Assembly (NCBI RefSeq): GCF_900119165.1
Contig: NZ_FPJG01000006.1
Coordinates: 5,084,001 to 5,148,000, forward strand
Length of the DNA stretch: 64,000 bases
From: Amycolatopsis australiensis
Lineage (GTDB): Bacteria > Actinomycetota > Actinomycetes > Mycobacteriales > Pseudonocardiaceae
Direction: 5' to 3'
Position 1 is the first letter of the stretch. Each line of letters opens with the position of its first letter. Shown piece by piece: positions 1 to 64,000 of this stretch. The translations under genes were made by a program, and so were the position numbers. The notes under the pieces are model-generated. The model was not told where the DNA came from. It saw only the letters and a program-made list of their open reading frames with translations, and made no database searches.

Positions 1-56
1 GTCCACCCAGGCGGGAACGGTGAGCGCGTGGTCGGCCGGGCGAGGTTGAGGAACCA
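1..56 (-). CDS. 5' end of an unidentified CDS, cut by the window edge
   Basis: An ATG on the minus strand at 56 opens a frame that stays open to the window edge, giving 18 codons beginning MVPQPRPADHALTV. A purine-rich GAAAGG lies about 10 bases upstream and could be the ribosome binding site. Too little is visible to name a family. The 240 bases between it and the next plus-strand gene hold no other gene I can support. Confidence 0.45.
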
Positions 57-295
57 TCGCGGGCACACCCTTTCGTCAGGCAGCGGGGGCGGGCCGGACG
101 TGGTCGGAAAGCGCCTCGGCGAGGCAGCGTGCCGGCCCGGGCGCGGAACGTCCGGCAGCGGCTGACGGCTCAACCGTGAGCCTTCAGCATAGTGCATCTG
201 CACTAGCCAGACCACCGGGCATGTCCGCTGGGCCTTCCCGGCCGCCTGGCGGACGCCCGCCGGGCGCGCCAGGCTGGTCGCGGAAAGGAGCACGC

Positions 296-604
296 ATGCC
301 CACCACCGTCGTCAACCTGAAGGGCCATCGCGACGACCCGGACTACGCCGACGTGGTCTACGTCGGGCGGCCCATGCACCGCGGCGGCTGGCACCTCGCG
401 GGTTCGAAGCTCGCCAGCCCGTTCCGGCCGGGCCCGGACGGCAGCCGCGAGGAGGTCCTCGCCAAGTACCGCGAATACCTGCTCTCGCGGCCGGACCTGC
501 TCGCTCTCGTGCCCGAGCTGCGCGGCAAGCGGCTCGGCTGCTGGTGCGTGCCGGAACCGTGTCACGCCCAGGTGATCGCGGACATCGCGGATCACGGGCC
601 GTAA
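296..604 (+). CDS. DUF4326 domain protein
   Basis: A 102-residue cytoplasmic protein of the DUF4326 family, whose function is unknown. It shows the family's N-terminal VNLKGH segment, a central GSKLASPF stretch and the C-terminal LGCWCVPEPCHAQ motif, where two Cys and one His could bind metal. I chose ATG 296 because GGAAAGGAG sits six bases before it; the frame stays open 40 codons further upstream, but that part is Pro/Gly/Arg-rich and unlike the family. It stands alone, in front of an unrelated membrane protein gene. Confidence 0.8.
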   Translation: MPTTVVNLKGHRDDPDYADVVYVGRPMHRGGWHLAGSKLASPFRPGPDGSREEVLAKYREYLLSRPDLLALVPELRGKRLGCWCVPEPCHAQVIADIADHGP

Positions 605-656
605 CGAACCGCACCCCCTGCGCGAGTAACCTGGCGACACGAGGGGGTGATCGACG

Positions 657-3224
657 GTGCCCGCGCGACGACACGGCGGCTTCGACCAGGCCGAGCTGCC
701 GGAAGCGCACCGGATCCGGTGGTGGCTCGCGGCGGTCACGGCCGGGCTCGTCGCGGCCGGGTTCGCCGTCGTGCCGTACCTGCCGTTCTTCCAGAGCTGG
801 ACGTTCGTCCGCGACCCGAAGGTCGCCGGTGTCATCACCTGGACGGTCCTGCAGACGTCGGTCGTGCTCGTGTCCGCGGTGCTGACGCTGTACTTCGTCG
901 GCCGTGCCCGCCTGGAAACCGCCGCCTTCCGGGCCAACCAGATCGATATCCGGCTCTTCGCCGACGAACGCCCGGAAAGCAGCCACGACCGCGAGATCGA
1001 CTCCGCCGTCGAGCTGACCGCCGCGTTCAAGCGGATCCTCAACGACTCGCGGCTGTACACGCCGACGCCGGTGCCCGGCGTCGGCAGCTCGTACGACTTC
1101 ATCCAGATCGTCGAACACGCCGGCGACTCGGCGGACGGCTGGTGGAAGGCCGCCACCAAGCTGATCCGGCTCGCGCAGCCGCCCGCCGCGTTCACCGTCA
1201 CCGGCACCGTCCGGCCGGGCAACACGGCCGGCCGCCACCAGCTCATCCTCGAGCTCGTCCGCGTCCCGCGCTTCGCCGCCGGCCCGATGGTGATCGAGGA
1301 CGAGAACTGGCCCCGCGTGCTGCACCGCGCGGCGAACGCGGTGGCCGCGCTGGTCATCCCGCGCAGCGCCTACGTCCGCACGAACATCCACTGGGCCGCG
1401 TGGCGCGACGCGAAGATCCCGTACGAGCTGTTCGACGCCTACCAGCGCGCCAACCACTTCGTCTCCCACCGCCGCTACGACGAGGCCCTCGCCGAGTACT
1501 ACCGGGCGGTCAGCCACGATCCGTCGAACGTCTACATCAGACTGGAGATCGCCGCGCTGCAGGAGCAGCTCGACCTGCACCTCGACGCGCTCGCCACGTA
1601 CGACGACGTGATCACCGTCTGCAGCCGGGGCCACCCGGAGCTGGCCCGCTGGTGGATCGGGCCGGACTTCGCGCGCCGGCCCCGCCACGCCGGCCGCGGC
1701 CGCGACGTCGCCCTGCTGATCGCCCGCTACCGGCACGCGCTCGTCCTCGGGCACGGCGACTCCGTGGCCGGCTCCTGGTGGGTCCGGCGCACGACCGCGG
1801 GCGCGCCGGGGGACGCGCGGGCGCAGCGGCGCGCCGAGCTGCGGGCGGCGCTGGAGCTGCGCTTCCGCCGGTACGTCGACCTCGACGTGCGGATCCGGCC
1901 GGAGGCGATGCCGCGCGAGGAACGGCTGCAGCTGCACCGCCGCGTGCTGCGCGTCCCGGCCGAGGAACTCGTCGTCCACGAGGCGACGCCGGAGCAGCTC
2001 GCCGAGTACAACCGGCGCGCCGCCGAGATGCGCTCGTACTTCTGCGCGCTGTCGCAATACGAGATCGAGCGGCTCGTCGCGGACTACCGCCGGTTCGGCA
2101 GGCGCTGGCGCCGCAGCCGGCACCAGCTGACCAACCGCGCGCTCGACCTGTCCCTGGTCTGGGCGGTGGTGCGCCGTGCGATGGCGGACATCGATCCGGT
2201 CACCGGCGAGGTCCCCGTGCCGCGGCCCGCGTACCCGGCCGGCCGCGTGCCGCTGGCCGACGTCTGCCCGGACCGGCACTGGCCGCCCGATCCGCGTGCG
2301 CTCGACGACACCGTCGAAGCCGCGGGCCCGCGCAAGTCGTGGGAAGAGTGCTACAACGCGGCGAGCGTGTACGCCGTCGCGATGCTCGAAGTGGGCCCGC
2401 GCGGCGAACGCGATCTCCGCGACCACGCCGGCAACCCGCGTCTGGAAGGCGAAGCGCGGGACGAGGTGGCCCGCCGCGCGGTCCGCGAGCTCTACCACGC
2501 CGCGACGATCAGCCACAGCGGGCGGCTGCCGGAACGCCGGTCGTGGGTGATGGGGGAGGACCCCGACCTCGTCGCACTGCGCGGGCACGAGCTGTTCCGG
2601 GTGTTCGAGATGGTCACCTTCTCCCCGGACCGCGCCGCGCCGCTGCGACCGCAACGCGCCCACGTCTGGGAGCAGGTCAGCTACGTCCGGCAGCTCGTCG
2701 CCGAGATCGCCGCCTGCCGGGCGCACTTCTGGCGCGCCAGGGACCTCGACGACGGGCCGCGCCCGGACGGCCGGACGCTCGACCGCTGGCGCTCGGCCGA
2801 CCGCGACGCCTGGCGCAAGCTCGCCGAGCTGGCCAGGAGCAAGCAGGACTGGTACACGCGCTACCAGGCGATCCGCGCGTTCCGCGCGTGGTCGGCCGAG
2901 TGGGGCTATCCCGGGACGATCGCGGGTTTTCCGTTGTACTGCGAGGAAAGCCTGCACGCCCAGCTGCGCGGCGCGGCGGGCCCGCGCGCCAAGGCCGGGC
3001 TGGACGCGAACATCGTCGTCCGCGAATACGTCCGGCTCTGCGACCGCCGGCTCGACCAGCTGGTCACCGACATCGCCGAGCTGGCCGAGCAGTCCACGGT
3101 CGAAGACTTCGCGGGCTGCGCCCGGCTGTGGGCGGCGCTGTCGTCCTGGTTCGACGACGACATCGCCGACGGCTCGTCGGCCGACGAGCGCCGCGAGCGG
3201 TTCCGGAAGCTGGCCCGCGCCTAG
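657..3224 (+). CDS. Large two-TM membrane protein with a TPR-like segment, function unknown
   Basis: An 855-residue protein I do not recognise. Two hydrophobic helices near residues 22-45 and 59-82 anchor it, leaving about 770 residues on one side, probably the cytoplasm. Residues about 262-325 resemble a pair of tetratricopeptide repeats (YDEALAEYYRAVSHDPSN), a protein-binding fold. The rest is rich in Arg/Glu helices, with a conserved-looking stretch about residues 600-640. The GTG start is preceded by GAGGGGG. It ends convergently with the next gene: both stop codons share the tetramer CTAG at 3221-3224. No enzymatic motif is visible, so a scaffold or sensor role is only a guess. Confidence 0.75.
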   Translation: MPARRHGGFDQAELPEAHRIRWWLAAVTAGLVAAGFAVVPYLPFFQSWTFVRDPKVAGVITWTVLQTSVVLVSAVLTLYFVGRARLETAAFRANQIDIRLFADERPESSHDREIDSAVELTAAFKRILNDSRLYTPTPVPGVGSSYDFIQIVEHAGDSADGWWKAATKLIRLAQPPAAFTVTGTVRPGNTAGRHQLILELVRVPRFAAGPMVIEDENWPRVLHRAANAVAALVIPRSAYVRTNIHWAAWRDAKIPYELFDAYQRANHFVSHRRYDEALAEYYRAVSHDPSNVYIRLEIAALQEQLDLHLDALATYDDVITVCSRGHPELARWWIGPDFARRPRHAGRGRDVALLIARYRHALVLGHGDSVAGSWWVRRTTAGAPGDARAQRRAELRAALELRFRRYVDLDVRIRPEAMPREERLQLHRRVLRVPAEELVVHEATPEQLAEYNRRAAEMRSYFCALSQYEIERLVADYRRFGRRWRRSRHQLTNRALDLSLVWAVVRRAMADIDPVTGEVPVPRPAYPAGRVPLADVCPDRHWPPDPRALDDTVEAAGPRKSWEECYNAASVYAVAMLEVGPRGERDLRDHAGNPRLEGEARDEVARRAVRELYHAATISHSGRLPERRSWVMGEDPDLVALRGHELFRVFEMVTFSPDRAAPLRPQRAHVWEQVSYVRQLVAEIAACRAHFWRARDLDDGPRPDGRTLDRWRSADRDAWRKLAELARSKQDWYTRYQAIRAFRAWSAEWGYPGTIAGFPLYCEESLHAQLRGAAGPRAKAGLDANIVVREYVRLCDRRLDQLVTDIAELAEQSTVEDFAGCARLWAALSSWFDDDIADGSSADERRERFRKLARA

Positions 3225-4666
3225 GACGGCCGGGTGTAGCGGTGCTTGACGCCGGCCGGGAAGTACTCCGGATCGCCCGCCGGGCGCAGGACGACGTCGG
3301 GCAGCTGCCGTTCCGGCGGGACGTAGTGGGCGAACTCGCTGTTGAGCCGCAGCAGCTGCTCGCGCACGGCCACCGCGATCCGGCCCGCGTCGGCGGCCGC
3401 GCCCGGCGCCGTCTCGACGGTGATCCGCAGCCGCCGGTCCCGGTCGGCGTCCTCGACCGATTCGATGACGAACTTGCCGGTCACCGTGTCGCTGATGCCC
3501 GGCTGCTCCAGGCCGACGGTGACGTTCTCCGGGTAGACGTTCGCGCCGAAGAACGACACCGTGAACAGCGACCGGCCGAACACGTACGCGAACGGCAGGT
3601 CCGGTCCGGGTGGCGGCGTGCAGCCGTGGCGGGCGCAGAAGGCGAGCAGCTCGTCGTGCGCGAGCAGCCCGCCGTCGTCGGCGATGTGGTAGCGGATCAA
3701 CGGGATCCCGCCGTCGCCGGTGAAGACGAGCGTGCCCTCGTGCACCTCGAAGAAGCGGCTCGCGGGGTCGTACTGCACCAGGGTCGGGAGCCGGGCGTCG
3801 CCGAAGACTTCGCGGGCCAGCTCCGGGCGTCCGGCGAAGAACCGGCGGATGGTCACCGACACCGGGGTTTCGGTGCCGAGCACGCCGGCGTCGGCCGTGC
3901 CGTACAGCGACGCGATGTGACGGACCGGGTCGGTCACCCCGGCCCGGTGCGCCACCAGCTCGCGCCACTGCTCGCTGAACACCTCGCCCGCGAGCACCAG
4001 CTTGATCGCGTACGCGGGCCAGCCGACGCCGGCGGCCGACCCGGTGTCGACGACGTCCTTGACGAACGGCGGATAGCCGAGCAGCACCACCTGGTCGAAG
4101 TGCGGCGCGAGCTCGGGCAGCACGCGCAGGATCTCCGCCTTGTTGTTGCCCGGCGCGACGACGGTGATCGGGCAGCCCTTGGCCGCGAGGTGGCGCACGC
4201 ACGCCGTGGTGAACAGGCCGCCGACCCAGGTGCCGAGCGGGAAGCAGACGACGGCGAGGGTGCGGCGCCGGTCGGCCTCGAAGGCGTCGACGAGCACGGT
4301 TTCGAAGCGCCGGGCCACGTGCAGCTCGTCTTCCAGCGACCGCGGCCAGATGGTCGGGTGCCCGCTCGAGCCGGAGGAGACGGCGATCATGTCGAGCCCG
4401 TCGAACGTGCCGCCGCGGCACAGCTCGGGCAGCGGGTACTTGCGGTGGTAGCCGGCCTTGTCGACGAGCGGCAGCGCGCCGAAGTCGGCCATCGTCTCGA
4501 CGGATTCGGGTGAGATCCCGTGTTCCCGCAGGAACTTCCGGTACGCGGGCACGGTTTCCGCGGTGCGGCGGAACAGCTCGAGGACGTGGTTCCCGGACAG
4601 CGGGGGCGGGGCAGCGAAGAAGGTGTCGAAGGCCTGCCGCACGCGGGTCTGCCGCCCGAGGTCCAT
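3221..4666 (-). CDS. Phenylacetate-CoA ligase-like (PaaK-type) adenylate-forming enzyme
   Basis: A 481-residue member of the ANL superfamily, closest in style to PaaK and coenzyme F390 synthetase-like proteins, which activate a carboxylate as an acyl-AMP. The adenylate-binding loop is SSGSSGHPT near residue 98, and the order N-domain, YGTAD-like core (LYGTADAG) and smaller C-domain fits. The typical C-terminal lysine region is present as a short tail. The start ATG 4666 yields MDLGRQTR; longer frames upstream would overlap the divergent MarR gene 31 bases away, which may control it. The substrate cannot be read from sequence. The frame ends on the shared CTAG stop with the preceding gene. Confidence 0.8.
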   Translation of the reverse strand: MDLGRQTRVRQAFDTFFAAPPPLSGNHVLELFRRTAETVPAYRKFLREHGISPESVETMADFGALPLVDKAGYHRKYPLPELCRGGTFDGLDMIAVSSGSSGHPTIWPRSLEDELHVARRFETVLVDAFEADRRRTLAVVCFPLGTWVGGLFTTACVRHLAAKGCPITVVAPGNNKAEILRVLPELAPHFDQVVLLGYPPFVKDVVDTGSAAGVGWPAYAIKLVLAGEVFSEQWRELVAHRAGVTDPVRHIASLYGTADAGVLGTETPVSVTIRRFFAGRPELAREVFGDARLPTLVQYDPASRFFEVHEGTLVFTGDGGIPLIRYHIADDGGLLAHDELLAFCARHGCTPPPGPDLPFAYVFGRSLFTVSFFGANVYPENVTVGLEQPGISDTVTGKFVIESVEDADRDRRLRITVETAPGAAADAGRIAVAVREQLLRLNSEFAHYVPPERQLPDVVLRPAGDPEYFPAGVKHRYTRPS

Positions 4667-4697
4667 GATCGGAGCATAGCGGCCCGCGCGTGTCATC

Positions 4698-5183
4698 ATG
4701 GGCGGCGTGAGCACGTCCGCCCAGCCGCAGCCCGCCGGCCCGCCGTTGACCCTGTACCTGGTCAAACGGCTCGAGCTGGTGATCAGGGCGCTGCTCGACG
4801 ACGCGCTGCGCCCGCTGGGGCTGACGACGTTGCAGTACACGGCGCTGACGGTGCTGGAAGCGAGCGGCGCGCTGTCGTCGGCGCAGCTGGCCCGTCGATC
4901 GTTCCTGCGTCCGCAGACGATGCACGAGATGGTGCTGGCGCTGGAGAAGCGCGGGCTGATCGCGCGGACGCCGAAGGCGGGCAACAAGCGGGTCCTGCTG
5001 GCGGGTCTCACGGAGGCGGGGCGCGCCCTGCTGGCCGACTGCGCGCCGGCGGTGGCGGAGGTGGAGCACGCGCTGCTGGCGGACCTGAGCCCGGGCCAGC
5101 GCGCGACGTTCCGCGAAGGACTCCAGCACGGCGTGTCGGCGCTGGGCGCACTGTCGGAGCACCGGCGGTCACAGGAAGCCTGA
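4698..5183 (+). CDS. MarR family transcriptional regulator
   Basis: A 161-residue winged-helix DNA-binding protein. The wHTH core spans about residues 42-105: LTTLQYTALTVLEASG, recognition-helix region RRSFLRPQTMHEMVLALEKRG and the wing RTPKAGNKRVLLAGLTEAG, followed by C-terminal dimerisation helices. It is divergent from the PaaK-like enzyme, 31 bases apart, which suggests it regulates that gene in response to an aromatic or fatty acid ligand (inference). GTG 4707 is an alternative start. No clear inverted repeat was found in the short intergenic gap. Confidence 0.88.
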   Translation: MGGVSTSAQPQPAGPPLTLYLVKRLELVIRALLDDALRPLGLTTLQYTALTVLEASGALSSAQLARRSFLRPQTMHEMVLALEKRGLIARTPKAGNKRVLLAGLTEAGRALLADCAPAVAEVEHALLADLSPGQRATFREGLQHGVSALGALSEHRRSQEA

Positions 5184-5313
5184 TTCGGTACGGAGGCAGT
5201 TGGCGCCCGGCGACCGGGGTACCGGTCTGCTCCGACCGGCGGCGTGACTCAGGCTTGCTGACGCGAAAGCGCTAGGCCGGTCGAGTGGTAGCGCCGGGCG
5301 GGCCGTTGCACGA

Positions 5314-5339
5314 GTGTGACGTGCGGCGTTGGAGGGTAC
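5314..5339 (+). promoter_or_regulatory. SigB/SigF-type promoter of the Ala/Pro/Val-rich protein
   Basis: GTGT and GGGTAC are separated by 16 bases, matching the actinobacterial SigB consensus GNNT-N14/16-GGGTA. The -10 element lies 39 bases before the GTG at 5379. Confidence 0.4.
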
Positions 5340-5378
5340 GTCCCAGTCCTGCTTCTCGCATCTGGAGGTTCGCCGACT

Positions 5379-6365
5379 GTGACCCGGGAGAACGACGCGG
5401 GTGACCTACCCACGACCGCACGCCGCGCACTGGTGGTGGCCGCGGCGGCGGCCGGGTTCTGGTTGGTGTCGTGGCTGCTGTCGGGACACGCGGACGCGGC
5501 GTCCCGCGACCCGGAGCCGGTCGGTGTGGGGGTGCCCGCTCGTTCTGCCGTGGCTGGGGCGGTTGTTCCGCGGGTCGCGCCGGTGGCGAGTTCTTCTCTG
5601 CCGGTCGCGGAGCCGGTTGGCCACGCCGTGCGCTCGGCCGCGCCGGTGGTGCAGGCCGCTGCGCCGGTGGTTTCGGACGTGGTGCGTGGTGCTGCGCCGC
5701 TGGCCGATGTTGCCGGTGTGGCGGTGAGGCCGGTTTCGGGCGTGGTGCGTGGTGCTGCGCCGCTGGTCAAGCCGGTGGCCGCGGTTGCCGGCGCGGCGAT
5801 CGCTCCGGTCTCGCGGGTTGTGCGGTCGGTCGCGCCCGTGATCGACCCGCTTTCGGATGTCTTGCGCGCTGCCGAACCGCCCATCGATCCCGTCCTGCAG
5901 GTGGTTCCGCCCGCGGAGCCCGTGCTCGGCACCGTCGCGCCTGCGACCACCGCCGCTGCGGTGGCGCAACCTACGCCTGAGTCGCTTCCAGCCACCCAGG
6001 CCGCCGAACTTCAGTTGTGGCGGAGCGCCGGCCTGCCCAGAGCCCTCACGGCGGAGGTCGGGCCGCTCGCGCCGGTGAGCGAAGCCTCCCGAGGAAGCGC
6101 CCGTCCCACCGCCGTCCCGCGCAACCCGGCGCACGGCACGACCCGCCCGGCCCTGCGCACCCCCGTGGCGCCGCAACCACCGGGCCCCGCGCCCGGCACC
6201 CCGCCGCCGATCCCCGCGGATGCCGCCTCGGGCGCCGGCTCCTCCATTCCGCCAGCCTTTCTCGCCGCCGACCACGGATCCCGCGTCACCGGGGCCCTGC
6301 CGCGGTCGAACCGGGACTTCGTGCCGCTGTGGCGGCCGCGGGAACCGGGCACCGGGCCTGGATAG
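5379..6365 (+). CDS. Secreted or membrane-anchored Ala/Pro/Val-rich repeat protein
   Basis: A 328-residue protein with a hydrophobic segment at about residues 16-36 ending in GHADAAS, which could be a signal peptide or anchor. The body (about residues 45-200) is built of degenerate units of the form PV-x-x-VVRxxAPLxxP, after which it becomes Pro/Arg-rich and disordered. At DNA level a 33-base block at 5671-5703 recurs nearly unchanged 63 bases later, showing 21-residue unit duplication. GTG 5379 has CTGGAGG ten bases upstream; the frame could begin at 5316 but the extra residues look non-coding. It follows a SigB-type promoter. No domain is recognised; a cell-envelope or surface role is inferred. 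Confidence 0.65.
   Translation: MTRENDAGDLPTTARRALVVAAAAAGFWLVSWLLSGHADAASRDPEPVGVGVPARSAVAGAVVPRVAPVASSSLPVAEPVGHAVRSAAPVVQAAAPVVSDVVRGAAPLADVAGVAVRPVSGVVRGAAPLVKPVAAVAGAAIAPVSRVVRSVAPVIDPLSDVLRAAEPPIDPVLQVVPPAEPVLGTVAPATTAAAVAQPTPESLPATQAAELQLWRSAGLPRALTAEVGPLAPVSEASRGSARPTAVPRNPAHGTTRPALRTPVAPQPPGPAPGTPPPIPADAASGAGSSIPPAFLAADHGSRVTGALPRSNRDFVPLWRPREPGTGPG
5671..5766 (+). repeat. Direct repeat inside the Ala/Pro/Val-rich gene
   Basis: Two 33-base copies (5671-5703 and 5734-5766) differ at one base (ggacg versus gggcg) and are 63 bases apart, so each unit encodes 21 residues and preserves frame. Confidence 0.75.
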
Positions 6366-6459
6366 ACCCGTCCCGATCTTCCGTCCGTCGCGTGCCGCGG
6401 CGTGCTCCGCGCTGCCCGTGGCCGCCAGAACCGCAACCCACACTCGGAAGAGGGACAAA

Positions 6460-6765
6460 ATGGAAGCGAGCGTATTCGACCTCGGGAAGGTGCGAAGAGA
6501 CGCGGTGGTCACCGTCCGCCTGGACGCGATGGCCAACGTCAGGCTCCTGACGGAGGTCAACTTCCAGGCCTACCGGCGCCGGCAGTACTACCGGATGCAC
6601 GGCGGGGTGGCCACCGCACCGATGTTCAAGATCCACATCCCGGCCAACGCGCACTGGTTCCTGGTGCTCGACGTCGAGGGGCTGGAGAACCTGCCGCTGC
6701 GGCCCCGGGTGACCGTGGAGCCCGAGCCGGCTGTCGTGGCCCGCGGGCGCACCGAGTCCCGGTGA
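6460..6765 (+). CDS. DUF1883 domain protein
   Basis: A 101-residue protein of the DUF1883 family, function unknown. Family features are the opening strand (DLGKVRRDAVVTVRLD), the central segment NVRLLTEVNFQAYRRRQYYRMHGG and the strands HWFLVLDVEGL near the end. The start ATG 6460 has GAAGAGGG five bases upstream. It is followed at once by a strong hairpin, so it is probably monocistronic. Confidence 0.78.
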   Translation: MEASVFDLGKVRRDAVVTVRLDAMANVRLLTEVNFQAYRRRQYYRMHGGVATAPMFKIHIPANAHWFLVLDVEGLENLPLRPRVTVEPEPAVVARGRTESR

Positions 6766-6771
6766 CACAGT

Positions 6772-6800
6772 CGCGGCCCCGAACCCCGGTCGGGGCCGCG
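6772..6800 (+). terminator. Hairpin terminator after the DUF1883 gene
   Basis: Perfect 10-bp stem (CGCGGCCCCG with CGGGGCCGCG) and a 9-base loop, beginning seven bases after the stop codon. There is no T-tract, as usual in high-GC actinomycetes. Confidence 0.6.
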
Positions 6801-6848
6801 AAAGCCGGCGCCGGGCATCGACGGCCGCGACGGGGGTACCCGGCCCGG

Positions 6849-7325
6849 ATGCAGACGTTCCTGCCGTGCGCCGACTTCACCGCGAGCGCCCGCACGCTCG
6901 ACCGACGCCGTCTCGGCAAGCAGCGCGTGGAGGCGCTGCAGGTGCTGCGCGCACTGGTGGTCCCGGGCTACGGCTGGCGCCACCACCCGGCGGCGAAGAT
7001 GTGGACGGGCTACGAAGAAGCGTTGACGCGCTACGGCCTGGAGGTCTGCGCGGTCTGGTGCGGCCTGGGCGGAGCGGACACGTGTGCGGCGAAGCTGGCC
7101 GAGGAGTACACGCGCTCGCTCGGCGGGACGGCGGTGCGCTCGCAGCCGGAACTCGCGGCTGCGGGTGACCTGCCGCCGTGGCTCGGGGACGACGCCCTGC
7201 ACCGCAGCCACCAGTCGGCGCTGGTGCGGAAGGACCCGGGGCACTACCGGGCGCAGTTCCCGGACGTGCCGCCGGACCTGCCGTACGTGTGGCCGGCGTC
7301 GGATCGCCCACGCCGCACAGCCTGA
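6849..7325 (+). CDS. MSMEG_6728 family protein (pyrimidine-dimer glycosylase-like fold)
   Basis: A 158-residue protein related to the Pyr_excise family, which includes phage T4 endonuclease V. It starts MQTFLPCADF and carries LDRRRLGKQRVEALQVL, HHPAAKMWTGYEEAL and a later HRSHQSALVRKDPGHY motif, all typical of this actinobacterial subgroup. T4 endonuclease V uses an N-terminal Thr as nucleophile; here residue 3 is Thr, but the N-terminus differs, so DNA-repair activity is not established. No partner genes adjoin it. Confidence 0.75.
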   Translation: MQTFLPCADFTASARTLDRRRLGKQRVEALQVLRALVVPGYGWRHHPAAKMWTGYEEALTRYGLEVCAVWCGLGGADTCAAKLAEEYTRSLGGTAVRSQPELAAAGDLPPWLGDDALHRSHQSALVRKDPGHYRAQFPDVPPDLPYVWPASDRPRRTA

Positions 7326-7404
7326 GGCGCGGGCCCGGAATCCGCACCGGACCGGCGGCCCCACTGGTCCGTCAACGATTCACCAACCCGGCAACCGGCG
7401 GATT

Positions 7405-7427
7405 TACAACGTTGTACCAACGATGTA
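7405..7427. promoter_or_regulatory. Probable LacI-family operator upstream of the secreted glutaminase-type gene
   Basis: A perfect 12-bp palindrome, TACAACGTTGTA (7405-7416), overlaps a second related half-match, TACCAACGATGTA (7415-7427). Palindromes centred on CG with this spacing are typical LacI-family sites before actinobacterial glycosidase genes. It lies 56-78 bases before the ATG at 7483. Confidence 0.5.
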
Positions 7428-7482
7428 AAAGTGTCCCTGCGCTGTTCGCCGCACCGGCCTTACGCCGTGGAAGGGGCCACCG

Positions 7483-10023
7483 ATGTCCTCCCGAGAACGC
7501 GATCTCCTCACCCGCCGTGACCTGCTTCGGCTCGCCGGCGGCACCACCGCCGCCGTGGCCGCCGCTCTCTGGTTGCCCGGTCTCGCCGCCGCCGGCAGCT
7601 TCAGCCCGATCCGGCCGCCCGCCACCCCGCTCATCGTCCGCTCGCCCTACCTGTCCACCTGGCAGGCCGCCGACAACCTCCCCGGCACCTGGTCGAGCTT
7701 CTGGACCGGCCACATCACCGCCCTCTGCGGCCTCGCCCGCATCGACGGCGCCGCCTACGTCTTCGCCGGCTCGCCCGCGCTGCCGTCCGGGCCCGCCCTC
7801 ACCCCGATGACCCAGGTCAGCCTCCAGGTCACCGGCACCCGCTCGAGCTACGTCCTCACCGGCGGCGGCGTGAACCTCACCGTCACGTTCTTCTCGCCGG
7901 TCGACCCGGCCAACCTGCAACGCCAGTGCGTGCCCTTCGGCTACGTGACCATCCAGGCCGCCAGCGCCGACGGCCGCGCGCACGCCGTCGACCTGCACTT
8001 CGACACGTCCGCCGAATGGGTCCACGGCGACACCGCCACCCCGGTCACCTGGACCCAGCAGCAGACCAACGGCTACACGCTGCTCAGCTGCACCCCGGCC
8101 GCCCCCGCCGTGCTGCAGGAGTACGGCGACCAGGCCGGCTGGGGCCGGCTCGTGCTCGCCGCCCCGGCGTCCGGGACCACCTGGCAGATCGGGCAGGACA
8201 CCGTCGTGCGCGCCGCGTCCGCCGGCCAGGGCGTCCTCGGCAACACCAGCGACACCGCGCAGCCGCGCGCGATCAACGACCGCTGGCCCGTGCTGGCCTT
8301 CAACAAGAACCTCGGCACCGTCCCGGCCGGCGGCACGTCGGCGCCCTTCACGCTCGCCATCGGGCACGTCCGCACGCCGGCCGTCCGCTACCTCGGCACG
8401 CCGCTGAACCCCTGGTGGACGCACTACTGGAGCAGCTGGGCGGACATGGCCGTGTGGTTCGCGAACGACTACGCCGCCGCGCTCCCGGCCGCCACCGCGA
8501 TCGACCAGCGCCTGCACGACGACGCCGTCGCCGCGGCCGGCGGCGGCAGCACCGGCGAGCACTACGCCGGGATCTGCGCGCTCGCGCTGCGCCAGGCCTT
8601 CGGCGGCACCGAGCTGGTCGACCGGGGCGGCGCGCCGTGGGCTTTCCTCAAGGAGATCTCCTCCAACGGCAACATGTCCACAGTGGACGTCACCTACCCG
8701 GCGTTCCCGGCCTACCTCTACCTTTCGCCGTCCTACCTGCGGCTGGTCCTGGAGCCGCTGCTCGACTACGCCGAGCGCGGCGGCTGGCCGATGCAGTTCG
8801 CCGAGCACGACCTCGGCACCCACTACCCGGACGCGACCGGGCACAACGACGGCAACGAGGAGAGCATGCCGGTCGAGGAGTCGGCCAACATGCTGATCAT
8901 GGCCGCCGCCCTGGTCCAACGGCTGCCGCCGGGCGACGCCGCCGCCTTCGCGAACACCCACTACCGGATCCTGCGGCAGTGGGCCGAGTACCTCGTCGGC
9001 AACACCCTCGACCCGGGATTCCAGAACCAGACCGACGACTTCACCGGCTTCATCGCCCACAGCGCCAACCTCGCGCTGAAGGGCATCATCGGCGTCGGCG
9101 CGATGGGGATCGTCGCCGCCGCGACCGGCAACACCGCCGACGCGCAGCGCTACCGGTCGATCTCCCGCGGCTACGTCAGCCAGTGGGTCACCCTCGCCGA
9201 GGACGGCCGGCACCTCAAGCTCGCCTACGACCAGCCCGGCACGTGGAGCCTCAAGTACAACGGCTTCGCCGACCGCGTGCTCGGCCTCGACCTCGTCCCG
9301 CTCGGCGTGGCGGCGCAGGAGGCGGCCTGGTACCAGAGCCAGGCGGGCGCGCACGGCGTCCTGCTCGACCCGCGCAACAACTACACGAAGGCCGACTGGG
9401 AGCTGTGGACCGCCGCCTGGCTCGCCGACCAGCCGGACATCCGCACCACGCTCGTCGAAGGCGTCTACAGCTTCGCGAACGTCACGCCGCAGCGCGTGCC
9501 GTTCAGCGACTGGTACGTCGTCGCCGACGCCACCCAGCGCGGCTTCCAGGCCCGCCCGGTCGCCGGCGGCTACCTGGCCCTGCTGACCCGCCCGGCGGCC
9601 TCGACGACGGTGTGGCGGAAGCTGCAGAACCAGCGCTCGGGCAAGGTCCTCGCCGTGTCGGACATGTCACTGGCCGACACCGCCGAGGTCACGCAGTGGT
9701 CGGACAACGGCACGGCCGACCACCTCTGGGCGGTGATCGACAACGGCGACGGCACGGTCCGGATCGTCAACCGCAACAGCGGCAAGGTCCTCGCGGTGCA
9801 CGACCAGAGCCTCGACAACGGCGCCCACGTCCAGCAGTTCCAGGACAACGGCACGCCCGACCACAACTGGCGCATCGTCGACGCCGGCGGCGGCTGGTCG
9901 AAGATCGTCAACGTCCGCAGCGGCAAGGTCATGGCGGTCGACCAGCAGTCCACGGCGGACGGTGCCCAGGTGACCCAGTGGGACGACAACGGGACACCGG
10001 ACCACCTGTGGCGGTTCGCCTGA
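7483..10023 (+). CDS. Tat-exported DUF5127/DUF4965/DUF1793 (GtaA glutaminase-like) protein with C-terminal ricin B lectin domain
   Basis: An 846-residue secreted protein. A twin-arginine signal (TRRDLLRLAGG followed by a hydrophobic run ending near residue 37) sends it out folded. About residues 45-300 form the beta-sandwich DUF5127 part. The (alpha/alpha)6-barrel part (DUF4965/DUF1793) follows with the family block HDLGTHYPDATGHNDG and MPVEESANML. Residues about 705-846 contain three ricin-type repeats, each with SGKVLAV and a QxxDNGTxDHxW motif, which bind carbohydrate. The fungal namesake was reported as a glutaminase, but in actinomycetes a role in polysaccharide or glycoconjugate breakdown is equally likely. 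A LacI-type operator sits upstream. Confidence 0.85.
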   Translation: MSSRERDLLTRRDLLRLAGGTTAAVAAALWLPGLAAAGSFSPIRPPATPLIVRSPYLSTWQAADNLPGTWSSFWTGHITALCGLARIDGAAYVFAGSPALPSGPALTPMTQVSLQVTGTRSSYVLTGGGVNLTVTFFSPVDPANLQRQCVPFGYVTIQAASADGRAHAVDLHFDTSAEWVHGDTATPVTWTQQQTNGYTLLSCTPAAPAVLQEYGDQAGWGRLVLAAPASGTTWQIGQDTVVRAASAGQGVLGNTSDTAQPRAINDRWPVLAFNKNLGTVPAGGTSAPFTLAIGHVRTPAVRYLGTPLNPWWTHYWSSWADMAVWFANDYAAALPAATAIDQRLHDDAVAAAGGGSTGEHYAGICALALRQAFGGTELVDRGGAPWAFLKEISSNGNMSTVDVTYPAFPAYLYLSPSYLRLVLEPLLDYAERGGWPMQFAEHDLGTHYPDATGHNDGNEESMPVEESANMLIMAAALVQRLPPGDAAAFANTHYRILRQWAEYLVGNTLDPGFQNQTDDFTGFIAHSANLALKGIIGVGAMGIVAAATGNTADAQRYRSISRGYVSQWVTLAEDGRHLKLAYDQPGTWSLKYNGFADRVLGLDLVPLGVAAQEAAWYQSQAGAHGVLLDPRNNYTKADWELWTAAWLADQPDIRTTLVEGVYSFANVTPQRVPFSDWYVVADATQRGFQARPVAGGYLALLTRPAASTTVWRKLQNQRSGKVLAVSDMSLADTAEVTQWSDNGTADHLWAVIDNGDGTVRIVNRNSGKVLAVHDQSLDNGAHVQQFQDNGTPDHNWRIVDAGGGWSKIVNVRSGKVMAVDQQSTADGAQVTQWDDNGTPDHLWRFA

Positions 10024-10045
10024 CGCCGTTTGCGACACTGGCGCC

Positions 10046-11188
10046 GTGCGCGCCGACCCCCTTCACCGGTTCCTCGACGAGCGGAACCCGCCGACCCCGT
10101 GCCTCGTCGTCGACACCGACGCCGTCGCGGCCCGGGCGCGCGAGTTCCGCTCGGTGTTCCCCGGCGCGCTGATCCGCTACGCGGTGAAGGCCAATCCGGC
10201 GCCGCCGGTGCTCGACGCGCTGGTGGCCGCCGGGATCGGCTTCGACGTCGCCGGGCCCGCCGAGCTCGCGCTGTGCCTCGAACGCGGCGCGGACCCGGCC
10301 GGCCTGGCGTACGGCAATCCGATCAAGAAGCCGCGCGACATCGCCTTCGCGTTCGAGCGCGGGGTCCGGGAGTTCACCTCCGACGCAGCCGCCGACGTCG
10401 ACCACCTGGCCCGGCACGCGCCGGGTTCGGCGGTCTCGATCCGCGTCGTGCTCGACGCGCCGGACTCGGTGACGCCGTTCGGCCGGAAGTTCGGCTGCGA
10501 GCCGGCCGAGGCACTGGACCTGGTGCTGCGTGCGGCCGCGCGCGGGCTGCGGCCCGGCATCGCCTTCCACGTCGGCTCGCAGCAGCCGGACCTCGCCGCC
10601 TGGGAGGTCGGGATCGCGACGGCGGCGAAGCTGTTCGCCGAAGCCGCCGCGCAGGACGTCGAACTGACGCGGCTCAACCTCGGTGGCGGCTTCGCGACCG
10701 CCCACCGGAACGCTGTCCCGCCGCTGGCCGCGTACGCCGCGACGATCGCCTCGGCGCTCGACACGCATTTCCCGGCGGGCCGGCCGGACCTGCTGCTGGA
10801 GCCGGGCCGGGTGCTCGTCGCCGACGCCGGTCTCCTGCGCACCGAGGTCGTGCTCGTCGCGTGGCGTGGCGAGCGGCGCTGGGTGTACCTCGACATCGGC
10901 CGCTACAACGGCCTGGCCGAAGCCGAGAACGAGGCGATCGCCTACCGGTTCGAGCCGGTCGGCGGCCACGACGGCCCGTGGGGCCCGGTGGTCCTCGCCG
11001 GCCCGACCTGCGACGGCGACGACGTGCTCTACCAGCGGACACCGTACGAGCTGCCGCTGGCCCTGCGGACCGGCGACCGGCTCGACCTGCCGGGCACCGG
11101 CGCCTACACCGCCAGCTACGCGTCGGTGGGCTTCAACGGGATCGAGCCGCTGCGCACCTACTGCGTCGGGCGGTGGGGCGATGCCTGA
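10046..11188 (+). CDS. Type III PLP-dependent decarboxylase (ornithine/lysine/diaminopimelate fold)
   Basis: A 380-residue alanine-racemase-fold enzyme that decarboxylates a basic amino acid, probably ornithine or lysine, to a diamine. Lys48 in YAVKANP forms the Schiff base with PLP; HVGSQQ and NLGGGF are phosphate-binding loops; Cys322 in GPTCDGDD is the conserved catalytic Cys of the ornithine/lysine decarboxylase group. The GTG start lies 22 bases after the preceding gene. Its stop overlaps the speD start by eight bases, so it is the first gene of a polyamine operon. Which substrate it uses cannot be decided from sequence. Confidence 0.85.
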   Translation: MRADPLHRFLDERNPPTPCLVVDTDAVAARAREFRSVFPGALIRYAVKANPAPPVLDALVAAGIGFDVAGPAELALCLERGADPAGLAYGNPIKKPRDIAFAFERGVREFTSDAAADVDHLARHAPGSAVSIRVVLDAPDSVTPFGRKFGCEPAEALDLVLRAAARGLRPGIAFHVGSQQPDLAAWEVGIATAAKLFAEAAAQDVELTRLNLGGGFATAHRNAVPPLAAYAATIASALDTHFPAGRPDLLLEPGRVLVADAGLLRTEVVLVAWRGERRWVYLDIGRYNGLAEAENEAIAYRFEPVGGHDGPWGPVVLAGPTCDGDDVLYQRTPYELPLALRTGDRLDLPGTGAYTASYASVGFNGIEPLRTYCVGRWGDA

Positions 11189-11549
11189 GATCGGCCGGTT
11201 CGCCGGGCGGCACGTGCTCGCCGAGCTGCACGGCGTCGACCCGGGCCTGCTCGACGACGCCGCCCGGCTCGGGGAGCTGCTGCGGGCGGCGGTGACGGAG
11301 GCGGGCGCGACGGTCGTCGACGTCGTGGCCAAGCGGTTCGCGCCGCAGGGCGCCACGGTGATCGCGCTGCTGGCCGAGTCGCACGCGTCGGTCCACACCT
11401 ATCCCGAGCACGGTTCGCTGTTCGCCGACGTGTTCACCTGCGGCGAGCGCGCCGACCCCGAGCACGCGCTGCGGTTGCTGGCGAAGTCGCTGGACGCCGC
11501 CGCGGTCCACCTGTCCGTCCTGCACCGGGGAGAACGCCGATGCCCTTGA
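11181..11549 (+). CDS. speD: S-adenosylmethionine decarboxylase proenzyme
   Basis: A 122-residue SpeD of the short bacterial type. It makes decarboxylated AdoMet, the aminopropyl donor. The self-cleavage site is visible as AESHASVHTYPE: cleavage between Glu66 and Ser67 would turn Ser67 into the pyruvoyl group, with His72 as the processing acid. It overlaps the decarboxylase by eight bases and the next gene by ten, so the three are translationally coupled. Confidence 0.92.
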   Translation: MPEIGRFAGRHVLAELHGVDPGLLDDAARLGELLRAAVTEAGATVVDVVAKRFAPQGATVIALLAESHASVHTYPEHGSLFADVFTCGERADPEHALRLLAKSLDAAAVHLSVLHRGERRCP

Positions 11550-12412
11550 TCCACGAGCCGGTCGGCCCCGGCCTCACCCGCGTGTGGGAGGTCGGCGACG
11601 TGCGGTTCCACGCGCGCACGCCGTTCCAGGACGTACTGATCGGCAAGACCGCGCAGGGGATTTCGCTCTTCTGCGACGGTGAGCGCCAGAGCACCGAGGC
11701 CAGCCAGCTCGTCTACCACGAGGCATTGATGGTCCCGGCGCTGCTGCTGGCCGAGCAGGTCCGCCGGGTCCTGGTCGTCGGCTCGAGCGAGGGTGTCGCC
11801 GCCCAGCTCGCGGTGGCGGCCGGAGCGTCCCTCGTCGACCACGTCGACATCGACGAGCAGGCCGTGCGCGCCTGCGCCGAGCACCTGCCGTACGGCTACA
11901 GCCCGGAGGACCTCGAACGGGCTTCGCGGGGCGAAGGACCGGTCCGGGTGTCCTTCGAGGACGGCTGGGCCTTCCTGGCCGCGGCCGAAACCCGTGGGGA
12001 CACCTACGACGTCGTCGTCATCGATCTGCCGGACGAAAACGCTGACCCGGCGGCCCAGCACAATCGCTTGTACGGCAAGGACTTCCTCGGCCGCTGCGCC
12101 CGCCTGCTCGCGCCCGGCGGAGTCGTGACCTGCCAGGCCGGCTGCCCGACGCTGTGGCGCAACGAGACACTGCTCGCCTCGTGGCGGCGGTTCCGCGAGG
12201 TGTTCGGGACGGTGCTGTACTTCGGCTCCGACGAGCACGAATGGGCCTTCCTGTCGGGCCGGGCCGACCACGTCGACGAGCCCGGCGCGCTGGTGGCGCG
12301 GCGGTTCGCCGAGCGGGGGAGCGGCGCGGCGACGCTCGACGCGGAGGCGCTGCTCGGGGGTGCGACACCGCCGTATTCGCTTCGCCACGGCGGTGGTCCG
12401 GACCACTCGTGA
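11540..12412 (+). CDS. speE: Spermidine synthase-like aminopropyltransferase
   Basis: A 290-residue Rossmann-fold aminopropyltransferase, expected to transfer the aminopropyl group from decarboxylated AdoMet to the diamine made by the first gene. Family landmarks are YHEALMVPALLL, the cofactor loop VLVVGSSEG (usually GGGDG, so it is degenerate here), the acidic VDHVDIDEQAV, and the catalytic D162-LP-D165 pair in VVVIDLPDEN, which matches the DxxD of spermidine synthases. Its ATG lies inside the speD stop region. The acceptor could be putrescine, cadaverine or another diamine. The symbol is assigned by context and family, not by a proven product. Confidence 0.8.
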   Translation: MPLIHEPVGPGLTRVWEVGDVRFHARTPFQDVLIGKTAQGISLFCDGERQSTEASQLVYHEALMVPALLLAEQVRRVLVVGSSEGVAAQLAVAAGASLVDHVDIDEQAVRACAEHLPYGYSPEDLERASRGEGPVRVSFEDGWAFLAAAETRGDTYDVVVIDLPDENADPAAQHNRLYGKDFLGRCARLLAPGGVVTCQAGCPTLWRNETLLASWRRFREVFGTVLYFGSDEHEWAFLSGRADHVDEPGALVARRFAERGSGAATLDAEALLGGATPPYSLRHGGGPDHS

Positions 12413-12450
12413 CCGGCGATCGTCCGCCACTTCCGGCCGATAATCGGTGA

Positions 12451-13111
12451 ATGCGCGGGAAATGGATTCCCGTACTCCGCGTTGCCGTGTTACTCCGTTC
12501 AGTGGCCGTCGAAAAGGTTGCGATCGCGCTACGACCCGCTCGGCGCGCGATCATCGTGATCACCAGGCCGAAAAGATCACGCTCGACATCAAGACCGGCA
12601 ACGGGTCCGGCTGCCCGGCGGGTACGGCCGCCGCATCGGCCGACGTCGCGCCCGACAACACGTCCTTCACGGTGCACTACACGAACTTCACGGCCAAGGC
12701 CGGTGGCGGCGCCTCGGCGCTCGACGCCAGGAAGAACTGCCAGATCAACGTCCTCGTCCACGTGCCACCGGGCTTCACGTACGCGATCGCGGAGGCGGAT
12801 TACCGCGGCTTCGCGCACCTCGAAAACGGCGCGAGTGCGGTGGAGCAGGCGAACTACTACTTCACGGGAACGGCGCCGACGGCCCGGGTGCGGCACACGT
12901 TCCCCGGCCCGTTCCACGGCGTGTGGCGGGCGCGGGACACCACCGACGTCGCGGAACTGGTGTTCGCGCCGTGCGGCGAGGATCGCAACCTGAACATCAA
13001 TGCGGAACTGCGTGCGAACGCGGGCACGTCATCGGGAACGAGTTACATCGAATGGATTCCGAACACGCGAGCGTGGACACCATTTACCACTTCGCGTGGA
13101 AGACCTGCTGA
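12451..13111 (+). pseudogene. DUF4360 secreted protein, broken by frameshifts
   Basis: Most of a DUF4360 protein is readable: AEKITLDIKTGNGSGCP at about 12571, then the body to SYIEW at 13055. There the frame is lost. The proper C-terminus (DSEHASVDTIYHFAWKTC, then a stop at 13109-13111) is in another frame, and adding one G after 13055 joins the two exactly. Upstream, a start with a good hydrophobic beginning (MRGKWIPVLRVAVLL from 12451) is in a third frame and never becomes a full signal peptide, so at least two lesions exist. The intact family is a secreted protein of unknown role. Sequencing error is possible for the single-base lesion, less so for the damaged N-terminus. Confidence 0.7.
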
Positions 13112-13449
13112 ATTGCCGGTCGGCGCCCGCTCGTCGCCACTCGCGGCCGGTGAGCCGATTTCGTCGCGCCGCTTCAAGCCGCTTCGCCGCCTGGCTGGAG
13201 GGCGTGTGACCGGCACGGCCCGCTGCCGGCCTGCGGAAGTCGGCGTGCCGGATTCGCCGGCGCTGCCCGCTCGCTCCCGGTCGTCACCCGCCGGTCGGCG
13301 GGCGTTCGCCCTTGGCGAGGGGCATCGGGGCGCATCGTCGCTCGAACCGCTCCATCAGCACGGTAGCGATCAGGAGGGCCACTGGGGTGCTCACCGCGAT
13401 CCACATGTCCTAAGACCTACCCAGCCCGGGAAGGTCTCAATCGCCGGCG

Positions 13450-13878
13450 TCACCCGTCGGTGGACAGCTGGGTGATGAGTTCCAGCAGGCTCGCGCGGAA
13501 CGCGGCATCGTCGCCGAGCACGCCCAGGAGTGCCGGCTCCGCGCGTACCGCCCGGTCGTGGGCCGTCCGGCCTTCGTCGGTCAGCCGGGTGAGCTGCCGC
13601 CGGGCGTCGGCCGGGTCCGGTGACCTCGTGACGAACCCCGCCTTGACCAGCCGGTCGAGTGTGCGGCTCATCGTCTGGTCGGTGACCTGGCAGCGACGGG
13701 CCAGCGTCCGCTGGGGGAGCGGGCCCTCCCGCAGCGTGTGCAGCGCGATCAGCCCCGCGTGGGTGAGACCCATTCCGCCGAGCACGGCCACCCAGCGTTG
13801 CTCCACCAGCCGGGCGGCCACGGCGAGCAACCGGCCTGTCGGCCAGGTACTCAGGTCGGATCCGTGGGTCGTGCTCAC
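13450..13878 (-). CDS. MarR family regulator divergent from the MMPL transporter
   Basis: A 142-residue winged-helix regulator: LTHAGLIALHTL, the helix-turn-helix LARRCQVTDQTMSRTLDRLVKAGFVTR, and the wing DARRQLTRLTDEG. I chose GTG 13878 because GGAG lies five bases before it; another GTG is six bases upstream. It is divergent from the MMPL gene, and a perfect inverted repeat lies between them, so it probably represses both that exporter and itself. The 338 bases between the DUF4360 pseudogene and its stop contain nothing I can identify. Confidence 0.87.
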   Translation of the reverse strand: MSTTHGSDLSTWPTGRLLAVAARLVEQRWVAVLGGMGLTHAGLIALHTLREGPLPQRTLARRCQVTDQTMSRTLDRLVKAGFVTRSPDPADARRQLTRLTDEGRTAHDRAVRAEPALLGVLGDDAAFRASLLELITQLSTDG

Positions 13879-13903
13879 CGTCACTCCGAGTCGTCGTGCA
13901 GAA

Positions 13904-13921
13904 TGTTCAGCGTGCTGAACA
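13904..13921. promoter_or_regulatory. MarR-type operator between regulator and MMPL gene
   Basis: TGTTCAGC-GT-GCTGAACA, an 18-base site with perfect 8-bp arms, is located midway between the divergent starts (13878 and 13959). Confidence 0.6.
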
Positions 13922-13958
13922 ATTGGGCGTGTTCACGCTCGAAGGGACCTTAGCGACC

Positions 13959-16024
13959 ATGACCGACCACCCGCGCCGCCTCCGGTGGCTGATCCCCGCC
14001 CTCCTGGTGATCGCCTGGCTCGTGGTCGGCGGGTTCGGTGGCCCGTTCGCCGGCAAGCTGAGCGAAGTCGCGAAGAACGACAACGCGGCCTTCCTGCCGC
14101 GGTCGGCGGAAGCCACCGAGGTCTCCGACGAGCAGAAGGCGTTCAGCCCGCGTCAGGTGCTGCCGGCGACCGTGGTCGCCGAGCGCCAGTCCGGCCTGAC
14201 CGCCGACGACCGCCGGTTCCTCGACGCCAAGGCGCAGGAACTGGGCCGGCTGCCCGGCGTCGCGGGCCCGCTCGGCCACCCGGAGAAGGCACCGCGGGAC
14301 GACCAGGCCGTGCAGCTGGCCGTGCCGGTCCTCGCCGACGGCAACCCCGCCGACGCCGTCAAGGCCGTCCGCGCGACACTCGGCGGCGCCCCCGCCGGGC
14401 TCACCGTGCTGGTCACCGGGCCCGCCGGGCAGATCGCCGACCTGGTGAAGGCGTTCGGCGGCATCGACGGCGTCCTGCTCCTGGTCGCCGGCGGCGTGGT
14501 CGCCCTGATCCTGCTCGTCGTCTACCGCAGCCCGCTGCTGCCGTTGCTGGTGCTGCTGTCGGCGGTGTTCGCGCTGGGGCTCGCCAGCCTCGTCGTCTAC
14601 CTGCTGGCCGGCCACGACGTCCTCGCGCTGAACGGCCAGAGCCAGGGCATCCTCTCGATCCTCGTGTTCGGCGCGGCGACCGACTACGCGCTCCTGCTCG
14701 TGGCGCGGTTCCGCGACCAGCTGCGTGACACGCCGAGCCGGTTCGACGCGCTGAAACTCGCCTGGCGCGCCACGCTCGAACCGATCACCGCCTCGGCGGG
14801 CACGGTCGTGCTCGGCGTGCTGTGCCTGCTGTTCAGCGACCTGAACTCGAACAAGGGCCTCGGCCCGGTCGCCGCGATCGGCATCGGCGCCGCACTGCTG
14901 GCGTCCACCACGTTCCTGCCCGCGGCGCTGGCCCTCTGCGGGCGTGGCGCGTTCTGGCCGTTCAAGCCGGCGCTCGGCTCGCCGCACCCCGAGACGTCGG
15001 GGCTGTGGGGCCGGGTGGCCCGCCTGGTCGGCCGCCGCCCGCGCGCGGTCTGGGTGGTGACGGCGCTGGTGCTCGGCGTCGGTGTCGCGTTCCTGCCGCA
15101 GCTGAAGGCGTCCGGCACCGCGCAGTCGGCCGTCTTCCTCACCCAGGTCGAGTCCGGGACCGGGCAGGAGGCCCTCGGCAGGCACTTCCCGGGTGGCCTG
15201 GGCGCGCCCGCGGTCACGATCGCCGACGCCGGCGCGGTGCCCGCGGTCCTCAAGGCGTCGCAATGGACGGCGTCGCGCGCTCGTTCCCGCTCCCGGGCCC
15301 GGACGGCGCGCCGAAGGTGGTGAACGGCCGGGTGCAGATCCTCTCCGTGCTGACCGATCCGGCGGACTCCGAGGCGGCGGTCGCGACCGTCGGCAGGCTG
15401 CGCGAAGCGGTGCACGCGGTGCCCGGCGCGAACGCGAAGGTCGGCGGCCCGACGGCGATCCAGCTCGACACGCAGGAAACCTCGAAGCGCGACCGCGCGC
15501 TGATCATCCCGATCGTGCTGCTGGTGATCTTCCTGGTGCTGGCCCTGCTGCTGCGGGCGCTGCTGGCCCCGCTGCTGCTGATCGCCACGGTGGTGCTGTC
15601 GTTCGCGGCGACGATGGGCGTGTCGGCGCTGGTGTTCAACCACGTCCTGGACTTCCCGGGCGCGGACCCGGTGGTGCCGCTGTTCGGGTTCGTGTTCCTG
15701 GTGGCGCTGGGCATCGACTACAACATCTTCCTGATGACGCGAGTGCGCGAAGAGGCACTGAAGCGGGGCACGCGCGAAGGGACGTTGCGCGGGCTTTCCC
15801 TGACGGGCGGGGTGATCACGTCGGCGGGAGTCGTGCTGGCGGCGACGTTCTCCGCGCTCGCGGTCATCCCGATCCTGTTCCTGGCGCAGATAGCGTTCAT
15901 CGTCGCGTTCGGCGTGCTGCTGGATACGCTGCTGGTGCGGTCACTGCTGGTACCGGCACTGACCATCGACGTCGGGCGGCGCATCTGGTGGCCGTCCGCG
16001 CTGGCCGGGAAAGGCGCATCGTGA
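13959..16024 (+). pseudogene. MMPL/RND family transporter, interrupted by one frameshift
   Basis: Would encode an inner-membrane exporter of about 688 residues. The first part (13959 to about 15260) has the N-terminal helix, extracellular loop and the first five-helix bundle including FGAATDYALLLVARF. The second bundle, in another frame from about 15260, has FVFLVALGIDYNIFLMTRVREE and runs to the TGA at 16022. The change is a single-base loss near 15257-15263 (between VLKAS and MDGVARSF). Both halves keep full coding character, so this is either a recent mutation or a sequencing error. The divergent MarR gene and operator suggest a drug or lipid export unit. The 3' end overlaps the GTG of the next remnant. 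Confidence 0.75.
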
Positions 16025-16393
16025 ATCCGGTTGCCCGTCTCGACGTCGACCACTGCGGCGGCCTGCCCGGCTTCCGGGACGCGGCCCTTGCCGAGGCACC
16101 GGGCTTCCGCTACCGCCCCGCGCGCTGGCGCACGGCCCGAAGTGGCAGGCCTACGCCCCGCCGTCGACGCCGACATCCGGCTCGTGCCGCTCGGCGGGCA
16201 CACCGCCGGCCACGCCGGGGTGGCCGTGCCCGGCGACACGCGGTGGCTCCTGCACCGCGGGGGACGCCTACTACCACCGGGAACTCGACGCCGTTCCCGA
16301 GCCGCACCCAGACCTCGACGTCGTGCAGACGGCGGGGACGTGACGGTGTTCAACGCCCACCACCCGTGGGAGCCGGATCGCCTGCGGGTGTGG
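16021..16393 (+). pseudogene. Metallo-beta-lactamase-fold hydrolase remnant
   Basis: Scattered pieces of an MBL-fold protein can be read in changing frames: RLDVDHCGGLPGF (normally HLDVDH, so a metal ligand is lost), then KWQAYAP, LVPLGGHTAGHAGVAV, GDAYYHRELDAVPEPHPDLDVVQ and finally DVTVFNAHHPWEPDRL. At least three frame changes are needed and the N-terminal 60 or so residues are missing. Its GTG overlaps the MMPL stop (GTGA), suggesting it was once the second gene of that operon. It is non-functional as it stands. Confidence 0.7.
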
Positions 16394-16526
16394 GAGCCGG
16401 CGGACGGCCGCGGTCAGGATCGCGGCGGTCCGGGCCAGGAACCCGGCGTCCGGCCGCGCGGCGCGGTCGAGCAGCAGCACGCCAGCGATGAACGCGGGCC
16501 GGGCCCGGCCCGCCGTGACAGCCGGG

Positions 16527-17021
16527 TCAGCCAGGGGCTCCGGCCGGATCCGGGTCGGTGGTCAGCTCGGCCCACAGCGTCTTGCCGCCGGCCCGGCGCA
16601 GCTGGCCCCACGCGGCTGCGCAGCGCTCCACCAGCAGCAGCCCGCGCCCGCCCTGGTCGGACGGGGTCCGGCGGCGCGCGGGCTCGCCGCCGGCGTCGTC
16701 GACCTCGATGCGCAGCTTCGCGGCACCGGTCAGCAGCCGGAGGTGGTAGGGCGCGCGGCCGTGGCGCAGCGCGTTGGACGTCAGCTCGTCGACCACCATG
16801 ACCGCGGTGGTGACGACGTTCGCCGGGAAGTCCCGCAGGACCACGCGGACCCACTGCCGGACCTTGGCCAGCTCCGTGAGCTCGGCGGAGATGCCGAGCT
16901 CGTGGCGGCTGCCTCGCGGTTTCACGTCCGTCTCCTTCGCCGTGCCCGGCCCCGGGGCGGTGCCATCCCCTTCCCCATGCCCGGATCCGGGCCCGCCGGG
17001 ACGGGTGTCGGCGGCGGTCAT
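16527..17021 (-). CDS. RsbW-type ATP-binding protein (anti-sigma factor kinase fold)
   Basis: A small GHKL ATPase (HATPase_c_2), the fold of anti-sigma kinases such as RsbW and SpoIIAB. The N-box region VVDELTSNALRHG binds Mg-ATP; RIEVDDAGGEPARR and GGRGLLLVERCAAAWG are the G1/G2 regions. In related proteins it binds and inhibits a SigB/SigF-type sigma factor. Two starts are credible. ATG 17021 overlaps the stop of an upstream small ORF (ATGA); GTG 16925 has an excellent GAAGGAG seven bases before it and gives 132 residues, the usual family length. The extra N-terminal 32 residues of the long form are Gly/Pro-rich. Confidence 0.82.
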   Translation of the reverse strand: MTAADTRPGGPGSGHGEGDGTAPGPGTAKETDVKPRGSRHELGISAELTELAKVRQWVRVVLRDFPANVVTTAVMVVDELTSNALRHGRAPYHLRLLTGAAKLRIEVDDAGGEPARRRTPSDQGGRGLLLVERCAAAWGQLRRAGGKTLWAELTTDPDPAGAPG

Positions 17022-17107
17022 GCCGCTTCGTCCCGGACGGCGCGCACGTCGACGAGGGTTTCGGGAGACCAGCCGTCGCCGCGGGGTCGCGTTGCGTCGG
17101 TGGTCAT
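17018..17107 (-). CDS. Small ORF (29 aa) upstream of the anti-sigma-type ATPase
   Basis: Reads MTTDATRPRGDGWSPETLVD and nine further residues. GGAG lies six bases before the ATG, third codon positions are mostly G/C, and its TGA overlaps the ATG at 17021 as ATGA. These features support translation, perhaps as a leader that couples the ATPase gene. No homology is recognised. Confidence 0.35.
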   Translation of the reverse strand: MTTDATRPRGDGWSPETLVDVRAVRDEAA

Positions 17108-17207
17108 GCGGGACTCCAGGCTGGGGATCGGGGGTGCGGGCTGACGGCTCAACCTGCTCCGGACGCAATCTACCAGCGCCGCGGCCGCCGGGCAGCGCGG
17201 TGGCCCG

Positions 17208-18377
17208 TCACCGTCCTTTGAGGACTTCCCGGCGCCGGGCGGGCTCGCCGGCCTGCTCCGGGGCCGGAGCCGGCGGCACGATGGCGACGTTGACCGTGCG
17301 GGTCAGCCGTTCGTAGGGGGCCCGGTGCTCGTTGTCGAGCAGCACCGCCAGCGGCGTCCAGACGCCGACGACGAACGCCGACGCGGCCAGGGCGACCGGC
17401 AGGAGCAGCTGCTCGGGGTGCCGGCCGAGGTCCCAGTGGTCCACCTCGAGCAGCAGCCAGGTCAGCCACAGCGGGGAGAGCAGGACGCCGTTGCGGACCA
17501 GCAGCGCGATCGGCCCGGCCCGGCGTCCGCCCCGGCGCGTCACGCGCAGCAGCATGGCCCGCTTGCCGGGCGTCGAGCCGGTCACCGCGGGCAGCACCAC
17601 GAACCAGACGACGGCGAGGATGACGACCGGGGTGTCACGGTGCCGCAGGTCCTCGCCGAACAGCGTCAGCAGGCCGAAGAGGAAGCCGAGCAGCGCGGCG
17701 AACCCGAGCAGGTCGGTCGCGAGCGCGAACAGCCGGCGGGTGAACGTCACTTTCCCGGCGTAGCGGCGGCGGTCGTGTTCCGGTTCGAGCGCGGGCAGGA
17801 GCCGGCCGAGCGGTCCGGCGAGCAGCCAGCCCGCGACGGCTCCGGCGGTGTTGAGGATCAAGTCGTCGACGCTGAACAGCCGGTACGGGCACGGGTAGAC
17901 GAACCACAGCCCGGTCAGCTGCGTCAGCTCGAAGAACAGCGAGACGCCGAAGCCGACGAGCGTCGCCGGCAGGAGGCGCATCCGCTGCGCGTAGCGGACG
18001 TAGAACCCGAGCGGCGCCAGCATCACGACGTTCAGCGCGGTGGTCCAGACCGCCGGGTTGTGCAGCAGCGCGCCGGGACTCCAGTGGCCGCGAGCGCGCT
18101 GCGAGACCACCTCGACGAAGTAGAACGGACGCAGCTGCGGGGAACTCGCGTAGGTGTGGCCCGCGCAGTAGGCCGGGTCGGCGGGCAGCGGCAGGACCGT
18201 CTGCGTCGCGATCGCCAGCAGGTAGAACAGGAACGCGTAGAACACGAACGTCGGCCACCCGCCGGCCCGGCCGCGGCGCCGGTAGCTGACGAAGGCGGCC
18301 GGCAGCATGACGGCCAGCGCGAGGAACGGGAACAGGATGAGGGCGGTCCGGACGGGGACGAGGTAGGTGGCGACCAC
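17208..18377 (-). CDS. VanZ-RDD fusion membrane protein
   Basis: A 389-residue integral membrane protein. The N-terminal half (about residues 10-205) is a VanZ-like domain with helices and the family pattern NVVMLAPLGFYVR, FELTQL and SVDDLILNTAGAVAGWLL. The C-terminal half (about residues 215-370) is an RDD domain with ALATDLLGF, the polar GSTPGKRAMLLRV and a final transmembrane pair. VanZ proteins are linked to low-level teicoplanin resistance and envelope functions; RDD proteins are possible transporters. No neighbour explains it. The GTG start follows GGTACCACCGGC without a strong ribosome binding site. Confidence 0.83.
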   Translation of the reverse strand: MVATYLVPVRTALILFPFLALAVMLPAAFVSYRRRGRAGGWPTFVFYAFLFYLLAIATQTVLPLPADPAYCAGHTYASSPQLRPFYFVEVVSQRARGHWSPGALLHNPAVWTTALNVVMLAPLGFYVRYAQRMRLLPATLVGFGVSLFFELTQLTGLWFVYPCPYRLFSVDDLILNTAGAVAGWLLAGPLGRLLPALEPEHDRRRYAGKVTFTRRLFALATDLLGFAALLGFLFGLLTLFGEDLRHRDTPVVILAVVWFVVLPAVTGSTPGKRAMLLRVTRRGGRRAGPIALLVRNGVLLSPLWLTWLLLEVDHWDLGRHPEQLLLPVALAASAFVVGVWTPLAVLLDNEHRAPYERLTRTVNVAIVPPAPAPEQAGEPARRREVLKGR

Positions 18378-18452
18378 GGAGCCGGTGGTACCCAGCCGCC
18401 GGGGGAGCCAAGCGTGGTTCCTCCCGGCGGCGAGGCGATCACCGGATCGGGA

Positions 18453-18647
18453 TCACTGCGGGGGCGCGTCCTGCTGGCCGCCGCCCTGCTGGTGCAGGTA
18501 GTCCTTCACCTTCTCCGAGCCCTGGTCGATCTTGTCGGCGTGGTCGCCGAAGCGCTGCTTGGCGGCTTCCGCGGCCTTGTCGACTCCCTGGTCGGCCTGC
18601 TCCGGGTGCTTCCCGAGCGTTTCCTTGGCCTTGTCGAACAGATTCAT
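18453..18647 (-). CDS. MT0933-like antitoxin family protein
   Basis: A 64-residue hydrophilic protein, MNLFDKAKETLGKHPEQADQ and on, matching the MT0933/Rv0909 antitoxin family of short Lys/Glu/Asp-rich helices. GGAGGGCCGACCG precedes the ATG. In Mycobacterium tuberculosis the family pairs with a toxin, but no toxin gene is adjacent here, so it may be a solitary stress protein. Alternative: a CsbD-like stress protein. Confidence 0.7.
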   Translation of the reverse strand: MNLFDKAKETLGKHPEQADQGVDKAAEAAKQRFGDHADKIDQGSEKVKDYLHQQGGGQQDAPPQ

Positions 18648-18789
18648 CGGTCGGCCCTCCGTTCGCCAATCCGATCTTCGGACGCTTCGAGGAGACCATC
18701 GGCGTAGCGGGCCCGCAACCGAACGGCGGCCGGCACTCACCTGTCGTGGGTATTCCGGGCGCTTTCGCGGGTGAAAGCCGGCGTCCCGG

Positions 18790-18814
18790 GTTTGAACGGC
18801 ACGAGCCCGGGTAC
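18790..18814 (+). promoter_or_regulatory. SigB/SigF-type promoter of the PPOX-fold gene
   Basis: GTTT and GGGTAC separated by 15 bases, an exact match to the SigF/SigB consensus, 42 bases before the ATG at 18857. Confidence 0.5.
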
Positions 18815-18856
18815 GGGCGCCGATTCCTTTCCGGCCCCGGCCCGGTCGGTACGGGC

Positions 18857-19270
18857 ATGACCACTTCGACAGACATCACGCTGACCGCAGCCGCCCGCGA
18901 GGTGCTCGACGGCCCGCACACCGCCGTGCTCGCGACCGCCAACGCCGACGGGCGGCCGCAGTCGTCGGTGATCTTCGTCAAGCGCGACGGCGACACCGTC
19001 GTGTTCAGCACCATCGAAGGCAGGCTGAAGACCCGCAACATGCGGCGCGACCCGCGGGTCAGCCTGCTGGTGTCGAGCCATCCCGGCCGCTGGGTCGAAG
19101 TCCGCGGCCGCGTCGAGATCACCGAAGACCCGCAGAAGGTGCTTCTGCACGAAATGTACGACCGGTACATGGGCGGGCAGACGCCGCCGCCGGAACCCGG
19201 CGCCGAGCGGCTGATCGTCCGGATCGTCCCCGAAAAGCTCTACGTCTGGCCACCCGCGGAGGGCGCGTGA
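18857..19270 (+). CDS. PPOX-class (F420/flavin-dependent) oxidoreductase
   Basis: A 137-residue split-barrel protein of the pyridoxamine-5'-phosphate-oxidase-like superfamily, which in actinobacteria often uses F420. Visible family segments are HTAVLATANADGRPQSSVIFV, VVFSTIEGRLKTRNMRRDPRVSLLV and the C-terminal KLYVWPP. It probably reduces an unknown substrate in the cytoplasm. It lies behind a SigB-type promoter and is followed by a terminator hairpin, so it is likely monocistronic and stress-induced. Confidence 0.83.
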   Translation: MTTSTDITLTAAAREVLDGPHTAVLATANADGRPQSSVIFVKRDGDTVVFSTIEGRLKTRNMRRDPRVSLLVSSHPGRWVEVRGRVEITEDPQKVLLHEMYDRYMGGQTPPPEPGAERLIVRIVPEKLYVWPPAEGA

Positions 19271-19282
19271 ACCGGCCGGGGC

Positions 19283-19305
19283 CCTCACCCGTATACCGGG
19301 TGAGG
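19283..19305 (+). terminator. Hairpin terminator after the PPOX-fold gene
   Basis: Perfect 9-bp stem CCTCACCCG / CGGGTGAGG with a 5-base loop, 12 bases after the stop. Confidence 0.55.
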
Positions 19306-19363
19306 ATCGCCGGCCCGCCGCAGGGCCGCCGGTCACCGCCGCGAACGACGACGTGAGGCCCGC

Positions 19364-21043
19364 ATGCGTGGAACAACCGGTCCGACGGCACCGGCCGCGA
19401 CCCTGCCCGACTTCGGGCTGCCCCGGCCCGGCGGGCGGCACGCCGTCGCCGACCGGGTCCTGACCGTGCTCGCGGCGGTGCTCGTGCTGTTCGCGTTGCT
19501 CGCGCCGGACGACCTCACGGCGTTCTCCGGCGGGGCGCTCGTGCGCGTACCGGTCGAAGGGCTCATCGTCGCCGCGTTCGCGCTGGTCTTGCCGCCGCGG
19601 CCGCGGCGGGTCGTCGCGGTGGCCGTCGGAGTGGTCCTCGGGCTGCTCGTCGTGCTCAAGGCGCTCGACACCGGCTTCTACGCGACGCTGGAGAAGCCGT
19701 TCGACCCGGTTTACGACTGGAGCTTCTTCGGCGCCGGGGTGGAGTTCCTCGCCGGCCAGATCGGCGACGCCGGCGCGGTCGCCGCGCTGGCCGGGGCCGC
19801 GCTCCTGGCGGTGGCCGTCGTCGTGCTCATGGTGCTGGCGATGCTGCGGCTGACCCGGGTCGCCGCCGGGCGGCGGACCGGGGCGACGCGCGTGGTGGCC
19901 GTCCTCGGCGTGGTCTGGATCGCCTGCTCGGTGTCCGGCGCCGAAATCGCGCCGGGGCAGCCGGTCGCCGCGCAGAGCGCCGCGGCGCTGGCCTACGGCG
20001 ACCTGCGCCAGGTGAGCGCGGACCTGCGCGAACAGCGCCCGTTCGGCGAGGTGGCCGCGGCAGACGCGTTCCGGGACACCCCGGGCGACCGGCTCCTGAA
20101 CGGGCTGCGGGGCAAGAACGTCGTGCTCACCTTCGTCGAGAGCTACGGCCGCATCGCGCTCGACGACCCGGCGTTCGGGCCGGAGATCGGCGCGACGCTC
20201 GACGCGGGCACGGCGCAGCTGCGGGCGGCGGGCATCGGGGCCAAGAGCGCGTTCCTGTCGTCCTCGACGTTCGGCGGCGGCAGCTGGCTCGCGCACTCGA
20301 CCGTGCAGTCCGGGATGTGGATCGACAACCAGCAGCGGTACGACGACCTGCTCGGCAGCGACCGGCTGACCCTCGGCGGCGCGTTCCAGCGGGCCGGCTG
20401 GAAGACCGTCTGGGACGTGCCGGCGCACACCAAGGACTGGCCCGAGGGGCAGAAGTTCTACCACCCGGACGCCTACTACGACGCCCACCACGTCGGCTAC
20501 CGCGGCCCGGGGTACGCCTACGCGACCATGCCGGACCAGTTCACGCTCGCGACGCTGCAGCACACCGAGCTGGCCGAAGCCGGGCAGCGGCCGGTGATGG
20601 CGGAGGTGGACCTCGTCTCCAGCCACGCGCCGTGGTCGCCGCGGCCCTGGCTGGTCGACTGGAACCAGGTCGGCGACGGCTCGGTGTTCGCGCCGCAGCC
20701 GGGCGCCGGCGAGGCGCCGGAGTCGGTGTGGAAGGACCCGGCGAAGATCCGCGACGCCTACCGCGACGCGACCGACTACTCGTTGCGGACGCTCATTTCG
20801 TTCGTGCAGCACTACGGCGACGACAACCTGGTCCTCGTCTTCCTCGGCGACCACCAGCCGCCGGTGGTCACGCCGCAGGGCGCGGTGCACGACGTGCCGA
20901 TCACGCTCGTCGCCAAGGACCCGAAGGTGCTGGACCGGATCGCCGGCTGGGGCTGGTCGGACGGCCTCCGCCCGGCCGCGCAGGCCCCGGTCTGGAAGAT
21001 GGACTCCTTCCGCGACCGCTTCCTCTCCGCGTTCGCCCGCTGA
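19364..21043 (+). CDS. Membrane-anchored sulfatase-family protein (LTA synthase/phosphoglycerol transferase-like)
   Basis: A 559-residue protein with four or five N-terminal transmembrane helices (about residues 30-190) and an extracellular alkaline-phosphatase-superfamily domain. The metal/nucleophile region is NVVLTFVESYGRIALDDP, with the expected nucleophile region at STFGGGSWLAHSTVQSG; later conserved parts are DLVSSHAPW and VFLGDHQPP. Such enzymes transfer phosphoglycerol or phosphoethanolamine to surface glycans or cleave sulfate esters. Actinomycetes generally lack classical lipoteichoic acid, so the substrate is unknown. A GACGTGAGG precedes the ATG. Confidence 0.82.
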   Translation: MRGTTGPTAPAATLPDFGLPRPGGRHAVADRVLTVLAAVLVLFALLAPDDLTAFSGGALVRVPVEGLIVAAFALVLPPRPRRVVAVAVGVVLGLLVVLKALDTGFYATLEKPFDPVYDWSFFGAGVEFLAGQIGDAGAVAALAGAALLAVAVVVLMVLAMLRLTRVAAGRRTGATRVVAVLGVVWIACSVSGAEIAPGQPVAAQSAAALAYGDLRQVSADLREQRPFGEVAAADAFRDTPGDRLLNGLRGKNVVLTFVESYGRIALDDPAFGPEIGATLDAGTAQLRAAGIGAKSAFLSSSTFGGGSWLAHSTVQSGMWIDNQQRYDDLLGSDRLTLGGAFQRAGWKTVWDVPAHTKDWPEGQKFYHPDAYYDAHHVGYRGPGYAYATMPDQFTLATLQHTELAEAGQRPVMAEVDLVSSHAPWSPRPWLVDWNQVGDGSVFAPQPGAGEAPESVWKDPAKIRDAYRDATDYSLRTLISFVQHYGDDNLVLVFLGDHQPPVVTPQGAVHDVPITLVAKDPKVLDRIAGWGWSDGLRPAAQAPVWKMDSFRDRFLSAFAR

Positions 21044-21371
21044 GGGTCCTCTCGCGACACTCGCGGGAGCGGCGGAGGGTACGGACATGCACGTCCGCTG
21101 CCCGGCAGACTCCGGTTCCGGCCCGTGCCGACCCGCCCGTGCTGTACTTGGTCCAGACCTTCGTGGCGCGGCCGGATCAGCCGGTTCGCGCCCGTTCGCG
21201 TGTCCGGAAAGTGTTGCCGCACAAGAGTTGCAGATTATCGGTCCGTTGTGGACAGTCGTTCGCCTCCGCGAATTCCGGACAGAAGACCGGACAAATCTGG
21301 ACCGGCTCCGGGGCGCGCCCGCACACTCGGCGCACGGTGTGTTTCTTTCCCCCTTCCCCGGAGGAGACCTC

Positions 21372-22493
21372 ATGCGTCGAAGAATCGCTCTCGCCCTCGG
21401 CGGCGCCGCCGTCCTCACCGCGAGCCTCGCGTCCGCCTCGCTCAGCCCGGCCGCCGCGTCGCCGGGGCTGATCGCCGCCATGCAGCGGGACTTCGGCCTG
21501 ACCGCCGCCCAGGCCGAAACCCGGCTCGGGCAGGAGGTGACCGCCGCGCGGGTGCTGCCCGCCGCGCAACGGGCCGCCGGTGCCGCGTTCGGCGGCGCCT
21601 GGTTCGACCCGGCGCTGGGCAAGCTCGTGGTCGGCGTGACCGACCCGGCCGCGGCCCCCGCCGTGCGTCAAGCCGGTGCCGAGCCCGCCGCCGCCCGCGT
21701 CAGCGCGGCGGAACTGGACGCCACGAAGGCCGCGATCGACGCCTCGGCCAAGGCGGACCCCGCCCCGGCGGCCGTCAGCGGCTGGCGCGCCGACCCGCGT
21801 GCCGGCAGCGTCGTGGTCACCGTCCGGCCGGGCGCGCACGGCGCCGACGTCGACGCCTTCCTGGCCCGTGCGGCGAAAGCCGGCCCGGTCACGGTGGCCA
21901 CCGCCCCGGCCGCCCGGCCGTTCTCGGCCGGCACCGTCGGCGGCGACCCGTACTACATCAACGGGAACACGCGCTGCTCGATCGGCTTCTCCGTCCAGGG
22001 CGGCTTCGTCAGCGCGGGCCACTGCGGCGGCGTGGGCAGCTCGGTCGTCGGCTGGGACGGCTCGGCGATGGGCACGTTCGCGGGCTCTTCCTTCCCCGGC
22101 AACGACTATTCGTTCATCCGCATCGGCAACGGCTGGTGGACCGCGCCGGTCGTGCTCGGCTGGGGCACGGTCAGCGACGCGCTCGTCCGCGGGTCGTGGG
22201 TCGCCCCGGTCGGGACGTCGGTGTGCCGCTCGGGCTCGACGACGCACTGGCACTGCGGCACGGTGGAAGGCCTGAACGAGACGGTCAACTACGCCCAGGG
22301 CGCGGTCTACCAGCTGACCCGCACCACCGTCTGCGCCGAGCCCGGCGACTCGGGTGGCTCGTTCATCACCGGCGACCAGGCCCAGGGCGTGACGTCGGGC
22401 GGCTGGGGCAACTGCAGCTCCGGCGGGGAGACGTGGTTCCAGCCGGTCAACGAGATCCTGCAGACCTACGGCCTGTCGCTCGTGACCGCGTAG
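21372..22493 (+). CDS. Secreted S1 family serine protease (streptogrisin/alpha-lytic type) with prodomain
   Basis: A 373-residue preproprotein. Residues 1-29 are a Sec signal peptide, about 30-185 the alpha-lytic-type prodomain that helps folding, and about 188-373 the mature chymotrypsin-like protease. The catalytic triad is His217 (SAGHCG), Asp245 (GNDYSF) and Ser327 (GDSGGS); paired Cys residues fit the streptogrisin disulfides. GGAGGAG precedes the ATG. The 328 bases upstream carry no gene; a promoter probably lies there but I cannot fix it. A strong hairpin follows. Confidence 0.93.
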   Translation: MRRRIALALGGAAVLTASLASASLSPAAASPGLIAAMQRDFGLTAAQAETRLGQEVTAARVLPAAQRAAGAAFGGAWFDPALGKLVVGVTDPAAAPAVRQAGAEPAAARVSAAELDATKAAIDASAKADPAPAAVSGWRADPRAGSVVVTVRPGAHGADVDAFLARAAKAGPVTVATAPAARPFSAGTVGGDPYYINGNTRCSIGFSVQGGFVSAGHCGGVGSSVVGWDGSAMGTFAGSSFPGNDYSFIRIGNGWWTAPVVLGWGTVSDALVRGSWVAPVGTSVCRSGSTTHWHCGTVEGLNETVNYAQGAVYQLTRTTVCAEPGDSGGSFITGDQAQGVTSGGWGNCSSGGETWFQPVNEILQTYGLSLVTA

Positions 22494-22504
22494 GAGCCGC
22501 GAAT

Positions 22505-22540
22505 CCGGCGGCGGCCGATGAATCCGGCGGCCGCCGCCGG
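22505..22540 (+). terminator. Hairpin terminator after the S1 protease gene
   Basis: Perfect 12-bp stem (CCGGCGGCGGCC with GGCCGCCGCCGG) and 12-base loop, starting 11 bases after the stop codon. Confidence 0.6.
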
Positions 22541-22592
22541 TAGGTACCGGTGACCGCGCCACCGGGGCGCGGCGGAACCACCGGGAGCAGAC

Positions 22593-23141
22593 ATGAGCGT
22601 GATCGTCGTCGAGTTCGTCACCCTGGACGGGGTCGCGGAGGACCCGGACGGTTCCGGCGGCACCGCCACCGGCGGCTGGGCGTTCCGGCACGGGCCGGAG
22701 GCGGTGGCGGGGGACAAGTTCCGGCTCGGCGCCAAGCTCGACACGGGCGTCCTGCTGCTCGGCCGGACCACCTGGGAGCTGTTCGCGAAGCTGTGGCCCG
22801 GGCGCACCGGCGAGTTCCCGGACCGGCTGAACGCGGCCGCGAAGCTGGTCGCCTCGCGGACCCTCCACGACGTGTCGGCGTGGCAGAACTCCGAGCTGCT
22901 GTCGGGCGATCTCGTCGACGCGGTGCGGCGGGAAGAACGCGACGTGATCGTCATCGGCTCGCTGGGCATCGCCCGGGAGCTGGCCGGCCACGGCCTGGTC
23001 GACGAGTACCGCCTGCTCGTGTTCCCGAGCCTGGTGGGCCAGGGCAGGCGGTGGTTCGAGGGTTCGGCACCCGCCGACCTGCGGCTCGTGTCGAGCACGC
23101 AGGTGGGCGCCGGGGTGCTCAGCACCTACCGGACGCGCTAG
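22593..23141 (+). CDS. Dihydrofolate reductase family protein (RibD C-terminal fold)
   Basis: A 182-residue protein of the RibD_C/DHFR-like family, NADPH-dependent reductases of unknown substrate common in actinomycetes. Typical segments are VTLDGVAEDP, GVLLLGRTTWELFA, NAAAKLVASRTL and VIVIGSLGIARELAGHGLVDEYRLLVFPSLVGQGRRWF. It ends convergently with the TetR gene, the two stop codons sharing CTAG at 23138-23141. Confidence 0.87.
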   Translation: MSVIVVEFVTLDGVAEDPDGSGGTATGGWAFRHGPEAVAGDKFRLGAKLDTGVLLLGRTTWELFAKLWPGRTGEFPDRLNAAAKLVASRTLHDVSAWQNSELLSGDLVDAVRREERDVIVIGSLGIARELAGHGLVDEYRLLVFPSLVGQGRRWFEGSAPADLRLVSSTQVGAGVLSTYRTR

Positions 23142-23728
23142 GTCCGCAGGAGGCTCGCGAACCAGCCGGCCAGCACCTGCTGGACCTCGGCGCGCGTGCG
23201 CGCGGGATCGTCGGACGCGGCGATCATCCTCGCCGCTTCCATCACCGCGCTGAGCGCGAGCTGGGCCTGGGCGCGGACGGGCGTCTCCACGATCAGCCCG
23301 TCCGCCCTGGCCTGCTCGAGCAGGGTGACGATCAGGCCGAGGCCGTGCTCGGCCTCGATCTCGCGCCAGGCGTCCCAGCCGAGCACGGCGGGTGCGTCCG
23401 TGAGCGAGATGCGGCGGACGTCCTCGCGCAGGCAGGCGTCGAGGAACACGCCCAGCGCCTGGGTCATGCCGGTCAGCGGGTCCGCGCCGCCGGCGAACGC
23501 CGCCTCGATCTCCTCGGTCAGCTCGCGTTCCAGCTCTTCGACGACGGCGCGGAACAAGCCCTGCTTGTCGGCGTAGTGGTGGTACAGCGCGCCCCGGGTG
23601 ACTCCGGCGGCGCGGGTGATCTCGTCCGCCGGCACGGCCTGGTAGCCGCGGGCGGCGAACAGCTCGCGCGCGGCGGCGACCAGGGCGGCCTTCGTGCCGG
23701 CGGAACGGTCCTGCTGGGTACGTCGCAC
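23138..23728 (-). CDS. TetR/AcrR family regulator
   Basis: A 196-residue repressor. The N-terminal helix-turn-helix is AARELFAARGYQAVPADEITRAAGVTRGALYHHYADKQGLF in outline; the rest is an all-helical ligand-binding domain. It is the second gene of an operon with the hydrolase, whose stop lies four bases upstream of its GTG, and a near-perfect palindrome sits just before the hydrolase. Autoregulation together with the hydrolase is the natural reading. Confidence 0.9.
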   Translation of the reverse strand: MRRTQQDRSAGTKAALVAAARELFAARGYQAVPADEITRAAGVTRGALYHHYADKQGLFRAVVEELERELTEEIEAAFAGGADPLTGMTQALGVFLDACLREDVRRISLTDAPAVLGWDAWREIEAEHGLGLIVTLLEQARADGLIVETPVRAQAQLALSAVMEAARMIAASDDPARTRAEVQQVLAGWFASLLRT

Positions 23729-23732
23729 CCGC

Positions 23733-24602
23733 CTAATCTGCCATGACGCCCGCGAACTCCGTGATGTGCCCGGCCAGCGCCGCGGGCTGGTCTTCGGACA
23801 CGAACGTGTACGAGTCCGGGATCTCCACGAGCCTCGCGTCCGGCAGCAGTGCGGCCAGCCGGTGCGCCAGCCTGATGGGGAACAGCTTGTCCTCCGGCGC
23901 CCACGCGAGCAGCACCGGCCGGTCGAACGCGCGCAGGGCCCCGGCCGCGGCCAGCGTGTGCCGCGGGTGCACGTCCCGCAGCAGCTTCCGCAGGTCGCGG
24001 CGCACGCCGGCGGACTTCCGCAGCGGCGAGAGGTACGCCTGCGCGACGGCGTCCGGCAGCGGCCGCTTGACCACCCAGCCGAAGAGGAACGGCAGCGGGT
24101 ACAGCGCCCGGAACCGCAGCAGCCGGCCGAGCAGGGCCATCGAGCCGGGGAGCCGGGCGAGCAGCGGCAGCGGCTTGAAGATCGGCGGGAAGAAGTACTC
24201 GAAGCAGTCCGACGGCGTGAGCACGACCCGCCCGACCCGTTCCGGGCGCCGGCTGAGCATGATCTGCGTCAGCGCGCCGCCGGTGTCGTTGGCGACGAGC
24301 GTGACGTCGTGCAGGCCGAGCGCATCCAGGAAGTCCGCGATCAGGTCGGCGTTGCCGGTGGGGGAGAGGTCGGCGCCGGCGCGCATCGGGATGTCGTGCG
24401 AGCCCAGCGGCAGGTCGGGGGCGAGGCAGCGGAACCCGGCCGCGGCGACGTCCGGCACCACCTTCCGCCACAGCTCGGCGTTCGTCAGGACCCCGTGGAC
24501 GAACACCACCGGCGCGCCTTCGCCCCGTTCGAAGTACCGCACCTCGCCGGCCGGCAGCCGGATCCGGTGCTCCTGCCCGAGGGATTCGCTGCGTATCGTC
24601 AT
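23733..24602 (-). CDS. Alpha/beta hydrolase with Asp-type nucleophile elbow
   Basis: A 289-residue alpha/beta-hydrolase. The oxyanion region is FVHGVLTNAELWRKV; the nucleophile elbow is VANDTGGALTQ, so the nucleophile is Asp as in haloalkane dehalogenases and some epoxide hydrolases, not Ser. A second acid lies in LLAWAPEDKLFP. The usual catalytic His region reads DSYTFVSEDQP, where His is replaced by Thr, so standard hydrolysis is doubtful. It begins at ATG 24602, ten bases from a palindromic operator, and leads the operon with the TetR gene. Confidence 0.85.
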   Translation of the reverse strand: MTIRSESLGQEHRIRLPAGEVRYFERGEGAPVVFVHGVLTNAELWRKVVPDVAAAGFRCLAPDLPLGSHDIPMRAGADLSPTGNADLIADFLDALGLHDVTLVANDTGGALTQIMLSRRPERVGRVVLTPSDCFEYFFPPIFKPLPLLARLPGSMALLGRLLRFRALYPLPFLFGWVVKRPLPDAVAQAYLSPLRKSAGVRRDLRKLLRDVHPRHTLAAAGALRAFDRPVLLAWAPEDKLFPIRLAHRLAALLPDARLVEIPDSYTFVSEDQPAALAGHITEFAGVMAD

Positions 24603-24611
24603 GCGCCGAGA

Positions 24612-24632
24612 ATACGTACATGGTGTATGTAT
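24612..24632. promoter_or_regulatory. TetR operator of the hydrolase-tetR operon
   Basis: ATACGTACA-TGG-TGTATGTAT: 9-bp arms with one mismatch and a 3-base spacer, an AT-rich palindrome in otherwise GC-rich DNA, immediately upstream of the hydrolase start. Confidence 0.65.
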
Positions 24633-24759
24633 GTAAACGTCGTGAGGAATTCACGAGGCGCCGGCGGCGGCCGTCCGGCCGCGTGGCGGGTGTTGGCGGA
24701 TGTTTGGCCGTCCGGTGTGTCCTGCGGGCCCCTGTCGCCGAGCGCCCACGGAGGACGCG

Positions 24760-25518
24760 ATGAGCCCGTCCCGTTTCGACCGCCGCACGCTGCTCAAGTC
24801 CGGTCTCGTCGTGGCCGGCGGCGTCGCGGCGATGACCGCGTTCCCCGCGGCCGCGGACGCCTACTCGTGGCCGTCTTCGCTGCGGTCCGGCTCGACCGGT
24901 GCCGCGGTGAAGGAGCTGCAGATCCGCGTCGCCGGCTGGGCCGCCGACAGTCCGAAGCAGACGTATGTCGCCGCCGACGGCGAGTTCGGCCCGGGGACGG
25001 CGGCCGCCCTGACCCGCTTCCAGGCCGCGAACCACCTGCCCGCCGACGGTGTCGCCGACGCCGACGACTTCGCCGCGCTGAATGCCCTGGAGTCGGCCGA
25101 CGGCTCGACCGCGCACTTCGAGTGGAGCGAGTTCACCTCGGACGACGGCACCGGGTTCGGCGGCGGGAAGGTCGGCGCGGCGACGGTCAAGGAGAACGTC
25201 CGGCGGCTGATGTACAAGCTGGAAGCGTTGCGGCACAAGGCGGGCGGCCGGGCGATCACGATCTCGTCGGGGTTCCGCAGCATCGCGCACAACCAGGCGG
25301 TGGGCGGGGCGTCGAACAGCATGCACCTCTACGGTGTCGCCGCGGACATCTACGTCAGCGGCCTGACCACCCGGCAGGTCTACGTCCTCGCCGAGGCCTG
25401 TGGCTTCTCCGGCCTGGAGCGGTACACGCTCTCCGACGCCCACCAGCACGTCGACAGCCGGGTCGAGTACCCGTACGGCTCGCAGAGCTGGTGGTGGGAG
25501 AGCGGCACGGTCGGCTGA
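24760..25518 (+). CDS. Secreted D,D-peptidase M15-type with peptidoglycan-binding domain
   Basis: A 252-residue cell-wall enzyme. A Tat-like signal (DRRTLLKSGL and a hydrophobic run ending about residue 34) exports it. About residues 40-110 are a PG_binding_1 domain (LRSGSTGAAVKELQIRVAGW, DGEFGPGTAAALTRFQAANHL). The C-terminal part is a peptidase M15_3 domain: ISSGFRSIAHNQAVGGASNSMHLYGVAADIYV carries the HxxxxAxD zinc motif, and DAHQHVD the third ligand. It should cleave or bind peptidoglycan stem peptides. GGAGGACGCG precedes the ATG. A long-stem terminator follows. Confidence 0.9.
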   Translation: MSPSRFDRRTLLKSGLVVAGGVAAMTAFPAAADAYSWPSSLRSGSTGAAVKELQIRVAGWAADSPKQTYVAADGEFGPGTAAALTRFQAANHLPADGVADADDFAALNALESADGSTAHFEWSEFTSDDGTGFGGGKVGAATVKENVRRLMYKLEALRHKAGGRAITISSGFRSIAHNQAVGGASNSMHLYGVAADIYVSGLTTRQVYVLAEACGFSGLERYTLSDAHQHVDSRVEYPYGSQSWWWESGTVG

Positions 25519-25524
25519 GCCGGC

Positions 25525-25580
25525 GCGGTGATGCCCCGGACGTGGCTTCGGGGAAAGGTCGGATCCGGGGGCATCACCGC
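25525..25580 (+). terminator. Long-stem hairpin terminator after the M15 peptidase gene
   Basis: GCGGTGATGCCCC at 25525 pairs with GGGGGCATCACCGC ending at 25580, extended by GGA/TCC with one bulged base; the loop is about 23 bases. The remaining 300 bases to the next gene hold no gene. Confidence 0.6.
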
Positions 25581-25840
25581 CCGCGGGACGGCTGACACGG
25601 CGTCCTGCGGTGGACCCACCCTACGAACCGCCGTCGCGCCTGACCAGGGCCTCGATGCGGTGTCGAAGGTTTGTCGCCCGGTCGGTCACCGGACGTACCG
25701 AGAGTGGGTCTCGGTGACGGTTTCCCCGGGGCCGGTTCGTCCGGGGACGGGACAGCCCGCCGTCACCGAGGACCGAAGAAAGGGTGTGGCACCAGGTCGC
25801 CGAAGGGCGGGGTGAGCGACCGCGTTCGTGCTACCATTCA

Positions 25841-25854
25841 GTTGAAACTTCAAC
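25841..25854. promoter_or_regulatory. Palindromic operator upstream of the VOC gene
   Basis: GTTGAA-AC-TTCAAC, perfect 6-bp arms, in an AT-richer patch 27 bases before the ATG at 25881. TTGAAxxTTCAA sites are usual for MarR-type regulators; no regulator gene adjoins, so one would act in trans. Confidence 0.5.
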
Positions 25855-25880
25855 CGATTGCGTGCCGCGCGGGAGTCCCG

Positions 25881-26396
25881 ATGTCGATCTTTCGCCTCAA
25901 CCACGCCGTGCTGTACGTCCGGGATCTGGCCGAAAGCGTCGCGTTCTACCGGGACGTGCTGGGCTTCGACTACATCGAGGGCGGCGACGCGCACCGCGGC
26001 GCGGCCTTCCTGCGCGCCCCCGGGTCGGCCAACGACCACGACCTCGGCCTCTTCGAGCTCGGCGCGCGCGCCGCGGATCCGGGCGCCGGGAAGACCTCGG
26101 TCGGGCTCTACCACCTCGCGTGGGAGGTCGACACGCTCGGTGATCTCGAACAGCTCGCCGGCCGCCTGGCCGCGGCCGGCGCGCTCGTCGGCTCGTCCGA
26201 CCACGGCACCACGAAGTCCCTCTACGCGAAGGACCCGGACGGGCTCGAGTTCGAGGTCGTCTGGCTCATCCCGCGTGAGCTGCTGACCGACGAGGACCGG
26301 GCGAAGAGCGCGGCCATCGGCCGGCTCGACCTCGCGGCCGAGCTGGCGAAGTACGGGCCCGGCGCGCGCAGCGGCGTCGGGATCTCCCGCGCCTAG
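25881..26396 (+). CDS. VOC family (glyoxalase/extradiol dioxygenase-fold) protein
   Basis: A 171-residue vicinal-oxygen-chelate protein with two beta-alpha-beta3 modules. Metal-ligand positions are His8 in RLNHAVLYVRD, His in GLYHLAWEVD and Glu in DPDGLEFEVVWL, fitting an extradiol dioxygenase- or glyoxalase-like site. Its convergent neighbour is a DoxX protein; VOC and DoxX proteins co-occur in quinone- and thiol-stress loci in other bacteria, so a detoxification role is a reasonable inference. GGGAGTCCCG precedes the ATG. Its stop shares CTAG with the DoxX stop. Confidence 0.85.
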   Translation: MSIFRLNHAVLYVRDLAESVAFYRDVLGFDYIEGGDAHRGAAFLRAPGSANDHDLGLFELGARAADPGAGKTSVGLYHLAWEVDTLGDLEQLAGRLAAAGALVGSSDHGTTKSLYAKDPDGLEFEVVWLIPRELLTDEDRAKSAAIGRLDLAAELAKYGPGARSGVGISRA

Positions 26397-26818
26397 GCCG
26401 GGACGCGGCCCCGCGCCGGCTCCGCGTCGCGGTGCCGCACCGGCAGGTTGCCGAGCGCGAACCGGCCCGGGCCGACGAACGCGATGAGCAGCAGGCTCCA
26501 GCAGAACAGGGCCGCCGCCTCGCCGCCGTTCTGGATGGGGAACAGGCCGGCCGGCTGGTGCACGGTGAAGTAGGCGAAGGCCATCGAACCGGAGCCGAGC
26601 ACGGCGGCCGGCCGGGCGGCCAGCCCGAAGCAGACGAGCGCGCCGCAGACGAGCTGGATCACCGCGGCCCACCAGCCCGGCCACGTCCCGACCGCGGTGG
26701 GCGCCTTCGCCCCGAAGAGGCCGAACAGCGTCTTGAGGCCGTGGCAGGCGAACAGGAAGCCGATGACGATGCGGTAGAGCCCGATGACGTGGTCGCGGGC
26801 CGGGTCCAGGCGGGACAT
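26393..26818 (-). CDS. DoxX family membrane protein
   Basis: A 141-residue protein with four transmembrane helices: YRIVIGFLFACHGLKTLFG, VIQLVCGALVCFGLAARP, SMAFAYFTVHQ and LFCWSLLLIAFVGPG, as in DoxX and the quinone-reductase subunit-like group. Start ATG 26818; GGAGGCACC lies just upstream. DoxX proteins help resist thiol and oxidative stress in mycobacteria. It is convergent with the VOC gene. Confidence 0.88.
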   Translation of the reverse strand: MSRLDPARDHVIGLYRIVIGFLFACHGLKTLFGLFGAKAPTAVGTWPGWWAAVIQLVCGALVCFGLAARPAAVLGSGSMAFAYFTVHQPAGLFPIQNGGEAAALFCWSLLLIAFVGPGRFALGNLPVRHRDAEPARGRVPA

Positions 26819-26980
26819 GGTGCCTCCGGTGAGGGGTGCGGGCGGCCTCGACCCGGCCGGCGGGGCGGCCGGCCACTGCGGATCGAGGTGATCAGCTATA
26901 CCGCCCGTGCGGAAATCACACACCCTTCTAAAGTCGCTTAACCGGTTTTCCGGCGGAGCAATTTCGGCCGTCTGCCGCAA

Positions 26981-26992
26981 TGGTCTGGACCA
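26981..26992. promoter_or_regulatory. DasR-like (dre) site 1
   Basis: TGGTC-TG-GACCA, a perfect palindrome matching the core of the Streptomyces DasR element (TGGTCTAGACCA) at 11 of 12 bases. It lies in the 375-base gene-free stretch 26819-27193 between doxX and tetR. Confidence 0.5.
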
Positions 26993-27047
26993 GGTTGTTT
27001 GCCTTGTGGTAGAACGGGAAACCGCCGGACGGGTGATCTTGCCGTTG

Positions 27048-27059
27048 TGGTCCAGACCA
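27048..27059. promoter_or_regulatory. DasR-like (dre) site 2
   Basis: TGGTC-CA-GACCA followed by GT, again matching the dre core at 11 of 12 bases, 67 bases from site 1 and its exact reverse complement. No N-acetylglucosamine or chitin gene is adjacent. Confidence 0.5.
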
Positions 27060-27153
27060 GTGGTGGAGCTGGTTCGTGTTTCGCGTTTGTTTCCGATTCT
27101 TTTCGGCCTGGCGAACCGGTTGCTGCCGTCCGGGTGGTGTGACGCACATCCCA

Positions 27154-27182
27154 CGAACATGTTCGTGACGAACATGTTCGTT
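27154..27182. promoter_or_regulatory. Tandem TetR operators before the tetR-monooxygenase operon
   Basis: Two identical 14-bp perfect palindromes ACGAACATGTTCGT (27154-27167 and 27169-27182) separated by one base, ending 11 bases before the ATG of the tetR gene. Confidence 0.75.
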
Positions 27183-27193
27183 ACCGTGGGGGC

Positions 27194-27883
27194 ATGACAC
27201 CGGAACGCACCCACAGCCGCCGGGAGCGGCCCGCGAAACCCGCGCTGACCCGCGAGGGCATCGTGGCCACCGCCGTCGCCGTCATGCGGGCCGAAGGCGT
27301 CGAGCGCGTCACCATGCGCCGGCTCGCCAAGGAGCTCGACACCGGCCCGGCGTCGCTCTACGTCTACGTCAAGGACACCGAGGAACTGCACGCCGCCGTG
27401 CTCGACGAGCTGCTGGCCGAAGTGGACTTCGGCGGCACGGGTGACTGGCGCGAACGCCTGTGGGCCGTGCTCGACTCCTACCGGGCCGTCCTCTTCGCGC
27501 ACCCGAGCCTGGCCCGGGTGGCGCTGGTGACCCGGCTGAGCGGGCCGCACTACCTCGCCCTCGTCGAAGCCGTCCTCGCGCTGCTCGACGAAGGCGGCAT
27601 GGCGTCGGGACAGGCCGCCTGGGCGGTCGACGTGCTGCTGCTGACCGCCACGGCGACCGCCGTCGAGCACGGCACCCGCCGGGAGAAACCCGGCGCCGCT
27701 CACGAGCATGAGGCCATGGTCGATTCCCTCGCGACCGCGTCGCCGCGGCAGTACCCGCACATCGCCGCGCTGGCCGCCGACCTGGTGTCCGGCCCCGGCC
27801 CGGCCCGCCTGCGGTGGGCCTTCGACGCGCTGCTGAACGGCGCGCTCGCCACTCCGCGCCCCGGACCGGAGGAAACCCGATGA
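27194..27883 (+). CDS. TetR family regulator (TetR_C-type)
   Basis: A 229-residue repressor with the N-terminal helix-turn-helix LTREGIVATAVAVMRAEGVERVTMRRLAKELDTGPASLYVYVKD in outline and a C-terminal domain of the tetracycline-repressor type. It begins 11 bases after two tandem palindromes and overlaps the flavin monooxygenase gene by four bases (ATGA). It therefore probably represses itself, the monooxygenase and the following hydrolase, released by a substrate of those enzymes. Confidence 0.9.
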   Translation: MTPERTHSRRERPAKPALTREGIVATAVAVMRAEGVERVTMRRLAKELDTGPASLYVYVKDTEELHAAVLDELLAEVDFGGTGDWRERLWAVLDSYRAVLFAHPSLARVALVTRLSGPHYLALVEAVLALLDEGGMASGQAAWAVDVLLLTATATAVEHGTRREKPGAAHEHEAMVDSLATASPRQYPHIAALAADLVSGPGPARLRWAFDALLNGALATPRPGPEETR

Positions 27884-28974
27884 CCACCATCGGCATCGTC
27901 GGCGGGGGCCTGGGCGGTCTCACCCTCGCCCGCGTCCTGCACACCCACGGGATCGCCTCGACCGTCTACGAACTGGACGCCTCGCCGACGGCCCGCGACC
28001 AGGGCGGAACGCTCGACCTCCACGAGGAATCCGGCCTGCGTGCCCTCGCCGAAGCCGGCCTGAGCGAGGCGTTCCGCGAGGTCGCCCGCGAAGAAGGGGA
28101 GGCGCTGCGCATCCTGGACCGCCACGGCGTCGTCCGCTTCGAAGAGACCGCCGAAGCGGCCGGGGGCACCCGGCCCGAGGTGGACCGCGGGGCGCTCAAG
28201 CGGATCCTGGTCGCCTCGCTGCCGGACGGTACCGTCCGGTGGGGTGCCAAGGTGACGGCGGTGTCGGCCGGGCGGATCACCATCGACGGCGGCGAAGTCG
28301 TCGAGCCCGACCTGATCGTGGGCGCCGACGGCGCGTGGTCGAAGGTCCGGCCGCTGCTTTCGGACGCGGTGCCGGTCTACTCCGGACTGTCCTTCGTGGA
28401 AGCGAACCTGTCCGATGTGGACAGCGCACACCCGGCCGCCGCCGCGCTGGTCGGTCCCGGCACGATGTTCGCCCTGGCCGCCGGAAAGGGCCTGATCGCC
28501 CAGCGCAACGGCGGCGGCCGCATCCGCGTGTACGCCGCGGTGGAGACGGGGGACCTCGCCGCGGTCACGGAGCTGGCCGATCACCACCGGCTGCTCGAGG
28601 TGTTCGCCGACTTCGACCCCGGCCTGCGCGCGCTGATCGAGGAGAGCGACGAGAGGTTCGTCGCGCGCCCGATCCACGCCCTGCCGGTCGGGCACCGCTG
28701 GGAGCGGGTGCCCGGCGTGACCCTGCTCGGCGACGCCGCGCACCTGATGTCGCCGTTCGCGGGCGAGGGCGCGAACCTCGCCATGCTCGACGCGGCGGAG
28801 CTGGCCCTCGCCCTGGCTCGTCACGAAGACGTCGAAAGCGCCCTCTCGGCCTACGAAGCCGCGCTGTTCCCGCGAGCCGCGGAAGCGGCCCGCGAATCAG
28901 CCCGCAACCTCGAAGCCTGCTTCCGGCCCGACGCGCCCGCCGCGCTGGTCGAGCAGATGCTGGCCCACTCCTGA
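27880..28974 (+). CDS. FAD-dependent monooxygenase (TetX/PHBH-type)
   Basis: A 364-residue class A flavoprotein hydroxylase. The dinucleotide fold is GIVGGGLGGLTLARVL (residues 4-19), the second FAD/NADPH motif is DLIVGADGAWSKVR, and the FAD ribityl site is GVTLLGDAAHLMSPFAGEGANLAM. This layout is like TetX and aromatic hydroxylases that oxidise tetracyclines or polyketides. Its coupling to a TetR-type regulator and to an alpha/beta hydrolase suggests an antibiotic- or xenobiotic-modifying unit, but the substrate is unknown. Confidence 0.88.
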   Translation: MTTIGIVGGGLGGLTLARVLHTHGIASTVYELDASPTARDQGGTLDLHEESGLRALAEAGLSEAFREVAREEGEALRILDRHGVVRFEETAEAAGGTRPEVDRGALKRILVASLPDGTVRWGAKVTAVSAGRITIDGGEVVEPDLIVGADGAWSKVRPLLSDAVPVYSGLSFVEANLSDVDSAHPAAAALVGPGTMFALAAGKGLIAQRNGGGRIRVYAAVETGDLAAVTELADHHRLLEVFADFDPGLRALIEESDERFVARPIHALPVGHRWERVPGVTLLGDAAHLMSPFAGEGANLAMLDAAELALALARHEDVESALSAYEAALFPRAAEAARESARNLEACFRPDAPAALVEQMLAHS

Positions 28975-28990
28975 GCGAAAGGACCCGACC

Positions 28991-29689
28991 ATGACCCGCA
29001 CCCTGCGCCCACACCCGGGACTGGAGATCACCCTCGCCGACACCGGCGGCGGCGACCGGACCGTGCTCGTCCTGCACGGCGGCGCCGGGCCGCGCGGGGT
29101 CGAGCCGGTCGTCGCGCACTTCGCGCCGGACTCCCGCGTCCTGGCGCCGACGCACCCGGGCTGGGCCGGCACGCCGCGCCCGGACTGGTTCACCGGCGTC
29201 GACGACCTCGCCGTCACCTACCTCGACCTGCTGGACGACGAGGACGCCGAAGACGTCGTCGTGGTCGCCAGCTCCTTCGGCGGGTGGGTCGCGGCCGAAA
29301 TGGCCGTCCGCGACCGCGGGCGCCGGCTCGGCAGGCTGGTCGTGCTCGACGGCATCGGCCCGGAGATCGAGGGGCACGCCGTCGACCTGCCGCAGCCACC
29401 GCCCGGCGCGCCCGGGCCGGATCCCGCCGACATGGCCGCCCTGCGGTCCTACGCCGGGCCGCGGCCGGCCGACCCGAAGCTGCTGCGTCGGCTGGCGCGC
29501 GTGCGCATCCCGGTGCTGGCGATCTGGGGCGAGGACGACGTCGTCGTCCCGCCGGAGTTCGGGAAGGCCTACGCGGCGGCGTTCGCCGACGCACGGTTCG
29601 AGGTCGTGCCGGGCGCCGGGCACGTGCCGCACGTTCAGGCCCCGGCCGAAACGTTCCGCCTGATCGACGAGTTCCTCGGCCGGGCTTGA
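28991..29689 (+). CDS. Alpha/beta hydrolase
   Basis: A 232-residue serine hydrolase. Motifs: LVLHGGAGPRG (oxyanion), VVVASSFGGWVAAEMA (nucleophile Ser in S-S-F-G-G), IWGEDDVVVP (Asp) and GAGHVPHVQAP (His). It follows the monooxygenase after 16 bases and probably belongs to the same TetR-controlled operon. GAAAGGACCCGACC precedes the ATG. Confidence 0.87.
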   Translation: MTRTLRPHPGLEITLADTGGGDRTVLVLHGGAGPRGVEPVVAHFAPDSRVLAPTHPGWAGTPRPDWFTGVDDLAVTYLDLLDDEDAEDVVVVASSFGGWVAAEMAVRDRGRRLGRLVVLDGIGPEIEGHAVDLPQPPPGAPGPDPADMAALRSYAGPRPADPKLLRRLARVRIPVLAIWGEDDVVVPPEFGKAYAAAFADARFEVVPGAGHVPHVQAPAETFRLIDEFLGRA

Positions 29690-29713
29690 TCGAAGACCCC
29701 GTAAGGTGGCTCC

Positions 29714-30979
29714 ATGGTGGACGAAGAAGCCGTCTCGGAGCGCATCCGGCAGATCGCCGGCACCCTCGCGGGCCGCGCGGGCGAGCTCACCGGCGAGCTG
29801 GTCCAGCTGTACGCGGCCGATCTCCCGCAGCTGGTCAACGACGACGAGCGCATGGTCAGCCTGCTGTCGGCGAGCGTCTACCAGAACATCGAGACGGCCC
29901 TGCAGATCTTCCAGCACGGCATCGACCCCGCGACCGTCGAGCCGCCGGCCGCGGCCATGGAGTACGCGCGGCGGCTGGCGCAGCGCGGCACGCCGGTGTT
30001 CGACCTGATCCGCGCGTACGACCTCGGGCAGGCCGCGATGCTCGACTTCGGGTTCCAGGAGTGCATCCGGCTGGTCGACGACGCCGCGCTGCTGGGGGCC
30101 ATGATGCGCCGGCTGCTCAAGGTCGCCTACGAGTTCATCACGCGGGTGGTGCGCCAGCTCGTCGGCGTCTACCAGGACGAACGCGACAAGTGGCTGCTCA
30201 ACCGCAGCGCCGCCCGGGCGGCGAAGGTGCTGGACCTGCTGAGCGAGAACGGCGGCCCGCCCGACGTCGACGCGGCCGAGGCGGTGATCGGCTACCGGCT
30301 GCGCGGCCGGCACGTGGGCATGATCGTCTGGCACGCGTCGGAGGCCTTCGCCGACGACGTGCTGTCGCTGCTGGAATCCGTCGCGGGCGCGGTGCTCGAA
30401 CGCGTCCAGGGGCACGGCCGGCCGCTGTTCGTCCCGCGTGACGAGGCCGGCGCGTGGGTGTGGCTGCCGCTCGCGCCCGGCGCGTCGGTCCGCCGCGAGC
30501 ACCTCGACGCGGTGCTGGCGGAGGCCGAACCCGGGGTGCGCGTGACGGTCGGCGACCCCGGCACGGGCGTCGCCGGCTTCCGCGACACGCACCAGCAGGC
30601 GCGCCGGGTGCACGCGCTGGCGCTGGCCGCGGGGGAGCACTGCGACCGGGTGCTGACCTTCCGCGAAGTCGGCACGGTGGCGTTGATGGCGAGCGACCTC
30701 AACGCGGCCCGGCTGTGGGTCGCGAGCACGCTCGGGCCGCTGAGCGCGGACGACGAGAACTGCGGGCGGCTGCGCGACACGCTGCGCGTGTTCCTCGCCT
30801 CCGGCGGCAGCTACACCGCCGCGGCGGCCGAGCTGACGATGCACAAGAACTCGGTGCAGTACCGCGTCCGCAAAGCGCAGGAGCTGCTGCCGCGCGGGCT
30901 CACCGACAGCCGCCTGGACGTCGAGCTGGCCTTGAACCTGTGCCGCCGGCTCGGGGCGGCGGTGCTGTCCGCGGCGTGA
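29714..30979 (+). CDS. PucR family transcriptional regulator
   Basis: A 421-residue protein of the PucR/CdaR type. The N-terminal half is helical (RsbRD-like), the middle (about residues 170-330) is a GGDEF-related domain, and the C-terminus has the PucR helix-turn-helix: LRDTLRVFLASGGSYTAAAAELTMHKNSVQYRVRKAQELL. Targets are unknown; it lies 24 bases after the hydrolase gene but has its own start region. Confidence 0.86.
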   Translation: MVDEEAVSERIRQIAGTLAGRAGELTGELVQLYAADLPQLVNDDERMVSLLSASVYQNIETALQIFQHGIDPATVEPPAAAMEYARRLAQRGTPVFDLIRAYDLGQAAMLDFGFQECIRLVDDAALLGAMMRRLLKVAYEFITRVVRQLVGVYQDERDKWLLNRSAARAAKVLDLLSENGGPPDVDAAEAVIGYRLRGRHVGMIVWHASEAFADDVLSLLESVAGAVLERVQGHGRPLFVPRDEAGAWVWLPLAPGASVRREHLDAVLAEAEPGVRVTVGDPGTGVAGFRDTHQQARRVHALALAAGEHCDRVLTFREVGTVALMASDLNAARLWVASTLGPLSADDENCGRLRDTLRVFLASGGSYTAAAAELTMHKNSVQYRVRKAQELLPRGLTDSRLDVELALNLCRRLGAAVLSAA

Positions 30980-31065
30980 CTTTGGTGCCGCGGACCACCG
31001 GTGCCGAAGATCGTTGGGTCGCGGGCACGAAGCCGTGCTGGGCCGTTCGGCCTAGGTTTTCCGCT

Positions 31066-31317
31066 ATGGGTGAGAACGGTGGGATGCTCGCGCTGGTGCG
31101 GCTTCGCCGAGGTGTCGTCGGCGAGAGCAGACGCGTCTGCCACCTGATCCCCGTGCCCGGGGCGGGCGCGGTCCCGTCCCGCCTGACCGCGCTGTGCGGC
31201 GAGTCGATCTTCCCCGGCGAAGCCGAGGTGCTGGACGGGCTGCGCGGGATGCCGTGCCACGCCTGCCTGATGGAGAGCGCGCCGCCGGGGCCGGGCCTGC
31301 TGGCCGACGCGGGCTGA
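31066..31317 (+). CDS. Small Cys-rich protein, possible zinc ribbon
   Basis: An 83-residue protein with VCHLIP, ALCGESIF and MPCHACLME, four Cys and two His placed as in small zinc-binding proteins. Its codon use is like its neighbours. No function is known. It faces the LysR gene convergently, one base from its stop codon. ATG 31066 gives MGENGGML; ATG 31084 is an alternative. Confidence 0.6.
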   Translation: MGENGGMLALVRLRRGVVGESRRVCHLIPVPGAGAVPSRLTALCGESIFPGEAEVLDGLRGMPCHACLMESAPPGPGLLADAG

Positions 31318-31318
31318 C

Positions 31319-32224
31319 TCAGACCGTGCCCCAGGCTTTGGCGCGTTCGAGGAGGCGGTCGCGGACCAGGGTGACCGCCGGGCGCGGTGGTGTGCCGGTT
31401 CTCGTCACCAGGTACCAGGTGTTGAGCGGCGCCACCGCGGGTTCGTGGACCGGTTCCACCGAACCGGCTTCGAGCGCGCCGGCCGCGATGTAGCGCGGCA
31501 GCACCGTCGCGCCCGCCCCGGCCACCACCGCCGCCAGGATCGCGCGCAGGTCCGGCACCACCACCGCGACCCGGTTCGGCGGGCGGCGGCCGAACTCGCT
31601 GCGCCAGTAGCGGCGGATGATCGGCAGCTCGTCCGCGTAGGCCACCAGCGGCAGGTGGGCCAGCGCCGCGACCGGCTCGGCCGCGAGCCGCGCCGGGTCG
31701 ACGCTGCGGACCAGCGCTGGTGCCGCCACCAGGACGAACTCCTCGTCGATCATCGGCGTGGCGATCAGCGCGCGGTCGCGGGGCCGGACCGACGACACGA
31801 CCAGGTCGAGCCGCGCCGCCGCGAGTGCGGCCAGCAGTTCGTCCGCGAGGCCGAGCGTCACCGACAGCCGCAGGCCACGCGTGGTGAGCGGGGTGAGCGC
31901 CGGCAGGATCCGGGCCGCCATCGCGTCGCTCGCGCCGCCGAGCGCCACCCGGTCGAGCGGGACGGCGGCATCGCCGTCGCCGGCCAGCGCGCCGCGCAGC
32001 TCGTCGATGCGCGTGCCGATCCGCGCGGCCAGCTCCACGGCCCGCGCGGTCGGCGCCGCGCCGTGGCGGGACCGCGTGAACAGCGTCTCGCCCAGCTCGT
32101 TCTCCAACCGGGACAGCTGGCCGGTGACGGCCGGCTGGGTCAGGCCCAGCTCCGCCGCCGCGGCCGAAAGGGAGCCACGGCGGTAGACCGCGAGGAACGT
32201 GCTCAGCAGATCCAGACTTGGCAC
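31319..32224 (-). CDS. LysR family transcriptional regulator
   Basis: A 301-residue regulator with N-terminal helix-turn-helix (FLAVYRRGSLSAAAAELGLTQPAVTGQLSRLENELGETLF in outline) and a type 2 periplasmic-binding-like effector domain. I chose GTG 32224 because GGAAGG lies eight bases upstream; another GTG at 32233 overlaps that site. It is divergent from the DJ-1 and NAD(P)H oxidoreductase genes, which it probably controls through the inverted repeat in between. Confidence 0.9.
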   Translation of the reverse strand: MPSLDLLSTFLAVYRRGSLSAAAAELGLTQPAVTGQLSRLENELGETLFTRSRHGAAPTARAVELAARIGTRIDELRGALAGDGDAAVPLDRVALGGASDAMAARILPALTPLTTRGLRLSVTLGLADELLAALAAARLDLVVSSVRPRDRALIATPMIDEEFVLVAAPALVRSVDPARLAAEPVAALAHLPLVAYADELPIIRRYWRSEFGRRPPNRVAVVVPDLRAILAAVVAGAGATVLPRYIAAGALEAGSVEPVHEPAVAPLNTWYLVTRTGTPPRPAVTLVRDRLLERAKAWGTV

Positions 32225-32236
32225 GCAAGCCACCTT

Positions 32237-32254
32237 CCATAAGCAATGTTATGG
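32237..32254. promoter_or_regulatory. LysR-type binding site
   Basis: CCATAA-GCAATG-TTATGG, a perfect 6-bp inverted repeat containing the ATAA-N6-TTAT form of the LysR T-N11-A box, just upstream of the LysR start and 92 bases before the divergent DJ-1 gene. Confidence 0.55.
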
Positions 32255-32345
32255 ATCGTAGCGGCCGGCGCGGACTACCGGGGACACCCGGCGCGGTTGA
32301 CCGGAGCGTGCGGGACAGCGGGTCCCGCGGACAAGGAACTCAGTG

Positions 32346-33062
32346 ATGGCACGGATTCTCCTGATCGTCTCGGCCGCCGATCGGCTGCGGCTCGCCGACG
32401 GCACCGACCACCCGACCGGCTTCTGGGCCGAGGAGGCCGCCGAGCCGCACCGCGTGCTCACCGAGGCCGGGCACCACGTCGACGTGGCCACGCCGGGCGG
32501 ACGGCGGCCCTCGGCCGACCCGATCAGCCTCGACGAGCGGGGCGGCGTCGACCCGGCAGCGGCCGCGCGGTACCGCGCCCACCTCGACGCGGTCGAAGGG
32601 CTGGCCTCGCCGCTGACCCTCGCGGACGTCGCCGTCGAAGACTACGACGCCTTCTTCCTGCCCGGCGGGCACGGGCCGATGGCGGACCTGACCGACGACC
32701 CCGCGCTGGGACGGCTGCTCGCCGCCGCGGACGCCGCGGGCAAGGTCGTCGCCGCCCTCTGCCACGGGGTCGCCGGGCTCCTCGCCGCCCGCCGCGACGA
32801 CGGCTCGTTCCCGTTCGCCGGCCGCACGATGACGGCGTTCAGCGACGAAGAGGAGCGGCTGGGCGGCCTCGGGGACAAGACGCCGTTCTTCGTCGAGTCC
32901 CGGCTGCGCGAGCGCGGCGCCGTCGTGACGCCCGGGGCGGCCTGGTCGAGCACTGTCGTCGTGGACGGGAACCTCGTCACCGGCCAGAACCCGCAGTCCA
33001 GTGTGGACACCGCGGCGCGGGTGGTGCGGGCGCTGGCGTCCGGAGCGCGCCTGGCAAGCTGA
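32346..33062 (+). CDS. DJ-1/PfpI family protein (type 1 glutamine amidotransferase-like)
   Basis: A 238-residue class I glutamine-amidotransferase-like protein of the Hsp31/chaperone-glyoxalase type. The nucleophile elbow is VVAALCHGVAGLLAA with Cys, preceded by DAFFLPGGHGPMADL. Members act as glyoxalase III or deglycases, or as redox stress proteins. It is first in a two-gene unit with the oxidoreductase four bases downstream. ATG 32346 has AAGGA eight bases before it. Confidence 0.86.
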   Translation: MARILLIVSAADRLRLADGTDHPTGFWAEEAAEPHRVLTEAGHHVDVATPGGRRPSADPISLDERGGVDPAAAARYRAHLDAVEGLASPLTLADVAVEDYDAFFLPGGHGPMADLTDDPALGRLLAAADAAGKVVAALCHGVAGLLAARRDDGSFPFAGRTMTAFSDEEERLGGLGDKTPFFVESRLRERGAVVTPGAAWSSTVVVDGNLVTGQNPQSSVDTAARVVRALASGARLAS

Positions 33063-33066
33063 CGCG

Positions 33067-33702
33067 GTGACCGACGAACCGGCGTCCCGGCCGGTGGTGG
33101 TGCTGGTGGCCCACCCCCGGCCGGGGAGCTTCAACCAGGCGCTGGCCGCCCGGGTCCGCGACACGCTGACCCGCGCCGGGCGCCCGGTGTGCTTCCACGA
33201 CCTCTACGCCGAAGGCTTCGACCCGGTGCTCACCGCCGATGAGGCCTACACGAGCGGGACCCGGGCGGAGGAGTTCCTCGCCGCCGAACCGGATCCGCTG
33301 GTGCGGCGCCACCGCGACGAGCTGCGCGCGGCCGGCGGGCTCGTCGCGATCCACCCGAACTGGTGGGGCAAGCCACCCGCGATCCTCAGCGGCTGGCTCG
33401 ACCGGATCCTCGTGCCCGGCGTCGCCTACCGCCTCGACGACGCGGGCGGCGCGCCGGAGTCGCTGCTTTCGCTGCGCCGGCTGCTGGTCGTGAACACCTC
33501 CGACACGCCCGAAGACCGGGAGCGGACCCTGTTCGGCGACCCGCTCGACGCGATCTGGCGGCGTTGCCTCGCGCCCTACCTCGGCGAGCCGGAGGTCGCC
33601 CGGCTCGTGCTGCGCGTGGTCGCCGACGCCGGCGAAGAGCGCCGGGCGGCCTGGCTCGACGACGTCGAAGCCGAGGTCCGGCGCCTGTTCGGTGGTCACT
33701 GA
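33067..33702 (+). CDS. NAD(P)H dehydrogenase (quinone), flavodoxin-like fold
   Basis: A 211-residue NQO1/KefF-type oxidoreductase with FMN/FAD. Motifs: VVVLVAHPRPGSFNQALA (phosphate loop), HPNWWGKPPAILSGWLDRIL and a C-terminal helix. It should reduce quinones or electrophiles and pairs with the DJ-1-type protein under LysR control, a plausible electrophile-stress unit. The GTG start lies four bases after the preceding stop. Confidence 0.87.
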   Translation: MTDEPASRPVVVLVAHPRPGSFNQALAARVRDTLTRAGRPVCFHDLYAEGFDPVLTADEAYTSGTRAEEFLAAEPDPLVRRHRDELRAAGGLVAIHPNWWGKPPAILSGWLDRILVPGVAYRLDDAGGAPESLLSLRRLLVVNTSDTPEDRERTLFGDPLDAIWRRCLAPYLGEPEVARLVLRVVADAGEERRAAWLDDVEAEVRRLFGGH

Positions 33703-33793
33703 CCGGTTCCGGCCACTTCCCGTGAAGTCCTTGAGCCGGTTTCGCGCCGCGTGCGATTCTCGGGCCGCATCGGCAGTGACCCGAGGGGGAACC

Positions 33794-34102
33794 GTGAGCA
33801 TGCTGGAGCGGATGGCCGAAGAACGCCGCCGCCGCCGGGAAACCACCCCGGAGGCACCGGCCGGCCGGCAGTGGGGCACGTGCGTGGGGATCCACGACGT
33901 CGGCGATCGGCGCCGGAAGGTGGCCCGGGTGCTGCTCGCGAGCGGCCTGGTGATCACCGCCTACCTGCCCCTCGACGCGGTGGTGCCGTCGGTCGACTCG
34001 CCGGTGCTGGTACAGATCAGGGCGATCGGTGACCGGCCGCCGGGCGGCGCGGTGGTCGTGAGCGACGAACCGCCGCCGCACGGCGAGATCGTGGCGCGCT
34101 GA
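33794..34102 (+). CDS. Hypothetical protein (102 aa)
   Basis: Begins [16 protein letters not shown], with a basic helix, then beta-strand-rich sequence ([24 protein letters not shown]). GAGGGGGA lies before the GTG. Six bases separate it from rimO, so the two may be co-transcribed. No family recognised. Confidence 0.55.
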
Positions 34103-34107
34103 CCGCC

Positions 34108-35451
34108 GTGCGCACCGTCTCACTGGTGACGCTGGGCTGCGCGCGCAACGAAGTCGACTCCGACGAGCTGGCCGCCCGGCTCGGCGAGTCCGGCTGGCGC
34201 GTCGCCGCTCCCGGGGTCAGCGCCGACGTCGTCGTGGTGAACACCTGCGGTTTCATCGAAGCGGCGAAGAAGGAGTCCATCGACGCCGTCCTCGCCGCCG
34301 CGGGCCAGGGCGCCAAGGTCGTCGCCGTCGGCTGCCTGGCCGAGCGTTACGGCCGCGAACTGGCCGACGCGCTGCCGGAAGCCGACGCGGTCCTGTCGTT
34401 CGACGACTACTCGCGGATCGGCGAGCGCGTCGCGGACGTCGTGCGCGGGCACGCACACCCGGCGCACACCCCGCGCGACCGCCGGAAGCTCCTGCCGATC
34501 ACGCCGGCCGAGCGGCCCGCCGCGACCCCCGGGCGCGGTCCGCGCGTGCTGCGGCACCGGCTCGGCGGCGGCCCGGTGGCCTCGCTGAAGCTGGCATCGG
34601 GCTGCGACCGGCGCTGTTCCTTCTGCGCGATCCCGAGCTTCCGCGGCGCGTTCGTGTCACGCCCGCCCGCCGAGGTACTGGCCGAGGCCGAGTGGCTGGC
34701 CGGCCACGGCGTCCGGGAGCTGGTGCTGGTGAGCGAAAACTCGACGTCGTACGGCAAGGACCTCGGCGACCTGCGGGCGCTGGAGAAGCTGCTGCCGAAG
34801 CTCGCCGCCGTCGCCGACCGGGTCCGGGTGACCTACCTTCAGCCGGCCGAGCTGCGTCCGGGCCTGCTCGAGGTGATCGCCGGGACGCCCGGCGTCGCGC
34901 CGTACTTCGACCTGTCGTTCCAGCACGCGAGCGGCCCGGTGCTGCGCCGGATGCGCCGGTTCGGCGACCGGGACCGGTTCCTGGGGCTGCTCGGGCAGAT
35001 CCGGGCGGCGGCGCCGGATGCCGGCGTGCGCTCCAACTTCATCGTGGGCTTCCCCGGCGAGACCGACGCCGACTTCGCCGAGCTGAAGCTGTTCCTGGAG
35101 CAGGCGCGGCTGGACGCGGCCGGCGTGTTCGGTTATTCGGACGAGGACGGCACCGAGGCCGCGGGCCTGCCGGGCAAGGTGCCGGCCCCGGTACTGGCCG
35201 AGCGCGTCGAGGAACTGTCGGTGCTCGCCGAGACCGTGGTTTCCCGCCGGGCGGCGGACCGCGTCGGCACGCGCACCGAGGTGCTGGCCGGGCCCGGCGG
35301 GCGCGGCTGGGCGGCGCACCAGGGCCCCGAGGTCGACGGGCACGTGACGTTCCGCGGCGTCGCGCCGGAGCCGGGTTCGCTGGTCCGGGCGGAAATCGTC
35401 GGCACCCGCGGCGTCGATCTCGAAGCGCGCGTCGTCACCCAAGAGCGCTGA
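34108..35451 (+). CDS. rimO: Ribosomal protein uS12 methylthiotransferase
   Basis: A 447-residue radical-SAM enzyme that adds a methylthio group to Asp88 (E. coli numbering) of ribosomal protein S12. The N-terminal UPF0004 domain has [14 protein letters not shown] and [15 protein letters not shown] with three cluster Cys (GC, TC, and GCLAERYG). The radical-SAM motif is [11 protein letters not shown]; the C-terminal TRAM domain is present. Order and size fit RimO rather than MiaB. GTG start. Its last 17 bases overlap the convergent beta-lactamase gene. Confidence 0.93.
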
Positions 35452-36325
35452 AGGCCAGCTTCGCCGCTTCCGCGATCAGGCGGTCGTCGTGCGGCGCGTC
35501 CTGGGTCTTGCGGTCGGACATGACGACCAGGACGATCGGCGCGCGCCCGGGCGGCCAGACGACGGCGATGTCGTCGCGCGTCGCGTAGCCACCGGTGCCG
35601 GTCTTGTCGGCGACGGCCCAGCCGGCCGGCGCACCCGCGCGGATCAGGGCGGCGCCGGTCGTGTTGGCCCGCATCGTGTCGGTCAGCACCTGCCGCTTCT
35701 CCGGCGGCAGCGCGTCGCCGAGGGTGAACGCGCGCAGGCCGCGGGCCATCGCGCGCGGCGTGCTGGTATCGCGGACGTCGCCCGGGGCGAGGTCGTTGAG
35801 GCCGGGTTCGACCCGGTCGACGTGCGTGGTGGTGTCGCCGACCCCGCGCAGCGCGGCGGCGAGCCCCGGCGGGCCGCCCAGTTCCCGGAACAGCAGGTTC
35901 GCGGCGGTGTTGTCGCTGTAGCGCAGCGCCGCGTCGATGGCGTCGCGCAGGGAGATCCCGGTGGTGACGTGCTGTTCGGTGACGGGGGAGTTGGGCTGCA
36001 GGTCGGTGCGGGTGTAGTTCAGTATTTTGGCGAGCCCGTCGAGGCCGGTCCGCTGGAGGACGGCGGCGGAGGAGAAGGCCTTGTGCGTGGAGGCGTACCC
36101 GAAGCGCTCGTCGGCGCGGTGAGCGACTTCGCGGCCGGAGCCGGTGTCGACGGCGTACAGGCCCAGACGCGCGTCGAAGTCGTGTTCCAGCGGCGCGAAG
36201 TCCGGGGCCGCGACGGTTCGCGTCGGTGCCGTAGGCGGCGGGACCGGGGCTTGGGCGGCGCAGGCGGTCAGCGACCCGAGGGCGAGCACGGCGAGCGCGG
36301 CCCGCCGGGCGTGGAGGAACGGCAC
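35435..36325 (-). CDS. bla: Class A beta-lactamase, lipoprotein form
   Basis: A 296-residue serine beta-lactamase. A lipobox LTAC (Cys22) suggests membrane anchoring. Active-site motifs: Ser79-T-H-Lys82, Ser137-Asp-Asn139, the omega-loop Glu173 in [11 protein letters not shown], and Lys241-Thr-Gly. All catalytic residues are present, so it should hydrolyse penicillins or cephalosporins. GTG start. No regulator adjoins it. It overlaps rimO tail to tail by 17 bases. Confidence 0.92.
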
Positions 36326-36416
36326 AGCGCTTCCTTCCGGTTTTGATCGGCAGTCGCGGTCTGACCGGGTCCGGAAATCGGTTGGTGGCGGCGAGAGGCG
36401 GATCTAGGCTCCGGCG

Positions 36417-36749
36417 GTGTCGTTCACAAGACCGGAACCACCGTACTACGCGGTGATCATCAGCAGCGCCCTCGACGCGGCCGACCTGGACGGTTACGCG
36501 GCGATGGACGAGCGAATGGCAACGCTGGGCCGGGCCCAGCCGGGCTACCTGGGCCGAGAGTCGCGGACCGACGGGAACGGCCGCGAGCTGACGGTGCTGT
36601 ACTACCGCGACGCGGAGTCGATCGAGGCGTGGAAACAGCACCCGGAGCATTTGGAGGCCCAGCGCCGCGGCCGCGAGCAGTGGTACGCGGATTACCACAT
36701 CGAGGTGGCGAAGGTGGAGCGAGCGTACGGCTTCAGGCGGCAGAAGTAG
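36417..36749 (+). CDS. Antibiotic biosynthesis monooxygenase (ABM) domain protein
   Basis: A 110-residue ferredoxin-like dimeric alpha/beta-barrel protein: PPYYAVIISSALDAADLDGY, ATLGRAQPGYLGRESR and LTVLYYRDAESIEAWKQHPEHLEAQRRGREQWYADYHIEVAKVER. Relatives act as heme-degrading or cofactor-free monooxygenases, or have no known substrate. GTG start. The next 300 bases (36750-37049) hold no gene, only GC-rich low-complexity DNA with a repeated CTGCCCTCGGTCCCGG. Confidence 0.8.
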   Translation: MSFTRPEPPYYAVIISSALDAADLDGYAAMDERMATLGRAQPGYLGRESRTDGNGRELTVLYYRDAESIEAWKQHPEHLEAQRRGREQWYADYHIEVAKVERAYGFRRQK

Positions 36750-37049
36750 CCGGGCGGACACGGGAACTGCGCGGTTGCGGGGGCCGTGAGATCGCGCGGC
36801 TGCCAGGACCACCGCGGGCGGCGAGCAGCGGAGGTTGCGAGCTGCGGGGAGCCGGCCGGAGGCGGCCGCAGCCGCGCAGACCCGCCGGCAACGGCCCGGA
36901 GTGCCCGGCACCGCAACCTCCCACGGCAGCCTCGCAGATCCCTAGGCTGCCCTCGGTCCCGGCCTGCCTCGGCTCCAGGCTGCCCTCGCCCTCGGTTTCG
37001 GCCCGGCCACGGCCTGCCCTCGGTCCCGGTCCCCGCCGCAAAACCAGCC

Positions 37050-37616
37050 TCAGGCCGATGCCTTGACCCCGAACTCGACCTCCGCAGTCGGCACCGTCCC
37101 GGCCGTACGACCAGGCGCCCGGTGGTACTTCCAGTACAGGTTCGTGTGCGCGATGACCAGCTCCGGCGCCGGCGCTCCGTAAGCCGTCAGATCCTCGGTC
37201 GTGTGCGCGTCCGCCACCAACGTGGCGTCATACCCCCGTGCGATCGCTCCGTGCAACGTCCCGCGGATGCACTCGTCCGTCTGCGCTCCCGCCACGACCA
37301 GCCGGCCGATCCCGCGCGCCGCCAGGACCTCCTCCAGGTCCGTGTCCTCGAACGAGTCCGCATACTCCTTGTGCACCACCGGTTCCGGCTCACGGCGGCT
37401 CAGCTCCGGCACGTACTCCCACTGCTCGCTCCCGCGCGGCAGCTCCTCGCTCGAGTGCTGCACCCACACGACGTCGGTCCCCGCCGCGCGGGCCTTCTCC
37501 ACCAGCTCGGCGATGTTCGCGACCACCGTCGCGCGGTCGTGGGACCCCTGCATCACGCCGTTCTGGACGTCGACGATCAGCAGGGCGGTGTTCGGGCGGT
37601 CGGTCAGCGTCGTCAT
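37050..37616 (-). CDS. Cysteine hydrolase, isochorismatase/nicotinamidase family
   Basis: A 188-residue cysteine hydrolase. The triad is visible: Asp16 (LLIVDVQNG), Lys83 (VVHKEYADSF) and Cys116 (QTDECIRGT), with the expected cis-peptide region before Cys. The substrate (isochorismate, nicotinamide, N-carbamoyl compounds or other) is undetermined. Monocistronic on the minus strand. Confidence 0.88.
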   Translation of the reverse strand: MTTLTDRPNTALLIVDVQNGVMQGSHDRATVVANIAELVEKARAAGTDVVWVQHSSEELPRGSEQWEYVPELSRREPEPVVHKEYADSFEDTDLEEVLAARGIGRLVVAGAQTDECIRGTLHGAIARGYDATLVADAHTTEDLTAYGAPAPELVIAHTNLYWKYHRAPGRTAGTVPTAEVEFGVKASA

Positions 37617-37655
37617 GGCGTCACCCTAACCGCGGGCACCGACAATTTCCGGCCC

Positions 37656-37868
37656 TCAGGGCGCTCCGCCGATGTGCTTGGCCGACACCGCCTCCCACAC
37701 GGCGTCGAAGTTCTCGTACCGGTCGCCCTCCGGCAGGCCGCCGAGGGAGCCGAGCACCGAGTCGCCGCCGCCGGCCGCGGCCGCCCGGCGCAGGAGCTCG
37801 TCGCGGCCGCACGGGTACTCGGTTTCCGCCAGGTGCTGTTCGAGGCTGGTTCGGTCCGGTGCAGGCAT
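37656..37868 (-). CDS. DUF2795 domain protein
   Basis: A 70-residue DUF2795 protein: LEQHLAETEYPCGRDELLRRA and the later LGGLPEGDRYENFDAVWEAV. The function is unknown; actinobacterial members often have stress-type promoters. Here a perfect SigB-type promoter ends nine bases before the ATG, so the transcript would be almost leaderless. Confidence 0.82.
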   Translation of the reverse strand: MPAPDRTSLEQHLAETEYPCGRDELLRRAAAAGGGDSVLGSLGGLPEGDRYENFDAVWEAVSAKHIGGAP

Positions 37869-37877
37869 GATCCCCGC

Positions 37878-37903
37878 GTACCCGCCGGCGCGATCCCGGA
37901 AAC
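37878..37903 (-). promoter_or_regulatory. SigB/SigF-type promoter of the DUF2795 gene
   Basis: On the minus strand GTTT and GGGTAC are 16 bases apart. The -10 element ends nine bases before the ATG, and the -35 element touches the selD stop codon. Confidence 0.55.
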
Positions 37904-38905
37904 TCAGCCGACGACGATCGTGTGATCCCCGCGCGGCACGAGCTCCCCGATCACCGGGTGGCCCGGCACCTCGCCGGCGACCAGCAGCCCGCCCGACGTC
38001 TGCGCGTCGGCCAGCAGCAGCGCCTCGTCCGCCGAAATCCGGGTCAGGTCCACGTGCGGGCGTACCCAGTCCAGATTGCGCCGCGTGCCGCCGCTGACGT
38101 AGCCGTCGCGCAGCGCCTCGCGCGCGCCCTCGATGTACGGCACCGCCGCCGGATCGATCCGTGCCGTGACACCGCTGGCGCGCGCCAGCTTGTGCAGGTG
38201 GCCGAGCAGGCCGAAGCCGGTGACGTCGGTGGCGCAGACCGCCCCGGCGGCGAGCGCGGCGCGGGCCGCGGTGTCGTTCAACGTCGTCATCACGTCGATC
38301 GCCTGCCCGAACCGCTCGCCGGTGGCCTTGTGCCGCGCGTTCAGCACGCCGATGCCCAGCGGCTTGGTCAACGTCAGCGGCACGCCCGCGCGGCCCGCGT
38401 CGTTGCGCAGCAGCCGCGCGGGGTCCGCGACGCCGGTGACCGCGAGCCCGTACTTGGGCTCCGGGTCGTCGATGCTGTGCCCGCCCGCCAGGTGGCAGCC
38501 CGCCTTGCCGCAGACGTCGAGGCCGCCGCGCAGCACCTCGCCGGCCAGTTCGAACGGCAGCGTCTCGCGCGGCCAGCCGAGCAGGTTGACCGCCACGACC
38601 GGGGTGCCGCCCATGGCGTAGACGTCGGACAGCGCGTTGGCCGCGGCGATGCGTCCCCAGTCGTAGGCGTCGTCGACCACCGGGGTGAAGAAGTCCGTGG
38701 TCGCGATGAGCGCGGTCGAGCCGGAGATCCGGACCGCGGCCGCGTCGTCGCCGGTCTCGAGGCCCACGAGCAGCTCGCCCGCCGGGTCGGCGGGGGACCC
38801 GCCGGTGAGGCCGCGGACGGCCTCCTCCAGCTCGCCGGGCGGGATCTTGCACGCGCAGCCGCCGCCGTGGGCGTACTGGGTCAGTCGGAGGGCCACGGGG
38901 TTCAT
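37904..38905 (-). CDS. selD: Selenide, water dikinase (selenophosphate synthetase)
   Basis: A 333-residue enzyme that makes selenophosphate, the selenium donor for Sec-tRNA, from selenide and ATP. The catalytic region is HGGGCACKIPPG with Cys17 and Lys20; Cys rather than Sec occupies the active site, so it needs no selenium for its own synthesis. Further motifs: GDDAAAVRI, TTDFFTPVVDDAYDWGRIAAANALSDVYAMGG (metal and ATP site) and GGHSIDDPEPKYGL. It is divergent from tRNA-Sec, 46 bases between them. ATG 38905 matches the family N-terminus. Confidence 0.95.
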   Translation of the reverse strand: MNPVALRLTQYAHGGGCACKIPPGELEEAVRGLTGGSPADPAGELLVGLETGDDAAAVRISGSTALIATTDFFTPVVDDAYDWGRIAAANALSDVYAMGGTPVVAVNLLGWPRETLPFELAGEVLRGGLDVCGKAGCHLAGGHSIDDPEPKYGLAVTGVADPARLLRNDAGRAGVPLTLTKPLGIGVLNARHKATGERFGQAIDVMTTLNDTAARAALAAGAVCATDVTGFGLLGHLHKLARASGVTARIDPAAVPYIEGAREALRDGYVSGGTRRNLDWVRPHVDLTRISADEALLLADAQTSGGLLVAGEVPGHPVIGELVPRGDHTIVVG

Positions 38906-38951
38906 CGTGCCCGTCCGCCGCGGACTTGGCAGGATGGCAGCCATGGTGCAG

Positions 38952-39046
38952 GGAGGCGTATCCGGCCTGGTGACCGGCGCGGTCTTCAAAACCGTTGAGC
39001 GGCAGGTCCTGCCGCTGGCGGGTTCGATTCCCGTCCGCCTCCGCCA
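38952..39046 (+). tRNA. selC: tRNA-Sec (anticodon TCA)
   Basis: Acceptor stem GGAGGCG pairs with CGCCTCC; the anticodon loop CTTCAAA holds TCA on a stem GCGGT/ACCGT; the long variable arm has AGCGGCA/TGCCGCT; the T arm is GCGGG-TTCGATT-CCCGT; discriminator G and an encoded CCA complete it. The long acceptor-T helix, long variable arm and UGA-reading anticodon are specific to selenocysteine tRNA. Its last base (A of CCA, 39046) is also the first base of the selA start codon. Confidence 0.95.
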
Positions 39047-40329
39047 TGGGTGACCCGCGCCGCGCGATCCCGCGGACCGACGCGGTCCTGGCCGAGCCGC
39101 GGGTCGCGAAAGCGGCCGGCACGCTCGGGCGTGACCTGGTCAAGGCCGTGGTCACCGACGTCCAGCGGGCCGCGCGGAACGGCGAGATCGCGCCGGGGGA
39201 CGTCGTCGACGCCGTCCTCGCGCGGCTGCCGGCGGGCGCGGCGTCGCTGCGGCCGGTCGTCAACGCGACCGGTGTCGTCGTGCACACCAACCTCGGGCGC
39301 GCGCCGCTGTCCGCGGCCGCGCTGGACGCCCTGGTGGCGGCCGGCGGCGCCACCGACGTCGAGTTCGACCTCGCGACCGGCGAGCGGGCCCGCCGCGGGC
39401 GGGGCGCGCTGGCGGCGCTCGCCGCGGCCGTCCCGGACGCCGGCGGCGTGCACGTGGTCAACAACAACGCGGCCGCCCTGCTGCTGTGCGCGCTCGCACT
39501 GGCGCCGGGCCGGGAGATCGTCGTCAGCCGCGGCGAGCTGGTCGAGATCGGCGACGGCTTCCGCATCCCCGACCTCCTCGCGGCCACCGGCGCCCGGCTG
39601 CGCGAAGTCGGCACCACGAACCGGACGTCGGTCCGCGACTACGCCGACGCCCTCGGCGCGGATACCGGGTTCGTCCTGAAGGTGCACCCGTCCAACTACC
39701 GGGTCACCGGCTTCACGTCGGAAGCGGCGCTCGGCGAGCTGGCCGGCCTCGGCGTCCCCGTGGTCGCCGACATCGGGTCCGGCCTGCTGGCGCCGCACCC
39801 GCTCCTGCCGGCCGAGCCGGACGCCACGACCGCCCTGCGGGCCGGTGCCACGGTCGTCACGGCCAGCGGCGACAAGCTGCTCGGCGGCCCGCAGGCCGGC
39901 CTGCTGCTCGGCGACGCGGACCTCGTCGAACGGCTGCGCCGCCACCCGGCCGCCCGCGCGCTGCGCGTCGACAAGCTCACGCTCGCCGCACTCGAAGCGA
40001 CGCTGCGCGGACCCCGCCCGCCGGTGCGCGCCGCTCTCGACACGCCCGTCGAGAGCCTGCGGCAGCGGGCCCGAGCCCTCGCCCGCAGCCTGGCGGACGT
40101 CGGCGCCGAAGCGGTGTCCTCGGTGGCGGCCGTCGGCGGCGGGGGCGCACCGGGCGTCGAGCTGCCCAGTGCCGCGGTGAGCCTGCCCGCCCGGTACGCG
40201 GCGGCACTGCGGACCGGCGAGCCCGCGGTCGTCGGCCGCGTCGAGCGGGACCGCTGCCTGCTCGACCTGCGGACCGTGCGCCCCGAAGAGGACGCGAAGC
40301 TGCTGGAAGCCGTGCGCCGATGCGGGTGA
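39046..40329 (+). CDS. selA: L-seryl-tRNA(Sec) selenium transferase
   Basis: A 427-residue PLP enzyme that turns Ser-tRNA-Sec into Sec-tRNA-Sec using selenophosphate. The N-terminus MGDPRRAIPRTDAVLAEPRV matches the family and fixes the start at ATG 39046; NATGVVVHTNLGRAPLS is the signature. The PLP lysine is Lys277 in TASGDKLLGGPQAG. No Shine-Dalgarno is visible, because the upstream sequence is the tRNA acceptor stem. Its stop overlaps selB by ten bases. Confidence 0.95.
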   Translation: MGDPRRAIPRTDAVLAEPRVAKAAGTLGRDLVKAVVTDVQRAARNGEIAPGDVVDAVLARLPAGAASLRPVVNATGVVVHTNLGRAPLSAAALDALVAAGGATDVEFDLATGERARRGRGALAALAAAVPDAGGVHVVNNNAAALLLCALALAPGREIVVSRGELVEIGDGFRIPDLLAATGARLREVGTTNRTSVRDYADALGADTGFVLKVHPSNYRVTGFTSEAALGELAGLGVPVVADIGSGLLAPHPLLPAEPDATTALRAGATVVTASGDKLLGGPQAGLLLGDADLVERLRRHPAARALRVDKLTLAALEATLRGPRPPVRAALDTPVESLRQRARALARSLADVGAEAVSSVAAVGGGGAPGVELPSAAVSLPARYAAALRTGEPAVVGRVERDRCLLDLRTVRPEEDAKLLEAVRRCG

Positions 40330-42041
40330 TCGTCACGGCCGGGCACGTCGACCACGGGAAGTCGACGCTGGTGCGCCGGCTGACCGGGATGGAACCGGAC
40401 CGGTGGGCCGAGGAACGGCGCCGCGGCCTCACCATCGACCTCGGCTTCGCCTGGACCCGGATCGGCGGCGAGGACGTCGCGTTCGTCGACGTGCCGGGCC
40501 ACGAACGGTTCGTGCCGAACATGCTGGCCGGCGCCGGGCCGGCCCCGGCGGTGCTGTTCGTGGTCGCCGCGGACGAGGGCTGGATGCCGCAGTCGGCCGA
40601 GCACCTCGCCGCGCTCGACGCGTTCGGCGTCTCCCGCGGCCTGCTGGTCGTCACCAAGGCCGACCGCGCCGACCCGGGCGCCGCGACGGAGGCCGCCCGC
40701 CACGAGATCGCCCGCACGTCGCTGGGCGCGGTGCCGAGCGTGGCCGTCAGCGCCGCCACGGGCGCGGGGCTCGACGAGCTGCGCGCGGCGATCTCGGCGC
40801 TGACCGGCGGGCTGCCGCCACCCGATCCGGACGCCGACGTCCGGCTGTGGATCGACCGGGCGTTCACCGTGTCCGGGGCGGGCACGGTCGTCACGGGCAC
40901 CTTGGCCGCGGGTACCGTCGCGGTCGGCGACGAGCTGCTGCTGGGCCGGACGCGGGTGAAGGTCCGCGGCCTGCAGGCGCTCGGCGAGCCCCGCGACCGG
41001 GTCGCGGCCGTGGCGCGGGTGGCGGTCAACCTGCGCGGCACCGCGCGTGGCGACACCGGCCGCGGTGACGTCCTGCTGACGCCGGGCCGGTGGCTGACCA
41101 CGGCCGAGTTCGACGTCCGGCTGCGCGGCGCGGCCGCCGCGGACCTGCACCGGAACCTGGTGCTGCACTTCGGGACCGCCGCCCTGCCGGTGCGCGTCCG
41201 TCCACTGGGGACGGACACCGCGCGGCTCACGACGGCCACCGCGCTGCCGCTGCGCGCCGGGGACCGCGGCCTGGTGCGCGACCCCGGCGAGCACCGGATC
41301 GCCGCGGGGTTCGACGTGCTCGACGTCCGGCCGCCGCCGTTGACCCGGCGCGGGGCGGCCCGCGCCAGGGCCGCCGAGCTGGCCGGCCCCGATCTCGCCG
41401 GAACCTTCCTGCGCCGCACCGGGTTCGTGCGGGCCGCGGACCTGGCGGCGATGGGCCTGCCGGAGACCGGGCAGCGGGTGGGGGAGTGGCTGGCCGACCC
41501 CGCCCGGCTCGCCGGGCTGCGCGCCGAGGCCGTGGCGCTCGTCGGGTCCTGGGACGCCGTCTCCGCCGGGATGCCGGTGGAAGCGCTGCGCCGGCGGCTC
41601 GGGCTGCCCGCGCCGGAGCTGGTCGCGCCGCTGCTGGCGGGCACCGGCCTGGACGTGGCGGGTGGTCTCGTGCGCCGTCCGGGCGGGCTGGCCCCGGCGG
41701 TGGAGAAGGCGCTGGAGACCGTGGAAGAGGCGCTCGCCGAGCACCCCTTCCGCGCGCCGGAGGCGGACGAGCTGCGGGCGCTGGGACTGGGCCGGCGCGA
41801 GCTGGCGGCGGCCGTCCGCCTCGGCAGGCTCACGGCGGTCGCCGACGGTGTCGTACTGGGACCGGACGCCGAAGAGCGGGCCGTGGCGCGGCTGCGCCGG
41901 CTGCCCCAGCCGTTCACCGTGTCGGCCGCGCGGCGGGCGCTGGACAGCACCCGCCGGGTGATGATCCCGTTGCTGGAACGCCTCGACGCGGCCGGGCGCA
42001 CCGAACCGCTCGGCGACGGGACGCGCCGGACGCGTGGTTAG
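40320..42041 (+). CDS. selB: Selenocysteine-specific translation elongation factor
   Basis: A 573-residue GTPase that brings Sec-tRNA to UGA codons carrying a SECIS hairpin. The EF-Tu-like part has the P-loop GHVDHGKST (residues 8-16), the switch FVDVPGHERFVPNM and VVTKAD. Two beta-barrels follow, then the C-terminal winged helices (ending RRALDSTRRVMIPLLERLDAAGRTEPLGDGTRRTR) that bind the SECIS. It overlaps selA by ten bases and lies 38 bases before the formate dehydrogenase gene. Confidence 0.95.
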   Translation: MRVIVTAGHVDHGKSTLVRRLTGMEPDRWAEERRRGLTIDLGFAWTRIGGEDVAFVDVPGHERFVPNMLAGAGPAPAVLFVVAADEGWMPQSAEHLAALDAFGVSRGLLVVTKADRADPGAATEAARHEIARTSLGAVPSVAVSAATGAGLDELRAAISALTGGLPPPDPDADVRLWIDRAFTVSGAGTVVTGTLAAGTVAVGDELLLGRTRVKVRGLQALGEPRDRVAAVARVAVNLRGTARGDTGRGDVLLTPGRWLTTAEFDVRLRGAAAADLHRNLVLHFGTAALPVRVRPLGTDTARLTTATALPLRAGDRGLVRDPGEHRIAAGFDVLDVRPPPLTRRGAARARAAELAGPDLAGTFLRRTGFVRAADLAAMGLPETGQRVGEWLADPARLAGLRAEAVALVGSWDAVSAGMPVEALRRRLGLPAPELVAPLLAGTGLDVAGGLVRRPGGLAPAVEKALETVEEALAEHPFRAPEADELRALGLGRRELAAAVRLGRLTAVADGVVLGPDAEERAVARLRRLPQPFTVSAARRALDSTRRVMIPLLERLDAAGRTEPLGDGTRRTRG

Positions 42042-42060
42042 ACCTGCGAACCGCGGGTAT
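42036..42060 (+). promoter_or_regulatory. Possible SigB/SigF-type promoter before the formate dehydrogenase operon
   Basis: GGTT and GGGTAT are separated by 15 bases. The -35 element lies inside the selB 3' end and the -10 element 19 bases before the ATG at 42080. It fits GNNT-N14/16-GGGTAT, but the weaker -35 makes it less certain than the others. Confidence 0.35.
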
Positions 42061-42079
42061 CGGTACTACCGTGCCAAGC

Positions 42080-45000
42080 ATGGGTGTACGGCGGTGGATC
42101 GAAGGCTGGCCGGTGTACCGGCAGCTGACCGGTCCGGACCGGACAGGGCGCGCCTCCGCCGTCAAATCGGACGGGTCGGAGAAATGGCACGCGCGCACCG
42201 AGGACGCCGACAAGGTCGTCCCGTCCGTGTGCCCCTACTGCGCCGTCGGCTGCGGCCAGAAGGTCTACGTCAAGGACGGCCGCGTCACCCAGATCGAGGG
42301 TGACCCCGACTCGCCGATCTCGCGTGGCAGGCTCTGCCCGAAGGGCTCGGCCAGCAAGCAGCTCGTGACCAGCCCGAGCCGCGTCACCGAAGTCCTCTAC
42401 CGCCGCCCGTACGGCACCGACTGGGAGCGCCTGCCCCTCGACAAGGCGATGGACATGATCGCCGACCGGGTCCTCAAGACCCGCGCCGAGACGTGGCAGG
42501 ACGCCGACGACCAGGGTCGCAAGCTGAACCGCACGCTCGGCTTCGCCAGCCTGGGCGGCGCGACGTTGGACAACGAAGAGAACTACCTGATGAAGAAGCT
42601 GTACACCGCGCTCGGCGCGATACAGATCGAAAACCAGGCCCGTATTTGACACTCCGCCACGGTTCCCGGTCTGGGGACCTCCTTCGGTCGTGGGGGCGCC
42701 ACGACGTTCCAGCAGGACCTCGCCAACGCCGACTGCATCGTCATCCAGGGCTCGAACATGGCCGAGTGTCACCCGGTCGGGTTCCAGTGGGTGATGGAGG
42801 CGAAGGCCCGCGGCGCGAAGATCATCCACGTCGACCCGCGGTTCACCCGCACCAGCGCGGTCTCGCACGTCCACGCGGCGTTGCGGGCCGGGACGGACAT
42901 CGCGTTCCTCGGCGGCCTGATCAACTACGTGCTGGGCAACGAGAAGGACTTCCGCGAGTACGTGCTGGCCTACACGAACGCCGCCGCGATCCTGCGTGAG
43001 GACTTCGCCGACACCGAAGACCTCGACGGGCTGTTCTCCGGCTACGACCCCGAGCGGCGCCAGTACGACATGGCGTCCTGGGAATACGAGGGCGCGCCGA
43101 CGGTGCCCGCGTCCGGGTCGGCCGACCCGGAGCAGCCGGGCGAGCCGGGCTCGGAGCACCACCACGGCGGCGAGGGCCACCAGAGCACGGCCCGGGCCGA
43201 CACCTACGGCAGCGGTGGGGCGGCGGTCGGCGGCAAGCCGAAGACCGACGAGACGCTGCAGCACCCGCGGTGCGTGTACCAGGTGCTGAAGCGCCACTTC
43301 GCGCGCTACACGCCCGAGCTGGTCGCCGACGTCTGCGGCCTGCCGGTGGCGCAGTTCCACGAGATCGCCGAGGCGATCACGGCGAACTCGGGCCGCGACC
43401 GGACGACGGCGTGGGTGTACTCGGTGGGCTGGACCCAGCACACCGTCGGCGCGCAGTACATCCGCACCGCGTCGATCCTGCAGACCCTGCTCGGCAACAT
43501 CGGCCGCCCCGGCGGCGGCATCCTCGCGCTGCGCGGCCACGCCAGCATCCAGGGCTCCACCGACATCCCGACGCTGTTCAACCTGCTGCCCGGCTACATC
43601 CCGATGCCGCACGCACACCAGCACCAGAGCCTCGACGAGTTCGTCGCCGCGGACGCGGGCAAGACCGGCTTCTGGGGCAACATGCGCTCGTACACGGTCA
43701 GCCTGCTCAAGTCCTACTGGGGCGACTCGGCCCGGCCGGACAACGACTTCCGGTTCGACTACCTGCCGCGGCTCACCGGCGACCACGGCACGTACGCGAC
43801 CGTGCAGCAGCAGATCGCGGGCGAGTGCAAGGGCTACTTCCTGGTCGGCGAGAACCCGGCGGTCGGCTCGGCCAACGGCAAGTTCCAGCGGCTCGGCCTG
43901 GGCAACCTCGACTGGCTCGTCGTGCGCGACCTGCAGCTGATCGAGAGCGCGACGTTCTGGAAGGACGGCCCGGAGATCGAAACCGGCGAGCTGAAGCCGG
44001 AGGAGATCGGCACCGAGGTCTTCTTCCTGCCCGCCGCCGCGCACACCGAGAAGGACGGCAGCTTCACCAACACCCAGCGGCTCCTGCAGTGGCACCACAA
44101 GGCCGTCGAGCCGCCCGGTGACGCCCGCAGCGAGCTCTGGTTCTACTACCACCTTGGCCGGCTCATCCGCGAGCGGATCGGCGACGACCCGCGCGACGCG
44201 CCGATCCGCGACCTCACCTGGAGCTACCCGACCGAGGGCCCGACCGGCGACCCCAGCGCGGAGTCCGTGCTCGCGGAGATCAACGGCCACGGCCCGGACG
44301 GCCCGCTCTCGGCGTACACGCAGCTGAAGGACGACGGCTCGACCGCCTGCGGCTGCTGGATCTACTGCGGTGTCCGCGCGGACGGCAAGAACCACGCGGC
44401 GAACCGGCAGCCCGGCCCCGAACAGGACTGGGTCGCGGCGGGCTGGGCCTGGGCGTGGCCGGCGAACCGCCGGATCCTCTACAACCGCGCGTCGGCCGAC
44501 CCGGACGGCAAGCCGTGGAGCGAGCGGAAGAAGCTGCTCAGCTGGGACGCCGGACAGGGCAAGTGGGTCGGCCCGGACGTGCCGGACTTCGAGCCGGCGA
44601 AGGCACCGGACTACGAGCCGCCGGAGGGCGCGAAGGCACAGGACGCGCTGAGCGGGCGGGACCCGTTCATCATGCAGACCGACGGCAAGGCCTGGCTCTA
44701 CGTCCCGGCCGGGCTGGCCGACGGCCCGCTGCCCGCGCACTACGAGCCGTTCGAAAGCCCGGTCGGCAACGCGCTCTACGGGCAGCAGGTGTCACCGACG
44801 CGGCAGACGCTGGAGAGCCCGGCGAACCCGTACAACCCGTCCCGCAGCGAGGTCTACCCGTACGTGTTCACCACCTACCGGCTGACCGAGCACCACACCG
44901 CGGGCGGGATGAGCCGGACGCTGCCGTACCTGTCGGAGCTGCAGCCGGAGTTCTTCTGCGAGGTGTCGCCGGCGCTGGCCGCCGAACGCGGCCTCGAGAA

Positions 45001-45307
45001 CGGCGGCTGGGCGACGATCGTCTCGGCGCGCACGGCGATCGAGGCCCGCGTGCTGGTGACCGACCGCGTGAAGCCGCTGAAGGTCCGCGGCCGGACGATC
45101 CACCAGATCGGCCTGCCCTACCACTGGGGCACGAACGGCCTGTCGCGCGGCGACGCGGCCAACGACCTGCTGTCGATCGTGATGGACCCGAACGTGCACA
45201 TCCAGGAGGCCAAGGCGGCCACCTGCGACATCCGGCCGGGACGGCGGCCGCGCGGCGCCGCGCTGCCGGCCATGGTCGAGGAGTACCGGAGGCGAGCCGA
45301 TGGCTGA
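42080..45307 (+). CDS. fdnG: Formate dehydrogenase catalytic subunit, selenoprotein (UGA at 42647-42649 = Sec190)
   Basis: A 1,075-residue molybdo- or tungsto-bis-MGD enzyme oxidising formate to CO2. Read through the single in-frame TGA, the sequence runs ENQARI-Sec-HSATVPGLG, exactly the active-site context of selenocysteine formate dehydrogenases. The N-terminal [4Fe-4S] motif is Cys51, Cys54, Cys58 and Cys86 (CPYCAVGC, then RLCPKG). A low-complexity His/Gly/Glu linker lies about residues 345-385, and the C-terminal molydopterin-dinucleotide domain closes the protein. No Tat signal is seen: MGVRRW lacks a hydrophobic stretch, so the catalytic side is probably cytoplasmic. Its stop overlaps the next start by eight bases. 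Confidence 0.95.
42647..42685 (+). promoter_or_regulatory. Bacterial SECIS element with UGA Sec codon
   Basis: Eleven bases after the TGA begins a 7-bp hairpin, GGTTCCC-GGTCT-GGGGACC (42661-42679). The five-base apical loop GGTCU is the one SelB recognises in E. coli fdhF, and the 11-base distance equals that of fdhF as I remember it. Confidence 0.85.
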
Positions 45308-46121
45308 GTACGGCACGCAGCCCCGGATGGGGTTCTTCACCGACACGTCGGTGTGCATCGGCTGCAAGGCCTGCGAAGTGGCGTGCAAGGAGTGGAACGG
45401 CGTGCCGGACCGGGGCGAGCTCGACCTGCTCGGCTCGTCCTACGACAACACCGGCGCGCTGGGCGCCGACAGCTGGCGGCACGTCGCGTTCGTCGAGCAG
45501 CCCGCGGTGGACCTCGGGATGCCGTCGGTCGGCGCGCCCGGCCAGGACGACCCCGGCGTGCGCTGGCTGATGTCCAGCGACGTCTGCAAGCACTGCACGC
45601 ACGCCGCCTGCCTCGACGTCTGCCCGACCGGTTCGCTGTTCCGCACCGAGTTCGGCACCGTCGTGGTGCAGCAGGACATCTGCAACGGCTGCGGCTACTG
45701 CGTGCCGGCGTGCCCGTACGGCGTCATCGAAAAGCGCGAGAGCGACGGCCGCGCGTTCAAGTGCACCCTCTGCTACGACCGGCTGGGCGCCGGCCTGGAA
45801 CCGGCGTGCGCCAAGGCGTGCCCGACCGACTCGATCCAGTTCGGCGAGCTGGAGCAGCTGCGGGAGCGGGCCGACGAGCGGGTCCGCGACCTGCACGAGT
45901 CCGGCGTGCCGCAGGCGCGGCTCTACGGCCGCGACCCGGACGACGGGGTCGGCGGCGACGGCGCGTTCTTCCTGCTGCTGGACGAGCCCGAGGTCTACGG
46001 GCTGCCGCCGGACCCGGTGGTCACGACCCGGGACCTCCCGGCGATGTGGAAGCGGGCGGCGGTGACGGCCGCCGGCGTGGCGGTGGCGCTCGCGGCGTCG
46101 TTCCTGGGGCGGCGCCGGTGA
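45300..46121 (+). CDS. fdnH: Formate dehydrogenase iron-sulfur subunit
   Basis: A 273-residue electron-transfer subunit with four ferredoxin-type clusters: CIGCKACEVACKEW, CKHCTHAACLDVCPTG, CNGCGYCVPACPYG and CTLCYDRLGAGLEPACAKACPT. A C-terminal hydrophobic helix (AAVTAAGVAVALAASFLG) anchors it to the membrane next to the NrfD-like subunit. It overlaps fdnG by eight bases and the next gene by four. Confidence 0.93.
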   Translation: MAEYGTQPRMGFFTDTSVCIGCKACEVACKEWNGVPDRGELDLLGSSYDNTGALGADSWRHVAFVEQPAVDLGMPSVGAPGQDDPGVRWLMSSDVCKHCTHAACLDVCPTGSLFRTEFGTVVVQQDICNGCGYCVPACPYGVIEKRESDGRAFKCTLCYDRLGAGLEPACAKACPTDSIQFGELEQLRERADERVRDLHESGVPQARLYGRDPDDGVGGDGAFFLLLDEPEVYGLPPDPVVTTRDLPAMWKRAAVTAAGVAVALAASFLGRRR

Positions 46122-47041
46122 GCCCGCGCCGCGAACGGGCGATGGTCGAGCCCGCCGAGTTCCGCTCGTACTACGGCAGGCCGATCCTCAAGGAACCGGC
46201 CTGGAAGCAGCCGGACGTGCCGCTCTACCTGTTCCTCGGCGGTGCGGCGGGTGCGTCGGCGACGATGGCGGCGCTCGCCGACGTGACCGGGCGGCCGGGC
46301 CTGGCCCGCGTCGGCAGGCTCGTCGCTTCGGGTGGCTCGCTCGCCAGCGTGGCGGCGCTGATCCACGATCTCGGCAAGCCGTTGCGGTTCCTGCACATGC
46401 TGCGGGTGCTGAAGCCGACGTCGCCGCTTTCGGTGGGGTCGTGGATCCTGTCGCCGTTCTCGGGCCTGGCGGCGGTGGCCGCGGCGTCGGAGGTGACCGG
46501 GCGGCTGCCGCTGGCCGGACGGCTGGCCGGGGCGGGCGCGGGCGTGCTGGGCCCGGCCATGTGCACGTACACGGCGGTGCTGCTGGCGGACACGGCGACG
46601 CCGTCGTGGCACGAAGCCCACGGGACGCTCCCGGTGCTGTTCGCGGGCAGCGCGGTGACCAGCGGCGCGGGCGCGGCCCTGCTGGCGGCTCCGGCGGGCG
46701 AGACCGGCCCGGCGGTGCGCGCGGGCGTGGCCGGGGCGGTCGCCGAGCTGGTGGCCGCGCGGCACCTGGAGACCGGCCTGGGCCTGGCTTCGGAGCCGTA
46801 CCGCACGGGACGCGCAGGCAAGCTTCTCAAGGCGGCCAAGGCGCTCACGGCGGCGGGGGCGGGACTGTCACTGGTGGCCCGGCGCCACCGGGCGGCCGGA
46901 ATGCTGGCGGGCGCGGCCTACCTCGCGTCGGGGCTGTGCACGCGGTTCGGGGTCTACGCCGCCGGGGTCGAGTCCACAAGGGACCCGAAGTACGTCGTGG
47001 TGCCCCAGCGGGAGCGGGTCAGGCAGCGGGAAGGCCGCTGA
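46118..47041 (+). CDS. nrfD: NrfD/PsrC-type membrane subunit of formate dehydrogenase
   Basis: A 307-residue integral membrane protein of the NrfD family with about eight transmembrane helices, starting MSPRRERAMVEPAEFRSYYG and PDVPLYLFLGGAAGASATMAALAD. It should pass electrons from the iron-sulfur subunit to menaquinone. GTG 46118 overlaps the preceding stop as GTGA. It is the last gene of the operon; a hairpin follows. Confidence 0.9.
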   Translation: MSPRRERAMVEPAEFRSYYGRPILKEPAWKQPDVPLYLFLGGAAGASATMAALADVTGRPGLARVGRLVASGGSLASVAALIHDLGKPLRFLHMLRVLKPTSPLSVGSWILSPFSGLAAVAAASEVTGRLPLAGRLAGAGAGVLGPAMCTYTAVLLADTATPSWHEAHGTLPVLFAGSAVTSGAGAALLAAPAGETGPAVRAGVAGAVAELVAARHLETGLGLASEPYRTGRAGKLLKAAKALTAAGAGLSLVARRHRAAGMLAGAAYLASGLCTRFGVYAAGVESTRDPKYVVVPQRERVRQREGR

Positions 47042-47089
47042 AAGCCGCCCGGGCCGTTGATGCCCGTGCCGCGGCAGACCACAGGCGGA

Positions 47090-47119
47090 AGCCGCACCCC
47101 GGCGGACCGGGGTGCGGCT
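47090..47119. terminator. Strong bidirectional hairpin terminator
   Basis: Perfect 13-bp stem (AGCCGCACCCCGG / CCGGGGTGCGGCT) with a CGGA loop between the formate dehydrogenase operon and the convergent CsbD gene; it can serve both. Confidence 0.75.
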
Positions 47120-47132
47120 GTGGCGGGACGCG

Positions 47133-47315
47133 TCAGTCCTTGTTCGTCACGCCCTTGACGGCGTCCTTGACCTTCTCGCCTGCCTGCTTCAGCGAGCCCT
47201 TGGCCTGGTCGGACTTGCCTTCGGCCTGCCACTGCTCGTTGCCGGTGGCGTCGCCGACGGCCTCCTTGGCCCGGCCCTTGAGCTCTTCGCCCTTGTTTTC
47301 CAGCTTGTCGTTCAT
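47133..47315 (-). CDS. CsbD family stress protein
   Basis: A 60-residue hydrophilic protein, MNDKLENKGEELKGRAKEAV and on, with the CsbD repeat pattern (GDATGNEQWQAEGKSDQAKG, then KQAGEKVKDAVKG). CsbD was named for SigB control in Bacillus. The function is unknown; it is a general-stress marker. A well-matched SigB-type promoter lies upstream and a strong terminator downstream. Confidence 0.9.
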   Translation of the reverse strand: MNDKLENKGEELKGRAKEAVGDATGNEQWQAEGKSDQAKGSLKQAGEKVKDAVKGVTNKD

Positions 47316-47382
47316 GAGGTGCACCTTTCGTCGCGGCGACATTTCCGGTTCGGCCAGTCGCCAAAAGGGCCTTGACATCGGA

Positions 47383-47407
47383 GTACCCACTCGTCCGGGG
47401 CGTACAC
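47383..47407 (-). promoter_or_regulatory. SigB/SigF-type promoter of the CsbD gene
   Basis: On the minus strand GTGT and GGGTAC are 15 bases apart, 67 bases upstream of the ATG at 47315, between that gene and the antiporter operon's end. CsbD genes are classic SigB targets. Confidence 0.6.
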
Positions 47408-47408
47408 A

Positions 47409-49199
47409 TCAGAGCCACACGAGTGCGGTGAGCGCCGTCACCCCCACCAGGAGCCACGCGACGTAGTCCCCGACGTGCCCCGAATGACCGCGGTGCAGAC
47501 CGTCGAGCGCCGCTTCGACCGGCCGCGGCCAGGACGGCAGCCGGTGCGGCCAGAGCGCCGCCGCCGCGAGCGCGACGGCCAGCAGCACGGTGAGGCCGCC
47601 GGTCAGCAGGCCGGTCGCGGTCCACTCCGCGTCCACCGCGGGCAGCATCCCGGGCGCGCCCACGGCCGGCAGGACGTCGTGCAGGTAGCCGCCGCGGTCG
47701 GCGTCCTGCCGCCCGGCCGCGACGGCGACGTCCCGCAGCCACGGGACCGCGAGCGCGGCCGCCAGCACCGCGACGATCGCGCCCGTCATCGTCGCCGGCG
47801 TGCGCGCGATCCGGTTCCCCGTCTCGGGTTCCTCGTTCGTGCCGGGCGTCCGGTCGCCGTCGTCGCGCCGCGGTGGCCGGCCCAGTCCGAAGTAGACACC
47901 CAGCCCGGCGCGCAGCACCGCGGCCGCGGTGACCGCCGTGACGGCCACGGACACCACCACCAGCCAGCCGTGGCCGGTCCGCCCGAGCGCGTGGCCGGCG
48001 ACATCGCTGCCGAACGCGACGCCGAACGGCGGCAGCCCGGCCAGCACCAGCGCCGCCAGCACGAACAGCCCGCCCTCCAGCCGGGAATGCCCGCACTTGC
48101 CGAACAGCTCGTCCTCGTCGACGCTGCCGTAGCGGTCCTTCAGCACCCCGGTGAGCAGGAACAGCGCCGCCTTGGCCCCGGCGTGCCCGGCCACGGCCAG
48201 CACGAACCCCGCGGTCGCTTCGCCGTCGGCGGCGGCCAGGCCGCACAGGAACAACCCGGTGTGCGCGATGGTCGAGTAGGCCAGCAGCCGTTTCAGGTGG
48301 CGCTGGGTGAAGCACAGGACGGCGCCGAGCAGCGCGCTCGCCACGCCGAGCACCACCAGCACCCGCGCGAACGAGCCGTCGTCGAGCACGCCGCCGAACA
48401 CCGTCCGCCGCACCCGCAGCACGCCGTAGACGCCCAGCTCCACCATGACGCCGGAAAAGAGCACGCACACCGGCGTCGGCGCGACCGCGTGCGCGTCGGC
48501 GAGCCAGAAGTGGAACGGCACCGCCGCGGCCTTGACCAGCAACCCGGTGCAGACGAGCACGAACGCGGCGAGCACCAGCGCGTCGGCGGGCTTCCCGTCG
48601 AGGGCGACGCCGAGCTGCGCCAGGCCGAGCTGCCCGCCGCGCGCGTAGAGCAGCCCGATGCCCATCAGCGAGAAGTACGCGCCGAGCGAGTTCACGACCC
48701 CGAAGTTGAGCGCGCCCTGGACCGAGTCGGCCTCCTCGACGCGGTAGCCGGTGAGCGCGTAGGCGACGCCGCTCATCAGCTCGAAGAAGACGAAGAGGGT
48801 GAACAGGTCGCCGGTGAGCAGGAACCCGAGCATGCCGGTGAGGAACAGCAGCATCATCGCGTGGTAGCGGGCTTCGACGGCCTCGAAGTAGTGCCAGCTG
48901 TACAGCAGCGCGCACGTCGTGAGGAACGACGCCAGCAGCGCCAGGGTCGTGTTGAGGCCGTCGGCGGCCAGGACGATGCCGAGCGACCGCGCGCCGTCCG
49001 GCCGGTGCCCGCCGAGCCAGCTCACCACCCGGCCGTGCTGCACGGCCACGAGCAGCACCGCGGTCAGGACCGTGACCGCGAGCGCCGCGGCGGTCGCGAC
49101 GACGTCGGCCGCCACCCGCGGCAGCTTCGGGCCGATCCCGAGCAGCAGGCACGCGGCCAGCAGCGGGACGGCGACGACGAGGGACGGCAGCGCGTTCAT
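47409..49199 (-). CDS. mrpD: MrpD/NuoM-type proton-translocating antiporter subunit
   Basis: A 596-residue membrane protein with about 14-16 helices, of the complex-I/Mrp antiporter family. The key Glu (FFELMSGVAYALTGYRV) and Lys (VKAAAVPFHFWLADAHAVAPTPVCVLFSG) segments are present, as is the TQRHLKRLLAYSTIAHTGLF stretch with the broken-helix Lys/His. It is the last gene of the minus-strand antiporter operon and should exchange Na+ or K+ for H+. Confidence 0.88.
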   Translation of the reverse strand: MNALPSLVVAVPLLAACLLLGIGPKLPRVAADVVATAAALAVTVLTAVLLVAVQHGRVVSWLGGHRPDGARSLGIVLAADGLNTTLALLASFLTTCALLYSWHYFEAVEARYHAMMLLFLTGMLGFLLTGDLFTLFVFFELMSGVAYALTGYRVEEADSVQGALNFGVVNSLGAYFSLMGIGLLYARGGQLGLAQLGVALDGKPADALVLAAFVLVCTGLLVKAAAVPFHFWLADAHAVAPTPVCVLFSGVMVELGVYGVLRVRRTVFGGVLDDGSFARVLVVLGVASALLGAVLCFTQRHLKRLLAYSTIAHTGLFLCGLAAADGEATAGFVLAVAGHAGAKAALFLLTGVLKDRYGSVDEDELFGKCGHSRLEGGLFVLAALVLAGLPPFGVAFGSDVAGHALGRTGHGWLVVVSVAVTAVTAAAVLRAGLGVYFGLGRPPRRDDGDRTPGTNEEPETGNRIARTPATMTGAIVAVLAAALAVPWLRDVAVAAGRQDADRGGYLHDVLPAVGAPGMLPAVDAEWTATGLLTGGLTVLLAVALAAAALWPHRLPSWPRPVEAALDGLHRGHSGHVGDYVAWLLVGVTALTALVWL

Positions 49200-49203
49200 C
49201 GGC

Positions 49204-49548
49204 TCAGCCGCGCAGCGCGCGCAGCTCGTCGGGGTCGACCGTCCCGTGCCGCTTGGCGATCTGGATGGTCAGGGCGAGCAGCAGCGCGGTGATCGTCGCC
49301 GACACGACGATGTCGGTCAGCGTCATCGCCTGCACCATCGGGTCGACGACGGGCTGCCGCTGGTCCTGCGCCACGATCGGCGCACCGGCGTCGCGCTGGT
49401 AGCCGATGCCCAGCAGCAGCACGTACGTCCCGGCCTGGGCCACCGAGAGCGAGACGACGGTGTGGACGAGGTGCCTGCTGCGCACGATGCCCGCCGCGCC
49501 GGCCAGCAGCAGCCAGCCCGCGACGCAGTAGCAGGCGAGGCCGGTCAC
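49204..49548 (-). CDS. mrpC: MrpC/NuoK-type antiporter subunit
   Basis: A 114-residue three-helix membrane protein: VAGWLLLAGAAGIV, VVSLSVAQAGTYVLLLGIGY and LTDIVVSATITALLLALTIQIAKR, the NuoK-like pattern with the conserved TDIVVSATxTAL. GTG 49548 overlaps the preceding stop as GTGA. Confidence 0.85.
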   Translation of the reverse strand: MTGLACYCVAGWLLLAGAAGIVRSRHLVHTVVSLSVAQAGTYVLLLGIGYQRDAGAPIVAQDQRQPVVDPMVQAMTLTDIVVSATITALLLALTIQIAKRHGTVDPDELRALRG

Positions 49549-50279
49549 GTGCCCTCCGCCGGGATCAGGGCCTGGTCGAGGAACCGGGACAGCAGCACCA
49601 CGAACCCGGCCGTCACCTCGATGCCGATCAGGACGCTCAGCACCGGCACGGTCCCGGCCGACAGCAGCGACCCGAACCGGCCCGTCGGCAGCACGTTGGC
49701 CAGGAACGCCCCGCCGGCGAGCAGCCCGGTGAGGCCGGTGACGACGTACAGGCCGGTCGCCGCCGCCTCGGCGTACTCGCACCAGTCGATCGGGCGCAGC
49801 CGCACGAGCGCCGGGTAGCTGCCGGAGACGTAGAGCAGGTGCCAGCCGGTGGCCAGCACGACGCCGCCCTGGAAGCCGCCGCCGGGGGTGAGGTGGCCGT
49901 GCGCCACCACGTCGATGCCGAGCAGCAGCGTCACCGGCAGGACGACGTAGCCGGCGAGCTTGACCACGGGCAGCACGTGCCCGTGCTGGGGCCGCAGCCG
50001 CTTCCGTTCCGCCGGGGACGGCTGCAGCAGCGACAGCGCGCCCACGACGGCCGCGGCGACGATCGTCTCCTCACCCAGCGTGTCCAGCGCGCGCAGGTCG
50101 AAGTTGACCGAAGACACCAGGTTCGGCGTCGCCCGCGCGATCGCGGCGGGCAGCGCGAGGTCGCGGTAGCCGTGCAGGGCGCCGCCGAACTCGGGCATCC
50201 GCAGGAACGCGGTGACGAGCAGCACGGCGACGCCGAGCACGCCGGCCGCGCCCAGCCACGTCCGCGCCCGCCGCGTCAC
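49545..50279 (-). CDS. mrpB: MnhB-related antiporter subunit
   Basis: A 244-residue membrane protein. The N-terminal helix and loop (about residues 1-75) resemble the linker between MrpA and MrpB (DTLGEETIVAAAVVGALSLL), followed by the MnhB domain: GHGHLTPGGGFQGGVV (here AHGHLTPGGGFQGG) and four helices. It is coupled by GTGA overlaps on both sides. Confidence 0.83.
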   Translation of the reverse strand: MTRRARTWLGAAGVLGVAVLLVTAFLRMPEFGGALHGYRDLALPAAIARATPNLVSSVNFDLRALDTLGEETIVAAAVVGALSLLQPSPAERKRLRPQHGHVLPVVKLAGYVVLPVTLLLGIDVVAHGHLTPGGGFQGGVVLATGWHLLYVSGSYPALVRLRPIDWCEYAEAAATGLYVVTGLTGLLAGGAFLANVLPTGRFGSLLSAGTVPVLSVLIGIEVTAGFVVLLSRFLDQALIPAEGT

Positions 50280-50512
50280 CGCCCGCCCACCTTCCGGATC
50301 GTGAGCAGCACGATCAGCGGCACCACGGCCGAGCCGACGGCCAGCTCCGACAGCGCGACGTCCGGGGCCTGCAGCGTGACGAACAGCAGCGCCAGGCAGA
50401 GGCTGAACACCGAGAGCGTGATGGCCTGCCGCCGCGGGTCGGACGTGGCCACCACCGCGAACCCCGCGACGGCGACGAAGGCGAGGGCGACGAGCTGCAG
50501 GACCGTCGTCAC
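50276..50512 (-). CDS. MbhD-like DUF4040 antiporter subunit
   Basis: A 78-residue three-helix protein with the DUF4040/MbhD pattern LFVTLQAPDVALSELAVGSAVVPLIVLLTIRK, which is the C-terminal part of MrpA in standard operons. Here it is a separate gene, overlapping both neighbours by four bases. Confidence 0.83.
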   Translation of the reverse strand: MTTVLQLVALAFVAVAGFAVVATSDPRRQAITLSVFSLCLALLFVTLQAPDVALSELAVGSAVVPLIVLLTIRKVGGR

Positions 50513-50808
50513 GACGGCAGGTCCTCGTCGATGACGCCCTGCCGCCGCGCCTCGATCCGGCCGACGGCCGACTGCAGCACCGGGCCGGTCACGGCGAGCA
50601 GCACGGCGGTGAGCAGGATGGCGCCGGAGCCGAGGTTCCAGCCGTTGGCCAGCGCCAGGCCGAGCCCGACGAGCGGCGCGCCCAGCGTGGTCACCGGCGC
50701 GAGCAGGTGCAGCCGGTTGAGCAGCGTGCGCGCCCGCAGCATCGTGCCGGCCGAGACCACGACGACGGCGACGCCGGCGAACACGAGGATCTGCGCGGCC
50801 ACGGTCAT
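50509..50808 (-). CDS. mrpG: MrpG-type antiporter subunit
   Basis: A 99-residue membrane protein of the MnhG/PhaG family: three helices with TMLRARTLLNRLHLLAPVTTLGAPLVGLGLAL. Its ATG overlaps the upstream stop as ATGA. It has a hydrophilic C-terminal tail (RIEARRQGVIDEDLPS). Confidence 0.82.
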   Translation of the reverse strand: MTVAAQILVFAGVAVVVVSAGTMLRARTLLNRLHLLAPVTTLGAPLVGLGLALANGWNLGSGAILLTAVLLAVTGPVLQSAVGRIEARRQGVIDEDLPS

Positions 50809-51059
50809 TCCGTCGTCCCCAGCAGCCGGATGAACACGAGGGTGCCGGCGAAGGCCAGCACGGTCAGCGCGAGCGGCAGGATCACCGCGCTGGACGGCCC
50901 GTAAGCCTGCACGAGCAGCAGCAGGGTCAGCACGGTGACCGGGCCGGCGAGCTGCAGCCCGGCGAGCCGCCCGACCGCGTCGCCCCGCGCGGCCAGCCAC
51001 AGCGCCGGGCCGAGGCCGCCCGCCATGAGCAGCACCGCGGCGACCAGCCAGCCGGTCAC
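50805..51059 (-). CDS. mrpF: MrpF-type antiporter subunit
   Basis: An 84-residue three-helix membrane protein of the MrpF/PhaF type (RLAGLQLAGPVTVLTLLLLVQ, LPLALTVLAFAGTLVFIRLL). The usual conserved Asp before the second helix is present near RGDAVGR. Overlaps both neighbours by four bases. Confidence 0.8.
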   Translation of the reverse strand: MTGWLVAAVLLMAGGLGPALWLAARGDAVGRLAGLQLAGPVTVLTLLLLVQAYGPSSAVILPLALTVLAFAGTLVFIRLLGTTE

Positions 51060-51514
51060 CGGCGCACCTCGTCCAGCACCCGGGAGCCGCCGTCGAGCAG
51101 CCGGTGGACGACCAGCTCGCGGTCACCCGGCGGGGTGGCGACGACCATCGTCCCCGGCGTGCTGCCGACGACGACGGCCGCGCAGGCCGCCCGGGCGTCC
51201 TGCACCGCGCCCGGCTCGTCCGGCAGGCTCGCGGTGTCGAACCGGCCCGCCCGCGGGTGGCGCACCACCTCCGCCACGGCCCGCACCGACTCGCGGACGG
51301 CGGTGCCGGGCACGGCGAGCGGCCAGCGTGCCCACCGCGCCCGTGGCCGCCACGCCCCGCCGACGGCCCGGCGCGCGGCACGGGCGGCGAACGCGCACGG
51401 CACCGCGGCGACGCCCGCGGCCACGATCTCGGGCAGCGACGGCGTCGACAGCGTCAAGACCCACAGGCCGGTCAGGCCGGCCCACCACGGCAGCACCTCG
51501 GATGTCACCCGCAC
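51056..51514 (-). CDS. mrpE: MrpE-type antiporter subunit
   Basis: A 152-residue protein of the MnhE family. Two N-terminal helices precede a soluble part with GRFDTASLPDEPGAVQDARAACAAVVVGSTPGTMVV, matching the family's SITLTPGT-like motif. It is the first gene of the seven-gene operon. A SigB-type promoter ends ten bases before its GTG. Confidence 0.83.
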   Translation of the reverse strand: MRVTSEVLPWWAGLTGLWVLTLSTPSLPEIVAAGVAAVPCAFAARAARRAVGGAWRPRARWARWPLAVPGTAVRESVRAVAEVVRHPRAGRFDTASLPDEPGAVQDARAACAAVVVGSTPGTMVVATPPGDRELVVHRLLDGGSRVLDEVRR

Positions 51515-51524
51515 GCCACGCGGG

Positions 51525-51550
51525 ATACCCCGTGGCCGGGCCCGCCAACC
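51525..51550 (-). promoter_or_regulatory. SigB/SigF-type promoter of the Mrp-like operon
   Basis: Minus-strand GGTT and GGGTAT are 16 bases apart; the -10 element lies ten bases before the GTG of the mrpE-type gene, implying an almost leaderless mRNA. Confidence 0.5.
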
Positions 51551-51553
51551 GGG

Positions 51554-52813
51554 TCAGCGGGCCGGCAGGTGGCCGCCCATCCGTTCGATCCGCTGGATCG
51601 CCGGCTCGGCGAGCACGCCGTGCACCACCACGGACACGGCGACGGCGAGCGCGCCGACCCGCCACAGCACGTCCTGGTGCGCGACGGGCAGCCGGTCGAG
51701 GGCGTAGGCGAGGTAGTAGAGCGTGCCGATGCCGCGGACGCCGAAGAAGGCGATCGCCAGCGTCGCGGGCCGCCCGGCCGACGACCCGAGCAGCGACACC
51801 CAGCCGATCACCGGCCGGACCACCAGCACGGCGACGACGGCGAGCACCACTTCCACGGGACGCAGCCCGCGCAGCAGCCCGTCGCCGATGGCGAGCCCGA
51901 GCCCCAGCAGCGCCAGTGGCACGAACAGCCGTTCGAGCTGGTGGCCGAAGGCGTGCAGGACGCCGTGGTACTCGTGCTCGCGCTCCTGCTTGCGCACCAC
52001 GACGGCCGCGACGAACACGGCGGCGAACCCGTTGCCGTGGGCCAGTTCCGCCAGCGCGTAGGGCAGGAAGGCCAGCGCCAGCAGGACCAGCCCGTCGCCG
52101 TACTCGGCCAGCCGCAGCCGGTCGGAGGACGTGTGGAAGATCGCCCAGCCGAGCCCGCGCCCGGCGACCAGGCCGATCAGCACGCCGGTCACGACCGGCA
52201 GCAGCAGGTCCACCAGCACCCAGGACAGCTCGAGGCGGGGCCTGCTGCCCGCCATGGCCAAGCCCAGCAGGACGAACGGCATGGTCAGCCCGTCGTTCAG
52301 CCCGGCCTCGGTGGTCAGGGTGAAGCGGATTTCGTTGTCCCGCGCCAGTTCCGGCTCGACGTCCGGGTGCGGCACGCCGACGTCGCCCGCGAGCACCGGG
52401 TCGGTCGGCGCCAGCGCCGCGGCCAGCAGCAGCGCCACGCCGGGGGCGAGCGCGAGCCACCAGTGGCCGAGCGCGGCGATCACGAGGATCGACACCGGCA
52501 TGGTCAGCGCGAGCAGCCGCCACGTCGAGCCCCAGCGTTTCAGGCCGAACGGGCGGTCGACCGACAGCCCCGCGCCGGCGAGCGCGACGAGGATGCCCAG
52601 CTGGGTGAAGGATTCCACGCCGTCGAGGTGGGCCGTGGGGTCGCTCCAGCCGTTGCCGTAGGGCGACGGGAGCGGCAGCAGGCCGAGGACGACGCCGGCG
52701 ACGAGCATCACCAGGGGCACCGAGAACGGGCGGTCGGCGACGAGCTTCGGCACGATCGCCGCGGCGAGCGCGAGCAGGCCGGCCACTCCGAACAGCACCG
52801 TCAACGCCGACAA
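51554..52813 (-). CDS. CPA1-type Na+/H+ antiporter (cation:proton antiporter)
   Basis: A 419-residue integral membrane protein with 12-13 helices. The ion-binding region includes ALAPTDPVLAGDVG and LTTEAGLNDGLTMPFVLLG, where the two Asp are characteristic of NhaP/CPA1 proteins. I chose a TTG start at 52813 (LSALTVLFGVAG) because GGAGGGGACG lies directly before it; longer frames are Arg/Pro-rich and unlike membrane proteins. It sits upstream of the Mrp-like operon on the same strand, together forming an ion-homeostasis region. Confidence 0.85.
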   Translation of the reverse strand: MSALTVLFGVAGLLALAAAIVPKLVADRPFSVPLVMLVAGVVLGLLPLPSPYGNGWSDPTAHLDGVESFTQLGILVALAGAGLSVDRPFGLKRWGSTWRLLALTMPVSILVIAALGHWWLALAPGVALLLAAALAPTDPVLAGDVGVPHPDVEPELARDNEIRFTLTTEAGLNDGLTMPFVLLGLAMAGSRPRLELSWVLVDLLLPVVTGVLIGLVAGRGLGWAIFHTSSDRLRLAEYGDGLVLLALAFLPYALAELAHGNGFAAVFVAAVVVRKQEREHEYHGVLHAFGHQLERLFVPLALLGLGLAIGDGLLRGLRPVEVVLAVVAVLVVRPVIGWVSLLGSSAGRPATLAIAFFGVRGIGTLYYLAYALDRLPVAHQDVLWRVGALAVAVSVVVHGVLAEPAIQRIERMGGHLPAR

Positions 52814-52992
52814 CGTCCCCTCCTGCCCGCTCGTGCCGTGCCGCCGGGGCGGGAGTCCGCGCGCGGAGCCGGCCGAGCGTGGAGCCGGGTCCGCGGACGC
52901 ACCGGGCGGCCGGATGCGGGGTAGCGTGGCCACCAGGTGCGTCGCGTCCCGGGTTCCCGGCAGGCGAGCGGCGAAACCGGTGAGGAGGCGGC

Positions 52993-53337
52993 GTGACGGC
53001 GGCGAACGGGGCCGGGCGGCCCTGCCGGTTCTGCGGCACGGTGCGCGGCCCGCGGGTCCCCGGCAAGGCCGGGCCGATCTGCGTGGACTGCGTCCGCGCC
53101 GGGCTGCGGGTGGTGCGCGACGGCGCGGACCGGGAGACGACGAGCGGGGACGTGCTGGCGGCGGTGACCTCGCCGCTGGCCGCCGTCTGCGAGTTCTGCG
53201 GCCGCCGGGAACGGCGGACGTTCCTCGGCCTGCGGCGCCCGCTGCTGCGGGTCGACTGCGCCGCGCGGGACGCGGTGATCTGCGTCGACTGCCTGGACCA
53301 CGCCGGGGACGTGCTGAACCTCGCCCTGCGTCACTGA
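52993..53337 (+). CDS. Protein with two ClpX-type C4 zinc fingers
   Basis: A 114-residue protein. Two fingers follow the ClpX-zinc-finger pattern: C-x2-C (PCRFCGTVRG) with C-x2-C (ICVDCVRAG), and again CEFCGRRERR with ICVDCLDHA. ClpX uses one such finger for dimerisation and substrate or adaptor binding, but no ATPase follows here. It could be a small adaptor for a protease; this is inference. GTG start preceded by GGAGGCGGC. Confidence 0.75.
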   Translation: MTAANGAGRPCRFCGTVRGPRVPGKAGPICVDCVRAGLRVVRDGADRETTSGDVLAAVTSPLAAVCEFCGRRERRTFLGLRRPLLRVDCAARDAVICVDCLDHAGDVLNLALRH

Positions 53338-53341
53338 GCGT

Positions 53342-53366
53342 GTTTCCGGCGGGGGCCTTCGGGTAA
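53342..53366 (+). promoter_or_regulatory. SigB/SigF-type promoter of the P450 gene
   Basis: GTTT and GGGTAA separated by 15 bases; the -10 element ends nine bases before the ATG at 53376. Confidence 0.5.
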
Positions 53367-53375
53367 CCGGACGGC

Positions 53376-54722
53376 ATGACGTCGACTCAGGTGACACGCC
53401 CGGTCCCGGCTTCGGTGGCCGAGACCCTGCGGGTCGCGGCCGAGGTGGTGCTGCCGGCCCTGGCGGGCGGGGTGATCAAGCGCCGTCCCGCGGCGATGGG
53501 GCTGGCCGGGAAGCTGCAGTTCGACCGTCCCGCGGTCAAGCTGCTCACGCGCCTGCGTGACCGGTACGACGGGCGGCCGCTGCGGCTGCGCGTGCCCGGC
53601 CGCTCGGTGGAGCTGGCACTCTCCGGCGACGACGTCGCGACGCTGCTCGCCGGCGCGCCGACGCCGTTCAGCCCGTCCACCAAGGAGAAGCGGGCCGCGC
53701 TGGGGCACTTCCAGCCGCACGGTGTGCTGATCTCCGACGCCGCCGACCGCCCGGCGCGCCGGCGGTTCACCGAAGCCGTGCTGGAGCCGGGCCGTCCGCT
53801 GCACGAGCTCGCGGCGCCGTTCGCCGCGGCCGTCGCGGACGAAGCGGCCGTGCTGCTCAGCGAAACCACGCGCGAGGACGAGCTGAACTGGGACACCTTC
53901 AACGTCGCGTGGTGGCGGCTCGTGCGGCGGATCGTGCTCGGGACCGGCGCGCGGGACGACGAGACGCTCACCGACCTGCTGGAACGGCTGCGGATCGACG
54001 CGAACTGGGCGTACCTGCACCCGCGGCGCAAGCAGGTGCACGCGCGGTTCCGCGAGCGGCTGGCCGCGCACCTCGGTCGCGCCGAACCCGGCAGCCTGGC
54101 GGCGGCGGTCGCCGAGGCCGGCGACGACGGCAGCGCCGCCGACCAGGTGGCGCACTGGCTGTTCGCCTTCGACGCGGCCGGCATGACGACCTACCGGACG
54201 CTGGCCCTCTTGGCCACGCATCCGGCGGCGCTGGAGCGCGCCCGCACGGACCTGGCCGGCCTCGACCTGGCCGAGCCGAACCAGCTGGGTTACCTGCGCG
54301 CCTGCGTGCTGGACACCGTCCGGCTGTGGCCGACCACCCCGATGATCCTGCGCGAGACGACGGAGGAGACGGCGTGGGGCCCGGCGGGCACGACGGTGCT
54401 GATCTTCGCGCCCTTCTTCCACCGTGACGCGAAGCTGCCCTACGCCGACCGCTTCGAGCCGGACATCTGGCTCGACGGCCGGGCGGCGGCCAGCCCGGCG
54501 CTGGTGCCGTTCAGCGCGGGACCGGCGATCTGCCCGGGCCGTGACCTCGTCCAGTTCTGCGCGAGCACGATGCTCGCGAACCTGGTGTCGGGCCACGCTT
54601 TCGAGCAGACGTCCGGGCCGGTACTGGCCCCCGACCGGCCGCTGCCGGCCACTTTGGACAACTTCCACCTGGAGTTCGCGGTGCGGCCGGTGCCGCCACG
54701 CGAAGGTGGCGGCACCGGCTGA
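53376..54722 (+). CDS. Cytochrome P450
   Basis: A 448-residue P450. The heme-ligand loop is FSAGPAICPGRDL with Cys386. Two canonical motifs are changed: the I-helix reads AAGMTT (residues 267-272), with Met270 where an acid normally helps oxygen activation, and the K-helix ExxR is D313-TV-R316. Both are known in some actinobacterial subfamilies, so the enzyme may still be active. No redox partner is adjacent. A SigB-type promoter abuts the start. Confidence 0.88.
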   Translation: MTSTQVTRPVPASVAETLRVAAEVVLPALAGGVIKRRPAAMGLAGKLQFDRPAVKLLTRLRDRYDGRPLRLRVPGRSVELALSGDDVATLLAGAPTPFSPSTKEKRAALGHFQPHGVLISDAADRPARRRFTEAVLEPGRPLHELAAPFAAAVADEAAVLLSETTREDELNWDTFNVAWWRLVRRIVLGTGARDDETLTDLLERLRIDANWAYLHPRRKQVHARFRERLAAHLGRAEPGSLAAAVAEAGDDGSAADQVAHWLFAFDAAGMTTYRTLALLATHPAALERARTDLAGLDLAEPNQLGYLRACVLDTVRLWPTTPMILRETTEETAWGPAGTTVLIFAPFFHRDAKLPYADRFEPDIWLDGRAAASPALVPFSAGPAICPGRDLVQFCASTMLANLVSGHAFEQTSGPVLAPDRPLPATLDNFHLEFAVRPVPPREGGGTG

Positions 54723-54725
54723 TCG

Positions 54726-57700
54726 TCAGGCCCGCGCGGTGAAGACGTACGAACCCGCGGGCACGAAGAACGTCCCCGGCGCGGACGGCACCGCTTCCGG
54801 CGGCGCGGCGACCGACCCCGGCTGCGAGGTCGGCACCTGCACCGTCGCCGAAGTCCCGGCCGGGACGGTCACCCGCAGCGTCAGCTGCCCGCCCGTGATC
54901 GACCAGTCGCTGACCGCCGCGCCGTACGGGGTTTCGTACGCCGACTTCGCCGACGTCAGCCCGCCGCCCGGCCGCGGCGCCACCAGCAGCGACGCGTAGC
55001 CCGGGGACGCGGGCGACAGGCCGCCGACCGAGCGGTAGAGGAAGTCGCCCACCGAGCCGAGACCGTAGTGGTTGAACGAGTTCATCCCGGGGTCGTTGAA
55101 CGTGCCGTCCGGCTTGATGCCGTCCCAGCGCTCCCAGATCGTCGTCGCGCCGCGCCCGATCATGTAGCCCCAGCCGGGGAAGTCCGGCTGCAGGAGCACC
55201 TGGTACGCGACGTCGGCGTGGCCGTGCGCGGCCAGCACCGGCAGCAGGTTCTCCACGCCGAGGAACCCGACGCTGAGGTGCCCGCCGGCCGCCGCGACCC
55301 GGGCGGCGAGCTTGTCCGCCGCCGGCTGGACCCGGTCTTCTGGCAGCAACCCGAACGCCAGTGCCAGCACGTATGCGGTCTGGGAACCGGCGCCGACCGT
55401 GCCGTCCGCCGCGACGAACCGGCGGGTGAAGGCGGCGGCGACCTGGTCGGCGAGCGTCCCGTACTGCACCGCCTCGGCCGGGTGCCCGGTGGCCGCGGCC
55501 ATCCGTGACACGAGCCGGGACGACCAGGCGAAGAACGCCGTCGAGATCAGGTCCTGCGCGGTGCTGTCGTTGACGTTGAGCCAGTCCCCGTAGGTCGGGT
55601 GGTCGCGGATCAGGTCGGCACCGGAGGTCGAGCGCAGGTACTCCACCCACTTCACCATCGCGGCGAAGTGCTCGTCGATCACGGCGGTGCCGCCGTACCG
55701 CTGCCACAGCGTGTAGGGCACGATGACGCCGGCGTCGCCCCAGCCCGCGGTGCCGGAGCCGCCCAGCACGCCGGGCGCGACGTCGGTGAACGACCCGTCG
55801 TCGTGCTGCGCGTCGACCAGGTCGTCACTGAACTTGCCGAGGAAGTTGGCGACGTCGAGGTTGAAGGTCGAGGTACCGGCGAAGATCCCGATGTCGCCGG
55901 TCCAGCCGAGCCGCTCGTCGCGTTGCGGGCAGTCGCTCGGGATGGCGAGCATGTTCGAGCGCTCGCCCCAGACGATGTTGTGCTGCAGCTGGTCGACCAG
56001 CGCGTTCGACGTCGTGAAGGTGCCGGTCCGGGCGCCGGAGGTCCACATCGCCCGCCCGGTGAGGGTGGCCGCGGTGGGGGCCGAGGGCAGCCCGGTCAGC
56101 TCGACGTACCGGTAACCGTGCACGGTGAACCGCGGCTCGTACGTCTCGGCACCGCCGGTGCCGGCCAAGGTGAACCGGTCGGTGGCCTGCGCCGCGCGCA
56201 GGTTCGCCGTGTAGATCGTGCCGTCGGGGTTGAGGACCTCGGCGTGGCGCATGGTCACCGTGGTGCCGGCCGGGCCGGTCACCGCCAGCCGGTTCCAGCC
56301 GCTGAAGTTCTGGCCGAGGTCGGCCACCCAGACCCCCGGCTTCGGCTGGGTCCAGGCGACCGGCTTGAACTCCTGCTGCACCGTGACGCCGTTGTCCACC
56401 TGGGACACCAGGTTCGGCTTGGCGCCGCTGCCGATCCGGGGCGCCGCCCAGCCGCGGTCGTCGAAGCCGGGCCGGTCCCAGCCCGCCGCCGCGAGCCGCG
56501 CGTCGTAGGTTTCGCCCTGGTAGAGGTCGTCGGCGCGGATCGGGCCGTCCCCGGCTTTCCAGGTGCCGTCGGTGGCGATCGTGGTGCTCGTGCCGTCGGT
56601 GAACGTCAGCCGCAGCTGCGCCGAGTACCACGGCTCGGTGCCGTACTTCCGGCTGCCGGCGATGCCGATGCTCCCGGAGTACCAGCCGTTGCCGACCAGC
56701 GCGCCCAGGACGTTCTCGCCCGCGCGGATCTGCCCGGTGACGTCAGAAACGCGGTACTGCAGGCGTTTCGTGTAGTCGGTCCAGCCGGGGGCGAGGACCT
56801 CGGAGCCGACCTTGGCGCCGTTGAGGCGGGTCTCCTGCAGGCCGAGCGCGGTGGTGAGCAGGCGGGCGCTCGCGACCGGCTTCGTCACCGTGAAGCTCTT
56901 GCGCAGCAGGGGAGCGGGGGCACTGACCGCGACGTCCGCACCCCACGGCCCGCTGCCGTACGCGGTCAGCGCCCGTGCGGCCGGCCAGGTCGTGTCGTCG
57001 AAGCCGCGCTGCTGCCAGCCCGCCGGCCCGGTCTGGCTCGCCTTCCACGAGCCGTCCGTCACGACGGACTGTCCACCTTGGACGGTCAGCTTGGCGATCG
57101 CCCCCGCCGGGCTCTGCGTGGTGTTCTCCGTGCTGACCGCGATGGTGTTCGTACCGGCGGTCAGCAGGGCGCCGACGTCGAGGACGGCTGCGGTCTTCCA
57201 GGAGTCGGTGACCCGCGGCGAGTCGCTGACCTGCGTGCCGTTGACCCAGACGGTCGCGGTGTCGTCGCCGGTCACCACGAGCGTGGCCTTCGGCGGCGCG
57301 GCGGCGAGGTCGAAGGTCTTCCGGAAGAACCGGGTCGAGGGCGGCACGCCGCCGAGCGGATCGCCTTCGGGGAACCAGATCCAGCTCGCCCCGGCGAGGT
57401 CGGGCCCGGCCGTGGCGCGGCCGAGGAACGCGCCGGTCCATTCGGCGGCCGGGTCGCGCAGGGCGGTTTCGAAGCGCTGCACCGGGCTCCAGCCGCTCAT
57501 CCGGCCCTGGCCGTCCCAGACCCGGACCTTCCACGTGTAGGCGGTGAGCGAGGCGAGCGCCGGCCCGCCGTAGGCGACGTCGGCCTGCTGCGCGGAGGTG
57601 ACGCGGCCGCTGTCCCAGACGTCGGTCCCGCCGCCGGACACCACGATCTGGTACGCCGACTGCCGTTGCTGCGGAGCCGCCGACGCCAGCTTCCAGCCGA

Positions 57701-58385
57701 ACCGCGGCCGCGCCGGGTCGACGCCGAGGGGGTCGGCCCGGTTCCCGACCGTGGCACTGGCGACCGACAGCGGTGTCTTGTCCGAGGGGCCCGGCGCGGT
57801 GACGCCGGTGCCCCACGGCGCCGTGCCGTACGTGCCGAGGTCGGCGGCCGCGGGCCAGCCGCCGTCGGCGAAACCGGGCTGTTCCCAGCCTTCCGGCGCG
57901 GTGGTGGCGCTCTTCCAGCCGGACCCGGTGGTCACGTCGGTGCTGCCCGAGGCGGTCGTCACCCGCAGGTGCCCGAGCAGGCCCGCCGGACCGCCGGTGT
58001 TGCGGACGGCGACGGCGAGCGTGTTGCCGCCCGGCACCAGCGCGGGCCGCAGGTCGACCCCGAGCGCGGAGCGCCACGAGTCCGCGGTGCGGGCCGAGGA
58101 GGCGAGTGGCTTGCCGTTGAGCCAGACGTCTGCGGTGTCGTCGCCGGCGACGACGAACCGGGCGTCGCTGACCGCGCCGGCGGGAACGGTGAAGGTGGTG
58201 CGGAAGTACCGGGTCGCGGCCGGCGCGGAGACGCGGGCGTCGCCTTCCGGGTACCAGATCCAGTGCGCGCCGGCGAGGTCGGGCGGTGGGGCGGCGCCGG
58301 CGGGCGGCACCGCCGCGGCGGAGAGGGCCAGGATCGCGGCGAGCGTGGTGGTGGTGGTCGCGCGCCAGCGTTTCGAGGGCAGCAT
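54726..58385 (-). CDS. Secreted multidomain alpha-L-rhamnosidase (GH78)
   Basis: A 1,219-residue secreted glycosidase that removes terminal alpha-L-rhamnose. Residues 1-33 are a signal peptide. A carbohydrate-binding sandwich beginning AGAHWIWYPEGD (about residue 39) is duplicated as AGASWIWFPEGD (about 330), with a fibronectin-like GH78 N-domain between them. Then follow Bac_rhamnosid_N (LLTTALGLQETRLNGAKVG, GNGWYSG), the concanavalin-like domain and the (alpha/alpha)6 catalytic barrel, with the hallmark DCPQRDERLGWTGDI near residue 820 and a C-terminal beta domain. ATG 58385 has GGGAG eight bases upstream. LacI-type palindromes precede it. Confidence 0.93.
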   Translation of the reverse strand: MLPSKRWRATTTTTLAAILALSAAAVPPAGAAPPPDLAGAHWIWYPEGDARVSAPAATRYFRTTFTVPAGAVSDARFVVAGDDTADVWLNGKPLASSARTADSWRSALGVDLRPALVPGGNTLAVAVRNTGGPAGLLGHLRVTTASGSTDVTTGSGWKSATTAPEGWEQPGFADGGWPAAADLGTYGTAPWGTGVTAPGPSDKTPLSVASATVGNRADPLGVDPARPRFGWKLASAAPQQRQSAYQIVVSGGGTDVWDSGRVTSAQQADVAYGGPALASLTAYTWKVRVWDGQGRMSGWSPVQRFETALRDPAAEWTGAFLGRATAGPDLAGASWIWFPEGDPLGGVPPSTRFFRKTFDLAAAPPKATLVVTGDDTATVWVNGTQVSDSPRVTDSWKTAAVLDVGALLTAGTNTIAVSTENTTQSPAGAIAKLTVQGGQSVVTDGSWKASQTGPAGWQQRGFDDTTWPAARALTAYGSGPWGADVAVSAPAPLLRKSFTVTKPVASARLLTTALGLQETRLNGAKVGSEVLAPGWTDYTKRLQYRVSDVTGQIRAGENVLGALVGNGWYSGSIGIAGSRKYGTEPWYSAQLRLTFTDGTSTTIATDGTWKAGDGPIRADDLYQGETYDARLAAAGWDRPGFDDRGWAAPRIGSGAKPNLVSQVDNGVTVQQEFKPVAWTQPKPGVWVADLGQNFSGWNRLAVTGPAGTTVTMRHAEVLNPDGTIYTANLRAAQATDRFTLAGTGGAETYEPRFTVHGYRYVELTGLPSAPTAATLTGRAMWTSGARTGTFTTSNALVDQLQHNIVWGERSNMLAIPSDCPQRDERLGWTGDIGIFAGTSTFNLDVANFLGKFSDDLVDAQHDDGSFTDVAPGVLGGSGTAGWGDAGVIVPYTLWQRYGGTAVIDEHFAAMVKWVEYLRSTSGADLIRDHPTYGDWLNVNDSTAQDLISTAFFAWSSRLVSRMAAATGHPAEAVQYGTLADQVAAAFTRRFVAADGTVGAGSQTAYVLALAFGLLPEDRVQPAADKLAARVAAAGGHLSVGFLGVENLLPVLAAHGHADVAYQVLLQPDFPGWGYMIGRGATTIWERWDGIKPDGTFNDPGMNSFNHYGLGSVGDFLYRSVGGLSPASPGYASLLVAPRPGGGLTSAKSAYETPYGAAVSDWSITGGQLTLRVTVPAGTSATVQVPTSQPGSVAAPPEAVPSAPGTFFVPAGSYVFTARA

Positions 58386-58418
58386 CACGAGCTCCCTTAC
58401 GGCGGGGGACGAGCGGGA

Positions 58419-58432
58419 TTTAAACGTTTCAA
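58419..58432. promoter_or_regulatory. LacI-type operator of the rhamnosidase gene
   Basis: TTTAAACGTTTCAA, centred on AAACGTTT, 34 bases upstream of the ATG; close to the TGAAACGTTTCA sites used by LacI-family sugar regulators in actinomycetes. Confidence 0.55.
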
Positions 58433-58525
58433 GCAAACGTGACACGTGACTGTAATCACAAACCCACACGTTGGCAATACTCCACCGGGGCGCCGAGTCG
58501 GTGAACCGCTTCGACAGCAGTGGTG

Positions 58526-58547
58526 GCCCTGAAACGGTTCAGGGCCT
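58526..58547. promoter_or_regulatory. Second LacI-like palindrome (or hairpin terminator)
   Basis: GGCCCTGAA-ACGG-TTCAGGGCC, perfect 9-bp arms. The core CTGAAACGGTTCAG resembles a LacI operator 141 bases upstream of the rhamnosidase; the GC-rich arms could equally form a terminator for the upstream minus-strand genes. Confidence 0.45.
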
Positions 58548-58696
58548 CCTGCTCCCTCTGGCCGGGTCAGGCGCCCCGGTGCCGTTTCCGCGGCCGGACG
58601 GCCACTGTGACCGCCGAGCGCCCAGCAGGATCAGCACACCACGGGCACCGCCGTGGGCAGCCACAGCCACGCCCGGCCTTCGAAGCGGACGCCGTC

Positions 58697-58717
58697 GGGG
58701 GGGGGGGGGGGGGGGGG
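58697..58717 (+). repeat. Homopolymer of 21 G
   Basis: An uninterrupted run of 21 G inside the disrupted DJ-1/PfpI gene, read as seven Pro on the minus strand. Either a real slippage tract or an assembly/sequencing artefact. Confidence 0.9.
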
Positions 58718-59221
58718 CAGCTCCAGGACCTTCGCCGTCCAGCGCGCCGTCGCGACGCCGGTGCGGCGCGAAAGGGCGCTCACCGCGGAGTCGTACGGGA
58801 ACCCGGGCCGGTCGTGGACGTACTCGGGCGCCGGGCCGCCGGGCGGCGGGGTAACTCCGCGCGCCGCGCCGGGCACGAGCAGCCGGGCGAGATCCGGCGC
58901 CGCGGCCAGGCTCGCGCGGGGCGGGAACGTCAGCCCGTGCCGCGACCGGACGGGGCCGCGGCCGGCGCTGAGCGAGAGCGTGCGGGACGACAGCGACTGA
59001 CCCTGCGTGTCGAAGATCGACGCGAGCTCGATCTCGCCGGCGCCGTCGGCGAGCAGCACGCCGATCTCGTCCGGGTTCCAGCGGAAAGCGGCGTTGACGA
59101 TCGCGGCCGCGTCCGGCATCGACGCCGGAGCCGTCAGCCGATCGCCGTCGCGGCGCCCGCGGCTTCGCGCCCGGCCGGCCGTTCGACCCAGTGCAGCGTG
59201 CCGTCGATGCCGGAGAGGATG

Positions 59222-59265
59222 CCGGCGGTTCGTCGACGACGTCGCCGTCGTCGACGAACCGCCGG
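59222..59265. repeat. Perfect 20-bp inverted repeat with 4-base loop
   Basis: Arms 59222-59241 and 59246-59265 are exact reverse complements; the loop is TCGC. It coincides with the frame break after DDGDVV in the DJ-1/PfpI pseudogene. Confidence 0.95.
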
Positions 59266-59621
59266 TTCCGCAGCCAGTGCACGGCGGGGTAGTCGGCGGC
59301 CCAGCTGTCGACCTTCAGCCAGTGCGCGGTGGCCGGCCGTCGGTCGAGCGGGCCGGCGGACGCGAGCACTCCGGCGCCGTTACAGACGCCGAGCAGCTTC
59401 GCGCCGCGGGCGGCCTGCGTCCGCAGCCACGTGGTGACCGGCTCGGTGCCGGCCTCGCCGACGTCCGGCAGGGCGGGTACGACGACGAGGTCCGGTGCCT
59501 CCGGGTCGGGCCGGGGGAGTACAGCGCTCCGAAGGCCGACAGCGCCGAGACCGTCGCGCCGGCAGCCGGGACGAGCAGGACGGCGAGCCAGAGCGCGACG
59601 CGCTTGAGGACGGTCCGCACG

Positions 59622-60011
59622 TCAGTGCCAGTATTCGGCGCGGCGCCACACCATGGCGGCGAGCATCAGCGGGAACATCACCACGTGCCCGGTGCCCATC
59701 ACCGTCGCGCCGTCGACCGCCCCGAACCAGTACGGGACCAGCAGCGCGGCGAACGGCAGGTACATCACGGCGGCCATCTCGGCGATCCGCGGCCACGAGT
59801 GGCGGCGCAGCAGCATCGCCGCGGTCATCGCGACGGTCATGTCCGTGGCCATCACGAGGGCGCCGGCGTCCGGGCGGACCAGCCAGGACGGCGGCCACAG
59901 CGGCTGCAGCACCACCATCCCGACGAGCATGGCGGCGACCATTTCGGCGTAGTGGCTGGTGAACCGGGCGAGCTTGCGGGTGGTGCTCCGGGGCGGTGCG
60001 GTGGTGGTCAT
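59622..60011 (-). CDS. Small conserved integral membrane protein
   Basis: A 129-residue protein with about four helices: MVAAMLVGMVVLQPLW, GALVMATDMTVAMTAAMLL, IAEMAAVMYLPFAALLVPYWFG and GHVVMFPLMLAAMVW. Rich in Met near the membrane. Similar actinobacterial proteins are sometimes named flagellar FliP-like, which I doubt. GGAGGGACCC precedes the ATG. One base separates its stop from the start of the DJ-1/PfpI gene, so the two formed an operon. Confidence 0.72.
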   Translation of the reverse strand: MTTTAPPRSTTRKLARFTSHYAEMVAAMLVGMVVLQPLWPPSWLVRPDAGALVMATDMTVAMTAAMLLRRHSWPRIAEMAAVMYLPFAALLVPYWFGAVDGATVMGTGHVVMFPLMLAAMVWRRAEYWH

Positions 60012-60101
60012 GGGTCCCTCCAGGGTTGCTCCCGGACGAGGATCCCGGGTGCCTGCCGTGCCTTGACGTGCCGGAAGTCACGACCCGGGTCATGTGACCG
60101 T

Positions 60102-60755
60102 TCAGAACAGCCCGAGGTCGCGGGCGCGCAGCGCGGCCTGGGTGCGGTCACGGGCGCCGAGCTTGCCGAGCACGTTCGTCACGTGGTTCTTCACCGTGCC
60201 CTCGGCCAAGAACAGCTTCGCGGCGATCTCCCGGTTGCTGCGGCCGTCCGCGAGCAGGCGCAGCACGTCGAGCTCCCGCTCCGACAACGGCACCACCAGC
60301 GGCTGCGGACGCGGCCCCGGCGCGTCGGGCAGCTGCACGAACCGCGCGACCACCTTCGCGGCGACGGACGGCTGCAGCACCGACTCCCCGCGCGCGGCGG
60401 CGACCACCGCTTCGACCAGCCTGGCCGACGAGACGTCCTTGAGCAGGTACCCGACCGCACCCGCGCGTAGAGCGGCGAAGACGTCCTCGTCGTCGTCGAA
60501 CGTGGTCAGCGCGATGACCCGGACACCGGGGTGCTCCAGGCGCAGCCGCCGGGTCGCCGCGACCCCGTCGAGGACCGGCATGCGCAGGTCCATCAGGACG
60601 ACGTCGGGCGCCAGCGCGGCGGCGCGGCGCAGGGCTTCGTCGCCGTCGCCCGCCTCGCCGACGACCTCGATGCCGTCGTTGGTGGCCAGCAACGTGGCGA
60701 GGGCTTCGCGGAACAGCGCCTGGTCGTCGACGAGCAGGACGCGGACCGGCGTCAT
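60102..60755 (-). CDS. NarL/FixJ-type response regulator
   Basis: A 217-residue two-component regulator. The receiver domain has Asp10, Asp11, the phosphoacceptor Asp56 (LMDLRMP) and the switch Thr/Lys (ALTTFDDDE, GYLLKDVS). The C-terminal LuxR helix-turn-helix is LSERELDVLRLLADGRSNREIAAKLFLAEGTVKNHVTNVLGKLG. Its ATG overlaps the kinase stop as ATGA. Targets may include the adjacent membrane-protein operon (inference). Confidence 0.93.
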   Translation of the reverse strand: MTPVRVLLVDDQALFREALATLLATNDGIEVVGEAGDGDEALRRAAALAPDVVLMDLRMPVLDGVAATRRLRLEHPGVRVIALTTFDDDEDVFAALRAGAVGYLLKDVSSARLVEAVVAAARGESVLQPSVAAKVVARFVQLPDAPGPRPQPLVVPLSERELDVLRLLADGRSNREIAAKLFLAEGTVKNHVTNVLGKLGARDRTQAALRARDLGLF

Positions 60756-61846
60756 CGCGGAACCTCCATGCGCAGCGTGCTGCCTTCGCCCGGCGCCGAG
60801 GTGAATTCGAGCGTGCCCCCGAGGTGCGCGGCGCGTTCCTGCAGTCCCAGCAGGCCGAACCCCGTCGTCCGGCCGCCGTCCGTGCCGGCGCCGTCGTCAC
60901 GGACCTCGACCCGCACCGAGCCGCCGGTGTAGTCCAGCACGACGTCGGCGCGTCCGGCCGACGCGTGCTTGCGGACGTTCGTCAGTCCTTCCTGCGCCGC
61001 CCGGTAGAGCGCCTCGCGGTGCTCTTCCGGCAGGTCTCGTTCGACGCCGGACACCGTCAGCCCGGCCGGCACCCCGGCGGCGGAGGTCTCGGCGACCAGT
61101 GCCTGCAGCGCTTCCGGCAGCGGCGGCGCCGACCGCGGTTCGCGCAACGCCGTGACCGAGCGGCGCACCTCGGCCAGGGCGGCCTCGGCCTGTTCCTGCG
61201 CCTTCGCCAGGACTTCGTCGGCCTTGGCCGGATCGGTCGGCAGCACCGCCCGCGCGGCCTTGACCTGCATCTGGACGACGGTCAGCGCATGCCCGAGCCC
61301 GTCGTGGATGTCGCGCGCGACGCGGTTGCGCTCCTGCGCGGTCGCCAGCCGTTCCGCCTGGGCGGCGTAACCGCGCAGCTTCCCGTGGGCCTCGGCGAGT
61401 TCGCCGCGGGAGCGCTGTTCGCGCAGCAGCAGTTCGGTGATCACCGCCGCGAACAGCACGGAAACGAGCGTGCCGAGCCCTTCCCGCAAGCCCTCGCCGA
61501 GCGACATCCCGAGGTGCACCAGCGGCACCACGGCGATGACGAGCGCGATCACCGGCAGCGGCAGCCGCAGCAGCACGCACTGGCTGACCAGTACCACGAG
61601 GAACAGCGTCGTCCCGACCCCGGCGTCGATCGTGAACGTCACGAAGGCCAGCGGCAGCGCCACGACGACGTACGCGGCCGCCCACGCCCGGCCGCCCCGG
61701 GTCCGCACCCAGCCGAAGCCGGCGATGGCCAGCGCCGCGAAGACCGCGCCGAGCACGAGGGCGGCCACGGGCTCCCCGGAGCCGAGGACCCCGAGCACGA
61801 TCGAGAGGAAGGCGCCGCAGGTCAGCACCCCGAGGGCCCGGTTCAC
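60752..61846 (-). CDS. Sensor histidine kinase (NarX/DesK-type, HisKA_3)
   Basis: A 364-residue kinase with five to six N-terminal helices (about residues 1-125), a short coiled coil, the HisKA_3 box ERNRVARDIHDGLGHALTVVQMQ with the phospho-His, and a C-terminal ATPase (AAQEGLTNVRKHA, VRDDGAGTDGGRTTGFGLLGLQERA). I chose GTG 61846 (VNRALGVLTCGAF), which begins just before the first helix; GTG 61924 would add 26 polar residues. It lacks a large extracellular domain, so it probably senses an intramembrane or envelope cue. Confidence 0.9.
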   Translation of the reverse strand: MNRALGVLTCGAFLSIVLGVLGSGEPVAALVLGAVFAALAIAGFGWVRTRGGRAWAAAYVVVALPLAFVTFTIDAGVGTTLFLVVLVSQCVLLRLPLPVIALVIAVVPLVHLGMSLGEGLREGLGTLVSVLFAAVITELLLREQRSRGELAEAHGKLRGYAAQAERLATAQERNRVARDIHDGLGHALTVVQMQVKAARAVLPTDPAKADEVLAKAQEQAEAALAEVRRSVTALREPRSAPPLPEALQALVAETSAAGVPAGLTVSGVERDLPEEHREALYRAAQEGLTNVRKHASAGRADVVLDYTGGSVRVEVRDDGAGTDGGRTTGFGLLGLQERAAHLGGTLEFTSAPGEGSTLRMEVPR

Positions 61847-61984
61847 GGTGTCACTCTGGGGGTTCCGGCGTCCGCGGTCAACCACTCCCGCGGAAGGGAA
61901 AGCGCTCTCCGTTCGCCCGGCCACGTCCCGGCGAAGCCCGTAGGGTGGAACCGGCGGCGAAGCCGAGACGGGAGTCCGACATCG

Positions 61985-64000
61985 ATGTCAGTCCTCTGGG
62001 GCGTGTCTTTCGACGCGACGGCGCTGTCCGGGGTCGTGGTCGAGTTCCTCAAGACGGCGGGCCGGCTCGCCGGGCGGCGGGTGCACCTCGATCTGGGCTA
62101 CGACATCAAAACCGACAAGGGCGCGTTCTTCCGCCCTTACCGCGACGAAGCCGGGCTGCTGCCCGGCTGGGTCACGCTCGACCGCGTCGCGGGTACCGGC
62201 GAAATCCGCGGGTACGACCGGGCGTTCGCCGAGCGGGTCCTGCGGGAGTTCGTCCAGGGCGGGGACGGCAGGCTGTGGCCGGAGATCGACCGGATCGCCG
62301 GCGAGCTGGCCGGGAAGATCGTCGCCACGTGGGAACGTCTCGGCGTCACGATGGTGATGGTGGAGAACGGGACCCTGCCGGAGAACGTCACCTACACCGA
62401 AGCGCTCTACCGGGCGATCGACCGCTACGGCGGCCGCCACCGGCTCGGCCGGTTCGTCTTCTGGCGCGACCACGACCTGATGTGGCAGAGCGAGCCGGGG
62501 ATCGCCAAGTACGGCCGGTTCCCGTACCCGGGCGTCCCCGCGCCGCGGAACTCGCCGCACATCCACTACTTCGCGCTGCACGAGCACGCGAAAGCCGAGA
62601 CGCTGCGGTGGGTGCCGGACCTGCGGAACATCGACGTGCTGCCCAACGCGTTCACCATCGCGCCGGCGCGGATCGACGGGCGCAACGCGGGCTTCCGGCG
62701 CGACCACGGAATTCCCGGCGACGTCCCGCTGCTGGCCCGGATCACGCGGATCATCCCGCAGAAGCGCCTCGACCGGGACCTCCACCTGCTCGCGCTGCTG
62801 CCCGGCGTCTGGCTGTTCGTCGCCGGCGACACCGCCGAAGCGCCTGCCGAGCACGCGCGCCTCGTGCGGCTCGCGACCCGGCTCGGCGTCCGCGACCGCG
62901 TCGTGTTCGGCGGCTGGCTCACCCCGTACGACACGACCGTGCCCGGCCGGTACTCGGTGCGCGACCTGCTCGCGCACGCGACCGTCGTGTCCTTCCTGAC
63001 CTCCTACGACTACGAGAGCTACGGCAACCCGGTGAGCGAGGCGATCGCGTCCGGGACGCCGTACATCACCAGCGGATACGAGCTGTACGACGTCGTCTAC
63101 GGCCGCGCGGGGTTCCGCGCGCCGGTACTGGACATCCGGGCCCGGGACCTGCCGGACGAGCCGTTCGCGCGGGAAGTGGCCGAGCTGATCACCGACGAAG
63201 GGAAACGAGCCGAAGTGGTGCGGGCGAACTCCGAACTCGGGCGGGCGCGCTTCGGCGCCGACGTCGTCGGCGACCTGGTCGAGCGGCTCTACCCGCCGCC
63301 GATGGGGGCGGGCACGCGGCTGAGCGTCGTGCTGCCGGTCTACAACGAGGCCGCGAACCTGCCGGAGGTCCTGCGCACGCTGCACGACCAGCGCGACGGC
63401 GACGGGCCGCTCGACAAGAGCCGCTACGAAGTCGTCCTGGTGGACAACAACTCCACCGACGACACCGTCGCCGTCGCGCACGCCTTCGCGGCCGACCACC
63501 CCGATCTGGCGCTGCACGTCGTCCACGAGGCCGAGCAGGGCGTCTCGTGCGCGCGGCGGGCGGGCATGGACTTCGCCGCGGCGCGCAGCCGGAACCGGCC
63601 CGACACCGACCCGGGCGAGCGGTTCTACCTCGTCTCGGCCGACGCCGACTGCCGGGTGGACGCGCACTGGCTGGGCGAGCTGTTCGCCGCGATGGAGGCG
63701 AGCAAGGCGGCGATCGGCGTCTGCGACTACTACTACGACGCCGGACACTTCACCGGGCGCCCGCGCCTGTGGGACGCCATCCGGAAGACCCTGCGGTGCC
63801 GTGCCGTCACGTTCTCGCTGTTCGGCGGCTTCCCGGACGGCAAGGGCTTCGCCGTCGAGCGCGACGCCTACGAGCGCGCCGGCGGTATCGAGATCTTCTA
63901 CCAGCTGCGGGACGGCGAGTTCGTCAGCCACCTCTCCGACGACTGGGACTTCGGCATCAAGGTCGCGTGCGGCGGCGACGCGATCACCTACGCCCCGCGT
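61985..64000 (+). CDS. Fused GT4-like and GT2 glycosyltransferase (3' end outside the window)
   Basis: At least 672 residues, still open at the edge. The N-terminal half (to about residue 430) is a GT-B-type retaining transferase: LARITRIIPQKRLDRDLHLL, WLFVAGDT and SYDYESYGNPVSEAIASGTPYI carry the GT4 sugar-nucleotide site. From about residue 445 a GT-A family 2 domain starts: RLSVVLPVYNEAANLPEVL, VVLVDNNSTDDT, EQGVSCARRAG and the metal-binding SADADCR. The ATG is preceded by GGAGTCCGACATCG. Fusion suggests two successive transfers on one glycan, perhaps for cell-wall or secreted polysaccharide. Confidence 0.85.
   Translation, partial: MSVLWGVSFDATALSGVVVEFLKTAGRLAGRRVHLDLGYDIKTDKGAFFRPYRDEAGLLPGWVTLDRVAGTGEIRGYDRAFAERVLREFVQGGDGRLWPEIDRIAGELAGKIVATWERLGVTMVMVENGTLPENVTYTEALYRAIDRYGGRHRLGRFVFWRDHDLMWQSEPGIAKYGRFPYPGVPAPRNSPHIHYFALHEHAKAETLRWVPDLRNIDVLPNAFTIAPARIDGRNAGFRRDHGIPGDVPLLARITRIIPQKRLDRDLHLLALLPGVWLFVAGDTAEAPAEHARLVRLATRLGVRDRVVFGGWLTPYDTTVPGRYSVRDLLAHATVVSFLTSYDYESYGNPVSEAIASGTPYITSGYELYDVVYGRAGFRAPVLDIRARDLPDEPFAREVAELITDEGKRAEVVRANSELGRARFGADVVGDLVERLYPPPMGAGTRLSVVLPVYNEAANLPEVLRTLHDQRDGDGPLDKSRYEVVLVDNNSTDDTVAVAHAFAADHPDLALHVVHEAEQGVSCARRAGMDFAAARSRNRPDTDPGERFYLVSADADCRVDAHWLGELFAAMEASKAAIGVCDYYYDAGHFTGRPRLWDAIRKTLRCRAVTFSLFGGFPDGKGFAVERDAYERAGGIEIFYQLRDGEFVSHLSDDWDFGIKVACGGDAITYAPR

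Follow-up and report, generated by a model that had tools for sequence, protein, structure and literature searches.

One base shared between the tRNA-Sec gene and the selA start codon in Amycolatopsis: a possible link between tRNA maturation and selA translation

In animal mitochondria, tRNA genes directly abut the open reading frames, and excision of the tRNAs leaves leaderless mRNAs, an arrangement called tRNA punctuation. Another kind of arrangement is found in Alphaproteobacteria, where selC, the gene for tRNA-Sec, is nested in selB, and where the available text of the original report proposes that processing is repressive (Mukai 2021, PMC8124441). Since such selC/selB overlaps are already published, the overlap described here is not a new category. 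The same source mentions a termite-gut lineage in which tRNA-Sec ends at position -2 of the selA start, and this remark was the sole find of a literature search for a selC-selA overlap. Where the tRNA-Sec of a genome is unusual, selC is also known to be a close neighbour of selA and selB, as stated in the accessible part of that study (PMC5330540). In a 2026 review, as far as its text is available, the selB case alone appears (PMC13188914). No report of the Amycolatopsis selC-selA junction was present in the literature searched, subscription papers being outside its scope.

The window is the whole analysed stretch of 64,000 nucleotides from Amycolatopsis australiensis. As shown in Table 1, it carries selC, selA and selB on one strand, with selD divergent across a gap of 46 bases (38906-38951). 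ARAGORN identifies the tRNA-Sec with a TCA anticodon, and the RF01852 model matches 38952-39042 with 81.1 bits against a gathering score of 47. Thus, both the family score and the UCA anticodon mark the gene as tRNA-Sec, and it is the single match above the family cut-off in the whole 9.3 Mb genome. SelA matches the equivalog model TIGR00474 with 425.8 bits (cut-off 267.9) over residues 6-424, which is near full length. The scores of SelB (TIGR00475, 252.6 bits against 242.25) and SelD (TIGR00476, 394.7 bits against 125) also exceed their cut-offs. The selA ATG occupies 39046-39048 and has exactly one base in common with selC. ARAGORN, RF01852 and the letters themselves thereby confirm the shared A of the preliminary description. 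The entire tRNA does not lie inside a reading frame, as it does in nested selC; base 39046 alone is common.

Table 1. Features of the selD-selC-selA-selB locus, in positions of the window.
Feature	Position	Strand	Basis
selC, tRNA-Sec gene with encoded CCA	38952-39046	+	ARAGORN; RF01852
CCA end of tRNA-Sec	39044-39046	+	sequence; discriminator is G39043
base common to the tRNA CCA (its A) and the selA ATG (its A)	39046	+	sequence
selA, L-seryl-tRNA(Sec) selenium transferase, 427 aa	39046-40329	+	translation; TIGR00474
selB	40320-42041	+	overlaps final 10 bases of selA; TIGR00475
selD	37904-38905	-	divergent from selC; TIGR00476
candidate 3' maturation cut between the two Cs	39044-39045	+	suggested by S. 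coelicolor and P. acnes maps
conserved TTGGCAGGATG, putative promoter of selC-selA-selB	38926-38936	+	genus alignment; function putative

Downstream of selB, a reading frame within 42062-45307, named formate-dehydrogenase-like by resemblance, contains an in-frame TGA at 42647-42649 (+), which is probably a selenocysteine codon. An Rfam SECIS_3 match spans this TGA (42644-42705; 27.6 bits, below the gathering score of 63; E 1.5e-4), and folding of 42645-42700 gives no greater stability than folding of shuffled sequences.

The preliminary description had suggested that the junction be compared in related genomes. Among 80 Amycolatopsis genomes, 44 possess tRNA-Sec, and all of their 45 loci were read. 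The same base is common to tRNA-Sec and selA in 33 of them. A 12-base spacer separates the two genes in seven loci, and in four more homology indicates a longer one (17, 40, 40 and 41 bases). The remaining locus, L132 of genome G318, shows a partial tandem duplication: the copy at the overlap stops after codon 44, and a selA of 427 residues begins 127 bases downstream of the overlap position. As this close relative broke the overlap and yet keeps a 427-residue selA, the arrangement is dispensable. In the anticodon loop of the L132 tRNA-Sec, moreover, an A is replaced by a C. Another genome, G322, has two tRNA-Sec loci (L125 and L165) with identical SelA, around 226 kb apart on one contig.

Outside the genus, 85 tRNA-Sec loci were sampled, with some genomes represented twice, from two collections. 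The set is uneven: it draws on the loci of 30 matches among 202 family genomes with tRNA-Sec, and 80 SelA relatives kept among the 361 matches listed. SelA lies on the same strand as tRNA-Sec in 79 of the 85, and in 64 of these 79 the homologous selA start is at most 80 bases from the tRNA. A selC placed shortly before selA is, thus, usual among the sampled actinobacterial loci. The shared base was found in none of the 79, and among the loci sampled it is seen in Amycolatopsis only. The letters CCATG do follow the tRNA in eight of the 79 (G400 and G597 being counted twice), none of them being a homology-supported selA start. Because CCATG and the homologous selA start coincide in 33 of the 45 genus loci, the junction is inherited and beyond chance. 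Scans for the overlap pattern in an order sample of 397 genomes and a phylum sample of 396 gave four matches outside the genus (three genomes in the former, one in the latter). None is a selA start, and for two of the four there is no SelA in the read stretch. In a mycobacterial MAG (L071), an in-frame ATG stands at the overlap position, and the homologous start is 27 bases downstream. Within the window's own genome, a pattern for tRNA-like sequences with CCATG at their end, defined for the usual T loop only, gave six matches against one for the reversed control pattern; selC alone of the six was called a tRNA, and the same overlap at other tRNAs was rejected.

The start codon of selA was examined across the 33 overlap loci, where the ATG is invariant. 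Variation in codons 3-12 is almost only synonymous, with residue 7 differing in two loci and residue 8 in two; codon 2, by contrast, may encode Pro, Gly, Ala or Ser. Over codons 3-30, third positions are variable in 26 of 28 cases and first and second positions in 27 of 56. Among the 79 non-genus loci, alignment to the window's SelA begins at residue 1 in 48 and at residue 3 in 30, and many relatives with a spacer begin M/V-x-D-P-R-R. As far as the sequence tells, selA starts at the ATG at 39046. The earlier opinion that this start is probably right is, therefore, upheld by homology, by the invariant ATG and by the synonymous variation.

A consensus scan of 38850-39150 gave no promoter-like or terminator-like site, and on this ground a promoter of selA's own and a terminator at the boundary of the two genes were set aside. 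Reading of the sequence also gave no TANNNT-like hexamer positioned for a transcription start at 39044-39046. Thus, there is no sign of a separate selA transcript, and, with no spacer between the genes, selA should be transcribed through the tRNA. Upstream of selC, TTGGCAGGATG is invariant at nine of its 11 positions and nearly so at the other two in an alignment of 13 genus sequences. It includes a -10-like CAGGAT at 38930-38935, and no consensus sigma-70 site was found. It is perhaps the tRNA promoter, possibly bidirectional in the selD/selC gap.

At the overlap loci, the pairing energy between bases -18 to -4 and the anti-Shine-Dalgarno oligonucleotide, which we take to be the actinobacterial 16S end, is +0.7 kcal/mol. 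This agrees with the earlier claim that selA has no Shine-Dalgarno site, a feature expected of leaderless or near-leaderless genes. The 18 bases before the ATG are identical in all 33 overlap loci, so the lack counts as one observation and not as 33. Of the other unique selA starts, 44 of 84 reach -6 kcal/mol or better, a cut-off of our own choice. Pairing is weaker than this in 12 of the 20 rows with a spacer of 0-15 bases, a class in which two starts (L096 and L114) were misplaced by the script. Since the start is well supported and Shine-Dalgarno pairing is absent, it is probable that transcription of selA passes through the tRNA and that its translation begins unaided by a Shine-Dalgarno site. 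Seven Mycobacterium loci (L063, L064, L066, L079, L081, L087 and L095) pair weakly, from -2.2 to -2.5 kcal/mol, and keep tRNA-Sec and selA 18 bases apart; in these, too, initiation may be coupled to processing.

In the uncut RNA, the predicted fold places the AUG directly after the acceptor stem, which would be expected to hinder initiation on that RNA. The stability of the fold of 38952-39106 does not clearly exceed that of shuffles (z -1.41), of which 21 of 200 are at least as stable. What becomes of the transcript depends on the site of the 3' cut. RNase BN of E. coli reportedly does not remove CCA. The Amycolatopsis genome encodes an RNase Z (NF000805, 520.6 bits against a cut-off of 416; TIGR02651, 278, under the cut-off of 293) and an actinobacterial CCA-adding enzyme (TIGR02692, 800.4-801.5 bits against 438.8). 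In the available text on S. coelicolor, most CCA-encoding tRNAs are cut between the Cs (PMC4681348). The corresponding text on P. acnes gives examples of cuts between the Cs of an encoded CCA, and also of cuts that fall a few bases past such a CCA; its authors could not name a nuclease for the former (PMC3848588). At the Amycolatopsis junction, a cut of the latter kind would destroy the selA start. Going by the letters of the junction, a cut after the discriminator would keep the AUG with a two-base leader and a cut between the Cs with a one-base leader. The CCA-adding enzyme could then finish the tRNA, and both products could come from one transcript. An ATG or GTG right at the 5' end is sufficient for initiation in mycobacteria, and for M. 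tuberculosis the accessible text counts detected N-termini in 4 of 558 cases where the start codon lay one to four bases further in and in 51 of 1098 where it stood at the very end (PMC4633059). From the fewer N-termini in the former group, a leader of one or two bases may be poor, and the selA mRNA made by the cut would perhaps be weakly translated.

The reading that we favour, with a probability of around 0.5, is a processing-coupled, near-leaderless translation of selA. What we infer for it is that the genes are co-transcribed, where the cut falls, that the released RNA is translated, and whatever would follow for regulation. The downstream cuts of P. acnes, the unnamed nuclease there and the reported behaviour of E. 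coli RNase BN speak against it, as does the break of the overlap in G318. The genes selC, selA and selB would form one transcription unit, whose promoter would be that of the tRNA, and the tRNA-Sec part would fold within the transcript. RNase P, which cuts the 5' ends of tRNAs, would make the 5' cut. The 3' cut would fall between the two Cs of CCA or one base earlier, just behind the discriminator, and release a near-leaderless selA-selB mRNA beginning 5'-CAUG or 5'-CCAUG. The position between the Cs is suggested because the S. coelicolor and P. acnes maps show such cuts, and it would leave 5'-C-AUG-GGU on the selA mRNA. Actinobacterial ribosomes would start on the released mRNA without a Shine-Dalgarno site, while the CCA-adding enzyme would complete the tRNA end. 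The output of SelA would then depend on the maturation of tRNA-Sec instead of competing with it.

The preliminary description advocated that a transcript could yield either mature tRNA or selA mRNA, not both, and saw in this a possible feedback between the tRNA and the enzyme. In that rather unlikely scenario, the cut falls after CCA or downstream of it, each transcript gives tRNA-Sec or a selA mRNA, and more processing means less SelA. The A common to CCA and ATG fits it, as do the downstream cuts of P. acnes (PMC3848588), and the available text on nested selC has a similar model of ‘alternatives’ (PMC8124441). It stands if the cut lies after the A or further down; the exclusion is not forced, and the cuts between the Cs, which most CCA-encoding tRNAs of S. 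coelicolor undergo and which also occur in P. acnes, weaken it. SelA would, moreover, have to be made from the uncut RNA, with its AUG right behind the acceptor stem and no Shine-Dalgarno site. A related and likewise unlikely view, held with slightly less conviction, is that selA starts independently of Shine-Dalgarno pairing on the uncut or partly unfolded transcript, with tRNA processing irrelevant. The often weak pairing of the relatives with short spacers (the 12 of 20 rows above) is in line with it, and such initiation may thus predate the overlap; in the overlap form, however, two Cs alone separate the discriminator from the AUG. It is most improbable that selA has a transcription start of its own within the tRNA gene or that its translation begins elsewhere. 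The window's genome does have an in-frame TTG at 38995, and such a TTG occurs in 15 of the 33 overlap loci in total. In 14 of them, the window's genome included, the TTG is followed upstream by an in-frame TGA within the tRNA, while L116 has the TTG and no stop there. The other 18 have no ATG, GTG or TTG between the selA ATG and the TGA within the tRNA, which rules out the TTG as the internal start. The TGA lies upstream of the TTG position in 32 of the 33, and the promoter scan gave no consensus site.

Neutral compaction is a serious alternative, and its chances are about even: a small deletion would have joined the tRNA and the start codon, and constraints on both tRNA and protein would then have locked the junction, with no regulatory meaning. 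As it is compatible with any of the mechanisms, the odds of the readings do not sum to one. On a SelA tree of 55 rows (the 45 genus loci and ten others of our selection), which is a tree of the gene, the overlap changes four times, at least three of these being forced by well supported branches, with gains and losses not distinguished. A single clade of all overlap rows with L132 is rejected (p-AU 2.9e-05), and one of the core rows with L132, leaving out L121 and L126, is borderline (p 0.045). An overlap gained or lost several times speaks for compaction, as do its loss in G318 and the related lineages with the 12-base spacer. On the other hand, CC and ATG are kept in 33 of 33 loci, although an encoded CCA is dispensable elsewhere (missing in 18 of the 85 non-genus loci) and other selA genes often begin with GTG (36 of 84). 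This argument from conservation is weak because the 33 loci are related. Regulation by the junction is hypothetical. Autoregulation is a doubtful further idea: SelA would bind the tRNA moiety of its own precursor, blocking both the cut and ribosome access, and cutting would free tRNA-Sec and the mRNA. The junction would then be a built-in operator through which free SelA shuts off its own mRNA. G73 of the tRNA-Sec lies two bases before the selA start codon, and the accessible text on bacterial SelA describes contacts of its C-terminal region with G1 and G73 (PMC5330540).

Should processing-coupled translation hold, with the cut upstream of the AUG, the maturation of a tRNA would make the mRNA of the enzyme acting on that very tRNA, and Sec synthase would be tied to the supply of tRNA-Sec in a bacterium. 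The species with and without the overlap would offer a clean natural test of the cut position in CCA-encoding actinobacterial tRNAs, as well as a natural test of leaderless translation from a processed 5' end.

Among the known systems, mitochondrial tRNA punctuation resembles this locus in that selC directly abuts selA with no spacer. It differs in that the present case is a bacterial operon with an encoded CCA in a 9.3 Mb genome, where cleavage is presumed. The actinobacterial leaderless mRNAs, as the available texts describe them, share the lack of a Shine-Dalgarno site and a start codon that should lie at the 5' end or right beside it (PMC4633059, PMC4681348, PMC3848588). Their 5' ends are transcription starts, whereas that of selA would come from tRNA processing. 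As in the selC nested in selB, a tRNA-Sec gene overlaps a same-strand reading frame of the Sec machinery, and there, too, the available text proposes that processing decides the fate of the mRNA. There, however, the 3' end of selB contains the tRNA in full, while in Amycolatopsis a single base is common to the tRNA and the 5' end of selA; and where repression is proposed for the former, the cut at the Amycolatopsis junction may free a translatable mRNA.
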